Shown here: positions 1 through 64,000 of the stretch, piece after piece
Position numbering within the stretch: the first letter of the stretch is position 1
Layout of the letters: each line of letters starts with the position of its first letter
Assembly (NCBI GenBank): GCA_900315165.1
Contig: OMXZ01000009.1
Location: 1 to 64,000 of the forward strand
Reading direction: 5' to 3'
Length of the DNA: 64,000 nucleotides
Source of the DNA: an uncultured Actinomycetes bacterium
GTDB taxonomy: Bacteria > Actinomycetota > Coriobacteriia > Coriobacteriales > Atopobiaceae
Notes under the pieces: generated by a model
What the model was told of the DNA's origin: nothing
Databases searched by the model: none
What the model saw: the letters and a program-made list of their open reading frames with translations, nothing else
Translations under genes and position numbers: made by a program

Positions 1-34
1 TGGCTGCACCTACGACGACTACCGTGACCACGCC

Positions 35-724
35 ATGCGCGACTACCCGCTGCCCTCCCGCATGATCCTGGGCTTTGTCGTGGGCGTGGTCTGGCTCTTT
101 ACCAAGATCGTCTGGCCCTGGAAGATCGAGGACGGCGACAAGCTCTGGAGCGGCCGTCGCGAGGGCGAGCCCGGCCGCATGGTCGTGATGAACCACGTCT
201 CCATGTTCGAACCCGTGGCCATGTACGTGGCCATGTACACGCACGGCCTGCGCTGCCGCTTCATCTACAAGAGCGAGTTCGACAAAATTGGCATCCTCTC
301 CTGGCTCCTGTCGCGTGCGGGCGCCATTCCCGTCGAGCGCGGGACAGCCGACCTCAAGGCCGTCCGCCGCGCCGAACGCGCCCTCAAGCGGGGCGAGTAC
401 GTGCTCGTCTATCCCGAGGGGACGCGCATCCGTACGGACGACCAGAAGGTCACCATCCATGGTGGCTTTGCGTTGATGGCCCAGCTCGGCCGTGCCCCCG
501 TCCAGCCCGCGGCCGTCGTCGGAGCCCGCGACATCACGCCGGCGGGCACCCATTGGAAGCGGCTCTTCTGGCGCGTCTTCCTCAAGGTGGGCAATCCGAT
601 TACCTTCGATCAGCTCGACGTCAAGGGTCGCAAGGCCAAGGTCGCCGCGATGGAGAGCCTCGCGATGGAGCGCGTCTATGCCCTCCGCGACGAGCTCCGT
701 GCCGCCCATCCCGGCAAGCACTAG
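35..724 (+). CDS. plsC: 1-acyl-sn-glycerol-3-phosphate acyltransferase (PlsC family), 5' end uncertain
   Basis: A membrane-associated acyltransferase that adds the second acyl chain to lysophosphatidic acid, giving phosphatidic acid for membrane lipid synthesis. A hydrophobic segment lies at about residues 9-28. The acceptor motif is NHVSMFE (53-59), so the usual H-X4-D reads H-X4-E, a conservative swap at a catalytic residue. The second motif PEGTR (127-131) is intact. Length 229 residues is normal. The reading frame stays open to the left edge of the window and the ATG at 35 has no visible Shine-Dalgarno, so the gene may begin further upstream. Together with plsY and gpsA downstream it supplies phospholipid precursors. 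Confidence 0.88.
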   Translation: MRDYPLPSRMILGFVVGVVWLFTKIVWPWKIEDGDKLWSGRREGEPGRMVVMNHVSMFEPVAMYVAMYTHGLRCRFIYKSEFDKIGILSWLLSRAGAIPVERGTADLKAVRRAERALKRGEYVLVYPEGTRIRTDDQKVTIHGGFALMAQLGRAPVQPAAVVGARDITPAGTHWKRLFWRVFLKVGNPITFDQLDVKGRKAKVAAMESLAMERVYALRDELRAAHPGKH

Positions 725-774
725 ACCGCAATCTGGGGGTGCAGGCCCCCGCCCGCCGTCGAGGACCCACCCAC

Positions 775-811
775 GGAAGCCGCCCGATTTTTCGCGACCT
801 GCGGTTTTCTG
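775..811 (+). repeat. Copy A of a 37-bp dispersed motif
   Basis: This stretch closely matches 1844-1880: both read GGAAG, then CCG, a CGATTTT run, CGC, GACCTGCG and TTTTCT with only single-base differences. A weaker third copy lies near 1779-1803. The copies lie on either side of the DUF3800 gene. Just before it, a GGGGG/CCCCC stem (735-739 with 746-750) follows the plsC stop codon without a T-run. I do not recognise the family. Confidence 0.55.
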
Positions 812-934
812 AAACATGCGACCTCAGGCTAAATGGACCGTCTCGGTATGCTGCGTCCGCCTTCGTGGTATAAAGTAAGTGGTTCGCCGAGAGGCGGGCT
901 TCCTAGACGCAGGGGGGTGTCCCCCGCAAAGAAC

Positions 935-961
935 GGCCGGCCTCGTCCGGCCTTCTTTTTT
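935..961 (+). terminator. Rho-independent terminator downstream of plsC
   Basis: A GGCCGG/CCGGCC stem (935-940 with 947-952) with a six-base loop is followed by a T-rich run to 961. It ends transcription from plsC just before the Shine-Dalgarno of the DUF3800 gene, so that gene needs its own promoter or read-through. The rest of 725-977 holds the dispersed motif at 775-811 and nothing else I can name. Confidence 0.7.
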
Positions 962-977
962 ATCGATCGGAGGCGTT

Positions 978-1661
978 GTGAGGGGCAGGGATCTCGAGGT
1001 CGGGTGCTTCTGCGACGAGTCGGGCTCCGACGACGCTGGCGCCCGCTACTACCTGCTCACGCTCGTCTTCCACGACCAGTCCGTCGACCTCGGGCCCTCC
1101 TTCGCGCGCTACGAGCGCTCTCTCGCCGACAAGGGGCTACCGGACATCCCGCTGCACACGTCCCCGCTCATGAACGGCCACGGCGCCTACGAGGGCTTGC
1201 CGCTCGAGGACAGGAAGCGCCTGCTCATGAGCTTCGTCGCAATGGCGCAGAGGCTGCCGGTTTCCTACCACACCTTCGCTTACCGCAGGTCGGAGTACCC
1301 GGATATCGACGCGCTCTTCACGAGGCTGCGCCGCGACATGGTCGACTTCTTTTTCGACAACCTCGCGTATTTCCAGTTCTTCGACCGCGTCCGGGTCTAT
1401 TACGACGGCGGACAGTCGCCCGTGAGGCGCGCCCTGCACGGAGCGGTCGAGTACGCGCTCGCGAGGGAGGCCGTCGAGTACAGGTCCGCCTCCTACGAGG
1501 AGTACCGCCTCTCGCAGGCGGCTGACCTGCTCTGCACGCTCGAGCTGGCCTCCATCAAGTACGCGAGGCACGAGGAGACGCCGACCGACAGGCTCGTTTT
1601 CGGCGACGACCGCCGCTTTTGGCGCGACTACCTGAAGAAGTTCGTCAGGAAGAGAATCTGA
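978..1661 (+). CDS. DUF3800 domain protein
   Basis: A 227-residue protein with the DUF3800 hallmarks: an N-terminal acidic motif CDESG (residues 12-16), an internal YYDGG strand, and a C-terminal SQAADLLC segment. The domain is thought to have an RNase H-like fold with acidic active-site residues and is common in mobile and defence-associated DNA, but its function is not established. I chose the GTG at 978 because GGAGG lies just upstream (969-973); the frame also has an ATG-less upstream extension to 879 that overlaps the terminator and is unlikely to be translated. It sits alone between plsC and ispH, flanked by copies of a dispersed motif, suggesting acquired DNA. Confidence 0.75.
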   Translation: MRGRDLEVGCFCDESGSDDAGARYYLLTLVFHDQSVDLGPSFARYERSLADKGLPDIPLHTSPLMNGHGAYEGLPLEDRKRLLMSFVAMAQRLPVSYHTFAYRRSEYPDIDALFTRLRRDMVDFFFDNLAYFQFFDRVRVYYDGGQSPVRRALHGAVEYALAREAVEYRSASYEEYRLSQAADLLCTLELASIKYARHEETPTDRLVFGDDRRFWRDYLKKFVRKRI

Positions 1662-2068
1662 ACCCCGGTGCTCCGAAGACGCCGGCGCTACTGCTGCCAC
1701 ATGGTTTGATCTCAATTGCAAATAGCGGAGCGACGAAAGAGCAGATAGTATCTGCTGTAGATTGACTTGGCCTAAAGATTGAAGGTCTTCGATTTCGCCT
1801 GACTCACAAACGGAAGGCCTTCGCACAGGAACGGCACACAGATGGAAGGCCGACGATTTTCGCTGACCTGCGTTTTCTTGGTGACGAGCGCTTTCCGTCT
1901 GTGAGTGACCCGTGGGATGTCCATGAGACGAGCGTCTTACCTCCGTGGATTCGTCATCGGAACCTTTCCGTGGGTGGATTGTGTCCCAGCGCTCTGATTT
2001 GACTGGCGCTATGAGAAAATATGGTGGGAACGATAATCCGCCCCGTATCAAGTAGATTTGGACCGACT
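1662..2068. other. Accessory intergenic region with palindromes
   Basis: No gene is visible in these 407 bases. They hold a perfect 17-base palindrome (AGCAGATA, G, TATCTGCT, 1740-1756), the weaker third copy of the dispersed motif near 1779-1803, and the inverted-repeat-bounded segment 1802-1906 described separately. Base composition is visibly less GC-rich than the flanking housekeeping genes, consistent with transferred DNA. Confidence 0.5.
1802..1906. repeat. 105-bp segment bounded by 14-bp inverted repeats, contains motif copy B
   Basis: The left end ACTCACAAACGGAA (1802-1815) is complementary to the right end TTCCGTCTGTGAGT (1893-1906) at 13 of 14 positions. The second copy of the 37-bp dispersed motif (1844-1880) lies inside. 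The structure resembles a small non-autonomous inverted-repeat element (MITE-like) or a long RNA hairpin. No target-site duplication is obvious. Confidence 0.4.
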
Positions 2069-2236
2069 ATGTACGACGAAACAAATACCCAGCCAGAAGG
2101 GTCAACACTTACCGATGTGATTCAAGCCCGCAATGAACTATTTGAGGCTATCGCATTATCGGAGCAGGACGTGGCCGATGGGCGGATCGCACCGATTTCT
2201 GAGACGTTTGAGGCAATCCGTGCCGAGCTGAATTGA
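2069..2236 (+). CDS. Small antitoxin-like protein (orphan)
   Basis: A 55-residue ORF starting at ATG 2069 and ending 15 bases before ispH. Its C-terminal half (residues about 28-54, with DVADGRIAPISETF) is reminiscent of the C-terminal segments of small RelB/Phd-like antitoxins, which often end in an acidic, toxin-binding helix. No DNA-binding N-terminal domain is evident and no toxin gene lies next to it, so it is either an orphan, a fragment, or a real small protein of other function. No clear Shine-Dalgarno precedes the ATG. Family assignment is tentative. Confidence 0.4.
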   Translation: MYDETNTQPEGSTLTDVIQARNELFEAIALSEQDVADGRIAPISETFEAIRAELN

Positions 2237-2251
2237 TAGCAGAGGGGGAGC

Positions 2252-3094
2252 ATGATGGCTGAGATTCGCGTAGCCGCCGAGGCCGGGGCCTGCTACGGGG
2301 TGGGACGCGCGCTGGACATGGTGCGCGAGGCTGCCGCGGCCGAGCCGGGGGCTGTGCGCACGCTCGGGCCCCTCATCCACAACCCGACCGTCGTGGCCGA
2401 CTTGGACGCGAAGGGCGTCGAGGTCGTTGAGGCGCCCGACCAGGCCGCGGGCAAGACCCTGGTACTTCGCACCCACGGCGTGACGCCCGAGGTCGAGGAG
2501 GCCGCCCGCGCCGCCTGCCCCAAGGTGATCGACGCGACCTGCCCCTTCGTCAAGCGCGCCCACAACGCCGCCGAGCAGCTCACGGCCGAAGGCTACCAGG
2601 TCATCGTCGTGGGCGAGGCCGGCCATCCCGAGGTGGAGGGCACCGTGGGCCACGCGCCGGGGGCCGTCGTCATCGGCAGCGCCGCCGAGCTCGCGGACGT
2701 CAAGGTCGCCCGCCGCGTGGGCGTCGTCGTGCAGACCACCATGCGCAAGGCGATCCTTCAGGACGTGATAGACGCCCTGATCGGCCAGGCCGAGGAGATC
2801 CGCCTGGTCGACACCATCTGCAAGGCGACCTCCGACCGCCAGCGTGCCGCGGCCGAGCTCGCACGCGAGGCCGACGTGATGGTCGTGATCGGCGGGCGCA
2901 TCTCGGCCAACACGACCCGCCTGGCCGAAATCTGCCGCGCCGTCTGTCCGCGCACCCATCACGTGGAGGGCGCCGACGAGCTCGAGGCCGCCTGGTTCAC
3001 CGGGGCGGACCTGATCGGTGTGACCGCCGGCGCCTCGACCCCGCAGGACCAGATAGACGCCGTCTGTGCGCGCATAGAGGAGCTCAGCCGCTAG
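2252..3094 (+). CDS. ispH: 4-hydroxy-3-methylbut-2-enyl diphosphate reductase (IspH/LytB)
   Basis: The last enzyme of the MEP (non-mevalonate) isoprenoid pathway, reducing HMBPP to IPP and DMAPP with an iron-sulfur cluster. The three cluster cysteines are C14 (GACYGV), C97 (ATCPFV) and C190 (DTICKAT). Substrate-binding histidines are visible at H43 (LIHNP), H75 (RTHG) and H125, and the proton-relay glutamate at E127 (GHPEVEG). Length 280 is typical. Start 2252 follows a strong AGGGGGAG; ATG 2255 is an equally placed alternative. It begins the long plus-strand series with der and plsY. Confidence 0.97.
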   Translation: MMAEIRVAAEAGACYGVGRALDMVREAAAAEPGAVRTLGPLIHNPTVVADLDAKGVEVVEAPDQAAGKTLVLRTHGVTPEVEEAARAACPKVIDATCPFVKRAHNAAEQLTAEGYQVIVVGEAGHPEVEGTVGHAPGAVVIGSAAELADVKVARRVGVVVQTTMRKAILQDVIDALIGQAEEIRLVDTICKATSDRQRAAAELAREADVMVVIGGRISANTTRLAEICRAVCPRTHHVEGADELEAAWFTGADLIGVTAGASTPQDQIDAVCARIEELSR

Positions 3095-3167
3095 TCCTTC
3101 TGGGCGAAGCGTGAAGCGGCTGAACCTGGGGTAGACTGGATGGGTCGAAACGTTTGAAGGAGCACGT

Positions 3168-4472
3168 ATGTCTAAACCCATCGTCGCCGTCGTCGGCCGC
3201 CCCAACGTGGGCAAGTCTACGCTGGTCAACCGCCTGGCCCAGACCCGCGACGCGATCGTCCACGAGTCGCGCGGCGTCACCCGCGACCGTAGCTATCACG
3301 AGGCCGACTGGAACGGCCGCGACTTCGTCCTGGTGGACACAGAGGACGCCTTCGCCCCCCGCATCCGCGAGCAGGCGCTTCTGGCTTGCGAGGAGGCCGA
3401 CGTGATCGTCCTTGTCGTGGACGGCACGGTCGGCGTCACGGACGAGGACGAGGAGGTCGCGCGCGTGGTGCGCCGGGCCAAGAAGCCCGTGATCCTCGTG
3501 GTCAACAAGATGGACAACCCCGCAAACGAGCTCGCCAGCTGGCAGTACTACAGCCTGGGCGTGGGGGAGCCGCGTCCCATCTCCGCAGGTCACGGCTATG
3601 GCACGGGCGACCTGCTCGACGAGGTCGTGGCGGCGCTGCCGGACGAGGACGAGCTTGCCGACGAGGACGCGGACGCCCTCTCGATCGCTATCATCGGCCG
3701 GCCCAACGTGGGCAAGTCCTCGCTCACCAACCGCCTGTCCAACAAGTCCCGCTCGATCGTGTCCGACGTGGCCGGCACCACCCGCGACTCCATCGACACG
3801 ATGATCGAGCACAAGGGCCGCAAGATCCGCCTGGTCGACACCGCCGGCATGCGCAAGAAGAACCTCGTGCACGAGGACGTCGAGTACTACAGCCTGGTCC
3901 GCGGCCTGGCCGCGATCGACCGCGCCGACGTCTGCCTGCTTGTGATCGACGCCTCCGTGGGCGTCACGGAGCAGGACCAGAAGCTCGCCGCGACCGCCGC
4001 CGAGAAGGGCTGCGCCATCGTGGTCTGCCTCAATAAGTGGGACCTGGTCGACACGGAGGCCAAACGCGATGCCTTGGCTGCCGGCCTTGCGAGCCGCATG
4101 GCCTTCGCCGCCTGGGCGCCCAGCATCAACATATCCGCGCTCACGGGCCGCTCCTGCGACCGCGTGCTCGACGCCGCCGAGAAGGCCGCCGATGCCCGCG
4201 CCTCCCAGATCAAGACGGCCCAGCTCAACCGCGTGCTCGAGCAGATCCGCGAGTCCGGTCACACCGTGAGCCAGAAGGGCCGTCGCCTCAAGATCAACTA
4301 CGCCACCCAGACCGGGTCCAAGCCGCCCGTCTTCTCCTTCTTCTGCAACGCGCCCGACCTGGTGGACGACAACTTCGAGCGCTTCATGGAGAACCGCCTG
4401 CGCGCCTCCTTCCCGCTCACGGGCACGCCCATCCGCCTCAAGTGGCGCCGCAAGGACCAAGGGGGCAACTAG
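3168..4472 (+). CDS. der: Ribosome-assembly GTPase Der (EngA)
   Basis: Double-domain GTPase required for maturation of the 50S subunit. Two G domains are clear: first P-loop GRPNVGKST (residues 10-18) and the second GRPNVGKSS near 178-186, each followed by DT(E/A)G-type G3 and NK(M/W)D G4 motifs (VNKMD and LNKWD). The C-terminal KH-like domain ends in PIRLKWRRK. AAGGAG lies six bases before ATG 3168, and a TAGACT -10-like hexamer lies near 3132. In the first domain the G3 motif reads DTED rather than DTGG. 434 residues is normal. The stop codon abuts plsY. Confidence 0.97.
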   Translation: MSKPIVAVVGRPNVGKSTLVNRLAQTRDAIVHESRGVTRDRSYHEADWNGRDFVLVDTEDAFAPRIREQALLACEEADVIVLVVDGTVGVTDEDEEVARVVRRAKKPVILVVNKMDNPANELASWQYYSLGVGEPRPISAGHGYGTGDLLDEVVAALPDEDELADEDADALSIAIIGRPNVGKSSLTNRLSNKSRSIVSDVAGTTRDSIDTMIEHKGRKIRLVDTAGMRKKNLVHEDVEYYSLVRGLAAIDRADVCLLVIDASVGVTEQDQKLAATAAEKGCAIVVCLNKWDLVDTEAKRDALAAGLASRMAFAAWAPSINISALTGRSCDRVLDAAEKAADARASQIKTAQLNRVLEQIRESGHTVSQKGRRLKINYATQTGSKPPVFSFFCNAPDLVDDNFERFMENRLRASFPLTGTPIRLKWRRKDQGGN

Positions 4473-5123
4473 ATGAGTCCGCTTCTCGCCAGTATGCTTT
4501 CCGGCATCGCCATCTGCTATTTCGCTTGTGGTGTGCCCTTCGGCCTGGTCATCGCCCGGGCCCACGGCGTCGACGTGCGCAAGGTCGGGTCGGGCAACAT
4601 CGGCACGACCAACGTGGCGCGCTCGGTGGGCAAGGCGGCCTCGGCCGAGACGCTCGCCTGCGACGTGGCCAAGGGCTGGCTCTGCATGCTGGCGGCCCGT
4701 GCGATCGTGGCCGCTGCGGCCTTCGGCGGCGACTTCGCGATGACCAGGCCGCAGACCTCCTTCGGGTGGGTGACCACGGTCTTCTTCCTCGCCTGCATCT
4801 GCGGGCATGTCTTCAGCCCCTACTTGCGCTTCCACGGCGGTAAGGGCATCGCGGTGGGCTTCGGCGCGGGCCTCGGCTGCTATTGGCCGCTCTCGATCGG
4901 CCTGCTCGTCGTGTTCATCCTGGTCGTTGTGCCCACGCGCTATGTGTCGGCCGGCTCGATCGCGGCCGACGTCTCCGTGCCCGTCTGGGGCCTGGTCTTC
5001 GGCTTCACGCGCGCGGCCATCCCGCCGCTGGTCGCGATCGCCCTGATCGTGCTTTGGGCCCACCGGTCCAACATCAAGAAACTCATCCATGGCGAGGAGA
5101 GCAAGTTTGCCTTCAAGAAGTAA
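4473..5123 (+). CDS. plsY: Acyl-phosphate:glycerol-3-phosphate acyltransferase PlsY
   Basis: Integral membrane enzyme adding the first acyl chain to glycerol-3-phosphate. It shows the PlsY signature loops: GSGNIGTTNVAR near residues 37-48 (phosphate-binding) and HGGKGIAVGFG near 115-125, within a multi-pass hydrophobic protein of 216 residues. ATG 4473 follows the der stop codon with no gap, implying translational coupling. The next gene, gpsA, makes the glycerol-3-phosphate that PlsY uses, and overlaps its 3' end, so the pair forms a functional unit. Confidence 0.95.
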   Translation: MSPLLASMLSGIAICYFACGVPFGLVIARAHGVDVRKVGSGNIGTTNVARSVGKAASAETLACDVAKGWLCMLAARAIVAAAAFGGDFAMTRPQTSFGWVTTVFFLACICGHVFSPYLRFHGGKGIAVGFGAGLGCYWPLSIGLLVVFILVVVPTRYVSAGSIAADVSVPVWGLVFGFTRAAIPPLVAIALIVLWAHRSNIKKLIHGEESKFAFKK

Positions 5124-6129
5124 TACCGTCGCGGTCATCGGAACCGGCTCCTGGGGCACCGCCGCGGCGGGCCTGGTGGCCGCCAACGCGCGCGACGTCC
5201 TGATCTGGGCCCGCAGTGCCAAGGTCGCCCAAGGCATCAACCAGGACCACGCAAACCCACGCCACCTGACCGACTACCGGCTACCGGACAAGGTCCGGGC
5301 CGTGACCGCCCCGGCCGACTGCACCAGGGCCGACGCCTACGTCTTTGCCGTGCCGTCCTCCTACCTGCGCGGGGTCGCGCGGCAGTTCGCGGACGTGATC
5401 GCCGTGGACGCACCGGTCGTCGTGCTCACCAAGGGCATCGAGCCCGACACCCATAAGCTCATGGCCGACGTGGTCGCCGACGAGATCGGCCACCCTGAGC
5501 GCATGGCCGCCCTGTCCGGTCCCAACCACGCGGAGGAGATCTGCCGCGGCATGGTGTCGGCCGCCGTGGTCGCCTCGACGAACCCGCAGGTGGCCGAGAC
5601 GTTCCAGCGCCTGTTCGTGAGCCCCTCCTTCCGCGTCTACGCGAGCGGCGACCTCAAGGGCGTGGAGGTGTGCGCTGCCGTCAAGAACGTCATCGCCATC
5701 GCCTGCGGCGTGGCCGTGGGGCTCGGCGCGGGCGACAACACCCTGGCCGTACTCATGACCCGCGGCCTGGCCGAGATAGGCCGCATCTCCGCCGCGACCG
5801 GCGGCGACCCCATGACCTGCATGGGCCTGGCCGGCATGGGCGACCTTATCGCCACCTGCACCTCGCCCCACTCGCGCAACCGCACCTTCGGAGAGGCCTT
5901 CGTGGCAGGGGAGACCCTGGCGGCCTACGAGGACCGGACCCATATGGTGGTTGAGGGCGCCCGCGCGGCCCGCTCGACCCTGCAGGTGGCCCGCGAGCTG
6001 GGCGTGGAGTGCCCCATCACGCGGGCCGTCCACGCTATCCTGTACGAGGGGGCCGACGTGGCCTCCGCCATCGACACCCTGCTCGACCGCCCGCCGCGCC
6101 GGGAGTTCTATGGCATCAGGGAGGCATAG
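5107..6129 (+). CDS. gpsA: NAD(P)H-dependent glycerol-3-phosphate dehydrogenase
   Basis: Reduces dihydroxyacetone phosphate to sn-glycerol-3-phosphate for lipid synthesis. The dinucleotide-binding motif VIGTGSWGTA is at the N terminus, the catalytic lysine lies in VCAAVKNVIAIACG, and the substrate motif NRTFG is present. I prefer a TTG start at 5107, giving 340 residues, because AGGAG (5095-5099) lies seven bases upstream; the in-frame ATG at 5089 has no ribosome-binding site. Either choice overlaps plsY, by 17 bases with the TTG. The gene ends one base before the rpe ATG. Confidence 0.93.
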   Translation: MPSRSNTVAVIGTGSWGTAAAGLVAANARDVLIWARSAKVAQGINQDHANPRHLTDYRLPDKVRAVTAPADCTRADAYVFAVPSSYLRGVARQFADVIAVDAPVVVLTKGIEPDTHKLMADVVADEIGHPERMAALSGPNHAEEICRGMVSAAVVASTNPQVAETFQRLFVSPSFRVYASGDLKGVEVCAAVKNVIAIACGVAVGLGAGDNTLAVLMTRGLAEIGRISAATGGDPMTCMGLAGMGDLIATCTSPHSRNRTFGEAFVAGETLAAYEDRTHMVVEGARAARSTLQVARELGVECPITRAVHAILYEGADVASAIDTLLDRPPRREFYGIREA

Positions 6130-6130
6130 T

Positions 6131-6808
6131 ATGCAGAACGACATCCAGATCGCGCCGTCGATTCTCTCGGCCGACTTCCTGCGCCTGGGGGCGGAGCTCG
6201 ACGCCATCGCGACCGCCGACCTCGTCCACTACGACGTGATGGACGGCCACTTCACGGCCAACATCACCTATGGCCAGTTCGTCCTCGAGCAGGTCAAGAG
6301 GGGCACGGACCTGCCCGTCGACGTCCACCTCATGGTCGCGAACCCCGAGGAGGCCGTGCCGCTCTTCATTGCGGCGGGAGCCGACATCGTCAACTTCCAC
6401 TGGGAGGCCCAGACCCACGCGCACCTGCTCGTTCAGGAGATCCACAAGGCCGGGCGTCTTGCGGCGATCACCCTCAATCCCGCGACACCGGTCTGCGCGC
6501 TCGAGTCGATCGTCGACGAGCTCGATATGGTCCTGCTCATGTCCGTGAACCCGGGCTACGGCGGCCAGAAGTTCATCGAGTCCACCTATGGCAAGCTCCG
6601 CGCCCTGCGGCGCCTGTGCGACGAGCACCACGTGTGCCCCCGCATCGAGGTCGACGGCGGTGTAGGCGCCGGCAACGCCGAGGCCCTCGTGGCGGCCGGT
6701 GCCGACACGCTGGTGGCGGGCTCGGGCGTCTTCAAGCAGGCGGACCGCGCCACCGCGATCGCCGACCTGCGCGCCGCTGCCGCCCGCGGCCGTCTGGCCC
6801 ACGCCTAG
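6131..6808 (+). CDS. rpe: Ribulose-phosphate 3-epimerase
   Basis: Interconverts ribulose-5-phosphate and xylulose-5-phosphate in the pentose phosphate pathway. The TIM-barrel motifs are intact: APSILSADF at the N terminus, YDVMDGHF and VDVHLMV with metal-binding Asp and His, MSVNPGYGGQ for phosphate binding, and IEVDGGV with the second catalytic Asp. 225 residues is typical. ATG 6131 is preceded by GGGAGG overlapping the end of gpsA. It probably shares a transcript with gpsA. Confidence 0.96.
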   Translation: MQNDIQIAPSILSADFLRLGAELDAIATADLVHYDVMDGHFTANITYGQFVLEQVKRGTDLPVDVHLMVANPEEAVPLFIAAGADIVNFHWEAQTHAHLLVQEIHKAGRLAAITLNPATPVCALESIVDELDMVLLMSVNPGYGGQKFIESTYGKLRALRRLCDEHHVCPRIEVDGGVGAGNAEALVAAGADTLVAGSGVFKQADRATAIADLRAAAARGRLAHA

Positions 6809-6821
6809 AAAGCTGTCTTGC

Positions 6822-7997
6822 ATGTCTGATAAGAAGTACGTCTACCTCGACTACGCCGCCTCGGCGCCCATGAGCGAGCCGGCGCTGGCGGCCGAGCGCG
6901 CCTACGAGGCGTCCCCGATTGCCGGCGCCAACCCCAACTCCCTGCACACCCTGGGCAGGCAGGCGGCCCAGGCCCTGGACGGCGCCCGGCGCGACCTCGT
7001 GCGCTGCCTGGGCGGCGGCTTCCGCCCCATGGACGTGGCCTTCACCTCCGGCGGCACGGAGTCCAACAACCTCGCCCTCTACGGCATGGCCGAGGGCATG
7101 CGGGCCCGCGACCGCAAGCGGTATGAGATTGTCGTGTCCGCCTTCGAGCACGACTCCGAGGTCGACGTGATCCCGGCGCTCAAGGGCCGCGGGTTCGAGG
7201 TGCGCCAGGTGCGGCCCAACCGCTCCGGCGTCGTCACGCCCGAGGCCGTGGCCAAGCTGGTCGGGCCCCAGACCGCGCTGGTCTCGGTCATGTCGGCCAA
7301 TAACGAGGTCGGCACCGTCCAGCCGGTCGGCGAGATCGCAAAGGTCGCGCACGCTGCCGGCGCCCTCATGCACACCGACGCCGTGCAGGCCTTCGGCCGC
7401 ATCCCCCTCGAGCTCGACGACGTGGACGCCGTCAGCATCGCCGCCCACAAGATCGGCGGTCCGGTCGGCATATCCGCCCTGGTCATGCGTGGCCGCACGC
7501 CCTTCCGCGCGCAGACCTTCGGCGGCGGCCAGGAGCAGGGTAGGCGTCCCGGCACGCAGGGGGTGCGCGACGCGCTCGCCTTCGCGGCGGCGGCCAAGGA
7601 CGTCTGCGGACACCTGGAAGAGCGTCGCGCCCTCGTGTCCGCCCGGGCCCAGCGGCTTTACGACCGCCTCTGCGCCGACCCCCGCATCCTGCCCACGACC
7701 TCGGCAGTCATGGACGATTCGCGCCTGCCGGGCCTCGTCTCGATCATGGTGCCGGGAATCGACTCCGAGACCCTCGTCATGCAGCTGGACGAAGCCGGTT
7801 TCGAGGTCTCGGCGGGCTCGGCTTGCTCGTCGGCCTCGCTCGACGCCAGCCACGTCCTTCTCGCCATGGGCATCCCGCGCGACCAGGCTCTGGGGTCGCT
7901 GCGCGTCTCCTTCGACGAGCGCATCCCGGAGGAGGACCTCGCCCGCTTTGCCGATGCCCTGATCGCGATCGTCGACGCCCGTCTCGGCAAGAAATAA
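6822..7997 (+). CDS. Cysteine desulfurase (NifS/IscS family)
   Basis: PLP enzyme releasing sulfur from cysteine for Fe-S clusters or tRNA thiolation. The aldolase-type fold I motifs are visible: YLDYAAS at the N terminus, TSGGTESNN, HTDAVQAFG, the PLP-binding lysine in IAAHKIGGP, and the active-site cysteine loop SAGSACSS. 391 residues. No iscU or mnmA lies beside it, so the acceptor pathway is not shown by context. The Shine-Dalgarno is weak. It ends the first gene series; inverted repeats follow. Confidence 0.93.
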   Translation: MSDKKYVYLDYAASAPMSEPALAAERAYEASPIAGANPNSLHTLGRQAAQALDGARRDLVRCLGGGFRPMDVAFTSGGTESNNLALYGMAEGMRARDRKRYEIVVSAFEHDSEVDVIPALKGRGFEVRQVRPNRSGVVTPEAVAKLVGPQTALVSVMSANNEVGTVQPVGEIAKVAHAAGALMHTDAVQAFGRIPLELDDVDAVSIAAHKIGGPVGISALVMRGRTPFRAQTFGGGQEQGRRPGTQGVRDALAFAAAAKDVCGHLEERRALVSARAQRLYDRLCADPRILPTTSAVMDDSRLPGLVSIMVPGIDSETLVMQLDEAGFEVSAGSACSSASLDASHVLLAMGIPRDQALGSLRVSFDERIPEEDLARFADALIAIVDARLGKK

Positions 7998-8037
7998 ACC
8001 CGACCTAAGTCTGCCCGCAGCTTGAATCTGAAAGTAC

Positions 8038-8158
8038 TTCTGCTGCAAAAGCCCTGGTTTGCAGCAGAATTGCAGCCAGATACTGGCGCTGCCGTTATCT
8101 GAAATAGTTTCTGCTGCAAAGGTACCCAAATGCAGCAAAACTAGGTCCGGATAACGGC
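8038..8158. repeat. Two related palindromic hairpins, the second nested
   Basis: The first hairpin is a perfect 12-base inverted repeat, TTCTGCTGCAAA (8038-8049) with TTTGCAGCAGAA (8058-8069). The second reuses the same core, TGCTGCA (8112-8118) with TGCAGCA (8131-8137), and is enclosed by a perfect 9-base pair GCCGTTATC (8091-8099) with GATAACGGC (8150-8158). Both are preceded by ATCTGAAA. This looks like a dispersed extragenic palindrome family rather than a terminator, because no T-run follows. The rest of 7998-8244 carries only the ribosome-binding site of the next gene. Confidence 0.6.
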
Positions 8159-8244
8159 GCGATGCGATCAGTCTGGCGTGGTACATTGGTAACACGCGAC
8201 TCGCAAGAGTGCGCAGTACATAGAAACCCGCAGAAGGAGCCCCC

Positions 8245-8919
8245 ATGTCCGAGTCCGAGGCGCTTGTCCGCCTGCAACAGACCGATATCGAGCTGATGCG
8301 CCTGCACCGCACGCTGGACGCCATGCCGCAGGCGGCAAAGCTCGCGGCCATCGCCAAGGCCCAGCGCAAGCTCCAGTCCCAGCTCACCCTGATCATCGGC
8401 CAGCGCAAGGACGCCGAGATGGACGTGGCCGAAAACCAGCAGGTCGAGGCGGCCCAGCGCCAGGCGAGCTTCCGCGAGGCCCGCGACGTCGAGGCCCACC
8501 TGACCGCGCTGGCCAAGCAGCAGGAGAAGCTCGAGCACGCCTATCTGGAGAAGGCCGAGACGCTCGACAAGGCCACCCGCGCCGAGAAGAACGCGCGCGA
8601 CCTGGCCGCCAAGCTCGATGCCGAGAAGGCGGCGACCCAGGAATCCTTCGAGCGGGACTCTGCCGACCTGCGCGCCGAGGTCCGCAAGCTCGAGGCCGAG
8701 CGCAAGCAGGCGGAGGCCGAGATCACGGTCGACGTGCTCGACTGCTACGAGAAGGCGTCCAAGCGCTTCGGCGGCCTCGCCGTGGAGTACCTTCGTGGCA
8801 ACGTGCCCTCAGTCTGCCGTGTCAAGCTGCCGCCCGCGGACTTCGGCAAGCTCTCGCGCGGTCCCGAGATCACGGAATGCCCCTACTGCCACCGCATCCT
8901 CGTGACGAGGGAGTTCTGA
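8245..8919 (+). CDS. Coiled-coil protein with C-terminal zinc-ribbon (C4-type family, formerly DUF164)
   Basis: A long alpha-helical coiled coil (about residues 5-170) ends in a zinc-ribbon-like tail. Family members usually have two CxxC pairs; here the second pair is intact (CPYCHRILV) but the first is reduced to a single cysteine (PSVCRVKLPP), so metal binding may be weak or lost. The exact function of the family is unknown; members sit near nucleic-acid and cofactor genes in many actinobacteria. AAGGAG lies before ATG 8245. The stop overlaps the coaBC start (TGATG), so the two are co-translated. Confidence 0.8.
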   Translation: MSESEALVRLQQTDIELMRLHRTLDAMPQAAKLAAIAKAQRKLQSQLTLIIGQRKDAEMDVAENQQVEAAQRQASFREARDVEAHLTALAKQQEKLEHAYLEKAETLDKATRAEKNARDLAAKLDAEKAATQESFERDSADLRAEVRKLEAERKQAEAEITVDVLDCYEKASKRFGGLAVEYLRGNVPSVCRVKLPPADFGKLSRGPEITECPYCHRILVTREF

Positions 8920-10217
8920 TGGCCGAGGAGCGGATCGGGGTCGGAGCGGCTGAGGCTCAGGCTGACTCCGCCAAGACGGACGTGGCCGCACCGCATGTCC
9001 TCGTCGCCGTGACCGGCGGCGTCGCGGCCTACAAGGCCTGCGAGGTCGTGCGCGGCCTCCAGAAGGCGGGCTGCGACGTCCGCGTCACGATGACCGCCGA
9101 GGCCACGGCCTTTGTGGGCCCGACGACCGCGCTCACGCACCACGGCGTCCTGACCGGCCTGTTCGCGACCGGACACGAGGCCGGCGACCCCATCGCGCAT
9201 ATCACGGCGGCCGAGTGGGCCGACGCGGCGCTCGTCGTGCCCGCCACGGCCAACGTCATCGCCAAGCTCGCCTGCGGCATTGCCGACGATGCCCTGACCA
9301 CGGCCCTGCTGGCACTGCCAGCCACAAAACCCCTGCTTGTGGCCCCGGCCATGAACGTCCATATGTGGCAGGCGGCTGCCACCCAGGCAAACGTCATGAC
9401 GCTCACAGCTCGCGGCGTCCGGATCGTCTCACCCGAGACGGGGCGCTTGGCCTGCGGTGACGTGGGGGAGGGCAAGCTCGCGTCCTTCGACGCCATCGTC
9501 GCGGCGACGCTCCGCGCGCTCGGGCCTTCTTCGGAAGGGCTGCTCGCCGGCAGGCGCGTCGTCATCACCGCCGGTCCCACGCACGAGGCGATTGACCCCG
9601 TGCGCTTCATCGGCAACCGGTCGTCCGGCAAGATGGGCTTTGCGCTCGCGAAAGCCGCGGCGGCAGCCGGAGCCCAGGTCACGCTCGTGGCCGGCCCCTG
9701 CGACCAGCCGACCCCCGCAGGCGTCGACCGCGTGGACGTGATTTCCGCCGCCCAGATGCACGAGGCGGCAAGTTCTGCTTTTACGGCCGCCGACGTCGCT
9801 ATCTGCGCCGCTGCCGTCGCCGACTACACGCCCGCGGCCCCCGCGGACCACAAGCTCAAGAAGGGCCGCGAGGAGCTCGACCACATCGACCTTGTGCGCA
9901 CCACGGACATCCTGGCCACGCTCTCAGCGGACAAGGGCGACCGCGTCGTCGTGGGATTTGCGGCCGAGACGAACGACCTCATCGCGAACGCCCAGGCCAA
10001 GCTCGCGCGCAAGGGCTGCGACCTGATCGTCGCAAACGACGTCTCCCGCGCAGACTCGGCATTCGGGTCCGACACCGACCGCGTCACCTTCGTCACGGCT
10101 GACGGCTGCAAGGAGCTTCCGACGCTGACCAAGGCGCAGGTAGCGGATGAGATTGTGAAGAAGGTCGCGGCTCTTCTCGGTGAAAAACAGGCAGGGGAGC
10201 CCGCATGGCGATCCTGA
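8919..10217 (+). CDS. coaBC: Bifunctional CoaBC (phosphopantothenoylcysteine synthetase/decarboxylase)
   Basis: Makes 4'-phosphopantetheine for coenzyme A. The N-terminal flavoprotein (CoaC) domain shows VTGGVAAYK, PAMNVHMW and the GRLACGDVGEG cysteine loop; the C-terminal CoaB domain begins near residue 205 with ITAGPTHEAIDPVRFIGN and SSGKMG and contains CAAAVADY. ATG 8919 overlaps the upstream stop codon, giving 432 residues with a short unconserved N-terminal extension (about 25 residues before the Rossmann strand). Its 3' end overlaps the ABC-F gene by 13 bases. Confidence 0.95.
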   Translation: MAEERIGVGAAEAQADSAKTDVAAPHVLVAVTGGVAAYKACEVVRGLQKAGCDVRVTMTAEATAFVGPTTALTHHGVLTGLFATGHEAGDPIAHITAAEWADAALVVPATANVIAKLACGIADDALTTALLALPATKPLLVAPAMNVHMWQAAATQANVMTLTARGVRIVSPETGRLACGDVGEGKLASFDAIVAATLRALGPSSEGLLAGRRVVITAGPTHEAIDPVRFIGNRSSGKMGFALAKAAAAAGAQVTLVAGPCDQPTPAGVDRVDVISAAQMHEAASSAFTAADVAICAAAVADYTPAAPADHKLKKGREELDHIDLVRTTDILATLSADKGDRVVVGFAAETNDLIANAQAKLARKGCDLIVANDVSRADSAFGSDTDRVTFVTADGCKELPTLTKAQVADEIVKKVAALLGEKQAGEPAWRS

Positions 10218-12010
10218 TCGGCCTGGAGCACGTCAGCCACGAATGGCCCGGCAAGACGGTCCTCACCGACCAGACCATCGGCATCAACGAGGGCGACCGC
10301 ATCGGCGTCGTCGGCCGCAACGGCGACGGCAAGTCCACCCTGCTCGAGATCGTCGCCCAGACCGTGGAGCCCGACGACGGCCGCGTGGTCTGGCGCAACG
10401 GCATCCACGTGGGCATGCTCGCTCAGCGCGATGCCTTCAGCGACGATGAGACCGTGCGCCATGCCGTGGTAGGCGACACGCCCGAGTACGTCTGGGCAAG
10501 CGACCCCAAGGTCCGCGACATTATCGACGAGCTGATCGGCGACCTGGACTGGGAGGGCCGCGTGGGCGACCTCTCCGGCGGCCAGCGCCGTCGCGTTGAC
10601 CTGACTCGCGTGCTTATGGGCGACTGGGACGTCCTGCTCATGGATGAGCCCACCAACCACCTGGACATGGGCGCCATACGCTGGCTGGCCGGACACCTGC
10701 GCCGCCGTTGGCCCGCGGGCACGGGCGCCCTCATCCTCGTGACCCACGACCGGTGGTTCCTGGACGAGGTCTGCGAGCACATGTGGGAGGTTCACGACGG
10801 CCTGATCGAGCCCTTCGAGGGCGGCTACTCGGCCTATGTGCAGCAGCGCGTTGAACGCCAGCACCAGGAGGCCGCGATGGAGGAGCGGCGCCAGAACGTC
10901 CTGAGGCGCGAGCTCAATTGGCTGGCCCATGGCGCCAAGGCCCGCACGTCCAAGCCCAAGTTCCGCATCGATGCCGCCATGGCCCTACTGGCAGACGACC
11001 CGCCCGTCCGCAACGAGCTCGAACTGCGCCGTTTGGCGGTCGGCCGCCTGGGCAAGCAGGTGATCGAGCTCAAAAAGGTCTCGGTTTCCTATGGGGACGA
11101 CAAGGTCCTCGACGACATCAGCTGGGTCGTCGGCCCCGGCGACCGCATCGGCATCCTCGGCGAGAACGGCGCCGGCAAGTCCACGCTCCTGCGCGTGATG
11201 TGCGCCCGCCAGCGCCCGAGCGCTGGCTTTGTCAAGATCGGCAAGACGGTCCGCTTCGCGATCATGTCGCAGCAGCTCGAGGGCCTGGCCGCCCACGACG
11301 ACGAGCGCATGGAGGACTTGCTCGGCACCTTCCACGCATCCTATACGATCGACGGAAAGTCCTACAGCCCCACGCAGCTGGCCGAGCAGCTGGGCTTTGC
11401 CCGCTCCGAGCTGCCGACCTTCATCAAGGATCTCTCGGGTGGCCAGCGCCGCCGCCTCGCCCTCCTCTGGGTCCTGCTCCAGCAGCCCAACGTCCTTGTG
11501 CTCGACGAGCCCGGCAACGACCTCGACACCGACATGCTGGCCAAGGTCGAGTCGCTGCTCGACGAGTGGCCGGGGACCCTTTTGCTCGTCACCCACGACC
11601 GCTGGCTCATGGAACGCGTGACCGACGACCAATATGCCCTGATCAACGGCAAGATCCGGCATTGCCCGCGCGGCGTCGACCAGTTCTTCGAGCTGCTGGA
11701 GGAGGCGCATAGGCAAGACGAGCAGGCGCTTTCCAGTTCCGCCGCTGCCGACGCTCCCTCAAACGTACCTGCAGCCGCCCTCTCCAACAAGGAGCGCCGC
11801 GAGTCGAAAAAGCGCTTCGACGCCGTCCAGCGCCGCCTCGACAAGCTGCGCAGCGAGCCAGACCGGATCGATCAGGAGCTCTCCCAGCACGATCCGACCG
11901 ACTACCAGGGCCTTCTCGATCTCCAAAACGAAAAGGCGAGCGTGGAGGCCGAGATCTCCTCCCTCGAGGACGAGTGGCTCGAACTCGCCGATCTTCTCGG
12001 TATCGACTAG
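10205..12010 (+). CDS. ABC-F family ATPase (Uup-like)
   Basis: A soluble twin-ATPase of the translation-associated ABC-F class. Two Walker A motifs (GRNGDGKST and GENGAGKST), two LSGGQRRR signatures and Walker B motifs LLMDEPTNHLD and LVLDEPGNDLD are present, joined by a linker of about 75 residues. The C-terminal basic/acidic coiled coil (last 75 residues) is the Uup-type DNA/ribosome-binding tail. No membrane segments, so not a transporter. 601 residues. It overlaps coaBC by 13 bases and shares the CTAG of its stop with the oppositely oriented DUF2442 gene. Confidence 0.92.
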   Translation: MAILIGLEHVSHEWPGKTVLTDQTIGINEGDRIGVVGRNGDGKSTLLEIVAQTVEPDDGRVVWRNGIHVGMLAQRDAFSDDETVRHAVVGDTPEYVWASDPKVRDIIDELIGDLDWEGRVGDLSGGQRRRVDLTRVLMGDWDVLLMDEPTNHLDMGAIRWLAGHLRRRWPAGTGALILVTHDRWFLDEVCEHMWEVHDGLIEPFEGGYSAYVQQRVERQHQEAAMEERRQNVLRRELNWLAHGAKARTSKPKFRIDAAMALLADDPPVRNELELRRLAVGRLGKQVIELKKVSVSYGDDKVLDDISWVVGPGDRIGILGENGAGKSTLLRVMCARQRPSAGFVKIGKTVRFAIMSQQLEGLAAHDDERMEDLLGTFHASYTIDGKSYSPTQLAEQLGFARSELPTFIKDLSGGQRRRLALLWVLLQQPNVLVLDEPGNDLDTDMLAKVESLLDEWPGTLLLVTHDRWLMERVTDDQYALINGKIRHCPRGVDQFFELLEEAHRQDEQALSSSAAADAPSNVPAAALSNKERRESKKRFDAVQRRLDKLRSEPDRIDQELSQHDPTDYQGLLDLQNEKASVEAEISSLEDEWLELADLLGID

Positions 12011-12318
12011 ACCGCCAACCGATCCTCGTTTGCGTAAATAGCGTTTGCGCTCGGGAGCTCGTAAAGAGCAATGGGGTCGAGGTCGATTGCGTTATAAGGG
12101 TCCCTCTTGCCCTCAAGGTCCCACGCGAGCGTATCGTTGAGCACACAACACGTTTTGACGAACGTATCAGGATCATTGAGCGGCTCGAAGACAATGCCAT
12201 TTGCAAGGTGTTCCGACATATCTTTCTCAACGATCTTCCCGTCATCAAAATACACGATGACGTGGTAGTCCCTCTTAGGAATCACCTGGACGACCTTGGG
12301 AATGTATCCGTAGTTCAT
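12007..12318 (-). CDS. DUF2442 domain protein
   Basis: 103 residues with the DUF2442 pattern: PKVVQVIPKRDY, a VYFDDGKIVEKDM strand pair, and a C-terminal DLEGKRD...LYELP segment. DUF2442 and DUF4160 genes are often adjacent and are regarded as a candidate two-part toxin-antitoxin-like pair, though the biochemistry is not settled. It is the last gene of a three-gene minus-strand set. Its stop overlaps the ABC-F stop by four bases (CTAG). The module is less GC-rich than the neighbours, indicating transfer. Confidence 0.8.
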   Translation of the reverse strand: MNYGYIPKVVQVIPKRDYHVIVYFDDGKIVEKDMSEHLANGIVFEPLNDPDTFVKTCCVLNDTLAWDLEGKRDPYNAIDLDPIALYELPSANAIYANEDRLAV

Positions 12319-12327
12319 AGAGGCCCC

Positions 12328-12588
12328 CTATATCAATGGTGCGATCTTATTCAGAGGCTTTTCGTCACGTGCCAGTTCCCAGTTCTGCATGAGTTCATCC
12401 TGATGAATGGTGCACCACGCCAAGACCAGCCGTAGCTGTCTATTAGGCAGGCCTCCTCGCAGCACGCAAACATTTTGAATGTCAATCAATGCGGTTTCAT
12501 CTGCATATGACACATGAAAATGAGGCGGCATGTGATCGTTGTAATACATTGTGATACGAATGCCAAAGAAGAGGGAGATGAGGGGCAT
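12328..12588 (-). CDS. DUF4160 domain protein
   Basis: 86 residues matching DUF4160: an N-terminal PLISLFFGIRITMYYNDH run, then PPHFHVSYAD and ALIDI, and a C-terminal LAWCTIHQDEL...NW helix. The conserved H-x-PPHFH cluster suggests a catalytic or metal site, but function is unknown. GGAGAG precedes its ATG. It lies nine bases upstream of DUF2442 and 12 bases after the small protein, so all three are surely co-transcribed. Confidence 0.82.
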   Translation of the reverse strand: MPLISLFFGIRITMYYNDHMPPHFHVSYADETALIDIQNVCVLRGGLPNRQLRLVLAWCTIHQDELMQNWELARDEKPLNKIAPLI

Positions 12589-12600
12589 TGTTCTCTCCGA

Positions 12601-12822
12601 TCACAAAAAAGAGGGCTCAATAATCTTTTGATAACGGGTTAGATCGAACTCGGTAAAACCGTTCACATCCTGCCATTGGTATGTCGGCAGTATGCACGTC
12701 GCGTTGTGGAAGCAGTCCTTCTCATCTGGCTTCTCGATATACACCTTTACTCGACCGCCATCGAGCATGTCGGAATGCACGATCTCGGTGCCGTCATCGA
12801 GCGTCATGAACGGGTACATCAT
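12601..12822 (-). CDS. Small conserved protein of the DUF4160/DUF2442 module
   Basis: A 73-residue protein (MMYPFMTLDDGTEIVHS at its start, VYIEKPDEKDCFHNA in the middle, YQWQDVNGF near the end). I recall similar small proteins beside DUF4160 and DUF2442 genes in Firmicutes and Coriobacteria but know no function. Start 12822 is chosen because a GGGGAG lies nine bases upstream; ATG 12819 and an upstream in-frame ATG at 12831 are alternatives. It is the first gene of the module, about 90 bases from the divergent GNAT pseudogene. Confidence 0.7.
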   Translation of the reverse strand: MMYPFMTLDDGTEIVHSDMLDGGRVKVYIEKPDEKDCFHNATCILPTYQWQDVNGFTEFDLTRYQKIIEPSFL

Positions 12823-12913
12823 TTTCCCCATCTCCCCGTGCGGAGGGCGAGTCACGTTTTATAGTGATTCTACCCAATGTATTCGGACCAGTGGCAGGGC
12901 GAAGTGAGCTGAC

Positions 12914-13514
12914 ATGGATACGATCACCCGTATCGCAACTCCGGACGACGCGGCGGTGCTGCTCGACATCTATGCGCCTTACGTGCGCGAGACAGGAGTT
13001 CGCGGAGCGAATCAGGTGCACGCTGGCCGACTACCCCTACCTGGTCGCGGAGCGAGACGGCCGCATCATCGGCTATGCCTATACCGGGCGGTTCGGCGTG
13101 CGTAAATCCTATGACTGGTGTGCCGAGACGTCGATCTACATCGCGCAGGGGGAGCGCGGACAGGGCGTGGGCCGGGCCCTCTACGAGGCCCTCGAGATAA
13201 TCTCGCGCAAGCAGAACATCACGCGCCTGATGGCGATACTGGCCGCACCAGAGACGGCGCACGACCCGCATCTGACGCTCGCGAGCCCCGCCTTCCACGA
13301 GCGCATGGGCTACGTCCGGGTTGGGCACATGCGGAACCTGGGCTACAAGTTCGGCCGTTGGTATGGCGACTTCTACTACGAGAAGATCATCGCCAAGACA
13401 AGGACGCCGCAGCCCGATTTCATCCCGTTCTCCCAGCTCGCGCCCGAGGACGTTGACGATGTGAGAATTTGTGAGATACAAATTTGTGCTTGCACACGGG
13501 CGCATTTGTGTTAG
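12914..13514 (+). pseudogene. GNAT N-acetyltransferase (phosphinothricin-acetyltransferase-like), frameshifted by an internal deletion
   Basis: The N-terminal piece reads from ATG 12914 in one frame (IRIATPDDAAVLLDIYAPYVRE-like, ending near 13005). The rest of the family (EFAERIRCTLADYPYLVAE, GYAYTGRF, the acetyl-CoA loop RGQGVGRALYEAL, and FHERMGYV) is in another frame from about 12993 to near 13460. The strand between RET and EFAERI that relatives have (about a dozen residues) is missing, so roughly 35-40 bases were deleted out of frame. No intact acetyltransferase can be made. The apparent 3' end of the second frame runs into the tRNA promoter. Confidence 0.75.
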
Positions 13515-13517
13515 ATT
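13490..13517 (+). promoter_or_regulatory. Promoter of tRNA-Pro
   Basis: TTGCAC (13490-13495), a 16-base spacer and TAGATT (13512-13517) form a sigma-70-type promoter whose start would fall about 24 bases before the tRNA. A hairpin AATTTGT/ACAAATT (13466-13472 with 13478-13484) sits just upstream and may terminate the acetyltransferase remnant. Confidence 0.5.
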
Positions 13518-13547
13518 ACTTACTTGCGCGTCGACAAGACGAGCGAA

Positions 13548-13624
<77 letters not shown>

Positions 13625-13634
13625 GGTAAATGAG

Positions 13635-13667
13635 CAGGTCAGAGGCTTAATGCTTCTGACCTGTTTT
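13635..13667 (+). terminator. Rho-independent terminator of tRNA-Pro
   Basis: A 12-base stem, CAGGTCAGAGGC (13635-13646) with GCTTCTGACCTG (13652-13663, one G-T pair), a five-base loop TTAAT, and a TTTTC tail. Confidence 0.88.
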
Positions 13668-13790
13668 CATAAATACATGTATCACATAACCGTGCGTACG
13701 GCACAAATGCGCACAAAGGGCGGTGCGCTGGGAACTTATTACAGTGTCTGGTGTGAGAGGCTTCCCGTCAAACTGGCGAGCCTTTGGCCT

Positions 13791-13902
13791 CAGTCCGCAG
13801 TTTCCCTCATCGAGGACGCTGACGCCAAAATGAGTCCGCAGTTTTCCTCGCTGAGTACGCTGATGCCCGACTTGAGTCCGCAGTTTGCTTCATTGAGTAC
13901 GC
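13791..13902 (-). repeat. Left array: three 41-42-bp repeat units, inverted relative to the right array
   Basis: Units begin at about 13791, 13832 and 13874. Each starts AGTCCGCAGTTT and continues with a C/T-rich stretch, GAGTACGC and about 13 variable bases. They are the reverse complement of the units at 14027-14194, with about 125 bases between the arrays, so the region could form a very long hairpin. The gap holds no recognisable gene. Confidence 0.8.
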
Positions 13903-14026
13903 ATCGGCCCTGGCCATCGGCACATGGGGCATCGAAGGCAGCAAACCATGCAGGCAATCTACCAGCGGTTAATCAATTATGATTCAAAGTGGTTCAGTGG
14001 TTTGGGCTGGAATTTTCGCAACCTCT

Positions 14027-14194
14027 GCGTACTGGGTGAGGAAAACTGCGGACTCGGGTCGCGCGCCAGCGTACTGGGTGAGGCAAAGTGCGGACTCATC
14101 CCAATCTCCAGCGTACTGGGTGAAGCAAACTGCGGACTCGGGTCACGCGCCAGCGTACTGGGTGAGGCAAACTGCGGACTCGCGCCTGGCTCCG
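14027..14194 (+). repeat. Right array: four perfect-period 42-bp tandem units
   Basis: Units start at 14027, 14069, 14111 and 14153, a strict 42-base period. Each begins with GCGTACTGGGTGA, then a GCAAACTGCGGACTC-like block; these 29 bases are nearly invariant and the last 13 vary. A decayed fifth unit starts at about 14215 (GCGTACTGAGG). Units 1 and 3 share the same variable tail. Because 42 is a multiple of three, all frames read through as repeated peptides (for example SPQFASPST on the minus strand), but no start, ribosome-binding site or homologous domain supports coding. Confidence 0.85.
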
Positions 14195-14297
14195 ACGCAC
14201 GCGGTGGGGGTTTCCGCGTACTGAGGGTGATACTATGTGGAGCGAACACCGAGGCGGCTATCCGAACTTCCTTGGTACCGCACTGATTGACGGATCA

Positions 14298-14402
14298 ATG
14301 TCTGCTCACCTGACCTCACTTTTACATGCGTTCCGGCTTACCTACCGGCGGGGGAGCATCCGCCAGGCGGCGACCGAGCTCTATATCACACCGCAGCCCT
14401 GA
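14298..14402 (+). pseudogene. LysR-type regulator remnant (N-terminal helix-turn-helix only)
   Basis: Thirty-four codons from ATG 14298 to TGA 14400 encode the first helices of a LysR winged helix: LLHAFRLTYRRGSIRQAA followed by TELYITPQP, where family members continue with (A/S)-S-x-x-I. The TGA falls where the recognition helix should be and no continuation is visible downstream in any frame. This is a truncated gene fragment between the 42-bp array and a 21-bp tandem repeat. Confidence 0.6.
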
Positions 14403-14429
14403 GCTAGATGAGCCACTAGCTCGCACTTC

Positions 14430-14513
14430 GACGTAGTTATCGTTTGGTCCTACGTAGTTGTTGTTCGAGGCTACGCGTTGGTCGTGTGTGGATACGTGCT
14501 TGTCGACAATAGC
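14430..14513. repeat. Four imperfect 21-bp tandem repeats
   Basis: Units at 14430, 14451, 14472 and 14493 share the pattern TACGTAGTTGTTGTT with growing divergence (for example TACGCGTTGGTCGTG). On the minus strand they would encode heptapeptides of the type NNYVGPN. The stretch 14403-14664 otherwise contains only the ribosome-binding site of the exonuclease gene. Confidence 0.65.
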
Positions 14514-14664
14514 TCTGTTACGACTGTCAGTGAACACCATCAGAGCGTATATCGAAAAGGGAACAGATGTGCTTATAAAGTAGGCATGATGGTGTCCGCC
14601 TCGTCCGCAATACTATTCTCTGACATCGGTACCGATAGGTTCCGTAGCCCGAGGAAGGAAGAGG

Positions 14665-15345
14665 ATGTACAACTGCAATATTGCGATCGACCTAGAATTT
14701 ACGCCTGCTCAGAAGAATAGAACTGGCCTAAAGAAGGAAATCATCGAGATTGGTGCCGTGAAGGTCTCAGATGACGGCGAGGTTTCCGACACCTTCCAGA
14801 CCCTCGTAAACCCCCTGTACTCTTACGATGTATCGCATGTTGTGCGCGGACTTACTGGCATCTGTGGAGCCGATCTTTTGAAAGCGCCGGACTTTGGGGA
14901 AGCTGTATCGGAGCTGGCGGAATGGATTGGTACCGAGAATGTCCGCATGGTCTGCTGGGACAAGGTCGACATGCGTCAGGTACGCAACGAGTCGGCTGCA
15001 AAGGATGTCGTGCTGCCGGTCTGTCTGCATCGCTGGATGGATCTGCAGGTCGTGTATCCGCGCGCCATGCATGTCGGCAGGGGAGGCCGTTCTAAAATGG
15101 CGCTCTCGGTCGCCGCTGGCTGGTGCGGTGTCGATATGGACGAGTGCCAAGCGCATCGGGCGCTCTACGATGCACGTATCACTGCCGAAATATTGGCGAG
15201 TCTGCTCTCTGGCGACTATCGTGAACAGCGTGCAAAACTCGAGGCATCGATGACAACGACCTCGGGACCAACTTCGTCCATTGGCGCGAAGTACGGCGAC
15301 AAGCTTCTCGAGCTCAAACGACGGCTTGAAGGGCGTGCGGCTTAA
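14665..15345 (+). CDS. DEDDh-type 3'-5' exonuclease (RNase T/DnaQ superfamily)
   Basis: 226 residues. Exo I is DLE (D9, E11) in AIDLEFTP, Exo II corresponds to GLTGICGADLL with a downstream Asp, and Exo III is AHRALYDA with the HxxxxD pair. The KapD/ERI-1-like or RNase T-like subfamily fits best: a stand-alone nuclease acting on RNA or single-stranded DNA ends, not a polymerase subunit. The C-terminal 40 residues are unconserved and end in a basic helix. A strong GAGGAAGGAAGAGG precedes ATG 14665. It is isolated, between repeats and a small conserved gene. Confidence 0.8.
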   Translation: MYNCNIAIDLEFTPAQKNRTGLKKEIIEIGAVKVSDDGEVSDTFQTLVNPLYSYDVSHVVRGLTGICGADLLKAPDFGEAVSELAEWIGTENVRMVCWDKVDMRQVRNESAAKDVVLPVCLHRWMDLQVVYPRAMHVGRGGRSKMALSVAAGWCGVDMDECQAHRALYDARITAEILASLLSGDYREQRAKLEASMTTTSGPTSSIGAKYGDKLLELKRRLEGRAA

Positions 15346-15476
15346 CGTAAGGAACCGGCGGTTCCAGCTCAAGCCATCATGCACAATATGCCGCATGCTA
15401 TCCCCTCGCTGACTTTTTGGCTGACTACGGCATACACTGTCTACAAAGCCATCCCAAGAAATCAAGAGGATCAGCT

Positions 15477-15725
15477 ATGCCGAGAAAAATTCTGATTGCC
15501 GAGACCACGCGCGAGGAGCGCATCCAGATTGTGCAGTCCGCGCTGGGGGAGTGGGGCGACGAGTGCGACGGCATGTCCAGCAGCTCTGGCGGCTACGACA
15601 AGATGTACCAGCCCTACATCGACGGCGAGCTGGAACTGCGCGAGTGCAACCGCCGCGCTGCCTCGGAATCCTACGTCTCCTACAACCGCGACCGTCCCGC
15701 CAGTGGTTGCTGGATGGGCTACTAG
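15477..15725 (+). CDS. Small conserved protein, function unknown
   Basis: 82 residues, starting PRKILIAETTREERIQIV, with YDKMYQPYIDGELELREC in the middle and a short tail. I recall similar proteins of about 80 residues in gut Firmicutes and Coriobacteria, sometimes mislabelled as purine-synthesis proteins; relatives have a cysteine-rich C terminus that here is reduced to a single cysteine near the end. Start 15477 has AGAGGA nine bases upstream; an in-frame extension to 15417 is unsupported. It converges with the ABC exporter gene six bases away, with no terminator between. Confidence 0.7.
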   Translation: MPRKILIAETTREERIQIVQSALGEWGDECDGMSSSSGGYDKMYQPYIDGELELRECNRRAASESYVSYNRDRPASGCWMGY

Positions 15726-15731
15726 ATCCAG

Positions 15732-17513
15732 TTACTCCACCGGGGCGAACTGGGCATTGAAGAGCTCCGCATAGAAGCCGCCCGCGGCGAGCAGCTCTTC
15801 GTGTGTGCCCGTCTCCAGGATATGGCCGTCGCGCATGACCACGATCTTGTCCGCATCCTGGATGACCACGATCTTGTCCGCATCCTGGATGGTGGAGAGC
15901 CGGTGGGCCACCACGAAGCTGGTGCGGCCCTTCATGAGCCGGTCGAAGGCATGCTGGACATGCAGCTCCGTGCGGGTGTCGATGTTCGACGTGGCCTCGT
16001 CGAGGATCAAGATGGCGGGCTGGGCGAGGAAGACGCGCGCGATGCAGAGGAGCTGGCGCTGGCCGGCGGAAAGCGAGGCCGCGTCCCCGCCGAGCATGGT
16101 GTCGTAGCCCTGGGGGAGCTGCTCGATGAACTTGTCCGCATGTGCCTGATGGGCTGCGGCTTTGACCTCGTCGAGGGTCGCTGTGGGCCGAGCCATCGCG
16201 ATGTTTTCGCGCACGGTGGCGTGCTCCACCCAGGTGTCCTGCAGGACCATGCCGATCTGGGATCGCAAGCTGGCGCGCGTGAGGTCGCGGACATCGTGGC
16301 CGTCGAAGCAGATCGACCCCCCGTCGACGTCGTAGAAGCGCATGAGCAGGTTGATGAGGGTCGTCTTGCCGCAGCCGGTGGGGCCGACGATCGCGATACG
16401 CTGGCCGGGTTCCACGGCGAGAGTGAAATCGCCGATCAAGGGCTTGTCGGGCGTGTACGAGAAGCTCACGTCCTTGATCTCGACCCGCCCCGTCGCATCG
16501 GTCAGGACGACTGCATCTGGCTTGTCGGGCACGACCTCGTCCTGGGCCAGCAGGTCGAAGAGGCGGGCGGCACAGGCAACCGAGTTCTGCAGCTCCGTGA
16601 CGACCTCGGAGATGTCGTTGAAGGGCTTGGTGTACTGGTTGGCATAGCCGAGAAAAGCCGAGAGGCTGCCCACGGTCATGCCGCCGCCGAGCACCACGAA
16701 GGCGCCGAAGATGCCGACGCCCGCATAGACGAGGTTGTTGACGAAGCGTGTGCCCGGGTTGGTGAGGGCGGAGTAGAAGACCGCCTTGAACTGGCTCTGG
16801 CGCAGGTCCTCGCAGGCGCCGTCGAACTCGCGACAGGCGTCGTCGGCATGGCCGAAGGCCTCGATGCTCGAGATGCCGCCGAGCATCTCGCTGGCGTAGG
16901 AGGTCATGGCGCCGCGCCGCTCGGTCTGGTTGCGGAAGTGCCCGTAGCTCTTCTTGGAGATGAAACGGGCAAGCAGGAACGACAGGGGTGTGATGCAGAT
17001 GACCACGAGCGCCACCTGCACATTCAGGCGGAACATGAAGACAAGCGTGAGCACGATGGTAAGGACGCCCGTGAAGAATTGCTGGAAGGCCATGATCAGA
17101 CCGTTGGAAAACTGGTCGACGTCGGTCACCACACGCGAGACGATGTCGCCATGGCTGTGGGAGTCGATATAGGCGAGCGGCAGGCGCTGGAGCTTGGCAA
17201 AGGCGCGAGTGCGTAGGTCGTAGACCATGCCGTAGACGACGCGGTTGGTGAGGCGCGTGAGAGCCCATTGGCTGGCAGCGGTCACGGCGATGGCGAGGGC
17301 CATGCGCTGCAGGGCGACGATGAGGGCGTCGAAGTCGACCTCGTGAGGCCCGATGGCAGCATCAACCGCGTTGCCCGAGAAGACGGGCAGAAGCAGGGTG
17401 CTCACCACGACGACCACGGCGAGCAGGAGGATCAGGGCGACCTGGCCCGCATAGGGCCTCATGAGGGCGAGGATCTGCCGCAAGGTGGAGGAGTGCACGA
17501 CCTTCTTACTCAT
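15732..17513 (-). CDS. ABC exporter half-transporter, consensus-Walker-B partner
   Basis: 593 residues: six transmembrane helices (residues 20-330) then an ATPase domain with Walker A GPTGCGKTT, Walker B AILILDEATS and H-loop VAHRLST. The signature reads LSAGQ instead of LSGGQ. It pairs with the overlapping upstream gene (eight-base overlap, 17506-17513) as a heterodimeric multidrug or lipid exporter of the TM287/288 type. A perfect 27-base tandem duplication (15835-15861 and 15862-15888) adds a second copy of the nine residues IQDADKIVV right after the H-loop, an in-frame insertion not expected in the family. Confidence 0.9.
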   Translation of the reverse strand: MSKKVVHSSTLRQILALMRPYAGQVALILLLAVVVVVSTLLLPVFSGNAVDAAIGPHEVDFDALIVALQRMALAIAVTAASQWALTRLTNRVVYGMVYDLRTRAFAKLQRLPLAYIDSHSHGDIVSRVVTDVDQFSNGLIMAFQQFFTGVLTIVLTLVFMFRLNVQVALVVICITPLSFLLARFISKKSYGHFRNQTERRGAMTSYASEMLGGISSIEAFGHADDACREFDGACEDLRQSQFKAVFYSALTNPGTRFVNNLVYAGVGIFGAFVVLGGGMTVGSLSAFLGYANQYTKPFNDISEVVTELQNSVACAARLFDLLAQDEVVPDKPDAVVLTDATGRVEIKDVSFSYTPDKPLIGDFTLAVEPGQRIAIVGPTGCGKTTLINLLMRFYDVDGGSICFDGHDVRDLTRASLRSQIGMVLQDTWVEHATVRENIAMARPTATLDEVKAAAHQAHADKFIEQLPQGYDTMLGGDAASLSAGQRQLLCIARVFLAQPAILILDEATSNIDTRTELHVQHAFDRLMKGRTSFVVAHRLSTIQDADKIVVIQDADKIVVMRDGHILETGTHEELLAAGGFYAELFNAQFAPVE

Positions 17514-19224
17514 CTTTGCCTCCCTTCACTTGAGAGGCATAAATCTCCTGGTAGACGGGGCAGGTGGCAAGCAGTTCCTCATGGGTGCCCCAACCGGCGA
17601 GGCTGCCGTGATCCAGTACGCAGATCCGGTCGGCTGACTGGATCGATGTGACGCGCTGGGAGATGAGGAAGACGGTCGTGCCCGCGAGGTCGCGGTGGAG
17701 GGCACGGCGCAGAGCCGCATCGGTCGCGAAATCGAGAGCCGAGGACGAGTCGTCGAGGATGAGAACGCGCGGCTTGCGGACCAGCGCGCGGGCGATGGTC
17801 AGGCGCTGGCGCTGGCCGCCGGAGAAGTTGCGGCCGAGCTGTTCGACTTCGCCTGCGAGACCGCCCTTGGCGGCAACGACATCGGTGGCCTGCGCGGTCT
17901 CGATGGCCCGCTCAAGGTCGGCGTCCGTGGCTTCGGGATCGCCCCAGCGCAGGTTGGACGCAATGGTGCCGGAAAAGAGCCGGGCGCCTTGCTCGACGAT
18001 ACCGACGGTTCGACGCAGGCTCGCGAGCGAGTAGTCGCGCACGTCGTGGGACCCGATGCGGACCGTGCCCGAGGTCGTGTCATAGAAGCGCATGACGAGG
18101 TCGGCGAGGGTGGACTTGCCCGAGCCCGTGCCGCCGATCACGCCGATGGTCTGCCCGGGGGCAGCCGTGAAGCTGACGTGCGAGAGGGCGGGCGCGGCCC
18201 CGTCCGTGTAGGTGAAGGTCACGTCATCGAAGATGACCTTCGGCTCCTCACGCATGGCATCGAACGTGCCGTCTGCCATCGAGCTCTGCGTGTCGAAGAC
18301 CTGGTTGATGCGGGCGGCACAGGCGGCGGCCTTGGACTCCTGGACGATCAGGTTGGCGAGCTTGACGCCCTCCACCAAGATCTGGGCGCTGTAGTTGACG
18401 AAGGCGACGAGCTGTCCCTGGGTGAGGCCTCCCGCGTCCACCTTGAAGCCGCCCACATAGAGGGCGACAGCGAGGCCCAGGTTGCAGACGGCATAGGTGA
18501 GCGGGCTCAGCGTGCCCGCGATGTCGCCCACGTGCACCTGCTCGCGGCGGAGGTCACCGGCCGTCTCGTCCATACGGGAGACTTCGTCGTCCTCGCGGCG
18601 GAAGGCGCGGATCACGCGCACGCCCTCGAGGTTCTCGGACGTGCGCAGGAGGACCTCGTCGAGCCGGTGCTGGACCGCGCGGTAGAGCTTGGTCGCGACC
18701 CGCATCACGAGATAGACGACCAGCAGAATGAGCAGGATGGTCAGGGTGTAGACCAAGCCCTCCGTACCGTCGATCGAGAAGACGAGCGCCAAGGCGCCGA
18801 ACACCACGAAGGGGGAGCGCAGGACCAGGCGGAAGAACATGTTGAAGCCGTCCTGGACCTGCTGGGTGTCGTTGGTCACACGGGTGACGAGAGTGGAGGT
18901 ACCCAGGGCATCGAGGTCGGCCCGCGCAAGCCCCATGATGTGGCGGAAGAGGTCGCCGCGAAGCTCGGCCCCAAAGCCCGCCGCGAGCTTTGCCGCAAAA
19001 TACTGGGCCGTGAATGCCACGAGCATGCCGAGAAGTCCCATGGCCACGAGCAGAAGGCCCCGCTGCAGGATGTAGGTCTTTTCGCCTGCGGCGACGCCGA
19101 TGTCGATGACCTGAGCCATGATGAGGGGGACCACCAGGCCAAACAGTGCCTCGAGTAGCTTGAAGAGCGGCGCAAGGACGCATGCGACCCTGTAATTCTT
19201 TAAGTATCGCGCAAGCCTGAGCAC
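17506..19224 (-). CDS. ABC exporter half-transporter, degenerate-site partner
   Basis: About 572 residues: six transmembrane helices then an ATPase domain with Walker A GGTGSGKST and a normal FSGGQ signature. Walker B reads LILDDSSSALD, replacing the catalytic Glu by Asp, and the H-loop reads LISQRVTS, replacing His by Gln. These are the changes known from the degenerate site of heterodimeric exporters. Since that site is completed by the partner's LSAGQ, the two genes fit as one asymmetric transporter. Start: GTG 19224 has GAAAGGG six bases upstream; GTG 19230 or an upstream ATG are alternatives. Confidence 0.9.
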   Translation of the reverse strand: MLRLARYLKNYRVACVLAPLFKLLEALFGLVVPLIMAQVIDIGVAAGEKTYILQRGLLLVAMGLLGMLVAFTAQYFAAKLAAGFGAELRGDLFRHIMGLARADLDALGTSTLVTRVTNDTQQVQDGFNMFFRLVLRSPFVVFGALALVFSIDGTEGLVYTLTILLILLVVYLVMRVATKLYRAVQHRLDEVLLRTSENLEGVRVIRAFRREDDEVSRMDETAGDLRREQVHVGDIAGTLSPLTYAVCNLGLAVALYVGGFKVDAGGLTQGQLVAFVNYSAQILVEGVKLANLIVQESKAAACAARINQVFDTQSSMADGTFDAMREEPKVIFDDVTFTYTDGAAPALSHVSFTAAPGQTIGVIGGTGSGKSTLADLVMRFYDTTSGTVRIGSHDVRDYSLASLRRTVGIVEQGARLFSGTIASNLRWGDPEATDADLERAIETAQATDVVAAKGGLAGEVEQLGRNFSGGQRQRLTIARALVRKPRVLILDDSSSALDFATDAALRRALHRDLAGTTVFLISQRVTSIQSADRICVLDHGSLAGWGTHEELLATCPVYQEIYASQVKGGKDE

Positions 19225-19934
19225 ACGCACCCCTTTCGTTCCCACAAAGTGTAGCAGCGGGGGCGTACGTGCACGCATCAAAGGGGCGTCGCAGCATACG
19301 AGAATTATTCGCCGCCATATATCATTACTTCCAATATCATCCGTCTCCTTCGCCCTGCCCCTTCACGCCCCGCCATCACATCCCACCCTCACACCCCTCT
19401 CCTGCGCACCTCACGCCCCTTCGTCCTCGGACATGCCATGCACTCGCACCAGGTCATGACACCAACCGCCAGTTGGCGTCAAAAACAAGGCGGAATCCAT
19501 GCCAACCGAGTGAAATTTGACGCCAGATGGCGGTTGGTGTCGAAATTTGTCTACCTGCGTGGATTCGCATAAACGCAGGTAGATGGTTAATTAGATTGAT
19601 ATATGCCAGATGGCGGTTGGCGTCATGGCTTAACACCAACCGCCAGTTGGCGTCGAAGAATAATCGGCATGTGCTGGAGGCCGCTCGGTCAAAGCTGTCT
19701 TTGGTGATGTCGTCCTTATTTACGATGGCCCCCTCGCGGCACCTTTTATGTGTTTCCTATGGAGGAAATCACCAAAGCGCTTGATTCGAATCAGGATCTC
19801 AACACATCTCTCGGGGACATTCGGACCCTCTAGCAGGGACAATGACGCTGTGCAGCTGCAGGTGCAATATTGCAGGCAGTTTTTCGCAAGTTTGATGCAA
19901 GTTTCGTGCAAGTACCAGGCATTACGCTCATCCT
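19225..19934. other. 710-bp intergenic region with repeat element A
   Basis: The main content is the 197-bp element at 19458-19654. Bases 19330-19440 are pyrimidine-rich (many CCC and CACC runs) without coding signs. Bases 19655-19934 hold no gene I can support; a CTGCAGGTGCAATATTGCAG stretch near 19855 is partly palindromic. Confidence 0.5.
19458..19654 (+). repeat. Repeat element A: four 23-bp palindromic repeats with fixed spacing
   Basis: Repeats lie at 19458-19480, 19519-19541, 19602-19624 and 19632-19654, in orientations forward, reverse, reverse, forward; each has a CGCCA..TGGCG core flanked by CCAAC/GTTGG. Spacers are 38, 60 and 7 bases. The 60-base spacer contains a perfect hairpin CTACCTGCGT/ACGCAGGTAG (19551-19560 with 19573-19582). 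The same arrangement recurs as element B at 21237-21433. Confidence 0.85.
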
Positions 19935-21056
19935 ATGAGTATTTGCGGAGGCTATATCACATCCTTTGCGTTCTGGGCTACCAGGGACGATGACGGGGGA
20001 GGACTGCCTCGACTCGACTACGCGGCAATGGGAGATCTCTCGGCCGGTGTTCGGGAGGCGAAGGCCATGCGCCTGAGGATGGCGGAGCTTGGAGCGTTCC
20101 CTGGCGAATCTGCCGCATTGCCGGAAAACGGGACGGGCGGGACGGGGCCCAAGGTCCGCAATTCTCTGCACCTCATCGTCCCGTCACGCAGCAAGCGGTC
20201 ACACGCCCCCGGCGTAATCACCCACGCCCCATCAAAAAAGATAATGATACCCCCACGGCTGGTGACACAGGTGCATGGTCTTCAAGGCGCGAGCCAATCT
20301 AACCATGTTTCGAACACCTACGTCAGACTGCCTCCTAACAGTTTCTGCGAGATCGGGCCCGGACAATACATCGCGTCTCCAGAGCTGACCTTCTATGAGA
20401 TCGCCTCCCGCTCGAACAATATCTGGCGTGCTGTGGAGACCGGCTATCTCCTGTGCAGCGCCTTTTCGCTCTCGCCGCTGGGCTATGAGCGGATTGCCCG
20501 CCGTGTGCCGGTGACCTCACGTGAATCCATAGCGCAGTTCCTTGACGCGATCCCCGGCGCATGGGGCGTCGACAAAGCCCGCAGGGCCCTCGCCTATGTC
20601 AAGGATGAATGCGACTCACCCCCGGAAATCCAACTATCGATGGAACTCGGTATGCCCGAAAGGGTTGCTGGCAGGGGTTGGCCGGAGCACTGTGCGGCCT
20701 ACAGGATCGACCTTGACAGCGAGCGATACGAGCGAATGCTGGACTGTGAATATGTGAAGGCGGATCTCTATTTTCCAACAAATAAAAGTGTCCTCGAATA
20801 TGACAGCTACGAGGATCACATGGGAAAATGGCAGTTCGACCATACGCAGAAGCGCGCCGGGGTCCTGCGCGCCATGCACTACAAGGTCGTGTCGGTCACA
20901 AACGGCATGGTCATGAACAATCGGGAGTTCGATGACTCGCTCTTCACCTGGGAGGAGACGCTGGGCATTCCCCACAAGTCGCCATCCCACCGCACGCGGA
21001 ATCTTCAGCATGAGATGCATGAATTCTTGATTGCGCCCGACCGTCGCCGCTTCTAG
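19935..21056 (+). CDS. AbiEi/DUF559-like protein with a predicted PD-(D/E)xK nuclease domain
   Basis: 373 residues, start uncertain (no clear Shine-Dalgarno before ATG 19935; conserved-looking sequence begins near residue 100). The central part (137-215, around GPGQYIASPELTFYEIA) resembles the AbiEi-like middle domain common in actinobacteria; the C terminus resembles DUF559/Vsr-type nucleases, with a helix glutamate in SPPEIQLSMEL (E231), D277 in ADLYFP and E288-Y-D290, followed by a basic helix (HTQKRAGVLR). This would be an abortive-infection or DNA-repair-type nuclease; that is inference from motif order. It is a single gene between two copies of a 197-bp repeat element, which suggests it moved or was duplicated as a unit. 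Confidence 0.6.
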   Translation: MSICGGYITSFAFWATRDDDGGGLPRLDYAAMGDLSAGVREAKAMRLRMAELGAFPGESAALPENGTGGTGPKVRNSLHLIVPSRSKRSHAPGVITHAPSKKIMIPPRLVTQVHGLQGASQSNHVSNTYVRLPPNSFCEIGPGQYIASPELTFYEIASRSNNIWRAVETGYLLCSAFSLSPLGYERIARRVPVTSRESIAQFLDAIPGAWGVDKARRALAYVKDECDSPPEIQLSMELGMPERVAGRGWPEHCAAYRIDLDSERYERMLDCEYVKADLYFPTNKSVLEYDSYEDHMGKWQFDHTQKRAGVLRAMHYKVVSVTNGMVMNNREFDDSLFTWEETLGIPHKSPSHRTRNLQHEMHEFLIAPDRRRF

Positions 21057-21539
21057 TCAAACCATCGCGCCCGCTGGCCACCGCGAACCCGCTGGCTCCC
21101 GTGCATCAACCGTCCCTCCCCGTGAATCAACCGTCCCCCGTGCATTTGCTTGCCCCGTGCATCTGCTTGCCCCGCAATCTCGTGCCACGGCGGACCCGCA
21201 CGGCGTCAATGTAGCTTCTAATAGGCTGACTGAAATAACACCAGACGCCAATTGGCGTCAAAATCGGGCCGAAACCCACGACATCAGATTGATTTTTAAC
21301 GCCAACTGGCGGTTGGTGTCGAAATTTGTCTACCTGCGAGGATTCGCTTAAACGCAGGTAGATGATTAATTAGATTGATATACGCCAGATGGCGCTTGGC
21401 GTCATGGCTTAACACCAACCGCCAGTTGGCGTCAGCCCTTAACGCCAGATGGCGCCTGGTTTCGAGGTTGCCCCGGATGCCGCCTCACAAGGACTCCCAT
21501 ATGCGATACCTCTGCAGGAAAAGACGCTCGGAGCACGAC
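21057..21539. other. 483-bp intergenic region with repeat element B and short doublets
   Basis: From 21069 to about 21173 the sequence consists of doubled short words: CCCGCTGGC twice, CCGTGNATCAACCGTCC twice, and CCGTGCATNTGCTTGCC twice. Element B follows at 21237-21433. Nothing codes for protein here. Confidence 0.5.
21237..21463 (+). repeat. Repeat element B: five 23-bp palindromic repeats, colinear with element A
   Basis: Repeats at 21237-21259, 21298-21320, 21381-21403 and 21411-21433 have exactly the spacers of element A (38, 60, 7 bases) and the same orientations. The 60-base spacer is nearly identical to that of A, with the hairpin CTACCTGCG/CGCAGGTAG (21330-21338 with 21353-21361), whereas the 38-base spacers have diverged. 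A fifth, degenerate repeat is at 21441-21463. Confidence 0.85.
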
Positions 21540-23418
21540 TCAGTTCAGCAGGAAGAGGCGTCCGGAATAGGGAGCCAGATCCAGGGTCAGACGGCCGTTC
21601 GCGACGGGCAGGGCGGTGGCTTCGGAGGCGACTGCTCCGGACACGCGATTCTTTGGCGCAGGTGTCCCGCCCGCGTAGATGTCCCAATCGGTGCTGAGCA
21701 GCTCGACCGCCTTCGTGGCATCCGGCGCGTCGACCTCGTAGGCTGGCCAGGGCTGGTCGGACAGGTTGAGGATGCAAAGCAAGCGCTCGCTTGAGCCGTC
21801 GGACGGATTGCCGCCGGCTACGTCATACGGAAAACCGCCAGCGGCACCCGAGGCAGCTTGACGCGAACCGCGCCGCTCGATGGCATAGGTCGAGCGGTCG
21901 GCGTCGTTCACCTGACGCCAGACAAAGCCACCCTCCTCGTAGTCCTCGGACCAGAGGGCGGGATACTCGAGGTAGAGGTGGTTGAGGTCGCGGCAATAGC
22001 GGTAGAAGGCGTCGTGGATGGGGTAGTCGCGCAGGAACCAGTCCTGCTCGCGGTTTTCGTCCCACTCGCGCAGCTGGCCGATCTCGGACCCCATGAAGTT
22101 CAGCTTCTTGCCGGGGTGCACCATCATGTACATATAGAGGGTGCGGGCCTGGGGGAACTTGTCCTCGTAGTCGCCGTGCATCTTCGCGAGGACCGTGGCC
22201 TTGCCGTGGACGACCTCGTCGTGCGAGAGCGGCATCAGATAGCGCTCGCGGCCGAAATACATCATGGAGAAGGACAGCTTGTGATAGTTGCCGGGGCGAT
22301 GTGCCGGCTCCAGCTGGAAAAGCTCGAGCGTATCGTGCATCCAGCCCATGTCCCACTTGTAGTCGAAGCCCAGGCCTCCCGCGTCCACGGGGCGCGTCGT
22401 GCCGTCGAAGTCGGTGGAGTCCTCGGCCACCATGACCGCGCCGGGGTTGAGGCTGCGGACGCCCGAGGTGAAGGTCCGCATGAAGTCGACCGCATTGCCG
22501 TTCACGCCGCGGGCCTCCTCACCCTGCCAGTAGATGATGCGGGTGGTAGGCGCCCACCCAGAAGTTGGCGGCCGACTGCAAAAAGGAGCAGGTCTCGCCG
22601 CGGGAATGCATGAAGTTGTGGCTGCCCCATTCCGAGACACCCACGGCCTCGTTGGGGTATTCGAAAAGCGGCGTCCCGTCGTAGTTGGCCAGGCCGTAGG
22701 CGTCGGTCGCGAAATGCACGGGCACGAAGTCGAGCAGGACGCCGATGCCTGCTTGATGCAGGGCGTCGATCAGCCCCATCAGCTGGGTTGGCGTGCCATA
22801 GCGGCTGGTAGCCGCGAAGAAGCCCGTGGGCTGGTAGCCCCAGCTGCCATCGAAGGGATACTCGGCCAGCGGCATGAACTCCACCCAGTTGTAGCCGGAT
22901 TCCCGCAGGTAGGAGGGGAGAGTACGTGCCAACTCGCTATAGGTGTACCAGTCGGCGGGGTCGTCGGACGCCTGATCTCCCGACTTCTTACGCCAGCTGC
23001 CCAGGTTCATCTCGTAGATGTTCATGGGGGCGCTGTAAGTGGCCTCGGGACCAGCCGCATGGCGGGCTGCCATCCACTCGTCATCGTGCCATCCGTAGCT
23101 CAGGTCGCAGACGATCGAGCGCCAGGCCGGCCGCAGCTCCATGGTAAAGCCGTAAGGGTCGCAATGCTCCTGCATGGCTCCCGCGTGGTAGATGCGGTAG
23201 AGGTAGTGCTCGCCGTAGCCCACGCCCGGCGCGAAGGCCTCCCAGAAGTTGCCGTCGAGGACCTTGTGCATCTCCCACTGCCCGGAGTCACCCACCACGA
23301 CGATGCCGTCGGCCGCAGGCGCGAAGGTGCGGAAATAGGTGCCGCCGTCCGCCACATGGGCCCCGAGCCAGTCCTGGGCAAAAAATTCCTTGCCGGTGTA
23401 GAAGTTGTACTTGTCCAT
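21540..23418 (-). pseudogene. glgB: 1,4-alpha-glucan branching enzyme, inactivated by deletion of the catalytic nucleophile
   Basis: The first 292 codons from ATG 23418 encode the N-terminal CBM48-like domain and the first half of the GH13 barrel (GSWGYQPTGFFA, GIGVLLDFVPVHF, up to SAANFWVGAYH). The rest continues in another frame from about 22542 with RIIYWQGEEARGVNGNAVDF, the acid VAEDST, FDYKWDMGWMHDTL and LSHDEVVHGK to the end at 21540. Between them the FDGLR-D-AVS strand with the nucleophile Asp is absent: about 29 bases were lost, shifting frame. AAGGAG lies 11 bases before ATG 23418. No other glycogen gene is nearby. Confidence 0.85.
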
Positions 23419-23434
23419 GGGCGATGCGCTCCTT

Positions 23435-23498
23435 TTGGATTCCTCCGTGTCCGCCTAATAATACTAGAATGGATAGCCGAACGACCGAACGTTTGGTC
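23435..23498 (+). promoter_or_regulatory. Promoter with palindromic operator before the pseudo-esterase gene
   Basis: TTGGAT (23435-23440), an 18-base spacer and TAATAC (23459-23464) form a possible promoter. About 19 bases beyond lies the near-palindrome GACCGAACGTTTGGTC (23483-23498), of the size and type bound by TetR-family repressors, within a wider region of CGAACG/CGTTTG words. No TetR gene is in the window. Confidence 0.4.
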
Positions 23499-23531
23499 AA
23501 ACGGTTCTGCCGCACGATGAGGAGAAAACTT

Positions 23532-24821
23532 ATGGAGACTTTCGACACCACGCTGACCAGCCGCGACCTCGACGCCGAGCTCGACGTCATCGTCTACGGC
23601 ACCACGGGGCGTCCCGTCATCGCGTTTCCGACCTTCGATTTCTCGGCAGGCAGCTGGGAGACCGGCGGCATGGTCGACGTCCTGGGCGACCTGATCGAGT
23701 CCGGCGCCATCCAGCTCTTCTGCGTGGACTCCGTGGATGACCGGGGCTGGTATGCCCGCCATTCCGATCTGGACTACCGGTCCGAGAACCAGCTGGCATA
23801 CCTCAAGTTCGTCTCAGGCGAGCTCCTGCGCTTCGTCAAGAAGACGACCGCCTCCAAGGCCAAGCCCATACTTGCGGGCTGCGGCGCCGGTGCCACCAAC
23901 GCGGCAGCCGCCCTCCTGCGCGAGCCCAAGCTCTGGGGCGGCTTGCTCGCCCTGTCCGGCGCCTATGACGCGCGTTTCTACTCCGAGGGTGCCGTGGACG
24001 ACGACTGGCTCGCCTGTTCGCCGATCGACCTGCTTGCGGGTCTCTCGGAGGCGCGCCTGCGCACCCTGCGTAAGGTGCCGATGGCCTTCGTTTGCGGTCA
24101 GGCGGCAGACGAGCGCGGCATCGAGACCCAGCGCCAGCTTGACGCGGCCTTTGCCGAGCGCGAGATCGAGGCGACCTTCGAGTACTGGGGCTACGACGTC
24201 GATCACAGCTGGCGCTGGTGGCAGGAGATGGCGGTGCAGTTCGTGCCGCGCCTGCTGGAGCCCGCCGGCTTGGCACGCCGCAAGTTTGACTATATCAACG
24301 AGCGTGCTGAGGCCGCCGACCTGCACCTGGCCGACATGCGTGCGGCGGCAGACCAGCGCGCCGAGGACGTGCGGAAGGCTGAGGCAGAGGTCACGAACCG
24401 CGAGGCTGATATAAAGACCAAGGTCAAGGCTGCGGACGATGCTGCCGCGGCCGCCCAGGCCGCCTGGGACGAGCGCAATAAGGTCGCCCTCCAGCTGGCC
24501 GAGCTCGACCGCAAGGCAAACGAGCTCCAGTGGGCGGCCGACGAGGCGGCCCATGCGCGGTCCGACGCCGAGTGGTACGCGGGGGAGGCCCGCGAGCGCC
24601 GCGAGAACGCCCGCGAGGCCCTGGCGGCGGCCGAAGCGCAGGTAATCGATGCGGAAGCCGCAGCTCAGGAGGCCGACGCCGCGCGCGATGCATCCAAGGC
24701 AGAGGTCCGTGACATCGAGGCCGCGGCCAAGCCAAAACCGGCGCCTCGCAAGGCCGCGACCCCAAAATCACCCGCAAAGCCCGCCCCGTCGCCCGCGCGA
24801 AAGCCTGTGTCCAAGAAGTAA
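23532..24821 (+). CDS. Esterase-fold protein lacking the nucleophile serine, with coiled-coil and basic tail
   Basis: Residues 1-245 follow the putative-esterase alpha/beta-hydrolase family (VIAFPTFDF, LFCVDSVD, LLALSGAYD, and HSWRWW with the usual His). The nucleophile elbow, normally G-C-S-x-G-(G/A), reads GCGAGAT (116-122), so the serine is replaced by glycine and hydrolysis is unlikely. Residues about 250-395 are a long Ala/Glu/Lys coiled coil and 398-429 a Lys/Pro/Ala tail like that of nucleic-acid or cell-wall binding proteins. Start 23532 follows GAGGAG by eight bases; an upstream in-frame extension covers the promoter and is rejected. Function unknown. Confidence 0.75.
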   Translation: METFDTTLTSRDLDAELDVIVYGTTGRPVIAFPTFDFSAGSWETGGMVDVLGDLIESGAIQLFCVDSVDDRGWYARHSDLDYRSENQLAYLKFVSGELLRFVKKTTASKAKPILAGCGAGATNAAAALLREPKLWGGLLALSGAYDARFYSEGAVDDDWLACSPIDLLAGLSEARLRTLRKVPMAFVCGQAADERGIETQRQLDAAFAEREIEATFEYWGYDVDHSWRWWQEMAVQFVPRLLEPAGLARRKFDYINERAEAADLHLADMRAAADQRAEDVRKAEAEVTNREADIKTKVKAADDAAAAAQAAWDERNKVALQLAELDRKANELQWAADEAAHARSDAEWYAGEARERRENAREALAAAEAQVIDAEAAAQEADAARDASKAEVRDIEAAAKPKPAPRKAATPKSPAKPAPSPARKPVSKK

Positions 24822-24890
24822 GGTTTCCGTAACTCGGGCGCCAAGGTGCTAGAATCATGCACCGTATGAACTCGGTACCGAAAGGCAGCT

Positions 24891-25796
24891 TTGGATACTT
24901 CCGTCGACCCGCAGGCAAAACAGAAGAAGACCCACGTCATCAAGAGACGAGTGGACCCTGACGCCTACCACGCCCAGAAGCACGGCACGACCGACGCCCC
25001 GGTCGGCACGCCCGACAACCCTTCAAACGCCATCTTCACTATCGCCAACGTCATCACCTTCTGCCGCTTCGCGCTGACGATCCTCTTTCTCTATTTCTAT
25101 ATCAACGACCGCAACCGCGTCTTGGCCCTCTCACTCTATACCATCGCCGCGGTCACGGACTTCCTCGATGGCACCGTTGCCCGCGCCACCCAGTCCGTCA
25201 GCTGGCTGGGCAAGATCATGGACCCGGTCATGGACCGCGTCCTGCTCTTCACGGGTGTGCTCGGCCTCATGTTCAATGGTGAGCTGCCCATCTGGGTGGC
25301 TGTCTTTGTGATCGGTCGCGACGCCTACCTGGCCGGCGGTGCTATGCGCCTGCAGAAGTATCGCCATCGCCCGATCGATGTCGTCTACGTGGGCAAGGCC
25401 GCAACGGCCCTGCTCATGAGCGGCTTCTGCTGCCTTTTGATCGGTTGGCCCACAACGCCTGGTCTGGGGCTCTTCGAGATCGACTGGCTGCCCGGCTTCG
25501 GTGCGGGCACCGTCGGATTCGGTATCTGGCTGGTCTACGCGGGCATCGTCTGCTCGACCATCACCGCGGTCATCTACACGCGCGAGGGCTTCTTCCTCAA
25601 GCATGAGAGCCTGGCCGGCCGCGATGTCGAGACGGTTGACTCCAACAAGCGCGCCCGCATGGCCGCACGTCCGAAAAAGGGTTCCTCCGCCCGCGCCGAG
25701 GCCGCAGAGGCGGCCGACCTTGCCCAAAGCGCCGCATCGTCCGCGTCTTCCCACGTATCCGCACGCCAAGCCTCCAACGGCGAGGCTGAGGCCTGA
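24891..25796 (+). CDS. CDP-alcohol phosphatidyltransferase family protein
   Basis: Integral membrane enzyme of phospholipid head-group exchange. The family signature D-x2-D-G-x2-A-R-x8-G-x3-D-x3-D is complete in TDFLDGTVAR...GKIMDPVMD near residues 83-110. A hydrophilic N-terminal extension (about 48 residues) and an Ala-rich C-terminal tail (about 60 residues) flank the membrane core. The start is TTG 24891 with AAAGG before it; nearby ATGs are out of frame. The product lipid is not evident; a second, canonical PgsA is at 51.6 kb. Stop overlaps the next start (TGATG). Confidence 0.85.
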   Translation: MDTSVDPQAKQKKTHVIKRRVDPDAYHAQKHGTTDAPVGTPDNPSNAIFTIANVITFCRFALTILFLYFYINDRNRVLALSLYTIAAVTDFLDGTVARATQSVSWLGKIMDPVMDRVLLFTGVLGLMFNGELPIWVAVFVIGRDAYLAGGAMRLQKYRHRPIDVVYVGKAATALLMSGFCCLLIGWPTTPGLGLFEIDWLPGFGAGTVGFGIWLVYAGIVCSTITAVIYTREGFFLKHESLAGRDVETVDSNKRARMAARPKKGSSARAEAAEAADLAQSAASSASSHVSARQASNGEAEA

Positions 25797-26659
25797 TGTC
25801 CGGCCACAACCTCTCCCTGTCGGAACTCGCCGGGATTCTGCATGCCGAGCATGAGCTGCTTGGCGCCTCGTTTGAGCAGGTGGGGGAGGGGCTGGAGATC
25901 GTCGCCGCCTATACGGCAGCGGAGTCCGAGGTCGACGCGTTCATCTCGGGAGCCGCTCTGGCCGATCTGACTGGTCTGTCTTCCCTTCTTATTTCGGGAG
26001 AGCCTTCCGAATCCCTGGCAAACCTTGCCTTCGCCGGCCGTGTGCTGTCCGTGGGGGAGGGCGCGCATGAAGCCGTCCTTTCCGGCGACGGCTCCCTGCT
26101 TGCCGCCCCGCTGCTCGCCCGCACGGGCGATCACGAGTATGTCGCATGGGACCTGACCGGTCGCGCCGAGACGGGTCTCTCCTGGGTCAGGTTTCTCGCC
26201 GGGATCGAACAAGACGGCAGGGCCCCCTTCGCCGGTATCGAGACGCCCGACATCTCCACGCGCCTGCTGCCCCTGCTTCTGGCGGGACCGGCGGCAGACC
26301 CAGTCCTTCTCGATTATCTTCATGGTCAGTCGTTGCCCGCGCCTGGCCAGGTGGCGAGCCTGACCCTCGATCGCATCCCATGCCTCGTTGTGGGCCTGCC
26401 AGACCTACCGCATGCCTGGCTCCTCCTCGTCCCGCCACAGTCTGCCCGCATCCTCTGGCGCAGCTTCCTTTCGTTTCCCGTGGTCACACCGGTCGGCCGC
26501 CGCGCCGTGGACGCCTGGCTCTCGCGCGAGTACGATTGGTACCGTGTCGTGCAGGGTGCAGGCAGAATGGCCCTGAGCAGGGATCGGCTTCGCGAGCTCG
26601 GGCTCGTGCGTGCAGGCGACAGCTTCGTCGGCGCACGCGGCCTTGACGCGCTCGGATAG
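25796..26659 (+). CDS. Uncharacterised protein coupled to the phosphatidyltransferase
   Basis: 287 residues with no domain I recognise. It is soluble-looking, rich in Leu/Ala, with an N-terminal helix pair, a middle segment (DHEYVAWDLTGRAETGLSW) and a conserved-looking end (YDWYRVVQGAGRMALSR). It overlaps the preceding gene by one base (TGATG), so it is made together with it, and lies nine bases before ridA. Probably restricted to Coriobacteriia; no function is proposed. Confidence 0.75.
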   Translation: MSGHNLSLSELAGILHAEHELLGASFEQVGEGLEIVAAYTAAESEVDAFISGAALADLTGLSSLLISGEPSESLANLAFAGRVLSVGEGAHEAVLSGDGSLLAAPLLARTGDHEYVAWDLTGRAETGLSWVRFLAGIEQDGRAPFAGIETPDISTRLLPLLLAGPAADPVLLDYLHGQSLPAPGQVASLTLDRIPCLVVGLPDLPHAWLLLVPPQSARILWRSFLSFPVVTPVGRRAVDAWLSREYDWYRVVQGAGRMALSRDRLRELGLVRAGDSFVGARGLDALG

Positions 26660-26668
26660 GAGGACGGC

Positions 26669-27049
26669 ATGAAATATGCGATCAACGCCCCGGCTGCGCC
26701 CGAGTCCATCGGCCCCTATTCCCAGGGGACCACGGCGGGCAGGCTCGTCTTCGCATCCGGCCAGCTGCCGATAGCGCCCGAGCATCCCCATCATATCGTC
26801 CCCGGTGGCATTCGCGAACAGACCGAGCAGGTCATCGCCAATGTCAACGCCCTTCTAGCTGAGGTTGACTGTAGTCTTTCCGATGTCGCGCAGACCAATG
26901 TCTATCTGACCGACATCCGCGACCTTCAGGCTTTCAACGAGGTCTACGCCCGCTACTTCACGCCGCCCGCCCCAGCCCGTTCGGTCGTCGCCGTGAGCGC
27001 CTTACCGATGGGTGCCCTCGTCGAGATGGACTGCGTCGCCTGTCGGTAA
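26669..27049 (+). CDS. RidA family enamine/imine deaminase
   Basis: 126 residues. RidA proteins hydrolyse reactive enamines from PLP enzymes such as threonine dehydratase. The family marks are present: ESIGPYSQG near the N terminus, VFASGQLP, the catalytic arginine in PPAPARSVV (R105 region) and the terminal EMDCVA with the conserved Glu. GGAGG precedes ATG 26669. Confidence 0.93.
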   Translation: MKYAINAPAAPESIGPYSQGTTAGRLVFASGQLPIAPEHPHHIVPGGIREQTEQVIANVNALLAEVDCSLSDVAQTNVYLTDIRDLQAFNEVYARYFTPPAPARSVVAVSALPMGALVEMDCVACR

Positions 27050-27109
27050 CCCTTTGCGCTAAGATAACGTAAAGATTCATGCTGACGTAGAGCCTTCGAG
27101 GAGGAGCAC

Positions 27110-27538
27110 ATGCAGCCGCAGCGCACAAACGATATGGGTGCCACCGAGATATTCCGTATGCCGTCCACCGATTCGACCGTGCCCGACCTCCTCGGGGCTA
27201 ATACGGTCAAGCGTCCCACGCTCGCCATCGTCAAGGGGCCGCACACCGGCGCCGTCTTCACCCTCACGGACGACACGACCACCCTCGGCCGCGACCCGGC
27301 CAATTCCGTCTTCCTTAACGACATGACGGTCTCGCGCCACCACGCTAGCATCGACCTGCACAATATCGAGTCCGGCCTTGCCACGATTGAGGATCTGGGG
27401 TCGCTCAACGGCACCTGGGTCGACGGGGCCATCGTCAATAAGGCAAGCCTCAAGGATGGTTCGACCATCCAGATTGGCACGTTCCGTATGGTCTTCCATA
27501 CCAACGCCGCCCGGCCGCGCATCGAGACCGGGGTGTAG
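27110..27538 (+). CDS. FHA-domain protein (GarA-like)
   Basis: 142 residues. The forkhead-associated fold binds phosphothreonine: LGRDPANSV, SRHHAS and DLGSLNGTWVDG (residues about 63-108) are all present. The N-terminal tail carries a GATEIFRMP segment whose threonine could be a Ser/Thr-kinase site, as the tail threonines of mycobacterial GarA and corynebacterial OdhI are; that is inference. It is followed after three bases by a MerR-like gene, the same order as garA-Rv1828 in mycobacteria. GGAGGAG precedes the ATG. Confidence 0.85.
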   Translation: MQPQRTNDMGATEIFRMPSTDSTVPDLLGANTVKRPTLAIVKGPHTGAVFTLTDDTTTLGRDPANSVFLNDMTVSRHHASIDLHNIESGLATIEDLGSLNGTWVDGAIVNKASLKDGSTIQIGTFRMVFHTNAARPRIETGV

Positions 27539-27541
27539 GCC

Positions 27542-28498
27542 ATGGCTGACGCTGGGTATCTCACCATCGGCAAAGTCGTCAAACGTCTGCAGGAGCATTA
27601 CCCCGACCTTTCCGTCTCCAAAGTGCGCTATCTGGAGGACGAGGGCCTGCTCAACCCGTCGCGTACCCCGGGTGGCTACCGACTCTACTCCCAGCACGAC
27701 ATGCGGCGTCTCGAGACTATCCTCTATCTGCAAAAGACTCGTTTCATGCCCTTGAGCGTCATCAAAGATGAGCTTGACCACGGCACGCTGCTCGGAGATC
27801 CCGCAGCAGACCCGGCGCCCGCGCCGTCAGCTCCGTCGGCCACGGCACAGATCGACACATCGGTCCCGCCGCAGGCCCAGCCGGACGTTCCGGTGCAGAC
27901 TTCCGCGCCCGCTTCCGCGCGCAATACAGCGCAGGCGGGGGAAGCGCAGGCGGCTGTGCCTGCCGCGGCTCCCGTCGCACCTGTGCCTCAGCCTCAGGTC
28001 CAACCCCAGTCTCAAGCTCAGGTGCGGCCTGCCTTGCATGCATATATCCAGGTAGACGACCCAGAGACGGTGGCCAAATACCACCCGATTCAAGACATGC
28101 CCGACCTCCTCGGCGTCACGGTCGGCTTCGTCCAGCAGCTCGCCGAAGTCGGCGTCATATCGCTCGAGCGCTCGCCCCATGGTCGCGACCTAGTCGATGG
28201 CCGCGACCTAGCGATCATCAGGCTGTGCGACCGGCTCGGCCATTTCGGGCTCAGTCCGCGCACGCTGCGCCAGTATGTGCAGACGGCTCGCCGCGAGAGC
28301 GGGCTGGTGGAACAGGCTATGTCGCCCTACGCCCGCAAGGGGAGCGCGATGGGCGAGGTGACCGACGAGACCCGCGCGCAGTTCCAGGCGGCCCTCGACG
28401 AGATGATCGGCCTAACGGACCTGCTCTGCGACGCTCTGATCAAGCGTCAGGTGAGCACGTCATTCCCCCAAATGTATCCGGACGGCACCGCTTATTAA
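27542..28498 (+). CDS. MerR-type transcriptional regulator (Rv1828/FtsR-like)
   Basis: 318 residues. The N-terminal winged helix (TIGKVVKRL, VRYLEDEGLLNPSRTPGGYRLY) is MerR-like. A Pro/Ala/Gln-rich linker (about 85-165) joins a second MerR-like fold (DLLGVTVGFVQQLAEVGVI) and a C-terminal helical part. The two-part architecture and the upstream FHA gene match the actinobacterial regulator called FtsR in corynebacteria, which controls ftsZ there. The target here is not shown. Confidence 0.8.
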   Translation: MADAGYLTIGKVVKRLQEHYPDLSVSKVRYLEDEGLLNPSRTPGGYRLYSQHDMRRLETILYLQKTRFMPLSVIKDELDHGTLLGDPAADPAPAPSAPSATAQIDTSVPPQAQPDVPVQTSAPASARNTAQAGEAQAAVPAAAPVAPVPQPQVQPQSQAQVRPALHAYIQVDDPETVAKYHPIQDMPDLLGVTVGFVQQLAEVGVISLERSPHGRDLVDGRDLAIIRLCDRLGHFGLSPRTLRQYVQTARRESGLVEQAMSPYARKGSAMGEVTDETRAQFQAALDEMIGLTDLLCDALIKRQVSTSFPQMYPDGTAY

Positions 28499-28523
28499 GG
28501 CCAGCCAGAGGAAAGGAAGCATC

Positions 28524-29057
28524 GTGTCAGATTTCGATCTCGAGAGCCTGATTGTCAACATCCCCGATTACCCCGAGCCAGGCGTCATCTTCAAGGACAT
28601 AACGCCGCTCATGGCCGATCCGACCGGGCTTTCCGTCTCCATCGACCGCATCGCCGACCACTTCATGTCGCAGCACATCACCAAGGTCGTCGGCGCCGAG
28701 GCCCGCGGCTTCCTCGTCGGTGCGCCGGTCGCCTATCGCCTGGGGGCCGGTTTCGTTCCCGCCCGCAAGCCGGGCAAGCTTCCACGCGAGGTCTTCTCCC
28801 AGACCTATTCGCTTGAGTACGGCACCGACGAGCTCCAGATCCACAAGGATGCCCTTACACCGGACGACCGCGTCCTGATCGTGGACGACCTAGTCGCCAC
28901 CGGCGGCACGGCGGTCGCCACGGCCAAGCTGGTCGAGCAGTCCGGGGCACAGGTCATGGGTTTCTCCTTCATCCTCGAGCTCGCCTATCTCAACCCGCGC
29001 ACCGTCATCTCCGAGGCCTACGACCAGGAGGTTTTCACCCTCATTCAGGTGCAGTAG
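28524..29057 (+). CDS. apt: Adenine phosphoribosyltransferase
   Basis: Converts adenine and PRPP to AMP in purine salvage. The PRPP-binding loop is VLIVDDLVATGGT, preceded by GAEARGFLVGAPVAYRLG and ARKPGKLP, all typical of APT. 177 residues. The start is GTG 28524 with GAAAGGAAG upstream. With xpt, the nucleoside ABC transporter and uraA it indicates reliance on imported nucleobases. Confidence 0.95.
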   Translation: MSDFDLESLIVNIPDYPEPGVIFKDITPLMADPTGLSVSIDRIADHFMSQHITKVVGAEARGFLVGAPVAYRLGAGFVPARKPGKLPREVFSQTYSLEYGTDELQIHKDALTPDDRVLIVDDLVATGGTAVATAKLVEQSGAQVMGFSFILELAYLNPRTVISEAYDQEVFTLIQVQ

Positions 29058-29083
29058 GTTTCCTTGAGGCGGCGGTCCGTTCG

Positions 29084-30721
29084 ATGCGTAGGGAAAAGGA
29101 TAGCGATACCGTAGCCGACACCGGCTCGACCACGATCGGCAACAGACTCTCTCCGACCTTCCAGCTCAAGCTGGTCGGGGAGGGCCTTCTGGTCGGAATC
29201 CTGGGAGGCGGCGTCGTCACGCTCTATCGGTGGTCGCTCACCATGGCAGAAGCCGCGCTTCGGACGATCACCGGCGCCGCCGCTGGGCATGCCGTCCTGA
29301 TCGCGGGCTGGTTTGCCCTGCTTGCCCTAATCTGCATCGTCGTCTGCAAGCTCATGCTATGGGAGCCCTACACGCAGGGATCGGGCATCCCGCAGACCGA
29401 CGCCGAGGTCATGGGGCAGATCGACATGCCCTGGTACCGGGTCCTGCCCGTCAAGTTCGCCGAGGGCACGCTCTGCGCCTTTGCCGGCCTCTCTCTCGGA
29501 CGTGAGGGGCCCAGCGTCCAGCTCGGCGCCGTGTCGGGCAAAGCCGTCGCTCGGGGACTCAGACGCGGTCGGGGAGAGGAGCGTCTCCTCATGACCTGCG
29601 GCGCCGCGGCCGGCATGTCCGCCGCCTTCGGTGCACCGCTCACAGGCGTTCTCTTTGCGCTCGAGGAGATTCACAAGGAGTTCACGGCCACCCTGATCCT
29701 CTCGGTCATGACGAGCTCGGTCGCAGCCGACTACTTTGTCTCGCAGGTATTGGGTCTCGAACCGGTGGTCCGTCTCGTATTCGTCCGCGACTTGCCGCAT
29801 TCTCAGTACCTTCTGCTCATCCTGCTCGGCATCGTCTGCGGCATCCTTGGGGGACTGCACAACAAGGGCATGTTCTTTGCCCAAGAAAAGCTCTATAGCC
29901 GCATCACGCGCTATGTCCCATATGCACGCCTCGCAATCCCGTTCGCCATCTCGGGTGTCGCGGCCTTCTGCTTCCCGTCGCTCATGTGCGGCGGCGAGTC
30001 CATACTCGAACTGATCGTGAGCCACCACAATCTCCCCTTTATGTTCATTTGCCTGCTGTTATTATCCAAATACGCCTTCACGACCGCGAGCTTTGCCTCG
30101 GGTGCCCCGGGCGGCACGCTCTTCCCGTTGGTCGTCATGGGTATGTTGGTGGGGCAGGCGTTCGGAGTCGCAGCCACCCAGCTCACCTCGCTGCCGACGG
30201 TATTCGTGGGAAATTTCGTCGCCATGGGCGTGGCAGGGCTCTTCGCTGCCGTCGTACAGGCCCCGGTCACGGGCGTCGTGCTAGCCTTCGAGCTCACGGG
30301 CAGCCTGGACGCGCTCCTGTCCGTCTCCCTTGTGTCCATAGTCGCGTATACGACCGTGAAATGCCTGGATGTGGATGCCTTTTATGAGCATCTGCTCGGC
30401 AACCTGCTCAGCGTTCCGCGCCAACAAGTTTCATCGAACGGTTTTTCGGGGGAGAAAGTCCTGCACATCCATACGGTAGGGACCGGTTCTCGTATCGAGG
30501 GTAAAAAAATCGGGGAAATCGACTGGCCGGCCTCACTCCGCATCGTCACGCTCACACGCGCGGGGGTCGAGATCATTCCGACCGGGGACACGGAGATTCA
30601 GGCACTCGATGAGCTCCTGTGCATTATGAGCGAGGGCTACGAGATGGCAAGCCAGCAGTGGCTGTGGCGTATGTGCCGCGGTTCCGTGATGGGCGATACG
30701 CTGCCCAAGTCCTACAACTAG
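29084..30721 (+). CDS. ClC family chloride channel/antiporter with C-terminal RCK-like domain
   Basis: 545 residues. Selectivity-filter motifs are visible: GSGIPQTDA, GREGPSVQLGA with the gating glutamate, and GAPGGTLFP. A FALEEIHKEF segment carries the internal proton glutamate of exchangers, so Cl-/H+ antiport is more likely than channel activity. After the membrane core (to about residue 440) comes a TrkA-C-like regulatory domain (HIHTVGTGSRIEGKKIGEI...). ATG 29084 has a weak ribosome-binding site. It converges with trxB over 77 bases without a clear terminator. Confidence 0.9.
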   Translation: MRREKDSDTVADTGSTTIGNRLSPTFQLKLVGEGLLVGILGGGVVTLYRWSLTMAEAALRTITGAAAGHAVLIAGWFALLALICIVVCKLMLWEPYTQGSGIPQTDAEVMGQIDMPWYRVLPVKFAEGTLCAFAGLSLGREGPSVQLGAVSGKAVARGLRRGRGEERLLMTCGAAAGMSAAFGAPLTGVLFALEEIHKEFTATLILSVMTSSVAADYFVSQVLGLEPVVRLVFVRDLPHSQYLLLILLGIVCGILGGLHNKGMFFAQEKLYSRITRYVPYARLAIPFAISGVAAFCFPSLMCGGESILELIVSHHNLPFMFICLLLLSKYAFTTASFASGAPGGTLFPLVVMGMLVGQAFGVAATQLTSLPTVFVGNFVAMGVAGLFAAVVQAPVTGVVLAFELTGSLDALLSVSLVSIVAYTTVKCLDVDAFYEHLLGNLLSVPRQQVSSNGFSGEKVLHIHTVGTGSRIEGKKIGEIDWPASLRIVTLTRAGVEIIPTGDTEIQALDELLCIMSEGYEMASQQWLWRMCRGSVMGDTLPKSYN

Positions 30722-30798
30722 GCACGGCAGTAGGTAGGGCGCTCCTGATATCTTCTTTCTTACTTTACATAATATATATTATCACGGTTTTGTTAGTT

Positions 30799-31743
30799 TT
30801 AGCCTTCTACGGGCTGGCCGAGATATGCCGCCACCGAGTTCACCGCGCATGCGCCATCGGCCGCAGCCGTGATGATCTGACGCAGCGGCTTTTGCCGTAT
30901 GTCTCCCGCGGCATACAGTCCTGGCGTCTTTGTCGCCATGCGTTCATCGGTCAAGATGTAACCCTGTCCATCAAGTTCGACGAGGCTCCCGACTAACTCC
31001 GAAGCCGGCACGCGCCCCACAAATACGAAGACGCCGAAGGAACCCTCTTCATAAGTCTCGGCCGTTTCTGCTCCCGTGATCGTGTTGCGGAATACGATAC
31101 CGCTCAGCAGCTGTCCGCCCGTGACGCTGGAAACGTTCGTGTTGTAACGGACCTCAATCTTTTCGTTGTCCTCGACGAGTTTTGCGACGGCTGCCTGCGC
31201 GCGCAGATGGTCCTTGCGCACGACCAGGACGACTTTGCTGGCGAATCGTGTCAGGAAAAGCGCCTCCTCACACGCCGAATTGCCACCACCGATGACAAAT
31301 ACAAGTTTATTGCGGTAAAACATGCCGTCGCAGGTGGCGCAGTATGAGACCCCGTGTCCCCCGAACATCTTTTCGCCATCGAACCCAGCCGGACGGGGAG
31401 TCACGCCTCCGGCCAATATGACCGTTTTCGCATCGAAAACGCCATCGGGCGTGTGTACGAGGAAACGCTCCTCCCCTGTTCGTTCGACCTTTTTGACGAT
31501 GGTCATTGCAATCTGTGCGCCGAGGTCCTCCGCTTGACGCCGCATGGTGTCGGACAGCGTGAAGCCATCCGTATTGGGAACACCGGGATAATTGTCAATC
31601 TCGCTCGTCAGAATGACCTGTCCGCCGATCGCCTCCTGCTCGAGCAGGACGCTATCGAGAAGCGCACGCTGTGCATAGATGGCTGCAGTGAGTCCGGCCG
31701 GACCACCGCCGATGATGACCAGGTCTTTTCCGATGGTATCCAT
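30799..31743 (-). CDS. trxB: Thioredoxin reductase (TrxB family)
   Basis: FAD enzyme reducing thioredoxin. The FAD motif IIGGGPAGLTAAIYA is N-terminal, the redox pair is CATC, and the C-terminal FAD motif is GLYAAGDIR. The pyridine-nucleotide motif is GGGNSACEEA, but the usual HRRD that contacts the NADPH phosphate reads VRKD, so nucleotide or donor preference might differ. 314 residues. GGGAGGG precedes ATG 31743. It is the last gene of the nrdR-dut-uraA-trxB series. Confidence 0.9.
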   Translation of the reverse strand: MDTIGKDLVIIGGGPAGLTAAIYAQRALLDSVLLEQEAIGGQVILTSEIDNYPGVPNTDGFTLSDTMRRQAEDLGAQIAMTIVKKVERTGEERFLVHTPDGVFDAKTVILAGGVTPRPAGFDGEKMFGGHGVSYCATCDGMFYRNKLVFVIGGGNSACEEALFLTRFASKVVLVVRKDHLRAQAAVAKLVEDNEKIEVRYNTNVSSVTGGQLLSGIVFRNTITGAETAETYEEGSFGVFVFVGRVPASELVGSLVELDGQGYILTDERMATKTPGLYAAGDIRQKPLRQIITAAADGACAVNSVAAYLGQPVEG

Positions 31744-31788
31744 ATGTTACCCTCCCTGTGAGTGGTTCGTTGGGGGCAATGCCGCCTG

Positions 31789-33069
31789 TCAGTCTTCCTC
31801 CTCCTTATCCCCATCCGCGCCGCTGTCGTTGCGCGGGAGGATGAGGTTGAGGATGATACCCACCAGGGTTGAGGTCGCCATGCCAGGCAGCGTGTAGCTG
31901 CCGATGGGTATTGCGATGCCGGAAGTCTCCATGCCGACGCCGAGGATGATGACCACCGATGCGATCATGAGATTGCGGTTGTCGTCGAAGTCGACCTTAT
32001 TGGTGACGAGCATGCGCAGGCCGTTAGAGGCAATCAACCCAAAGAGGAGCAAGCTCACACCGCCCATGACGGGCACGGGAATCGAGCTGATGAGCGCCGC
32101 CAGCTTCGGGCAGAACCCGCCCACGAGCAGGGCGAACCCCGCCGCATACCAGAAGACCTGGGTCGCGTAGACGCGGGTAACGCTCATGACGCCGATATTC
32201 TCGGCATAAGTCGTGGTCGGAGGCCCGCCCAGAAAGCCCGATATGACGGTCGCAATGCCGTCACCGGCAAGCGACTGGGGCAGCATCTCGCGATAGTCAC
32301 GACCGACAATCTCGCCGACGGCGAGCAAATGGCCGATATGCTCAATAACGACCACGACGGCGACAGGTGCGATCAGAATGACGGCACCTGGGTCGAAGGT
32401 CGGATGGGTGAAGGGCGGAAGTCCGACCCAGGCCGCCTCGAGCACGGGCGTGAAGTCTACAAGACCGACGAAGCAGGAGAATATATATCCCACGATGATG
32501 GCGAGGAGGACCGGCATCGTGCCGAAAAGGCCACCCATGCTCGAGAAGACGACCGCGGCGACAAGAGTGATGGCGGCGGCGAGGGCACCGACGGGCACGA
32601 ATGCTTCTGTCGAGGAATTCAACGCCATTTTAGCCGCCGTCGCAGACAAGCCTACGCCGATGACGATCATCACCGAGGCAACGAGCACAGGCGGCAGCAA
32701 CCGGTCGAGCCAGCCTGTGCCGACCAGCTTGATGACGCCCGCCGTAGCCAAAAAGACGAGGCCTGCCGTAACGACGCCGCTCATCACCGCCGAATAGCTG
32801 CCCGTTGTAGCGTATACGGCAATGATCGGGCTGATGAAGGCAAAGGAGCTGCCGAGATAGCTTGGGATTTTGTTGCGTGTGACGAGCAGGTAGCAGATCG
32901 TACCGATGCCAGAGCACATGATGGCGACCGAGGGCGAAAGTCCCGTCAGGGTCGGGACCAGTACGGTCGACCCGAACATGCTCATCATATGCTGGATGCC
33001 AAGGGGGATCGCGCGTCCTACAGACACGCGGTCGTCGACCCCGATAATCTCACGCTTGTTTTTTGCCAT
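31789..33069 (-). CDS. uraA: Uracil/xanthine permease (NCS2, UraA-like)
   Basis: 426 residues with about 14 hydrophobic segments. Substrate-site residues of UraA are recognisable: EHIGH and GGPPTTTYAENIGV with its glutamate. An acidic hydrophilic tail ends the protein. Proton-coupled uracil uptake is most likely, xanthine possible. AGAGGAG precedes ATG 33069 and the dut stop lies 15 bases upstream, so it is in the nrdR-dut transcript. Confidence 0.9.
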   Translation of the reverse strand: MAKNKREIIGVDDRVSVGRAIPLGIQHMMSMFGSTVLVPTLTGLSPSVAIMCSGIGTICYLLVTRNKIPSYLGSSFAFISPIIAVYATTGSYSAVMSGVVTAGLVFLATAGVIKLVGTGWLDRLLPPVLVASVMIVIGVGLSATAAKMALNSSTEAFVPVGALAAAITLVAAVVFSSMGGLFGTMPVLLAIIVGYIFSCFVGLVDFTPVLEAAWVGLPPFTHPTFDPGAVILIAPVAVVVVIEHIGHLLAVGEIVGRDYREMLPQSLAGDGIATVISGFLGGPPTTTYAENIGVMSVTRVYATQVFWYAAGFALLVGGFCPKLAALISSIPVPVMGGVSLLLFGLIASNGLRMLVTNKVDFDDNRNLMIASVVIILGVGMETSGIAIPIGSYTLPGMATSTLVGIILNLILPRNDSGADGDKEEED

Positions 33070-33083
33070 TATTCAATCTCCTC

Positions 33084-33539
33084 TTACGCCACGCCGCTCG
33101 AACCAAAGCCTCCGGTACCGCGGTCCGTCTCATCGAGTTCATCGACCTCTTCGAGCTCCACCACGGGAACCTTCTGGATGACAAGCTGGGCGATGCGCTC
33201 GCCGCGCCCGATGTTGATTGGCTCCCTCGGGTCGAGGTTGACGGCCACGACCTTGAGCTCACCGCGGTAATGAGCATCGATGAGACCGGGCGTATTCGCC
33301 ATGGAAAGGCCTTTTTTCAGTGCCATCCCACTACGGGGCTGCACGAATCCCGCATATCCTTCGGGAATCGCGATCGCGAGTCCCGTCGGGATCAGCTTGC
33401 GCTCGAACGGTTGCAGTGTAACGTCCTCCGAGGCCCGCAGATCGAGGCCTGCGTCACCCTCATATGCGTAGGACGGAAGCTCTACCGAAGGATCAATGCG
33501 TTTGATGGGAAGCTTTATGCGTTCGGGTTCACAGGTCAC
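33084..33539 (-). CDS. dut: dUTP diphosphatase
   Basis: Hydrolyses dUTP to dUMP. All five trimeric dUTPase motifs occur in order: DAGLDLRA, PRSGMALKKG, NTPGLIDAHYRGEL, RGERIAQLVI and RGTGGFGSSG. 151 residues. The gene overlaps nrdR by four bases (33536-33539). Confidence 0.97.
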   Translation of the reverse strand: MTCEPERIKLPIKRIDPSVELPSYAYEGDAGLDLRASEDVTLQPFERKLIPTGLAIAIPEGYAGFVQPRSGMALKKGLSMANTPGLIDAHYRGELKVVAVNLDPREPINIGRGERIAQLVIQKVPVVELEEVDELDETDRGTGGFGSSGVA

Positions 33540-33985
33540 TTTGCAAGACTCCTTAACTCCTCGCTGAATTCGCCAGCGTCCTTGAAATCGCGGTACACGG
33601 ACGCGAACCGTACATAAGCCACCTCATCAATGTCTCGAAGCCGCACCAGCACCATCGAGCCGAGCTCCTGGGATGTGACCTCGGTCTTGCCGGCATCGCG
33701 CAGCTCGCCCTCGATGTCGCTGATCAAGGCATCGAGCCTTGTAATATCGACATTGCGCTTCACCGTGGCGGTGACAAGGCCGCGCATGAGTTTGGATCTG
33801 CTGAAGGCCTCCTTGGTGCCATCTTTCTTTATGACCTGTAGCGGGACCTCCTCACGGCGCTCGTAGGTGGTAAAACGAAATCCGCACGAGACGCATTCGC
33901 GTCGACGGCGAATGGCGTCGTTGCTCTCGGAAGGACGCGAATCGACGACCTTCGACTCCTCACAACCGCACTTGGGACAGCGCAT
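33536..33985 (-). CDS. nrdR: Transcriptional repressor NrdR
   Basis: Nucleotide-sensing repressor of ribonucleotide reductase genes. Zinc ribbon MRCPKCG...ECVSCG at the N terminus, then the ATP-cone domain (VIKKDGTKEAFSRSKLMRGL). 149 residues. It lies beside the LysM gene and lexA, the same order as in mycobacteria (Rv2718c-Rv2719c-Rv2720). No ribonucleotide reductase is in the window. Confidence 0.97.
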   Translation of the reverse strand: MRCPKCGCEESKVVDSRPSESNDAIRRRRECVSCGFRFTTYERREEVPLQVIKKDGTKEAFSRSKLMRGLVTATVKRNVDITRLDALISDIEGELRDAGKTEVTSQELGSMVLVRLRDIDEVAYVRFASVYRDFKDAGEFSEELRSLAK

Positions 33986-34095
33986 GTCTTCCCCTTAGAT
34001 AAGTAACGCGTTACAAACAAGAACAGCCTACACGAAAGACCTGCGCCCTGCGCTAAAAATTGACGGCGATTGCATCGCCCTGGTACATGCGACCG

Positions 34096-34542
34096 CTACG
34101 GCTCCCGTACAGGTACCGCAAGGTGCTGCCCGGGCTTCAGCTCGGCGTCTGTAAGCCCGTTTTTCTCTTCAATTATCCGTACCGTCTCCGCGGTATCGCA
34201 CCCCTCGATGCCGTGCGACTCAGCGATGCCCCAGATTGAATCCCCGGGGTTTACCGTTATCTGTTCGAATGTCGTGTGTGTCACAACAGATGTACGTCGG
34301 TTCGTAATGGCGTTGTCAGAAATCGACATGGCAAGGGCGAACACAATAACCGCGACCACGAGAGCCATGGCATTCATGATGATATTGTGAGCACCTGTAG
34401 TCGCTTTTTCTTCATCGAGCCCGTCCCACTCATCAGCCTGCCCGACCATTTCATCGTCGCCGACAAGTCTGAGGTACGGCCGCTCGTATGCCTTGAGCGC
34501 AGACGTGCCGTTTGTCTCAAAAGTGTATTCGTACCTGCCCAT
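34096..34542 (-). CDS. LysM-domain membrane protein, probable SOS division regulator (YneA/ChiZ position)
   Basis: 148 residues: cytoplasmic N terminus, one transmembrane segment (about 53-74) and an extracytoplasmic LysM domain (93-145, with VNPGDSIWGIAESHGI and LKPGQHLAVP) that would bind peptidoglycan. Divergent from lexA, with a candidate LexA box in its promoter. YneA of Bacillus and ChiZ of mycobacteria occupy this position and inhibit or modulate division during DNA damage; the same role is inferred. GGGAG lies nine bases before the ATG. Confidence 0.8.
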   Translation of the reverse strand: MGRYEYTFETNGTSALKAYERPYLRLVGDDEMVGQADEWDGLDEEKATTGAHNIIMNAMALVVAVIVFALAMSISDNAITNRRTSVVTHTTFEQITVNPGDSIWGIAESHGIEGCDTAETVRIIEEKNGLTDAELKPGQHLAVPVREP

Positions 34543-34635
34543 ATGTCATCATCTCCCTGCCGTCGCCTCTGTCGTGGCCACAGTGTCCCAGACGGGGCGG
34601 ACACCATCATATCGGTGACGGGAACGCTTGTGCTC

Positions 34636-34729
34636 CGAACTTCTGTATTTCATTATGTACACGCGTTCTCCAATGTCAAGAAATTTCTCGGAACGACTGT
34701 TTGCGTACGAACAAAATATCGCTTATACT
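34636..34729. promoter_or_regulatory. lexA/LysM divergent promoters with candidate LexA boxes
   Basis: Plus strand, lexA: TTGCGT (34701-34706), 17 bases, TATACT (34724-34729), overlapped by the box GGAACGACTGTTTG (34690-34703), a 12-of-14 match to the Gram-positive CGAAC-N4-GTTYG-type operator. Minus strand, LysM gene: TTGACA (34674-34679), 16 bases, CATAAT (34652-34657), with the weaker box CGAACTTCTGTATT (34636-34649) at its start site. The core GAAC-N2-CTGT is shared with the recA box at 50843-50856. Confidence 0.65.
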
Positions 34730-34754
34730 ACTCTCACGGACAAAGGAGGACACC

Positions 34755-35393
34755 ATGACTGGTAGACCACTCAGCAAGCGTCAGCAGGCTATTTACGATT
34801 ACATTTGCGCGTACACGAAGGAGCACAGCTATCCCCCCTCGGTGCGCGAGATCGGCACGGCCGTCGGGCTCGCCTCTCCCTCGACCGTCCACACCCATTT
34901 GAAGGTGCTCGAGCGGGAGGGCTATATCACCCGCGACTCCAACAAGCCGCGCACCATCGAGATCGTCGGCGGTGACAACGACGGCCTCGCCAAGGTCTCT
35001 CAGGACCTCGACCACGACCTCATCAGCCTGCCCGTCGTCGGCCACGTCGCTGCGGGTACGCCGATTCTTGCGGAACAGAATATCGAGGACACCCTCTCCC
35101 TACCCACGAGCATCGTTGGCGACTCGAGCTCCTTCATCCTGCGTGTGCACGGTCACTCCATGATCAACGCCGGCATTTTCGACGGCGACTATATCGTCGT
35201 TAAAGAGCAGCATGAGGCTCATGACGGCGAGATCGTGGTCGCCCTCCTGGATGAGTCTGCAACTGTCAAGACCTTCTATCGCGAGGAGGACCGCATTCGC
35301 CTGCAGCCCGAAAACGACACGATGGAGCCCATCTATGTCCGCAACCCGCAGATCCTCGGCCGCGTCACGGCCCTGATCCGCCATATCTCCTAG
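34755..35393 (+). CDS. lexA: SOS repressor LexA
   Basis: 212 residues. N-terminal winged helix (LSKRQQAIYDYI, PPSVREIGTAVGLASPSTVHTHL), the autocleavage Ala-Gly in GHVAAGTP, the serine in RVHGHSMINAG and the lysine in SATVKTFY. It represses DNA-damage genes and probably itself through the box over its own -35. AAAGGAGGA precedes ATG 34755. The stop codon overlaps the next gene's GTG by one base. Confidence 0.97.
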   Translation: MTGRPLSKRQQAIYDYICAYTKEHSYPPSVREIGTAVGLASPSTVHTHLKVLEREGYITRDSNKPRTIEIVGGDNDGLAKVSQDLDHDLISLPVVGHVAAGTPILAEQNIEDTLSLPTSIVGDSSSFILRVHGHSMINAGIFDGDYIVVKEQHEAHDGEIVVALLDESATVKTFYREEDRIRLQPENDTMEPIYVRNPQILGRVTALIRHIS

Positions 35394-36133
35394 TGTCCGA
35401 CGCACAGAAACGGCTCCGGCTGTTCGACGCCCTTCGAGGATTTTCCGTCGTGTCGATGGTGCTTTTCCACCTGAGTTATGACCTGTACTTCTTCAAGGGT
35501 GTCGGTCTGCCCTTCTTTGAGCCACCCTTCCGCGATATCTGGCGCGCTTCGATTTCCTGGACATTTCTGCTCATTGCCGGAGTCATGTGCGGGTTCTCGC
35601 GCAATAATTTCAAACGCTCGGCCCGGTACGGAGCAGTGGCTGCCCTTATTTTCCTGGCCACGACCATCGCGGCCGTGGACACGCCAATCAGCTTCGGCAT
35701 CATCTACTGTATGGCTGCCTCCACGCTCGTTGCCGCGGTTCTTCAGAAGCTGGGCGTCTTCGGCAGGCACGATATCGCCCAGTCGGTCGTACTGGCCATT
35801 CTCTTTATCCTGACGCTCGACCTTCAGATGGGATGCATCGGTGTGGGCGCGGCGCGTGTTTATCTGCCGCACGTCCTTTATTCCACTCCTTGGTTGTCCT
35901 GGCTCGGGCTGCCTGGTCCCGCCTTCGCCTCGGGGGATTACTATCCCCTTCTCCCCTACACGCTGCTCTATCTGGCAGGGGCGCATTTCGGGATCCATCG
36001 ACAGACTCACGGTGGTTTTCCCGTATGGTGCTACGACAAGGGCTGCAAGCCTTTAGAGAAAGTCGGCCAGCTCGCCCTGCCTGTCTATATCCTGCACCAG
36101 CCGCTCATCCTCCTCGCCCTCGGACTTGTCTGA
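35393..36133 (+). CDS. DUF1624/HGSNAT-type membrane acyltransferase-like protein
   Basis: 246 residues with six to seven hydrophobic segments. The N terminus RLFDALRGFSVVSMVLFHLSY-like pattern and the C-terminal VGQLALPVYILHQPL are typical of the heparan-alpha-glucosaminide N-acetyltransferase catalytic family, which moves acetyl groups across membranes. Substrate unknown. GTG 35393 overlaps the lexA stop, so it should be expressed with lexA and rise during SOS induction, an unexpected pairing. Confidence 0.8.
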   Translation: MSDAQKRLRLFDALRGFSVVSMVLFHLSYDLYFFKGVGLPFFEPPFRDIWRASISWTFLLIAGVMCGFSRNNFKRSARYGAVAALIFLATTIAAVDTPISFGIIYCMAASTLVAAVLQKLGVFGRHDIAQSVVLAILFILTLDLQMGCIGVGAARVYLPHVLYSTPWLSWLGLPGPAFASGDYYPLLPYTLLYLAGAHFGIHRQTHGGFPVWCYDKGCKPLEKVGQLALPVYILHQPLILLALGLV

Positions 36134-36255
36134 CCGCATAGGTTCATGACCTGTGGTGAGATGCGCTAAACCCGCCCGTCCGTTTACTGGTACTATCTGA
36201 TACTGGTTTCCAACTGCCTCGCACGTCCGCTATCAACCTGAGAGAAGGCCGTCGC

Positions 36256-36831
36256 ATGCAATTGCTCGAGGATCGGATTTTGCAAGAGGGGGTCGTCCTG
36301 CCGGGCGGCGTGCTCAAGGTCGGGAGCTTCCTCAATCAAAAGATTGACCAAAGACTCCTGCGCGACATGGCTCTCGAGGTGGAGCGGCTCTATCAGGGAC
36401 TCGATATCAACAAGGTACTCACCATCGAGTCGAGCGGGATTGCCATCGCCTCCGCCGTCGCCATGGAAATGGACGTCCCCATGGTCTTCGCCAAGAAACA
36501 CAAGACGAGCAATGTGGATGGCGATGTCCTGACGGCTATGGTGCACTCCTTCACACATGGCACTGACTACCAGATTGTCGTCAGCAGCGACTACCTGACC
36601 TCGGATGACCGCGTGCTTCTCGTCGATGACTTCCTCGCCATGGGCAACTCGCTCAAAGGCCTGGCCAAGCTGGTAGACGAAGCGAATGCCACCCTCATCG
36701 GCGCGGCGGTTTCGGTCGAGAAGTGCTTCCAGGGCGGCGGCGACGAGCTCCGTGCGAACGGGATGCGAGTCGAGGCGCTGGCGGGCATCGCCTCGATGGA
36801 AAATGACGGCACGATTACCTTCCGCCATTAA
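36256..36831 (+). CDS. xpt: Xanthine phosphoribosyltransferase
   Basis: Salvages xanthine to XMP. 191 residues; PRPP loop VLLVDDFLAMGNSL, substrate-loop TIESSGIAIA, and MVFAKKHKTS as in Bacillus Xpt. Unlike in Bacillus, no purine riboswitch is recognisable in 36134-36255; only a hairpin (CGCAT/ATGCG, 36135-36165) follows the previous stop. The Shine-Dalgarno is GAGAAGG. Confidence 0.93.
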   Translation: MQLLEDRILQEGVVLPGGVLKVGSFLNQKIDQRLLRDMALEVERLYQGLDINKVLTIESSGIAIASAVAMEMDVPMVFAKKHKTSNVDGDVLTAMVHSFTHGTDYQIVVSSDYLTSDDRVLLVDDFLAMGNSLKGLAKLVDEANATLIGAAVSVEKCFQGGGDELRANGMRVEALAGIASMENDGTITFRH

Positions 36832-36884
36832 TTGCTCTGCCGTGAATATCAAGGTTTCGTTATGAAAACATGTGCCATTACACA

Positions 36885-36914
36885 ATGACAGCCCATGGCA
36901 TTGATTTATATAGT
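36885..36914 (+). promoter_or_regulatory. Possible promoter of the nucleoside transporter operon
   Basis: ATGACA (36885-36890), an 18-base spacer and TATAGT (36909-36914), about 80 bases before the ATG of the binding-protein gene. The leader contains a CCGCC/GGCGG stem (36932-36956 region). Confidence 0.4.
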
Positions 36915-36996
36915 TAAGTGGTCGTAAGACGCCGCCAGGGGGAAGCACGAGGCGGTAGGGAAATGTGCCGATGGCACGAGAGACAGGAGATTGGTA

Positions 36997-38283
36997 ATGT
37001 CACAAAACAACATCGGGCGTAGGTCGTTCCTCAAGGGGTCGTCTGTGGCGGTGGGCGCCGGTCTGCTCGGCGGGCTCGCCGGCTGCGGCGGCTCTGGCTC
37101 GTCCGCGGCGTCTGGTTCCAGCTCGGCTGCCTCTTCGGACTTCAAGGCCGGCTTTATTTTCCTGCATGATGAGAACTCCACCTACGACAAGAACTTTATG
37201 GACGGCGCCAAGGCTGCCTGCGACGAGCTCGGTATCGAGTCTGTCTTCAAGACCAACATCGACGAGTCCGAGGCTTGCCAGCAGGCTGCCGAGGAGCTCG
37301 CCGATCAGGGCTGCGGCATTGTCTTCGCCGACTCCTTCGGCCATGAGGATTATGTCATCGAGGCCGCCAAGGAGTTCACCGACGTCCAGTTCTGCCACTC
37401 CACGGGCACCAAGGCCCACACCGAGGGCCTCGACAACTACCACAACGCCTTCGCGAGCATCTACCAGGGCCGCTACCTCGCGGGTATCGCTGCCGGCATG
37501 AAGCTCAACGAGATGATCGCCGACGGCACCATTACCGAGGACAAGGCACACATGGGTTATGTCGGCGCTTTCACCTACGCCGAGGTCATCTCGGGCTATA
37601 CGTCCTTTTACCTGGGCGCCAAGTCCGTCTGCCCCTCCGTCACAATGGATGTCACCTTTACCGGCTCCTGGTATGACCAGTCCGCCGAGCAGGAGGCCGC
37701 GGCCCGCCTGATCGACGAGTACGGCTGTGTTCTCATCTCCCAGCACGCCGACTCCATGGGCGCGCCTTCCGCCTGCGAGGAACGCAACGTCCCCAACGTC
37801 TCCTACAACGGCAGCACCATCGAGGCCTGCCCCAACACCTTTATTGTGTCCTCCCGCATCGACTGGGCCCCGTACTACAAGTACGCCATCCAGGCTGCCA
37901 TGAAGGGCGACCCCATTGACACCGACTGGACCGGCGACCTTTCCACCGAGTCCGTCAAGCTCACCGACATCAACGCCGATGTCGCGGCCGAGGGCACGCA
38001 GGAGGCCATCGACGAGGCCACCAAGGCACTCGAGGACGGCTCGCTGCACGTCTTCGACACCTCGACCTTTACCGTCACCGTCGACGACAAGAAGAACGCC
38101 AACGCCACGGTCGACGGCTCCGGCGTCCTGACCGGCTACATGGCTGATGTCGACACCGACGAGGCCTTCGAGGGTGACACCGAGGCCGTCTCCGATGGTT
38201 ACTTCCACGAGTCCGAGTACCGTTCCGCTCCGTACTTCGATGTCCAGATCGACGGCATCAACCTGCTCGACACCCAGTTCTAA
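36997..38283 (+). CDS. BMP-family nucleoside-binding lipoprotein
   Basis: Substrate-binding component of a nucleoside ABC transporter (BmpA/PnrA type). The signal carries both a twin-arginine motif RRSFLKG (8-14) and a lipobox LAGC (Cys30), so it is probably Tat-exported and lipid-anchored; a Ser/Gly/Ala linker follows. The mature part begins FKAGFIFLHDENSTYDKNF and shows the family's GAKAACDELGI-like and VGAFTYAEVISGYTSFYLG segments. AGGAGA lies six bases before ATG 36997. 428 residues. xpt lies directly upstream and the ATPase and two permeases downstream. Confidence 0.92.
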   Translation: MSQNNIGRRSFLKGSSVAVGAGLLGGLAGCGGSGSSAASGSSSAASSDFKAGFIFLHDENSTYDKNFMDGAKAACDELGIESVFKTNIDESEACQQAAEELADQGCGIVFADSFGHEDYVIEAAKEFTDVQFCHSTGTKAHTEGLDNYHNAFASIYQGRYLAGIAAGMKLNEMIADGTITEDKAHMGYVGAFTYAEVISGYTSFYLGAKSVCPSVTMDVTFTGSWYDQSAEQEAAARLIDEYGCVLISQHADSMGAPSACEERNVPNVSYNGSTIEACPNTFIVSSRIDWAPYYKYAIQAAMKGDPIDTDWTGDLSTESVKLTDINADVAAEGTQEAIDEATKALEDGSLHVFDTSTFTVTVDDKKNANATVDGSGVLTGYMADVDTDEAFEGDTEAVSDGYFHESEYRSAPYFDVQIDGINLLDTQF

Positions 38284-38318
38284 TTCAGCGTGTTGGACTT
38301 GTAGCGTCAAAATATGGG

Positions 38319-38355
38319 CCCTGACGGCATGCGGCATAGCCAGCGGCCGTCGGGG
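38319..38355 (+). terminator. Attenuating hairpin between binding protein and ATPase genes
   Basis: CCCTGACGGC (38319-38328) pairs with GCCGTCGGGG (38346-38355), ten pairs with one G-T. The following T content is weak, so partial termination or mRNA stabilisation of the upstream cistron is more likely than full termination; binding proteins are usually made in excess. Confidence 0.55.
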
Positions 38356-38381
38356 TCCTTGCGTTTATGAGGAGGGCATCT

Positions 38382-39965
38382 GTGGCAGATGTGACAGACG
38401 AGCAGGTCGGTAGGGACGTCGGGGCGCCCGCCGTCGAGATGCGCGGCATCACCAAGACCTTCGGCTCCCTGGTGGCAAATGATGCCGTTGACTTGACGGT
38501 CCACAAGGGCGAGGTCCTGGCGTTGCTCGGCGAAAACGGCAGCGGCAAGACGACCCTGATGGACGTGCTTTCGGGGCTTTACTATCCCGACGCCGGTGAG
38601 ATTTTGATCGACGGCGAGAAGGTTTCCATCACATCCCCCAAAGATGCCTTCGGCTACGGCATCGGCATGATCCACCAGCATTTCAAACTGGTCGACGTGT
38701 TCACGATGGTGGAGAACGTCGTGCTCGGTCTCGACGAGCCTGCCAAGCTCGACCTCAAGGCGGCTGCCGACAAGATAAACGAGATAGCCGCGGCCTACGG
38801 ATTCGATGTCGACCCCTACCAGAAGGTCTACAACATGTCCGTCTCGCAAAAGCAGACGGCTGAAATCCTGAAGCTCCTGTACCGCGGCGCCGACATCCTC
38901 ATCCTCGACGAGCCGACCGCTGTGCTCACGCCGCAGGAGGCAGACAAGCTCTTTCATGTCCTGCGCAACATGCGCGACGACGGCAAGGCGATCATCATCA
39001 TCACGCATAAGCTCCACGAGGTACTCGACATATCCGACCGCGTGGCAGTCCTGAGGAAAGGGCAGCATGTCGCGGACCTCATCACCAAGGACACCGACGA
39101 GCAGGAGATGACCGACCTCATGGTCGGCCACGAAGTGCATCTCAATATCGATCGCCCCGACCCCGTGGATCCCAAGCCCCGTATCGAGGTCCGCGGGCTG
39201 ACTGTTAGGACTTCGGACGGCCTGACACGCCTCGACGACGTGTCGTTCACGGCGAATTCGGGCGAGGTGCTCGGCGTTGCGGGCATATCCGGCAGCGGTC
39301 AGAAAGAGCTGCTCGAGGCCATTGCCGGCCTGCAGCGCGTCTCCTCCGGCAGCATCACCTACGTAACCGATGACGGAAAGCGCGAGGAGCTCATCGGCAA
39401 GGACCCCCGCGACATCTCGTCCATGGGCGTCGCTCTGTCCTTCGTGCCCGAGGACCGCCTTGGCATGGGCCTTGTCGCCAACATGGACATCACGGACAAC
39501 ATGATGCTGCGGTCCTACCGCGAGGGCCACTCCCCCTTCACCGACCGTAAAACACCCCGTCACCTTGCCAAAAAGGTTGTGGACGAGCTCGATGTCAAGA
39601 CGAACAACCCCTCAGACCCCGTGCGCCGCATGTCCGGCGGCAACGTGCAGAAGGTTCTCGTCGGCCGCGAGATCGCCTCGCACCCGACGGTTCTTCTGAC
39701 CGCCTATGCTGTACGCGGTCTCGACATCAACTCGTCCTATACCATCTACGACCTCATCAACAAGCAGAAGCAGGATGGCGTGGCCGTCATCTACGTGGGC
39801 GAGGACCTCGACGTGCTCATTGCCCTCTCCGACCGCATCCTGGTCCTGTGCGACGGCAAGGTGAGCGGCATCGTCGACGGCCGTGGCGCCGACAAGAACG
39901 AGGTCGGCATGATGATGACGAAACTTCGTGAGGAAGGAGGCGCAGACGATGGCTCAGAGCACTAA
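38382..39965 (+). CDS. Nucleoside ABC transporter ATP-binding protein (YufO/NupO-like)
   Basis: 527 residues, two fused ATPase domains. Domain 1: Walker A GENGSGKTT and Walker B ILILDEPTAVLTPQE, but its signature reads MSVSQKQ where relatives have LSVGxxQ. Domain 2 has the family's non-canonical P-loop GISGSGQKE and signature MSGGNVQK, with LLTAYAVRGLD replacing the usual AAQPTRGLD. Start GTG 38382 is chosen for GAGGAGGG five bases upstream; ATG 38367 would place that site inside the gene. The permease start at 39949 lies within its 3' end. Confidence 0.92.
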   Translation: MADVTDEQVGRDVGAPAVEMRGITKTFGSLVANDAVDLTVHKGEVLALLGENGSGKTTLMDVLSGLYYPDAGEILIDGEKVSITSPKDAFGYGIGMIHQHFKLVDVFTMVENVVLGLDEPAKLDLKAAADKINEIAAAYGFDVDPYQKVYNMSVSQKQTAEILKLLYRGADILILDEPTAVLTPQEADKLFHVLRNMRDDGKAIIIITHKLHEVLDISDRVAVLRKGQHVADLITKDTDEQEMTDLMVGHEVHLNIDRPDPVDPKPRIEVRGLTVRTSDGLTRLDDVSFTANSGEVLGVAGISGSGQKELLEAIAGLQRVSSGSITYVTDDGKREELIGKDPRDISSMGVALSFVPEDRLGMGLVANMDITDNMMLRSYREGHSPFTDRKTPRHLAKKVVDELDVKTNNPSDPVRRMSGGNVQKVLVGREIASHPTVLLTAYAVRGLDINSSYTIYDLINKQKQDGVAVIYVGEDLDVLIALSDRILVLCDGKVSGIVDGRGADKNEVGMMMTKLREEGGADDGSEH

Positions 39966-41073
39966 GACGCCCCTCATCCGCATCACGAAGCGGCCGGCAG
40001 CCTCCTTCCGCGAGAAGGTCATCGTGTATGCCTTGGCGATTGTGCTGGCACTTGTCGTGTGCGGCATCGTGACGACGGGTCTGACGGGACTGAACCCGAC
40101 CGCCGTGTATGTGACCATGTTCGAGGGCGCCTTTGGCACGCAGCGCAGGATATGGGTGATGCTGCAAGACCTGGCGATGCTCCTCTGCGTTTCGCTTGCC
40201 CTTGCCCCGGCCTTCCGTATGAAGTTCTGGAACCTGGGCGGCGAGGGGCAGGTTTTGATCGCGTGTTTCGCTTGCTCCGCCTGCATGATTCTTCTCGGCA
40301 GCAAGCTCCCCAACGCCGCATTGATTCTCGTGAGCCTCGTGACCTCGGTCGTGGCGGGCGCAGCGTGGGGTTTTATCCCCGCATTCTTCAAGGCGAAGTT
40401 CAATACGAACGAGACCCTCTTCACGCTCATGATGAACTATGTGGCCACCCAGATCGTCGCCTATTTCGTCATCGTCTGGGAGAACCCCAAGGGATCCGGC
40501 AAGATCGGCATGATCAACCAGTCCTCGCAGGCCGGCTGGCTGCCGAGCATCGCCAATTCGAAATACCTGCTCAATATCATTGTAGTCGCTGTCATCACGG
40601 TCTTGATGTACGTCTATATGCGCTATAGCAAGCACGGCTATGAGCTCGCCGTCGTCGGCGAGAGCGTCGACACCGCCCACTACGCGGGCATCAACACGGG
40701 CCACGTTATCATGCGCACCATGGTCCTGTCGGGCGCTGTCTGCGGCATCGCCGGCTTCCTTCTGGTCGCGGGCACCAACCATACGCTGACCACGACGGTC
40801 TCGGGCGGCCTCGGATTCACGGGCGTCATGGTCGCCTGGCTTGCAAAGTTCAATCCGCTGGGAATGATCGCCAGCTCGTTTTTGCTGGTCTTCATGGAAT
40901 GCGGTGCCGGCGAAATCTCCACCGCGTTCTCCCTTAACCAGTCTTTTTCGGACATCCTGACGGGCATCATCCTGTTCTTCATCATCGGCAGCGAGTTCTT
41001 CATCAGCTATCAGGTCCATTTCCGCGGCCATGACAAGTCCGCCAAGGGCGCTGTCGCGCGAGAGGAGGCATAA
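39949..41073 (+). CDS. Nucleoside ABC transporter permease 1 (NupP-like)
   Basis: 374 residues, eight or more membrane segments, with the branched-chain-permease fold motifs MKFWNLGGEGQ and AVVGESVDTAHYAGIN (EAA-like loop). ATG 39949 follows AGGAAGGAGGCG and overlaps the ATPase gene by 17 bases. Pairs with the next gene as the membrane channel. Confidence 0.92.
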   Translation: MAQSTKTPLIRITKRPAASFREKVIVYALAIVLALVVCGIVTTGLTGLNPTAVYVTMFEGAFGTQRRIWVMLQDLAMLLCVSLALAPAFRMKFWNLGGEGQVLIACFACSACMILLGSKLPNAALILVSLVTSVVAGAAWGFIPAFFKAKFNTNETLFTLMMNYVATQIVAYFVIVWENPKGSGKIGMINQSSQAGWLPSIANSKYLLNIIVVAVITVLMYVYMRYSKHGYELAVVGESVDTAHYAGINTGHVIMRTMVLSGAVCGIAGFLLVAGTNHTLTTTVSGGLGFTGVMVAWLAKFNPLGMIASSFLLVFMECGAGEISTAFSLNQSFSDILTGIILFFIIGSEFFISYQVHFRGHDKSAKGAVAREEA

Positions 41074-41075
41074 GG

Positions 41076-42071
41076 ATGTTTGACATCACCTCGTTCATCC
41101 AGCGTGCGATCGTCCAGAGCATCCCCCTGCTGTTCGGCTGCACCGGCGAGACCGTCACCGAGAAGTCGGGCAACCTCAATCTGGGCCTGCCGGGTGTCAT
41201 GTACATCGGCGCCATCTCTGCCGTCATCGGCTCCTTCTTCTACGAGCAGTCGCTCCCCGACCCCTCGCAGATCAACGCCGTGCTCGCCGTGCTTATCCCT
41301 CTGGTCTGCTGCATCCTCGGATCGCTGCTGATGGGCCTTATCTTCTGCTTCCTCACCGTCACGCTGCGGGCCAACCAGAACGTCACCGGCCTTGCCATGA
41401 CGACGTTCGGCGTCGGCGTCGGCAACTTCTTCGGCGGCTCCCTGATCAAGCTGACCGGTAGCGACGTGCCCTCGATTTCGCTATCCGCGAGCTCCGGCAT
41501 CATCAGCACCACACTCCCCTTCGCAGGCAGCCTGGGTGCCGTGGGCAAGATCTTCTTCTCCTACGGATTTTTGGCTTACCTTGCCATCGCCATCGCGATC
41601 ATAGCCTCCTATATCCTCAACAAGACCCGCGTGGGCCTGCAGCTGCGTGCCGTGGGCGAGGACCCCGCGACTGCGGATGCCGCGGGCATCAACACGACCC
41701 GCTACAAGTACGTCGCGACCTGCGTCGGTTGCGTGATTGCCGGTCTCGGCGGCCTGTATTACGTGATGGACTATTCCGCAGGCATCTGGGCCAACGATGC
41801 CTTCGGCGACCGCGGCTGGCTCGCGCTTGCGCTTGTCATCTTCACCCTGTGGCGCCCCGCTGTCGGCATTCCCTCATCCATCCTCTTCGGCGGCCTGTAC
41901 ATCCTGTATCTCTTCATTCCGACCGGCACCAACCTCTCGGTCAAGGAGCTCTACAAGATGCTGCCCTATGTCGTGACCATCGTGGTGCTGATCATTACGA
42001 GCATGAGGAATAAACGCGAGAGCCAACCTCCCGCTAGCCTCGGCCTCTCCTACTTCCGCGAAGATCGCTAG
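41076..42071 (+). CDS. Nucleoside ABC transporter permease 2 (NupQ-like)
   Basis: 331 residues. GETVTEKSGNLNLGLPGVMYIG at the N terminus and LRAVGEDPATADAAGINTTRYK are hallmarks of the second permease of BMP-type transporters. Starts two bases after the previous stop and ends the operon; hflX converges 27 bases away with no clear terminator. Confidence 0.92.
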   Translation: MFDITSFIQRAIVQSIPLLFGCTGETVTEKSGNLNLGLPGVMYIGAISAVIGSFFYEQSLPDPSQINAVLAVLIPLVCCILGSLLMGLIFCFLTVTLRANQNVTGLAMTTFGVGVGNFFGGSLIKLTGSDVPSISLSASSGIISTTLPFAGSLGAVGKIFFSYGFLAYLAIAIAIIASYILNKTRVGLQLRAVGEDPATADAAGINTTRYKYVATCVGCVIAGLGGLYYVMDYSAGIWANDAFGDRGWLALALVIFTLWRPAVGIPSSILFGGLYILYLFIPTGTNLSVKELYKMLPYVVTIVVLIITSMRNKRESQPPASLGLSYFREDR

Positions 42072-42098
42072 AAAATTAGAAACGCTAAACGGCACCCG

Positions 42099-43415
42099 TC
42101 AGATGATAGGATTGCTGAGGTCTTCCGCCTGATACGGTGCGAGAGTCGCAGCCATACGGGGGGAAGCCTTGACGGTCGCAAGGAGCCCTTGTTGCTCGTA
42201 ACGCTCGCTGACCACCTGGCAGCGCTCGTGAACCATGCTCATAAGCAGCCCTTTGCCATAGGGAATCAACACCGTCATGGTCGTGTCGCCGCTCGCCGCC
42301 TCCCTGGCAATGCGGTAGAGCAGGCCGGCAAGCCCTTTGCCCTCTAAGGCCGAGATCGTCTCGGCCTCCGGATGCAGGCGGGTAAGGTCGCTCAAGGACT
42401 CTCGGTCGAGCAGGTCGCACTTGTTGTAGACCGTGACCTGGGGAATCTTGTCGGCGTCGATCTGCACCAGCACCTGGCCCACCGCTTCGATCTCACGGTC
42501 GGCCTTTGGGTCGCTTGCGTCCACCACGCAGAGGATCAGATCTGCCGCAGTGACCTCCGCCAGGGTCGACTTGAATGATTCCACGAGCGTCGTCGGGAGC
42601 TTCTGAATGAAGCCGACCGTGTCCGTGAGGGTGATTTTTCTCCCCTCCTCCAATGTAAGGGAGCGCGTCGTCGGATCGAGCGTCGCAAAGAGCTCGTCTT
42701 TCGCATAAACATCCGAGTTCGTGAGGTTGTTGAGCAGCGTGGACTTGCCGGCGTTGGTATAGCCGACCAGCGCAACTCGATAGACACCGGAATCCCAACG
42801 TGCCTTGGACTGCACGCCGCGACGTGTGTCGAGCTCTTTGAGCTGTCGGCGCAGGGTCGAGATGCGGTTTCTGATGAGTCGTCGGTCCACCTCGAGCTGG
42901 CTTTCACCCATACCGAAGCGGCTGCCAATACCACCGCGGGTGGAGTTGCCCGCGAGATGGCTCCACATGCCGCGAAGGCGTGGGTAAAGGTACTGAAGCT
43001 GCGCCAGCTGCACCTGCAAGCGGCCCTCGCGGGTCTTTGCATGCCGGCCGAATATGTCCAATATGAGCGCCGTACGGTCGATCACCTTGGTGGGCTCCCC
43101 GATGATGCGCTCGAGGTTGGCCTGCTGCGAGGGCGACAGCTCGTCATCGAAAATCACGATGTCCGCATCGAGGTTCCGTACAAGGGAAACGATCTCCTGC
43201 GCCTTGCCGCTGCCGATAAAAGTACGGGGGACCGGCGCATCGAGCTTCTGCGTGACCCGCATCACGACCTCGGCACCATCCGTCTGGGCAAGCCGCTCGA
43301 GCTCGTCGAGGGACTCCTCAATCGGCCACCCGTTGCGGCCGAAATCGACGCCGACCAAAATGGCGCGTTCCGCCACGGGGGCGGTGGAACGATACTCAAA
43401 GCGTCCCATCGGCAT
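42099..43415 (-). CDS. hflX: Ribosome-associated GTPase HflX
   Basis: Splits stalled 70S ribosomes under stress. N-terminal HflX domain with GSGKAQEI, FDDELSPSQQANLE and RTALILDIFGRHAKT; the glycine-rich GNSTRGGIGSRFGMGESQLEVDRR linker region; then the G domain with GYTNAGKST, DTVGF and NKCD. 438 residues. ATG 43415 (or 43409) overlaps the 3' end of miaA by 20 bases, forming a miaB-miaA-hflX unit as in many bacteria (miaA-hfq-hflX in E. coli). Confidence 0.95.
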   Translation of the reverse strand: MPMGRFEYRSTAPVAERAILVGVDFGRNGWPIEESLDELERLAQTDGAEVVMRVTQKLDAPVPRTFIGSGKAQEIVSLVRNLDADIVIFDDELSPSQQANLERIIGEPTKVIDRTALILDIFGRHAKTREGRLQVQLAQLQYLYPRLRGMWSHLAGNSTRGGIGSRFGMGESQLEVDRRLIRNRISTLRRQLKELDTRRGVQSKARWDSGVYRVALVGYTNAGKSTLLNNLTNSDVYAKDELFATLDPTTRSLTLEEGRKITLTDTVGFIQKLPTTLVESFKSTLAEVTAADLILCVVDASDPKADREIEAVGQVLVQIDADKIPQVTVYNKCDLLDRESLSDLTRLHPEAETISALEGKGLAGLLYRIAREAASGDTTMTVLIPYGKGLLMSMVHERCQVVSERYEQQGLLATVKASPRMAATLAPYQAEDLSNPII

Positions 43416-44340
43416 GCTCCTTCAGGTCTTCTAAAACAAGGCGCGTCGCTTCCTCATCCGTCACGCTGTCGCAATCAATCCATCGCACACGGCTGTCATG
43501 TCGAAACCAGGAAATCTGCCGTTTCGCATAGTTGCGGGACCTGCGCTTTATCGTCTCCCGCGCCTCCTCGGCCGTACAGTCGCCGTTCAGATAGGCAACA
43601 ACCTCCTTGTAGCCGATCGCCTGGCTGGCCGTAAGCGAAGATGCGAGACCGCGCTCACAAAGCCCCTTGATCTCGTCGACGAGCCCATCATCAAACATTT
43701 CATCAACGCGGTCGTCGATCCGTCCATATAATTCAGCGCGATCGCGTTCGATACCCCAAATACGGCAATCGTAGTGCGGCGCCCTTTTGTGCAGACCCTC
43801 ATGCTCACGTGCATAGGACTTCCCCTCGTCGGCAAGCTCCAGCGCCCGCACGACGCGCCGGACGTTGTTGGGGTGGATGAGCGCCGCGCTCTCTGGGTCA
43901 CGGTCGAGAAGGACCTCGTAGAGCGCTTGGCTGCCTCTTTCGCGAGCAAACTCCTCATAGCGCCGCCGCGACTCTCCACCCGTCTCCCCCGTCGGGAAAT
44001 TCATTTCGTCCACCAGGGCATTAAGATAGAGACCCGTTCCACCGCACAGGACGGGGGTTTTGCCCTCTATCAATATTCGGTCGATCACCGCGCGACCGTC
44101 ATGCTGGAAGATGCTGACGGAGTAGGGCTCCCCCACTTCGGCCACGTCGACCATCAGAAGCGGACATGCGCGTCGCGCCGGTGGCGTCTTTGCCGTACCG
44201 ATATCCATGCCGCGATAGACCTGCATCGCATCAACCGAGACGACAGGACTACCGAGCTGGCAGGCGATGCGTTCCGCCAGGGCGCTTTTGCCCGAGGCGG
44301 TCGGGCCGACGATGGCGATAAGGGGACCGGGCAGACTCAC
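43396..44340 (-). CDS. miaA: tRNA dimethylallyltransferase MiaA
   Basis: Adds a dimethylallyl group to A37 of tRNAs reading UNN codons. P-loop GPTASGKSAL, DAMQVYRGMDIGTAK, LCGGTGLYLNAL and the RRSRNYAKRQISWFRHD tRNA-binding region are typical. 314 residues. Overlaps miaB by four bases. It uses DMAPP, the product of the isoprenoid path that includes ispH at the other end of the window. Confidence 0.96.
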   Translation of the reverse strand: MSLPGPLIAIVGPTASGKSALAERIACQLGSPVVSVDAMQVYRGMDIGTAKTPPARRACPLLMVDVAEVGEPYSVSIFQHDGRAVIDRILIEGKTPVLCGGTGLYLNALVDEMNFPTGETGGESRRRYEEFARERGSQALYEVLLDRDPESAALIHPNNVRRVVRALELADEGKSYAREHEGLHKRAPHYDCRIWGIERDRAELYGRIDDRVDEMFDDGLVDEIKGLCERGLASSLTASQAIGYKEVVAYLNGDCTAEEARETIKRRSRNYAKRQISWFRHDSRVRWIDCDSVTDEEATRLVLEDLKEHADGTL

Positions 44341-45701
44341 CGCGGCTCACCTGAAAGGGCGCCGCGCAGGTACCAGGTCTTGGCGGTATCCACCTTGATG
44401 TCGCACATCTTGCCGAAGTATTCCGATGCGACATGTCCCGCGGGCATCGGGAAGAGGACGGTCTGGTTGCGCTCGCTGTGGCCCACGAGCATGTCCGGGT
44501 CCTTCTTTGAGGTGCCCTCGACAAGCGACGTCACTGTCTGACCGGCAAAGGGGGCATTGGCCTCATGCGCCAGATCCTCGACGAGCTTTGCGAGGCGGTC
44601 GAATCGGTCCTGGATGACCTCGCGCGGCGTGTCGTCCACAATGCGGGCCGCGGGCGTACCCGGGCGCCTGGAATAGATGAAGGTAAAGGCGGATGCGTAG
44701 TGAACCTCATCGACGAGCGAGAGGGTCTCCCGAAAGTCCTCTTCGGTCTCCCCCGGGAAGCCGACGATGATGTCCGTCGAGAGCGCGATATCGGGCATGG
44801 CGGCCTTGATGCGGCCCGCGAGGTCGATATACTCCTCACGCGTGTAGCTACGGTTCATCTCCTTGAGGATACGGCTCGAACCGGATTGCACGGCAAGGTG
44901 GAGCTGGGGCATGACGTTGGGCGTCTCGGCCATCGCGGCAATCGTCTCGTCCGTAAGGTCCTTGGGATTCGATGAGGTGAACCTGATGCGCTCCACACCC
45001 GTCGCGCCCACGGCCCGGAGCAGCTCGGCAAAGCGCGGGCTGCCATAGTTGTCGCGCCCGTAGGAGTTTACGTTCTGTCCGAGCAGGCAGATCTCGCGCA
45101 CGCCATCGGCCACAAGCTTCTCACACTCGGCCACGACGCGGTCGAAGTCGCGGCTGCGCTCGCGCCCACGGACATAGGGCACGATGCAGTAGGTGCAGAA
45201 ATTATTGCATCCGCTCATGATTGGGACCCATGCGTGGAACTGCTGTGCGCGATGGCTGGGCAGATCGGTCGAAAAACCGCGTCCTTGCTCTATGGTATCG
45301 ACCTCAAGGTCACCTTTACCCTTGGAAAGTCGAGCCTCGATAAGGGCGGGGAGCTGAGCCAGTGCACTCGTGCCGAAAACGACATCGACTCCCGGCACAT
45401 GCTCACGCAGCTGCTCGCCGTCGCGCTGGGCTATGCACCCCCCGATACAGACAACGCGGCGCCCGGATGGCGGCTCGGGCAGGCTGACCATGGCAGACGC
45501 CTGCCCATACAGGCGCGTGTCGGCGTTTTCGCGGACACAGCACGTCATGAAGACGACAATATCGGCCTCCTCGGCCTCTTCGACGGCAATGCAGCCGCAG
45601 GAATCGAGAAGACCCGCCACGCGCTCGGAGTCGTGGAGGTTCATCTGGCAGCCGAATGTCTTGACGACGTAGGTACGTCCGACGAGCCCCACCCCCGTCA
45701 T
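44337..45701 (-). CDS. miaB: tRNA-2-methylthio-N6-dimethylallyladenosine synthase MiaB
   Basis: Radical-SAM methylthiotransferase acting after MiaA on A37. N-terminal cluster domain (VKTFGCQMN, then cysteines in FMTCCVRE and CIGGC), radical-SAM motif CNNFCTYCIVPYVRG, C-terminal TRAM domain (TVTSLVEG...). 454 residues. It overlaps spoVS upstream and miaA downstream by four bases each. Confidence 0.96.
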   Translation of the reverse strand: MTGVGLVGRTYVVKTFGCQMNLHDSERVAGLLDSCGCIAVEEAEEADIVVFMTCCVRENADTRLYGQASAMVSLPEPPSGRRVVCIGGCIAQRDGEQLREHVPGVDVVFGTSALAQLPALIEARLSKGKGDLEVDTIEQGRGFSTDLPSHRAQQFHAWVPIMSGCNNFCTYCIVPYVRGRERSRDFDRVVAECEKLVADGVREICLLGQNVNSYGRDNYGSPRFAELLRAVGATGVERIRFTSSNPKDLTDETIAAMAETPNVMPQLHLAVQSGSSRILKEMNRSYTREEYIDLAGRIKAAMPDIALSTDIIVGFPGETEEDFRETLSLVDEVHYASAFTFIYSRRPGTPAARIVDDTPREVIQDRFDRLAKLVEDLAHEANAPFAGQTVTSLVEGTSKKDPDMLVGHSERNQTVLFPMPAGHVASEYFGKMCDIKVDTAKTWYLRGALSGEPR

Positions 45702-46024
45702 ACACTCACCTGACGGACGTCCACCTGCTCGGTGACGGGCACGCTACTCGACGACACGCTGATCTTCTGGACGTTTATACGAATCCGGAGGGCAGTACGC
45801 GACTCGCCGCCGATATTTATGTCGGCGAACGTCGGCGAACAGCTGATGTCGACCCCGGTCGGAATCAGGAAGCCGCGTGCGATGGCAACGGCCTTGATGG
45901 CCTGGTTGACCGCACCAGCGCCGACCGCCTGCATGGTGCAGGGTACAGCGTCCTTGACCATGCCGGCGATGGCGCCGGCGACAGAGGACGGTTGAGATTT
46001 GCTCGATACCTTGAGAAAGTCCAT
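45698..46024 (-). CDS. spoVS: SpoVS-family protein
   Basis: 108 residues: the first about 86 match SpoVS almost end to end (LKVSSKSQPSSVAGAIAGM, QAVGAGAVNQAIKAVAIARGF, SGV-like PTGVDISCSP), an Alba-like small fold; a 20-residue Ser/Val tail is extra. In Bacillus SpoVS affects sporulation and division, but this gene set gives no sign of sporulation. The rny-(gene)-spoVS neighbourhood parallels Firmicutes, where rny, ymdB and spoVS cluster. Confidence 0.93.
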   Translation of the reverse strand: MDFLKVSSKSQPSSVAGAIAGMVKDAVPCTMQAVGAGAVNQAIKAVAIARGFLIPTGVDISCSPTFADINIGGESRTALRIRINVQKISVSSSSVPVTEQVDVRQVSV

Positions 46025-46135
46025 AAGTGCTCCCGATGCTATAAGGGGCTGCGTTTTGTGCGTGTATAGGTCATGCCGTTTGTGATGTTATGAGCGATTC
46101 ACCATAATAGCGCAGTTTTTGCCTGCGCAAAGGGG

Positions 46136-47233
46136 TCAGTCCTCCTGGGTCAGCGGAAACGTGACTGTGATTTTGCCCGCACGAGCCGTGACCTTCGGAC
46201 TCCCGGCGAGCTCGAGGTAATACCGGTGCGCAAGCCAAGTGAAGTCGCGCTCCATCATACGAGAGAATTCATCAGCGTCGTCTTTCGAGAGCTTGAGGCC
46301 CCGCCGATCAGCTACAAGGTCAACGGCCCGCGACCCTGTACCCGCCTGTCCTTTATGTGCAAGGCGGGCATACACGCCGCGCACCGGCTTTATCTGCCCC
46401 GCGAGAATGCGATGGGCCGTGCGCTCCGACAGTTCGAGACCCATAGCCGCCGCAACCTCCATGAGCTCGCGCGCGTCTGCGGCCGCATTCAAGCGCTGGA
46501 GGAGCGGGAGCTGGCCCAAGTCGTCTAGGAAGAGCAGGTCTGTTCCGCTCATATCCGCCTTAGCGCGGGCGCGCGCAGTTGCCACAACCTCGGCGGGCGA
46601 CCCGAGGTACACCTCGCAGACCCCATGGTCTTCCAGGGCGAATTCCGCACATGCTCGAATGATGTTGTGCGGCCCCCGAATGACGGATGTCTCCCCGTCG
46701 TCATTGACGCCGATTGTGGGCCAGGTCGACTGGTCGGCTCGCTCCGCAAGTTTTCCCGCATCCGATACGACCTGGATGGAGGCCCCCTTGCCGGGACCGG
46801 ACTCCACGACGCGGGCGCTCTCGGTGTTCATGCGAACGGAGTAGAGGGCCATGCCGCGGCCGTGCACGCCCCACCGGTCCATCTTCATGCTCTCGAGTTT
46901 CGAGGTGACTCGCGCGTCGAATATACGCTCCTGCATATCGGCAGGGATGCCGACGCCATCGTCTACCATGGTGGTAGTGCGCAGGCTGCCCTCGCGCGAG
47001 GTGGCAACGTAGATGTGGTGTGCGCCCGCATCGCGCGCGTTACGGAGCATCTCGACGACCGCATCCTCGATGCAGCGGATGTCATGCGCAGCCTGGCGCC
47101 GCTCCGCCTCGTCCACGCGGAGACGGACGAAGCCCTCGCCAAGGTTCTCCTCGACGCGCAACTCCCCACCTGCGACTTCGGCGACGAAGTCGACCAGATT
47201 GCCTCCTTCGCCGCCGATGACGTTACCTGCCAT
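46136..47233 (-). CDS. Uncharacterised GHKL ATPase
   Basis: 365 residues. The Bergerat ATP-binding fold is clear: N box EDAVVEMLRNARDAGA (56-71), G1 DDGVGIP (91-97) and G2 GVHGRGMALYS (122-132), closest in style to MutL/Hsp90-type ATPases with no kinase or HAMP parts. The C-terminal half (about 215-365) is unlike known partners and includes a possible helix-turn-helix (LELSERTAHRILAGQIKPVRGVY). It sits 11 bases after rny and before spoVS, an operon position held by ymdB in Firmicutes. Function unknown. Confidence 0.8.
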   Translation of the reverse strand: MAGNVIGGEGGNLVDFVAEVAGGELRVEENLGEGFVRLRVDEAERRQAAHDIRCIEDAVVEMLRNARDAGAHHIYVATSREGSLRTTTMVDDGVGIPADMQERIFDARVTSKLESMKMDRWGVHGRGMALYSVRMNTESARVVESGPGKGASIQVVSDAGKLAERADQSTWPTIGVNDDGETSVIRGPHNIIRACAEFALEDHGVCEVYLGSPAEVVATARARAKADMSGTDLLFLDDLGQLPLLQRLNAAADARELMEVAAAMGLELSERTAHRILAGQIKPVRGVYARLAHKGQAGTGSRAVDLVADRRGLKLSKDDADEFSRMMERDFTWLAHRYYLELAGSPKVTARAGKITVTFPLTQED

Positions 47234-47244
47234 GTTGAAACCGC

Positions 47245-48804
47245 TTATTTAGCGACGCCGACTGCGCGCGACTCGCGAATGACGACGACGCGGACCTGGC
47301 CCGGATATTCCATCTCGTCCTCGATCTGCTGAGCGATGTCATGCGCAAGGACCGTGGACTCCGCATCCGAGATCTGCTCGGGCTTGACCATGACGTGCAG
47401 CTCGCGACCCGCCTGCATGGCGTAGGTGCGCTCGACGCCATCGTGTGCGTTGGCAATCTCTTCGAGTCGCTCGAGGCGCTTGATGTAATTCTCGGCAGAC
47501 TCTCGGCGTGCGCCGGGGCGGGCGGCCGAGATGGCATCCGCGGCCTGGACCAGCACGTCAAGCACGGTCTGGGGCTCGACGTCGGCGTGATGAGCCTCAA
47601 CGGCGTGCACGATATCGGCCTTCTCGCCGTAGCGGCGGCAGAGATCGGCGCCGATGACGGCATGCGGACCCTCGACCTCATGGTCAATTGCCTTGCCGAG
47701 GTCGTGGAGAAGACCGGCGCGCTTGGCGGCCGCGGGATCCATACCGAGCTCCTCGGCCATAAGGCCGCAGAGCGCGGACACCTGAATGGAGTGCTCGAGT
47801 ACGTTCTGGCCGAAGGACGTGCGGTACTTAAGCGCGCCGAGCGTCTTGATGAGCTCGGGATGGAGGTCATGGATGCCAGCATCGAACGCCGCGGTCTCGC
47901 CGGCCTCCTGCACGCGCTCGTTCACGAGCTTCTCTGCCTTTTTGTACATCTCCTCGATGCGGGCGGGGTGAATGCGGCCATCGGCGATGAGGTTCTCGAG
48001 GGCGACGCGGGCAGTCTCTCGCCGGACCGGATTGAAGCTCGAAAGGACAACCGTCTCGGGCGTGTCGTCGATGACGAGGGAGACACCGGAAATCTGCTCG
48101 AAGGCGCGGATATTGCGCCCCTCGCGGCCGATGATGCGACCTTTGAGGTCGTCAGACGGGATATGGACAGAGGTGACGGTGATCTCGCCTGCCTGGTCGG
48201 CGGCGCAGCGCTGGATGGCAGTCGACACGATCTCGCGTGCTGTCTTGTCTGCCTGCGCACGGACACGCTGTTCTGAATCGCGCAAGATCTGTGCTTCCTC
48301 GCGGACGGTGTCCTGCCTCACGCGATCGAGCAGCTCCTGCTTGGCGTCCTCGCGGGTCAGCGATGCGACGCGCTCAAGCTCGGAGGTCTGCTTCTGATAG
48401 AGGGCGTCGATCTCGCGCTTGCGGCTGTCGAGCTGGCCCTGCAGGCTGGAGAGCTGGTGCTCCTTGCGGTCAAGGGTATCCGAGCGTTTGTCGAGAGACT
48501 CCTCGCGCTGCAATACGCGCTGCTCCATGGCCGAAATCTCGCTCTTGCGCTTCTTTTCCTCGGCATCCGACTTCTGTCGGAGCTGGAGAATCTCCTCACG
48601 GGTCTCCACCAAGGCGGTCTTCTTGGCCGTCTCGGCATCGCGCTGGGCGTCAGCCGCGATGCGCTCTGCCTCCTTCTGGGCGTCGGCGAGCCTCTGGTCG
48701 GCCTCCTTTACCTTGGAGGACGAGGAACTGGAAACGGCGAAATAGGCAATGCCCGCTCCGACCACTAGGCAGACGATGCCCACGACAATCACGATTGGGT
48801 TCAT
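47245..48804 (-). CDS. rny: Ribonuclease Y
   Basis: Membrane-anchored endoribonuclease that starts mRNA decay. N-terminal membrane helix (residues 4-24), long coiled coil (30-190), KH domain with [15 protein letters not shown], and HD domain with the catalytic pair in [10 protein letters not shown], ending in [14 protein letters not shown]. 519 residues. TGAGGAG precedes ATG 48804. A hairpin CCTTAGG/CCTAAGG (48851-48857 with 48867-48873) lies in its leader and may be an RNA-processing site. Confidence 0.96.
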
Positions 48805-49010
48805 GGCTTCTCCTCAGGTGTGCTACGTTTTGTCGGTAAAGTTCTGGAGACCTTAGGCAAAGAACACCTAAGGAACCCGCCACCTGGGGTTTGACTTGCC
48901 TTTATGCAAAGATCACAGCCAACGGAAAACGAACTATAATCTGCCGCACAAGCTGCAGCAAGAGTAAAACTCAGATGACTCTTAAACTTTAAAGCCAGCC
49001 AAACGTCCTG

Positions 49011-49685
49011 TCAATCTCGGCCGTCCCCCTCGGCCTCCCTCAGCACGCGAGCGGCTGCATCTTTGGCGTCACCCATGCCGAACCCCCGGGCCACCAGGAA
49101 ACGGACGATCTTTGCATAGTCGTTCTTTCCACTGAGACGGCGGCGGGAGGCGAGCTGATAGGCCCGCTCCCGCTCGTCGTCCATGTCGAAATACTCATAG
49201 GGCCATCCCGGGACGTCGGATGCCTCGATGCCCTTCTGGGAGAGCTCTCGTTCGATCCTGCGGCTCCCCCATCCGGCAGACACCTTTGTACGGATATAGA
49301 CATCGGCAAAACGCATGTCGTCGATGACATGGCCCCGCTTCGCCTTATCCACGACCTCGTCGACTACCTTCGACGAATACCCGTCCTCCCGTAGTTTTCG
49401 CCGTATCTCACCCTCGGCGTAATCCCTCCTGTTAACAAGACCTTCGACGCGCGAGACGGCGCAGGATCTCGACACGTCACCGATCAGCCAGAGCGCCTCC
49501 GCGCGCGACCCGGTTTCTATCTCCTCCGCAGCGAGTTTTTTTGCCATCGCCGATGCGACGGCGGCCGGTACCACAATACGCTCCTCATCAGGTGTGTCCG
49601 GTAAAAGGACAATCTCACCCCTTGGACGCATTTGGCCCAGCTTCGATCGCTTCTTAGCAGTGACAGCCTCGAGATAAAACGGCAT
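49011..49685 (-). CDS. recX: Regulatory protein RecX
   Basis: 224 residues. Restrains RecA filament growth. The three-helix RecX repeats are visible in the C-terminal part: LVNRRDYAEGEIRRKLREDGYS, AGWGSRRIERELSQKGI and KIVRFLVARGFG. The first 60 residues are less conserved. It lies nine bases downstream of recA, the usual pairing, so it is induced with recA. Confidence 0.92.
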   Translation of the reverse strand: MPFYLEAVTAKKRSKLGQMRPRGEIVLLPDTPDEERIVVPAAVASAMAKKLAAEEIETGSRAEALWLIGDVSRSCAVSRVEGLVNRRDYAEGEIRRKLREDGYSSKVVDEVVDKAKRGHVIDDMRFADVYIRTKVSAGWGSRRIERELSQKGIEASDVPGWPYEYFDMDDERERAYQLASRRRLSGKNDYAKIVRFLVARGFGMGDAKDAAARVLREAEGDGRD

Positions 49686-49694
49686 GGAAGTCTA

Positions 49695-50801
49695 TCAAGA
49701 CACGATGTCGGTGTCGACCGGGACAGACTGGGGTTCCGCGGGAAGGCCGACGGTCTCCTCCTCAGGAAGTAGCCCGCAGGCGACGCGGACCTGATGCTCG
49801 ATCTCGTCGCGGAGGTCGGGGTTCGTCGCAAGGAACTTCTTCGCCGCCTCATGGCCCTGGCCAAGGCGCTCCTCGCCGTAGGTATACCAAGAACCCGACT
49901 TCTTGACGATGTCGTAGTCGACCGCCATGTCCAGCACAGAACCCTCCTTGGAGATGCCAGTGCCATACATGATGTCAAACTCCGCCTGTCGGAACGGAGG
50001 CGCCACCTTGTTCTTGACGACCTTCACGCGGACACGGTTACCGATGACCTCGTTGTTCTCCTTGATGGTGTCGATACGGCGGATGTCCATGCGGACCGAC
50101 GAGAAGAACTTGAGGGCGCGCCCGCCCGGCGTGGTCTCGGGATTGCCGAACATGACGCCGATTTTTTCGCGCAACTGGTTGATGAATATGCAGGTCGTAT
50201 TCGACTTGGAAAGCGAACCGGCGAGCTTGCGCAGGGCCTGGCTCATGAGACGTGCCTGTAGGCCAACGGTCGTGTCCCCTATCTCGCCCTCGATCTCGGC
50301 GCGCGGAACAAGCGCTGCGACGGAGTCGATGACAACGACGTCGATAGCACCGGAACGGACCAGCATGTCGCATATCTCGAGTCCCTGCTCCCCCGTATCC
50401 GGCTGCGAGATGAGAACCTCGTCGATATCGACGCCGATGCGCGCGGCATAGTTCGGGTCGAGCGCGTGCTCCGCGTCGATAAAGGCGACAACGCCCCCCA
50501 TCGCCTGCGCCTCGGCGAGAATTTGAAGCGAAAGGGTCGTCTTGCCCGAAGACTCGGGGCCATAGATCTCGACGATACGGCCGCGAGGGACACCGCCGAT
50601 ACCGAGCGCCGCGTCGAGTGCAAGCGAACCCGTCGGGATGGCCTCAACCTCAAGTTGAGGTCCTCCGTCGCCGTAGCGCATAATCGAACCCTGGCCGAAC
50701 CTCTTTTCGATCTCCTTCGTTGTATTGGTGAGGATCTGGTCACGCTCCTCGCCGTACGACTTCGCATGCACCTCGCGGACCGGACCTTTGCTCTTTGCCA
50801 T
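49695..50801 (-). CDS. recA: Recombinase RecA
   Basis: Strand-exchange protein and LexA co-protease. Walker [10 protein letters not shown], Walker [16 protein letters not shown], loop L2 [17 protein letters not shown], and the C-terminal acidic tail. 368 residues. AGGGAG precedes ATG 50801. A candidate LexA box lies 42 bases upstream. Confidence 0.98.
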
Positions 50802-51116
50802 GTCGATTCTCCCTCTTGTTCATTGACGCGTACGAGTGTACGCGTACAGCCGTTCGCGGTCAATACCTGTTTTCACTTTATCCTCAAGAGGCCGGCGCCG
50901 CCGTCGCGAATCTGCCAGCAGCCTGCCGGCAAGATTGCCACTTTCAGCTGCACAAAGCGGATATCCGCGCCTTTGTCGAAAACCATAGGAGCGATCCCGC
51001 GGTCCCGACATGAGCCCATCCATGAACAACACACAACATGTTCGGTCTCGTAGCGAAATGATGAAATTGCTATCTGTATGACACACCTGTTTGCCATCGG
51101 CAGGCGCCACCGGGAA
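50802..51116. other. recA upstream region
   Basis: 315 bases between the cinA-type gene and recA. Besides the LexA box, it holds a palindrome CGCGTAC/GTACGCG around GAGT (50827-50844) and, on the minus strand, TTGAGG (50886-50891) with a poor -10 (TATTGA). No ORF is supported here. Confidence 0.5.
50843..50856 (-). promoter_or_regulatory. Candidate LexA box of recA
   Basis: On the minus strand it reads CGAACGGCTGTACG, matching CGAAC-N4-GTTCG at all but one fixed position. The core GAAC-N2-CTGT equals that of the boxes next to lexA. It lies 42 bases before the recA start codon, a normal operator position. Confidence 0.65.
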
Positions 51117-51641
51117 TCATCCCTGAATCGCTTCGGCAAGCAGATCCAATGCGGTCGCAACGGCCTTACTACGCACTTCCGCACGTGTACCGGTAAAGGT
51201 GTGCAGCTCGCTTTCCGTTCCGTTGTCCGAGGAACGACCGAACCAGACCGTCCCGACAGGTTTGCCCGGCTCCTCTCCCCCGGGCCCGGCTATACCCGTC
51301 ACGGACACCGCGAGATCGCAGCCGAGCACCCTTCGGGCCCCGCGTGCCATCTGCTCCGCGCACTCAGGCGACACGGCACCGATGCCGGGTGCATCGAGGA
51401 CATCCTGAGACACACCGAGAACCTCATGCTTGACAGGAATGGCATAGCTCACGACTCCGCCCCGTACCACAGCAGACGACCCGGGGACCTCGGTCAGCTC
51501 GCCGGCAATGAGCCCGCCCGTACAGGATTCAGCCGTGCCGACGGTAACGCCCCGACGCGACGCCAACTCGAGCACGCGCGCGGCCGAACGGTAGAGTTCC
51601 CCGCGTGTCGGCACAGCCCGGTCCGCACCTGTCAACGCCAT
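51117..51641 (-). CDS. CinA C-terminal-domain protein (PncC-type nicotinamide-nucleotide amidase)
   Basis: 174 residues forming only the deamidase half of CinA: VGTAESCTGGLIAGELT at the catalytic Ser/Lys region, SAVVRGGVVSYA, VSPECAEQMARGAR and VSVTGIAGPGG. It recycles nicotinamide mononucleotide to nicotinate mononucleotide. Located between pgsA and recA as cinA is in many Gram-positive genomes. Starts one base after the pgsA stop. Confidence 0.92.
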   Translation of the reverse strand: MALTGADRAVPTRGELYRSAARVLELASRRGVTVGTAESCTGGLIAGELTEVPGSSAVVRGGVVSYAIPVKHEVLGVSQDVLDAPGIGAVSPECAEQMARGARRVLGCDLAVSVTGIAGPGGEEPGKPVGTVWFGRSSDNGTESELHTFTGTRAEVRSKAVATALDLLAEAIQG

Positions 51642-51642
51642 G

Positions 51643-52245
51643 CTAATCCTCCGTGATATAGCTCCAGGATTTGCTGAAATAATCGATGCCAGACCAGGCC
51701 GTAAGAACGACTGCCGCGATTAGGAGCAGATCGGAAAGGCCAAGCAGGAAGGTGTGCGGGCCGCTCGCCTGGGCGAGGCAGCGAACGAGCAGCAGTCCCG
51801 AGATGGCGACCATGGTCGTGGCCGTCTTCCATTTGCCGAGGTTGCTCGCCGCGATGACCACGCCCTTGGAAGCGACGACCATGCGGAGGCCCGACACGAG
51901 GAACTCGCGCGTCACGACGATGAAGAGTACCCAGCTCGAGGTCATGCCTTCCTCCAGCAGGAATGCGAGCGCCACCAGCACGACGAGCTTGTCGGCGATC
52001 GGGTCGAGGAACTTCCCGAAGGTCGTGACCTCGTTGCGGCTGCGGGCAAGGTATCCGTCGAGCTTGTCCGTCAGGGAAATCAGCATATAGAAGACCGCAA
52101 CTCCCAGCGCGGCACCCGAAAAGGAATCGGTAGCCGCAGGCACGAGCTCGGCCACCAGCAACCAGACCGGTACGCATGCGATACGGATGCAGGTGACGAC
52201 GTTGGCAGGTGTCCAGATACTCGACTTCTTCTTTTCGGTACTCAT
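51643..52245 (-). CDS. pgsA: CDP-diacylglycerol-glycerol-3-phosphate 3-phosphatidyltransferase
   Basis: Commits CDP-diacylglycerol to phosphatidylglycerol. The signature D-x2-D-G-x2-A-R-x8-G-x3-D-x3-D is complete in DKLDGYLARSR...GKFLDPIADK. 200 residues, about five membrane segments. The start shares one base with the rimO stop (TAATGA-type junction). This is the canonical copy; the one at 24.9 kb is divergent. Confidence 0.93.
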   Translation of the reverse strand: MSTEKKKSSIWTPANVVTCIRIACVPVWLLVAELVPAATDSFSGAALGVAVFYMLISLTDKLDGYLARSRNEVTTFGKFLDPIADKLVVLVALAFLLEEGMTSSWVLFIVVTREFLVSGLRMVVASKGVVIAASNLGKWKTATTMVAISGLLLVRCLAQASGPHTFLLGLSDLLLIAAVVLTAWSGIDYFSKSWSYITED

Positions 52246-53582
52246 TATTCACCGCTCCCCTCAGTGACAATCTCTCCATAAAGCTCGTAACAGACGGAAT
52301 CGACCAGCACGCACCTCACGATGTCACCGACGGCCGCCTCGCCCTCGGCGATGTGGACCGCGCCGTCGGAGTCAGGCGCCTGGAACCAAGTGTGTCCGAT
52401 CAGCTCAGGGCCGTCCTCGCCCTCCTCGATACCGTCGACTATGACATCGACTTTCTCACCTATATGCCGGGCCGTTGCGGCGAAGCCGGCTGCCTCAGCG
52501 ATGTCCTGCAGACGCTGGGTGCGCTCGAGCTTGACATCGTCAGGTACCTGCCCGTCCATACGGGCGGCCCTGGTGCCCTCCTCGGCGGAATAGGCGAAGA
52601 CGGACGTGTAATCGAAGCCCTCTTCCGAGAGGAACTCGCAGAGCTCGTCCGCCTCCTCGTCGGTCTCGCCGGGAAATCCGGCCATGCCGGTCGTGCGCAG
52701 TACCATGCCGGGAATCTCGCGCCGCAGGCGGGCGAAGAGCTCGGAGAGCTGCTCGCGCGACCCGGACCTGCCCATGCTCTCGAGCACGCGACCGTTGCAG
52801 TGCTGAATGGGTATGTCGATATAGGGCAGAACCTCGGGCGTGTCGCGTATGGTCGCGATGAGCTCGTCAGTCATGCCCTCCGGTTGCAGGTAGAGCACAC
52901 GCACCCAACCCCGCACGGGAGCCATGACGGATGCCACCTGACGAAGAAGGGATGCGAGCGTCTCCGGCTTCCCGAAATCGCTGCCCCAGATGCCGGTGTC
53001 CTGACCGATCAGTACTACCTCACGTACGCCGCCCTCGACCAGCGCCTGTACTTCCGCGATAATATCCTCTGCCGAGCGCGAGCGATAGCGGCCGCGGATG
53101 TAGGGAATGGCGCAGAAGGCGCAATACCGGTCGCAGCCCTCGGAAATCTTCACGAAGGCGCTTGCCCCATCGATGGTCCGCAGGATCTCCCCGGCCGAAG
53201 CCTCCCGTGCATCGTCCGCAAGCCCCAGGACCTCGTCGACGACAGACACGATCGCATCTTCCTCGTCAGCCCGAACGAAAGCAGTCACCTCGGGCAGCTC
53301 ACGCGCGAGGTCGTCGCCGTAACGTGAGGGCATGCAACCGCACATGACAATCGGCTTTTGCCGCGCCCCCTCCGCCGCCTGTTCCGCCAGGTCGAGCGTC
53401 GTCTCCACGGATTCGGTCGTGGCGGATGCGAGAAACGAGCAGGTGTTGATGAGGACCACGTCGCTTTCTGCGACATCGTCGGCCTCCGCATAGCCGTCGC
53501 GGAGCAGGAGCGACCTCATACGGTCGCTGTCCACCTCGTTCTTCGCACACCCGAGCGTAACGATAGAGAACTTCGCCTTCAT
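52245..53582 (-). CDS. rimO: Ribosomal protein S12 methylthiotransferase RimO
   Basis: Radical-SAM enzyme modifying Asp88 of S12. TLGCAKNEVDSDRM at the N terminus, radical-SAM motif CDRYCAFCAIPYIRGRYRSR, and YLQPEGMTDE; TRAM domain at the end. 445 residues; the CAKN and CAFCAIP forms distinguish it from MiaB. Lies 17 bases after the RodZ-like gene. Confidence 0.95.
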   Translation of the reverse strand: MKAKFSIVTLGCAKNEVDSDRMRSLLLRDGYAEADDVAESDVVLINTCSFLASATTESVETTLDLAEQAAEGARQKPIVMCGCMPSRYGDDLARELPEVTAFVRADEEDAIVSVVDEVLGLADDAREASAGEILRTIDGASAFVKISEGCDRYCAFCAIPYIRGRYRSRSAEDIIAEVQALVEGGVREVVLIGQDTGIWGSDFGKPETLASLLRQVASVMAPVRGWVRVLYLQPEGMTDELIATIRDTPEVLPYIDIPIQHCNGRVLESMGRSGSREQLSELFARLRREIPGMVLRTTGMAGFPGETDEEADELCEFLSEEGFDYTSVFAYSAEEGTRAARMDGQVPDDVKLERTQRLQDIAEAAGFAATARHIGEKVDVIVDGIEEGEDGPELIGHTWFQAPDSDGAVHIAEGEAAVGDIVRCVLVDSVCYELYGEIVTEGSGE

Positions 53583-53599
53583 ATCCTGTATCGAACCCC

Positions 53600-55249
53600 T
53601 TACTGTTGAGATGCCATGGCGTCGGCCCAGTTGGTGTAATGGTTGCCTTCATCGTCGTAGTGGTCGCCGTTCGCCTGGCTGTACCACATGTTCCAATCTG
53701 GATCCCAAGGGTCACCTTGGTCGTTGACGTCGCCGGCCTGATGCTGGGTCGTGGTCGACGAGCTATCGCTCGATGCGTCTGTTGAGGAATCTGTCGAGGT
53801 CTCGTCGGTCGTCGTCTCCTCAAGGGGCACGCCCTGAATCGTCAGTGTGCCGACGCCGGACGCCTTCTTGTCGAACGACTTCTTCTCCCCGTTCTCGGTA
53901 ACGGTGACGACTGAGGGGTCCGAAGCCTCGATCTTTATGGTATCGGTGACGGTATAGGTCTCCGACCAGGGCCCCGTCTTGGTCTCCGCGACGGCGCTGG
54001 TACCATCGACGGTGATCTCCACCCAGGAGACGCCGCCCTCGGCGACGGACACCGTGACCTCGACCTTCTTGGGCGTCGTTGTCTCCTCGGCTGCGGAGCC
54101 GGCCGACCCCTCTGCGGTATCGGTCGCATCCGTCGTGGGATGGGGCGTGTAGCTCTCGGTCGCCGAGTCGCCGCTGCCCTCCGTCTGCGTCTGGGACACA
54201 GGCACGTTGTTGGTGCGCCCGGAGGATAGCGCGTTCGAGACGCACGACCCCATCGTGCTGATGACAAGCACCATAATCACGATGGCGAGGAAGCCGAGCA
54301 CGACGAACGTGGCGGCTTGGTTGTCGGAGAAGATGCCCTCGATCACGCCGGCTATGCCGGGTTTGCGCGCGGGCTGGGTGCGGTTGCGCGGGTCCATTCT
54401 GCGCCCGCTCTGGCGTCGGCGCACATTCGGCCGTTCGGGGGCGGCGATATTGCGCGAGTTGACGCGCCCCATATGGGTGGACGCGGCCTCATAGGGATCG
54501 GCCCGGTCGTCATAGCGCAGGTCGTCGACATACTCGGAGGACACCCCGCGGGTCGTGACACGATCACGCTCGGAACGGACCATTCCCCTCACGCGGGTCC
54601 TTCCGGCAGCACCCCCATCGACAGGCACGCGCGGCCGATAGCCGGCGCGCTGTCGGACCTGGGGTCTTCCAGCTCCTGTGTCGCCATCGCCGTAGTCGTC
54701 GAATCTTACCTGGTCACGGCCCTGGGCGCGCCGGTCTTGCGCCCTTACCGCTCGTCCGCTCGTCGCCGTACGGGGCTGGCGCGCATTGTAGGGCCTGTCC
54801 TGTGCGTTGTAGGTCCGGCTGCTGACGAGCGGCACGGAACCCGGATGCGCATGGGCGTCCGACACCGTCGAGAATCCCGCCATATCGCCCGCATACCCAC
54901 CCGACGTGGGCAGAAGGCCGCGTGCGCCGGAATTCGCGCGGGCCGATGAAGCCGGTCGGACCTCTCCCCTGCCGCCATAGCGAGGCGATATGCCGTTTTC
55001 CCAGTCGGATAGATCGCGGGCGAACTGGTCGGTGACCGCGGCCGGATTGAGCCCGAGGTAGCGGGCATAGGACGAAAGCATGCCCTGCGCATATCCGCTC
55101 TTGGGCATATTTTCGAAATCGCCTTCCTCGAAGGCGACGATGACCTGCTCCTTGAGGCGAAGGACATGGGAGGCCTGGGCGGTACTGACGCCCATCTCGC
55201 GCCTGCGGCTGTACAGCATCTCGCTGAACCGGGGTCTCTCCATACTCAC
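53600..55249 (-). CDS. RodZ-like membrane protein with helix-turn-helix
   Basis: 549 residues. N-terminal XRE-type HTH_25 domain (5-75, with FSEMLYSRRREMGVSTAQAS and MPKSGYAQGMLSSYARYLGL), a 230-residue Arg/Gly/Tyr-rich disordered stretch, one transmembrane helix (312-333), then an extracytoplasmic domain (about 385-480) resembling the RodZ C-terminal domain, and a Ser/Thr/Asp-rich tail ending in a Trp/Tyr-rich segment. RodZ links cell shape factors; no mreB is in the window. The disordered linker is much longer than in typical RodZ. Overlaps ftsK by four bases. Confidence 0.8.
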   Translation of the reverse strand: MSMERPRFSEMLYSRRREMGVSTAQASHVLRLKEQVIVAFEEGDFENMPKSGYAQGMLSSYARYLGLNPAAVTDQFARDLSDWENGISPRYGGRGEVRPASSARANSGARGLLPTSGGYAGDMAGFSTVSDAHAHPGSVPLVSSRTYNAQDRPYNARQPRTATSGRAVRAQDRRAQGRDQVRFDDYGDGDTGAGRPQVRQRAGYRPRVPVDGGAAGRTRVRGMVRSERDRVTTRGVSSEYVDDLRYDDRADPYEAASTHMGRVNSRNIAAPERPNVRRRQSGRRMDPRNRTQPARKPGIAGVIEGIFSDNQAATFVVLGFLAIVIMVLVISTMGSCVSNALSSGRTNNVPVSQTQTEGSGDSATESYTPHPTTDATDTAEGSAGSAAEETTTPKKVEVTVSVAEGGVSWVEITVDGTSAVAETKTGPWSETYTVTDTIKIEASDPSVVTVTENGEKKSFDKKASGVGTLTIQGVPLEETTTDETSTDSSTDASSDSSSTTTQHQAGDVNDQGDPWDPDWNMWYSQANGDHYDDEGNHYTNWADAMASQQ

Positions 55250-57879
55250 ACCTCCCGATACTTCTCTTCAGCGACCCGAAGCTCCTCGAGCCCGTCTTCG
55301 TCTATCAACACCTCGCGGGGTTTCGACCCGTCGGGCGGCCCGACGATGCCCTTTGCCTCGAGCATGTCCATGATGCGGCCCGCTCTAGCGTACCCGACCT
55401 TGAGTCTGCGTTGCAGGCCACTGGTCGAACCGAGCCGAGTCTCCACGACAATCTGCGCGGCCTCCCAGACAAGCGGGTCGTCGGCGTCCTCTCCGCCGCC
55501 ACCGGAGCCGCCGCCGTCGGGTGTATTGGGCATGACCTGGGTGAGGATCTCCTCGTGGTAGTCGGGCTCGCCTTGGCTGCGCGCGAAATCGACCACGCTC
55601 TCGATCTCGGGGTCGGACACATAGCAGCCAAGCACGCGGCGGGTCCGGTGGCCCTTGTATTTGAAGAGCATGTCGCCGTTGCCGAGGAGCCGTTGGGCAC
55701 CCGGTTCGTCGAGGATGACGCGCGAGTCGATGCTCGAGGCGACCGACAGGGCGATGCGGGTCTCGATATTAGACTTGATGAGGCCGGTGACGACGTTTGC
55801 CGAGGGGCGCTGGGTGGCCAGTACGAGGTGGATGCCCGCCGCACGCGCGAGCTGGGCGATACGCACGATCGAAGCCTCGACATCCTTGCCCGCGACCATC
55901 ATGAGGTCGGAGAGCTCGTCGATGATGATGACCATGAAGGGCATGGGCTCGGGCGGGTTGTCCATTTCGGCCAGCTTGCCCGACACGCACATCTCGTTGT
56001 AGGCCCCGATGTTGCGTGCACCCGCGCGCTCGAAGACCTTGAGGCGGCGCTCCATCTCGGAGACGGCCCATTGGAGGGCCGATGCCGCCTGACGGGGCTC
56101 CGTCACGACCGGCACGTAGAGGTGCGGCAGGCCGTTGTATCCCGAGAACTCGACACGCTTTGGGTCAATCAGGATAAGGCGGACCTGCTTGGGGGTGTCC
56201 CTCATGAGGATGGACATGATGAGAGAGTTGATCATAACGGACTTACCCGATCCGGTCGCGCCGGCGACAAGCAGGTGGGGCATCTTGGCCAGGTCGGCGA
56301 TGACGGGGCGTCCCTCGGAATCCCGCCCGACGGCGAACTCGAGCGGCCCTCCCTTGGCATAGGGCAGGACGTCGCCGAGGTGAACGCTCTCGCGCTTCTT
56401 GTTGGGGATCTCGATGCCCACGCGCGAGGTACCGGGTATCGGGGCGAAGATGCGGACCGACTCGGCGGCCAGGGTCAGCGCGATGTCGTCCTCGAGGTTG
56501 GTGATACGGCTCACGCGCTCGCCCTCGCCCATCTCGATCTGGAAGGTCGTGACCAAGGGACCGGTGACGTAGTCGACGACCTTGCTGGTCAGACCGAACT
56601 CGCGAAGGGTGTCCTGCAGGCGACGCATCGTGCTCTCGAGTTCGGCTTCGGTCGTCGCGGATTTCGCGCCGCCCGGGTCCGAGCTCAGCATCTCGATAGG
56701 CGGAAGGCGGTATTCCTGGCCGTCCGCATCGTGCACGACGACGCCCTTCGCAGGAGCGGTCTCGGGGGTTGCCGGTGCGGCCTTTGCGGGTTTTGCAGCC
56801 GGTGCATCACCACTCGCGGCTGCCGCTTTTGGTTTCTTTGCGGTAGTGCGCTTGGGCAATATCTCGATCGTCTCGTCCCCGTCGGCCACCGGCAGCGACT
56901 CCGCCTCGCGCTTCAGGAAATCCGGTATGGAGGGCGTAATGACCGTTGGCCTCTCCTCAGGCTCCTCTGCCTTCTTGCCCTTCTTTCGGAAGCCGCGAGG
57001 AAGGGCCGCCGTCGCATCGGACGGCTCCTTTTCAAGGCACGTCGTGACAGGAGCCTTCTCCTTGCGCGTGCGCAGGAGCTTGGTCCTCTGTTCCGGCTCC
57101 TTTGCGGTCCGCGGCTCATCGACCTTGCGGTGCAGGACGGATGTCTTGCGATCTCCAAGCGCCCGTGTGACGGGCTCTCGGTCGATGACGGCGGCTTCCG
57201 CGCCGTAGGCCGCATCTGCCGACGCGGCACGCTTGAGCTCGCGATCCTGACGCCTCTGCTCGCGGGCGACCTCGCGCTGCGCGCTTGCAACCCCCATGCG
57301 CTCCCGGAGTTTCGCAATTGCCCCGGAGATCGAGAAGCCGCACACGACGCAGCCGATAATCGCGACGCCTATGAGGATGACGGCGCCGACGCCGAATCCG
57401 ACGGCGGAAAGCAGCCCCCAGGCGATACCGCCGCCCACATAGCCGCCGCGCTCGAGTACGACCACATCGGAGATGACGACATCGGGATGTTGCTCTGCCC
57501 CCGGATAGGTGAGCGAGATGAAGGACAGGATCGACAGAACGATCAGCACGAGGCCGAAGGCGATGCGTCCCGAGAGCGGGCCCTCCTCGTCGGCGAAGAA
57601 GGTCAGCGCGAAGATGGCGAGGGCGAGCGGGGCAAGGAGCGCCCCCCTACCGAAGAGCATGCTCAAAAACGCCCCCACTGCCGCCGTGACGGGAGCCGAT
57701 GTCGGAATGACCACAGCAATGACCATGGCAATCGACAGGGCGATGAGCACTACACCGAGGATGTCGTTTACCGCAGCGGAACGCTGGGGGGCTACCGGCT
57801 TCGCAGCCCGTTGCCTGCCTTGCTGACGCGTGTTTTTGTTGCCCTTTTTAGCTGCGTTTTGATTACGATTCGAGGGCAC
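55246..57879 (-). CDS. ftsK: DNA translocase FtsK/SpoIIIE
   Basis: 877 residues: four N-terminal membrane helices (about 30-190), a charged linker (200-390), the RecA-like motor with Walker A GATGSGKSVM and Walker B MVIIIDELSDLMM, and a C-terminal gamma winged helix (RRLKVGYARAGRIMDMLE) that reads oriented KOPS sites. It pumps chromosome ends through the septum. It starts one base before the rnj stop codon region, and precedes the RodZ-like gene. Confidence 0.96.
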   Translation of the reverse strand: MPSNRNQNAAKKGNKNTRQQGRQRAAKPVAPQRSAAVNDILGVVLIALSIAMVIAVVIPTSAPVTAAVGAFLSMLFGRGALLAPLALAIFALTFFADEEGPLSGRIAFGLVLIVLSILSFISLTYPGAEQHPDVVISDVVVLERGGYVGGGIAWGLLSAVGFGVGAVILIGVAIIGCVVCGFSISGAIAKLRERMGVASAQREVAREQRRQDRELKRAASADAAYGAEAAVIDREPVTRALGDRKTSVLHRKVDEPRTAKEPEQRTKLLRTRKEKAPVTTCLEKEPSDATAALPRGFRKKGKKAEEPEERPTVITPSIPDFLKREAESLPVADGDETIEILPKRTTAKKPKAAAASGDAPAAKPAKAAPATPETAPAKGVVVHDADGQEYRLPPIEMLSSDPGGAKSATTEAELESTMRRLQDTLREFGLTSKVVDYVTGPLVTTFQIEMGEGERVSRITNLEDDIALTLAAESVRIFAPIPGTSRVGIEIPNKKRESVHLGDVLPYAKGGPLEFAVGRDSEGRPVIADLAKMPHLLVAGATGSGKSVMINSLIMSILMRDTPKQVRLILIDPKRVEFSGYNGLPHLYVPVVTEPRQAASALQWAVSEMERRLKVFERAGARNIGAYNEMCVSGKLAEMDNPPEPMPFMVIIIDELSDLMMVAGKDVEASIVRIAQLARAAGIHLVLATQRPSANVVTGLIKSNIETRIALSVASSIDSRVILDEPGAQRLLGNGDMLFKYKGHRTRRVLGCYVSDPEIESVVDFARSQGEPDYHEEILTQVMPNTPDGGGSGGGGEDADDPLVWEAAQIVVETRLGSTSGLQRRLKVGYARAGRIMDMLEAKGIVGPPDGSKPREVLIDEDGLEELRVAEEKYREV

Positions 57880-59544
57880 TTAAACCTCCATCACAACCGG
57901 GATGACCATCGGGCGCGTATGTGTCTTGGACCACAGGAAATTCGAGAGGCTGCCGCGCACGGACTTGCGGAGCTGGTCGATGGCGATACCGTCTGACTTG
58001 GCCGTACGCTCAACGGTCTGACGCACGTTGTCCGCCGCCTCCTCGAGCAGGGACTCGTCGCCGGCATACGAGACGCCGCGGGCCGACACGTCGACCTCGG
58101 TCGCCCTATGTCCGCGTTTGCTGACGGCTACGACGGCGGTGACGAGGCCGTCTTCGGCGAGCTTCTGACGGTCGCGCAGGACGACGGGGTCGGCATCGGT
58201 CACGTTCAGGCCGTCTACATACACGACGCCGGACTCGACCGGCTCGCCCCATGACACCTTGCCGTCCCTCATCTCAAGCGTGTCACCGTTATTGGCCACA
58301 AAAATATGGTCGGGCTTGAGGCCCATCTTCTCGCCGAGGTCGGCATGGGCGCGCAGGTGCACCGCCTCGCCGTGAACGGGCATGAAATAATTGGGCTTGG
58401 TCATGGCCAGCATAAGCTTAAGCTCCTCCTGGCGCCCATGGCCTGATACGTGCACCGTGGCGTTTGTCTTGTCAAAGACGCGGCAGCCGATCTTGGAAAG
58501 CTCGTTGATCACGCCCTGCACGCTCTTCTCGTTGCCGGGTACCGGAGTCGCGGAAATGATGACCGTGTCGTCGGCTGTGATACGCAGCGACTTGTGCTCG
58601 CCAGACGCCATACGCGCGAGGGCGCTCATGGGCTCGCCCTGGCTGCCCGTACAGAGCACGACGATCTTGTCGTCGGGGATGTCGGGCGTGTCGTAGGCGT
58701 CGATCAGGTCCTTCTCGTCGATATGGAGGTATCCGAGGTCGCGGGCGACCTGCGTGTTGGTGACCATGGAACGCCCGGTCACGACGACTTTGCGTCCGAC
58801 GGCCGTCGCCGCGTCGCAGACCTGCTGCAGGCGATGGATATGGCTCGAGAAGCAGGCAACGAAGACGCGGCCCTTCGCACGCTGGATGATATGGCGCAGA
58901 GGCGTACCCACCGTCGCCTCGCTCGGCGTGAATCCGGGCAGGTTCGCATTGGTGGAGTCGGACATCAAAAGGTCGATGCCCATGGTTGCAAAGCGCCCAA
59001 TGGCCTGGTAATTGGGGGTAATGCCATCGATGGGCGTCTGGTCGAGCTTGAAGTCGCCCGTATGGAGCACCGATCCCGCGGGGGTACGTAGATAGATACC
59101 GAAGGCCCCGGGTATCGAATGCGTGACGGAGAAGAAGTCGATCGAAAAGGCGCCGAGGTTCAGGTGGGTCCCGTTCTGGACCTCGCGAAGGCGGGGCTGG
59201 TTGATCTTGTGCTCCTCAAGCTTGCCGGTAATAATGCCCAAGGTAAGCTTGCTCGCATAGATAGGAACTTTGCTGCGCAGGTCCTTGAGGAGGTAGGGCA
59301 GGGCGCCCGTGTGGTCCTCATGGCCGTGGGTGATCAGAATGCCGCGGAGCTTGTCCTCGTTCTCGAGGACGTAGGTGTAATCCGGGAGTACCAGGTCTAT
59401 GCCAGGCTGGTCGTCGTCCGGGAACATCAGCCCCGCATCGATGAGGACCATATCCTGACCGTACTCGAAGACAGTCATATTCTTGCCGATGCCGTCGAGA
59501 CCACCCAATGGGATGATCTTGAGGGCTTGCTTCTTTTTTACCAT
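57880..59544 (-). CDS. rnj: Ribonuclease J
   Basis: Metallo-beta-lactamase/beta-CASP nuclease with 5'-3' exonuclease and endonuclease activity. LIDAGLMFPDDD, the zinc motif HGHEDHTGALP, HTGDFKLD, STNANLPG and HVSGHGRQEELKLML are all present, with the C-terminal domain. About 554 residues. ATG 59544 has AAAGGA 13 bases upstream; a TTG at 59556 is in frame but too close to that site. The stop is directly followed by ftsK. Confidence 0.94.
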   Translation of the reverse strand: MVKKKQALKIIPLGGLDGIGKNMTVFEYGQDMVLIDAGLMFPDDDQPGIDLVLPDYTYVLENEDKLRGILITHGHEDHTGALPYLLKDLRSKVPIYASKLTLGIITGKLEEHKINQPRLREVQNGTHLNLGAFSIDFFSVTHSIPGAFGIYLRTPAGSVLHTGDFKLDQTPIDGITPNYQAIGRFATMGIDLLMSDSTNANLPGFTPSEATVGTPLRHIIQRAKGRVFVACFSSHIHRLQQVCDAATAVGRKVVVTGRSMVTNTQVARDLGYLHIDEKDLIDAYDTPDIPDDKIVVLCTGSQGEPMSALARMASGEHKSLRITADDTVIISATPVPGNEKSVQGVINELSKIGCRVFDKTNATVHVSGHGRQEELKLMLAMTKPNYFMPVHGEAVHLRAHADLGEKMGLKPDHIFVANNGDTLEMRDGKVSWGEPVESGVVYVDGLNVTDADPVVLRDRQKLAEDGLVTAVVAVSKRGHRATEVDVSARGVSYAGDESLLEEAADNVRQTVERTAKSDGIAIDQLRKSVRGSLSNFLWSKTHTRPMVIPVVMEV

Positions 59545-60217
59545 AAGGTCGAACAAATCCTTTCAGACTTCAAATACGCTGCTATATGAAGCGGTTCAAT
59601 CCCGCCAACCTTGCAAATCGATAGCGCAGACGACATCTGCAGACAGTGAAACGTATCTATTGTAAGCCACTGGACGAAGCTTGCGCGAAACCGTCCAATC
59701 CCACACAACTACCGTTCGCCGACAGTCATATAGATTCACGGCATAGCATATTCGTATCTGCGGTATTAAGAAAACACGTATAAAACCACGAGAGCTTCTT
59801 TAAGAGACGGAGGTGGTTCCAACGGGTTTAGCCAGACCGGAGACTTCTGACCTGGATGAGGGGGCCGCTTCCCTTCTCGTTTCCAAGGCTCGCTGATCCG
59901 TCGCTTACCCCGCTTCACGTACGCGCAAAGATGCGTACCACCCGAAGGCAAAGGCCCTTTAGCGACAAGGTACCGACGCAGAAAGCAAAAGCCGATCCGG
60001 TTCAGGAGTCTGTCATCACGAGCAGGCGCACGAGACGCCGAATACTGTCTCTCACGTCGCCTGGCAAAGAAGCGATCGGTTTTTCGTCAGTCACCAACGT
60101 ACCGCGGGACCCGAGAGGCCCGTCGAGAAGGTACCAGACAAAAGACCAAGGGCGCCCTGATAGCGATATCGGGGCGCCCCTTTTTATGACCTTTGCTCAG
60201 ATGCGCGGCACGGTCGG
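59545..60217. other. Long intergenic region between pnp and rnj, possible RNA gene
   Basis: 673 bases without a credible protein gene. Local hairpins occur on the plus strand, for example GTACGC/GCGTAC (59919-59937 region), GAGAC/GTCTC (60032-60050 region), and CGGGACC/GGCCCG around GAGA (60105-60121). The GC-rich terminator at 60150-60179 has its T-run on the plus strand, implying a plus-strand transcript, while on the minus strand the region would be the rnj leader. I could not match it to RNase P RNA, tmRNA, 6S RNA or a riboswitch by eye. Confidence 0.45.
60150..60185 (+). terminator. Strong terminator, probably bidirectional
   Basis: A perfect 8-base inverted repeat GGGCGCCC (60150-60157) with GGGCGCCC (60172-60179), followed by CTTTTTAT on the plus strand. 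On the minus strand it is followed by a weaker TTGGTCTTTT tract, so it can also end pnp transcripts. Confidence 0.8.
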
Positions 60218-62434
<2,217 letters not shown>

Positions 62435-62449
62435 TTCTTTTCCCTATCC

Positions 62450-62557
62450 CCATCTGCCCTGTGCAGATGGACCGCTTTGCAGGGCTCCTTTTGCCCCGCG
62501 GGATCGCCGGTGTGACGACCCTTCTAATAGCAAGGGAGGCGCCCGCAGGCACCTCCC
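62450..62557 (-). promoter_or_regulatory. rpsO-pnp intergenic hairpins
   Basis: Read on the minus strand, a stem GGGAGGTGCC/GGCGCCTCCC (62534-62557, one mismatch) follows rpsO and may attenuate read-through. A second, CCATCTG/CAGATGG (62450-62456 with 62464-62470), lies about 16 bases before the pnp ATG, close enough to affect ribosome loading. Leader stems control PNPase autoregulation in E. coli, and actinobacteria have a pnp-leader RNA family; membership here is not established. Confidence 0.5.
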
Positions 62558-62577
62558 CTGATTCCCACTTTTCGGCG

Positions 62578-62856
62578 CTACTGGATGTTGTCGCGGATGC
62601 CGAGGCTCTTAATCAGGCTACGGTACTCCTCGATGTCGCGCGCCTTGATGTAGCTGAGCAGGCGGCGGCGCTTGCCGACCAGCATCAGCAGGCCGCGACG
62701 GGTGTGGAAGTCCTTCTTGTGGGACTTCATGTGCTCCGTCAGACCCTTGATGCGCTCGGTGAGCAGGGCGACCTGGACGGCGGCGGAACCGGAGTCGTTC
62801 GCGTCCTTGCCGTACTGGGCGATGAGCTCGGCCTTGCGCTCTTTGGTGACTGCCAT
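62578..62856 (-). CDS. rpsO: 30S ribosomal protein S15
   Basis: 92 residues, from [12 protein letters not shown] to the terminal [49 protein letters not shown] are diagnostic. ATG 62856 follows GGAAGG; an in-frame upstream extension to 62970 is not S15-like and is rejected. Binds 16S rRNA and precedes pnp. Confidence 0.97.
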
Positions 62857-62975
62857 ACTAAAACCACCTTCCGCGGGATATACCCGCCTCGTAATTCGCC
62901 CCGCGCTGAGATCGTCGTCGGTGGGACGGGCGTCTAGGCACGGGGTACACAACCTGCCGTACTCTACCACAAGAC

Positions 62976-63725
62976 CTATACGCTCATGAGGAATTCATAA
63001 GCCTTCAGCCGGGCATCGAGCTGAGTGGCTGCCCACACGTGAGACAGCGAGAGGAGCAGGCTCGCCGTTGCTTGGTCGATGTCCGCGCCGAGAAGCTGGA
63101 TGAAGGTCGACCTCAGGAGCGAACGAAGCCAGGCGACTTCCGCCGCCGATACCCGCTCCGCGCCCGCGACATCCCGGGCGCAGCTCTCGCACAGAAGGCC
63201 GCCCGTCTGCGCCGAGAACCAGGCGACGTCGGGGTCCCCGCAGGACACGCACCCGTCGAGTGCCGGCCACCAGCCACTGTGGGCCAGGACCTTGAAGGTG
63301 TAGGCCGCGACGATGAGGTCGAGGTGCGCGAGGTCGGAAGCCTCCTCACAGGCACCGAGCGCGGCCTTGCAGATATCGAAGAGGAAGGGGTCCTTCGTCT
63401 CCTCGAAGCAGGTGAGGCGCGCGACCTCGCAGACAGCCGAGGCGGCGCTCACGCGCTCCAGATCCCCGCGGAGCCCCTCGTGGGGGTCCACCGTCGACGC
63501 CTCGCTCACGATGCCGAGGGATTTGCCCTCCGCAATAAGAAAGTCTGACTCGCAGAAGAGCTCTGCCCGTGCCGCGAGCCGCCCCCCCGGTTTGCGCGCT
63601 CCTTTGGCGACCGCACGGACCTGCGCGCCCGATGCTGCGAGCATCGTCAGTATGAGGTCCTGCTCGGCGAGCTTGGTCGTATCCAGCACGATCGCCTTGG
63701 TGCGGTAGGTCCGCCTGGCCGCCAT
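62976..63725 (-). CDS. recO: DNA repair protein RecO
   Basis: 249 residues. Loads RecA with RecR in gap repair. OB-fold N terminus ([39 protein letters not shown]) and a C-terminal zinc finger with CVSCG...CESCA. Starts immediately after the era stop codon, the common era-recO order. Confidence 0.93.
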
Positions 63726-64000
63726 CTAGTCTTCCGCCTCGAGCCCGAGGCGGGCGATCTCGTTTTTGTCGCGGCGCCAGGCAGGCTGCACGCGCACGGA
63801 GAGGTCCAGATAGACCTTGGCGTCGAATAGCCGCTCGATATCGCGACGTGCCTCCGTGCCGATCTTCTTGATCATACGGCCGCCCGCACCGATCACGATA
63901 CCCTTCTGGCTCTCGCGTTCCACCAGGATCGTCGCCGTGATGGACGCGTGCTCGTCGTCCTTCCACTCGATATCGTCGCAGGTGACGGCGAGCGAGTGCG
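63726..64000 (-). CDS. era: GTPase Era, C-terminal part (cut by window edge)
   Basis: Only the 3' end is in the window; the frame is open to base 64000. It encodes the Era KH domain: ILVERESQKGIVIGAGGRM, IKKIGTEARRDIERLFDAKVYLDL and the terminal WRRDKNEIARLGL. Era binds 16S rRNA in 30S assembly. The internal GTG at 63923 is not the true start. Confidence 0.93.
   Translation of the reverse strand, partial: HSLAVTCDDIEWKDDEHASITATILVERESQKGIVIGAGGRMIKKIGTEARRDIERLFDAKVYLDLSVRVQPAWRRDKNEIARLGLEAED

Follow-up and report, generated by a model that had tools for sequence, protein, structure and literature searches.

RNase Y initiates mRNA decay in many bacteria that lack RNase E-type decay, and regulators of this enzyme are, to our knowledge, known from Firmicutes only. 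The Bacillus Y-complex of YaaT, YlbF and YmcA (described in PMC13230545 and PMC8266666) gives RNase Y its substrate specificity (PMC13230545), and in Bacillus subtilis rny is co-transcribed with ymdB (PMC5030255, PMC8266666). Among the papers searched, none joins RNase Y with GHKL proteins, or RNase Y with Coriobacteria. The window analyzed in the present work, i.e., the whole stretch of 64,000 nucleotides from an uncultured member of the Atopobiaceae (assembly GCA_900315165.1, contig OMXZ01000009.1, positions 1 to 64,000), carries a GHKL ATPase gene directly behind rny.

The ATPase gene (46136..47233, minus strand) was confirmed as a genuine protein-coding gene; it encodes 365 amino acids from an ATG start and is present in a single copy in the genome. 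It belongs to a series of minus-strand genes arranged in the order recA (49695-50801), recX (49011-49685), rny (47245-48804), the ATPase gene, spoVS (45698-46024), miaB (44337-45701), miaA (43396-44340) and hflX (42099-43415). The product of rny matches the RNase Y model TIGR03319 with 701 bits and that of spoVS matches PF04232, while recA, miaA and hflX were named from sequence. The rny stop and the start of the ATPase gene are 11 bp apart, spoVS, the next gene on the 3' side, starts 111 bp after the ATPase stop, and there is a 4-bp overlap between the end of spoVS and miaB. The 11-bp spacer shows no evident Shine-Dalgarno-like sequence, which makes it plausible that translation of the ATPase gene would be coupled to that of rny. 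No strong terminator lies between the two genes, and a promoter-like site in the gap between recX and rny (TTGACA-17-TAAAGT; 48986..49014, minus strand), a match to the consensus only, is a candidate for the start of an rny-ATPase transcript. In the RNase Y tree, the sequence of the source genome has that from an Atopobiaceae bacterium as its sister, and the closest named protein relatives come from Olsenella, Thermophilibacter and Atopobium. A Collinsella aerofaciens member of the same family (NZ_OY725717.1; 57.8% identity over 98% of the query) bears the generic public name 'ATP-binding protein', without an assigned function. Its gene (38255-39334) is found in PLSDB on a 0.9-Mb C. aerofaciens 'plasmid' record; the presence of this chromosomal housekeeping gene makes it probable that the record is a chromosome fragment and not a plasmid.

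The catalytic core of the protein (46760..47128, minus strand; approximately residues 36-158) is a Bergerat/GHKL ATPase of the MutL type, and the fold match extends into the C-terminal segment. The Pfam models HATPase_c (E=6.3e-9) and HATPase_c_3 (E=2.1e-7) both score over their gathering cut-offs and match all 74 members of the alignment. The ATP site is intact, comprising an N-box (E61-x-x-R-N65-x-x-D68-A), a G1 motif (D91-x-G-x-G95), a lid (RVTSKL, residues 108-113) and a G2 motif (G122-x-H-G-R-G-M-A-L130). In 119 sequences, some of them from outside the Coriobacteriia, E61, N65, D68, D91, G93, G95, the RVTxK lid and GxHGRGMAL are near-invariant, and the same is true of G122, H124 and G125-A129 among the homologs. 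The catalytic glutamate, which serves as the general base in MutL and GyrB, is retained in nearly all of them. Such a site is predicted to bind and hydrolyze ATP. Family f36 has a divergent, shorter ATPase (310-330 aa), in which one member (L198) has glutamine in place of the catalytic glutamate and in another (L199) both the N-box and the G2 loop are altered; the ATP-site residues are thus partly degenerate in some members of this family (L197-L200), the RNase Y of which lies on a very long branch (1.24).

The AlphaFold2 model of the ATPase (pLDDT 89) has as its top structural match the N-terminal domain of B. subtilis MutL (9n2k_B; VIA-align Z 14.2, rmsd 3.2, 159 residues), and a total of 603 chains reach Z >=8 by VIA. 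MutL is also the nearest solved relative by sequence, yet the MutL family model TIGR00585 (E=2.9e-7, residues 53-132) gives 29.7 bits, the cut-off being 180. The Bergerat alpha/beta fold and the motifs that define the GHKL superfamily are both present, and the first-pass annotation, which had proposed a MutL/Hsp90-style Bergerat ATPase with all of the ATP-site motifs, is borne out by Pfam scores over cut-off, near-invariant motifs and a MutL-like fold. Within this known superfamily the protein forms a new branch, as yet unstudied, with a C-terminal domain of its own. The similarity to MutL raises the alternative of a DNA repair or recombination ATPase that acts with the upstream RecA and RecX. 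The closest fold and sequence matches are indeed MutL N-terminal domains, recA-recX are found upstream in most loci, and a helix-turn-helix-like segment of the C-terminal half could bind nucleic acid, although that likeness is weak. We regard this alternative as unlikely, however, in view of the location of rny between recA/recX and the ATPase gene, the lack of a MutL endonuclease domain in the protein, and the scarcity of mismatch repair proteins. MutS1 was found in 2 of 24 genomes and MutL in 2 of 35, both being absent from the tested ATPase-positive genomes except for those of f36, where they coexist with the ATPase. Mismatch repair, disfavored by this absence, is probably not the role of the protein.

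The C-terminal half (46136..46762, minus strand; residues 158-365) is specific to the family. It contains DQS and GPxN motifs and a three-helix segment with the pattern S-E-R-T-A-x-R, and continues with a long helix and a beta-hairpin; G187, N190, S269, R271 and R275 are invariant positions of this half. The earlier statement that this half has no recognized domain still stands: Pfam gives no match over cut-off for residues ~158-365, no relative was found among PDB sequences (best E 0.62), and a Foldseek search with the model returned nothing at E<=0.001 (best E 0.37). When predicted alone from 66 sequences, this half is nevertheless modeled with confidence (pLDDT 89.6). Residues ~210-280 give many weak matches to helix-turn-helix proteins (VIA Z 2.1-2.9), and 2 of the 66 members match HTH_31 with E ~0.07 or worse; these matches suggest, as a weak lead, that the segment with the S-E-R-T-A-x-R-I pattern resembles a helix-turn-helix. 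A likeness to a phage baseplate (top VIA Z 4.9, 53 residues) is not considered meaningful. An anti-phage or phage origin of the protein was also rejected, with no PADLOC family and only weak matches to unnamed PHROGs. Run against 198 genomes, a profile of the C-terminal half matches in 78 of them, each time where the ATPase gene lies and nowhere else, and the domain is therefore private to the ATPase family.

The survey covered the window's own phylum. Homologs of the ATPase occur in 295 of 298 Coriobacteriia and in 118 of the 296 genomes sampled over the whole phylum, among them many families outside the Coriobacteriia. The coriobacterial framing given to the gene at first is thus correct insofar as the gene is near-universal in the class, and too narrow insofar as other lineages of the phylum carry it as well. 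Of the three coriobacterial genomes without a homolog, two are incomplete (completeness 59% and 74%) and likewise yielded no RNase Y. The remaining one, G163, is a complete, single-contig genome of 1.4 Mb which retains rny-spoVS-miaB and represents a natural loss of the ATPase gene. At this locus (L228) the gene is gone from between rny (ends 1501) and spoVS (starts 1265), and the RNase Y of G163 has one of the longest branches of the class (0.70). RNase Y itself was found in 208 of the 296 genomes of the phylum sample, and ~90 genomes with RNase Y have no ATPase; these, together with G163, indicate that RNase Y can exist without the ATPase. Among the 118 ATPase-positive genomes, a single one (G520, 79% complete) has no detected RNase Y.

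The position of the gene is constant. It lies directly 3' of rny and on the same strand in all 75 genomes of the phylum sample in which both genes are listed on one contig, and rny is directly upstream in 119 of 120 long loci, the remaining one meeting a contig end. The genomic link expected of an RNase Y accessory factor is thereby observed, and the survey of synteny, named beforehand as the test of the operon link, found the gene neither absent nor located elsewhere in most relatives. The gap between rny and the ATPase gene has a median of 57 bp and shrinks to 2 bp in the majority of family f29 genomes, where such a distance (~2 bp in L195, for example) suggests translational coupling. Three further genomes have a broken or split rny, with the ATPase gene ~380-410 bp after its last piece, and the divergent ATPase of f36 is directly behind rny in the four loci that were read. 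Mapped onto the RNase Y tree, ATPase presence or absence needs ~8 changes, at least 5 of which are forced by well-supported branches; in combination with the constant position, this implies that the gene was lost or gained repeatedly while its place remained unchanged. A family HMM revealed no hidden divergent ATPase behind rny in 20 ATPase-negative loci, and in ATPase-negative genomes rny is followed by miaB (often directly), by PHP-type genes or by unrelated ones. Where the ATPase gene is present, its place behind rny is obligatory across deep lineages. One may also consider a chaperone-like ATPase, resembling Hsp90 or MORC, that performs general housekeeping and has no tie to rny beyond a common promoter. 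The clamp fold of the GHKL proteins, the conservation throughout the class and the structural matches to TRAP1, which start at residue 14 and span the conserved N-terminal segment, would agree with such a role. It is nonetheless improbable, as strict adjacency to rny, maintained despite repeated losses and changing other neighbors, exceeds what a shared promoter would lead one to expect, and no Hsp90 middle or client-binding domain was detected.

The genes further downstream are less strictly associated. The first-pass annotation had assigned the ATPase to an rny-spoVS-miaB operon; the fixed place behind rny was upheld, yet spoVS proved dispensable and the distance to miaB is often 0.7-4 kb. 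In 111 of 120 loci, spoVS is no more than 500 bp downstream; at the locus of f36, f7, f9 and some members of f30 and f45, all of which retain rny-ATPase, it is missing or went undetected. In one locus of family f4 (L160, G200), ~1.9 kb separates the ATPase gene from spoVS, an apparent insertion, and rny-ATPase is intact. Since lineages without spoVS at the locus keep rny and the ATPase gene together, the conserved partner is RNase Y. The proximity of spoVS in most loci, and the occurrence of the GHKL fold in histidine kinases and anti-sigma kinases, might otherwise suggest a partner of SpoVS, or a protein kinase of the SpoIIAB or histidine-kinase type which regulates SpoVS or a partner protein. 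This is the least probable of the readings considered and very doubtful: the ATPase is kept where spoVS is not detectable, G163 has spoVS without the ATPase, and SpoVS was rejected as the partner on both counts. Moreover, the anti-sigma kinase type model HATPase_c_2 matches weakly in 2 of 74 members, no HisKA/DHp domain with a phospho-acceptor histidine was matched in Pfam at E<=10, and the curated kinase models score far under cut-off.

miaB is found within 700 bp in 94 of 120 loci and 0.7-4 kb away in 21, and miaB (and miaA) follow the ATPase gene in nearly all loci, in f9 and f7 directly and without spoVS. A distance-matrix (mirror-tree) comparison gave no co-evolution signal specific to rny, with a partial r of 0.03 versus 0.24-0.32 for miaB/miaA, and vertical inheritance of an old gene order accounts for part of the linkage between rny and the ATPase gene. 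The places of miaB and miaA and their higher partial correlation could be taken in favor of a partner of MiaB and MiaA in translation or tRNA modification, one that helps to modify A37 or links this step to RNA decay. We give this possibility little weight, because rny is always adjacent even in those loci where miaB lies 0.7-4 kb off, and because ATPase-negative genomes keep rny-miaB-miaA together, from which it follows that the tRNA genes do not need the ATPase.

An accessory role of some kind for RNase Y, best read as that of an ATP-gated accessory factor, is suggested by the genomic context and is held here with slightly less than even confidence. Of the initial suggestion of a role in RNA decay, translation quality or division, RNA decay is therefore the part that best fits the context, and division is unsupported. 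In this mechanism the ATPase would be made together with RNase Y, and the binding and hydrolysis of ATP would open and close it, probably as a dimer. Binding of ATP may order the lid and join two subunits, which hydrolysis would then free. An ATP-driven dimer clamp cycle of this type is known in the GHKL proteins MutL, GyrB and Hsp90, and its extension to the present protein is by analogy. A conserved segment ahead of the ATPase core (residues 32-48; G-x-G-x-V-R-L-x-x-x-E-A-x-R-R-Q-A), which is invariant in the family, is a candidate dimer arm. The C-terminal half may contact RNase Y and/or its RNA and thus set activity or substrate choice; we infer both this contact and the direction of its effect, be it activation, inhibition or targeting.

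Should this mechanism hold, the decay of bulk mRNA in much of the Actinomycetota would depend directly on ATP binding, and GHKL clamps would be extended to bacterial RNA decay. The ATPase is a direct candidate for the missing regulator of RNase Y in gut, oral and vaginal Coriobacteriia, and G163 would be a natural test case for the function of RNase Y without it. The comparison with YmdB is one of position: in B. subtilis ymdB occupies the same slot behind rny as does the ATPase gene. YmdB is a metallophosphoesterase, a phosphodiesterase unrelated to the ATPase. Its model TIGR00282 is absent among the best 25 of the 34 NCBIfam matches listed for the ATPase, has no match at E<=1e-20 in the window's own genome, and matches in no coriobacterial genome of the phylum sample. 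In the ATPase-positive families f29 and f36, however, YmdB is present elsewhere in the genome; simple replacement of ymdB was thus rejected, and the earlier claim that the gene sits in the place of ymdB is retained for its position and abandoned for substitution. With MutL (TIGR00585) the ATPase has in common the GHKL fold and the ATP-site motifs, whereas MutL continues with a transducer and an endonuclease/dimerization domain, and the ATPase with its family-specific C-terminal half. As to the Y-complex, the YlbF/YmcA family is found in 0 of 35 genomes from the phylum sample, so that a Bacillus-type complex is at least incomplete here; PSP1/YaaT is present in 24 of 24 ATPase-positive versus 5 of 11 ATPase-negative genomes (hypergeometric ~3e-4, ignoring relatedness). 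A MutL-type, ATP-driven clamp that controls RNase Y may tentatively be proposed as a new class of regulator, acting beside the Bacillus-type Y-complex or replacing it. The ATPase has no sequence relation to the Y-complex (RicAFT), and the likeness lies in the proposed role, that of an accessory factor which would set the targets of RNase Y.
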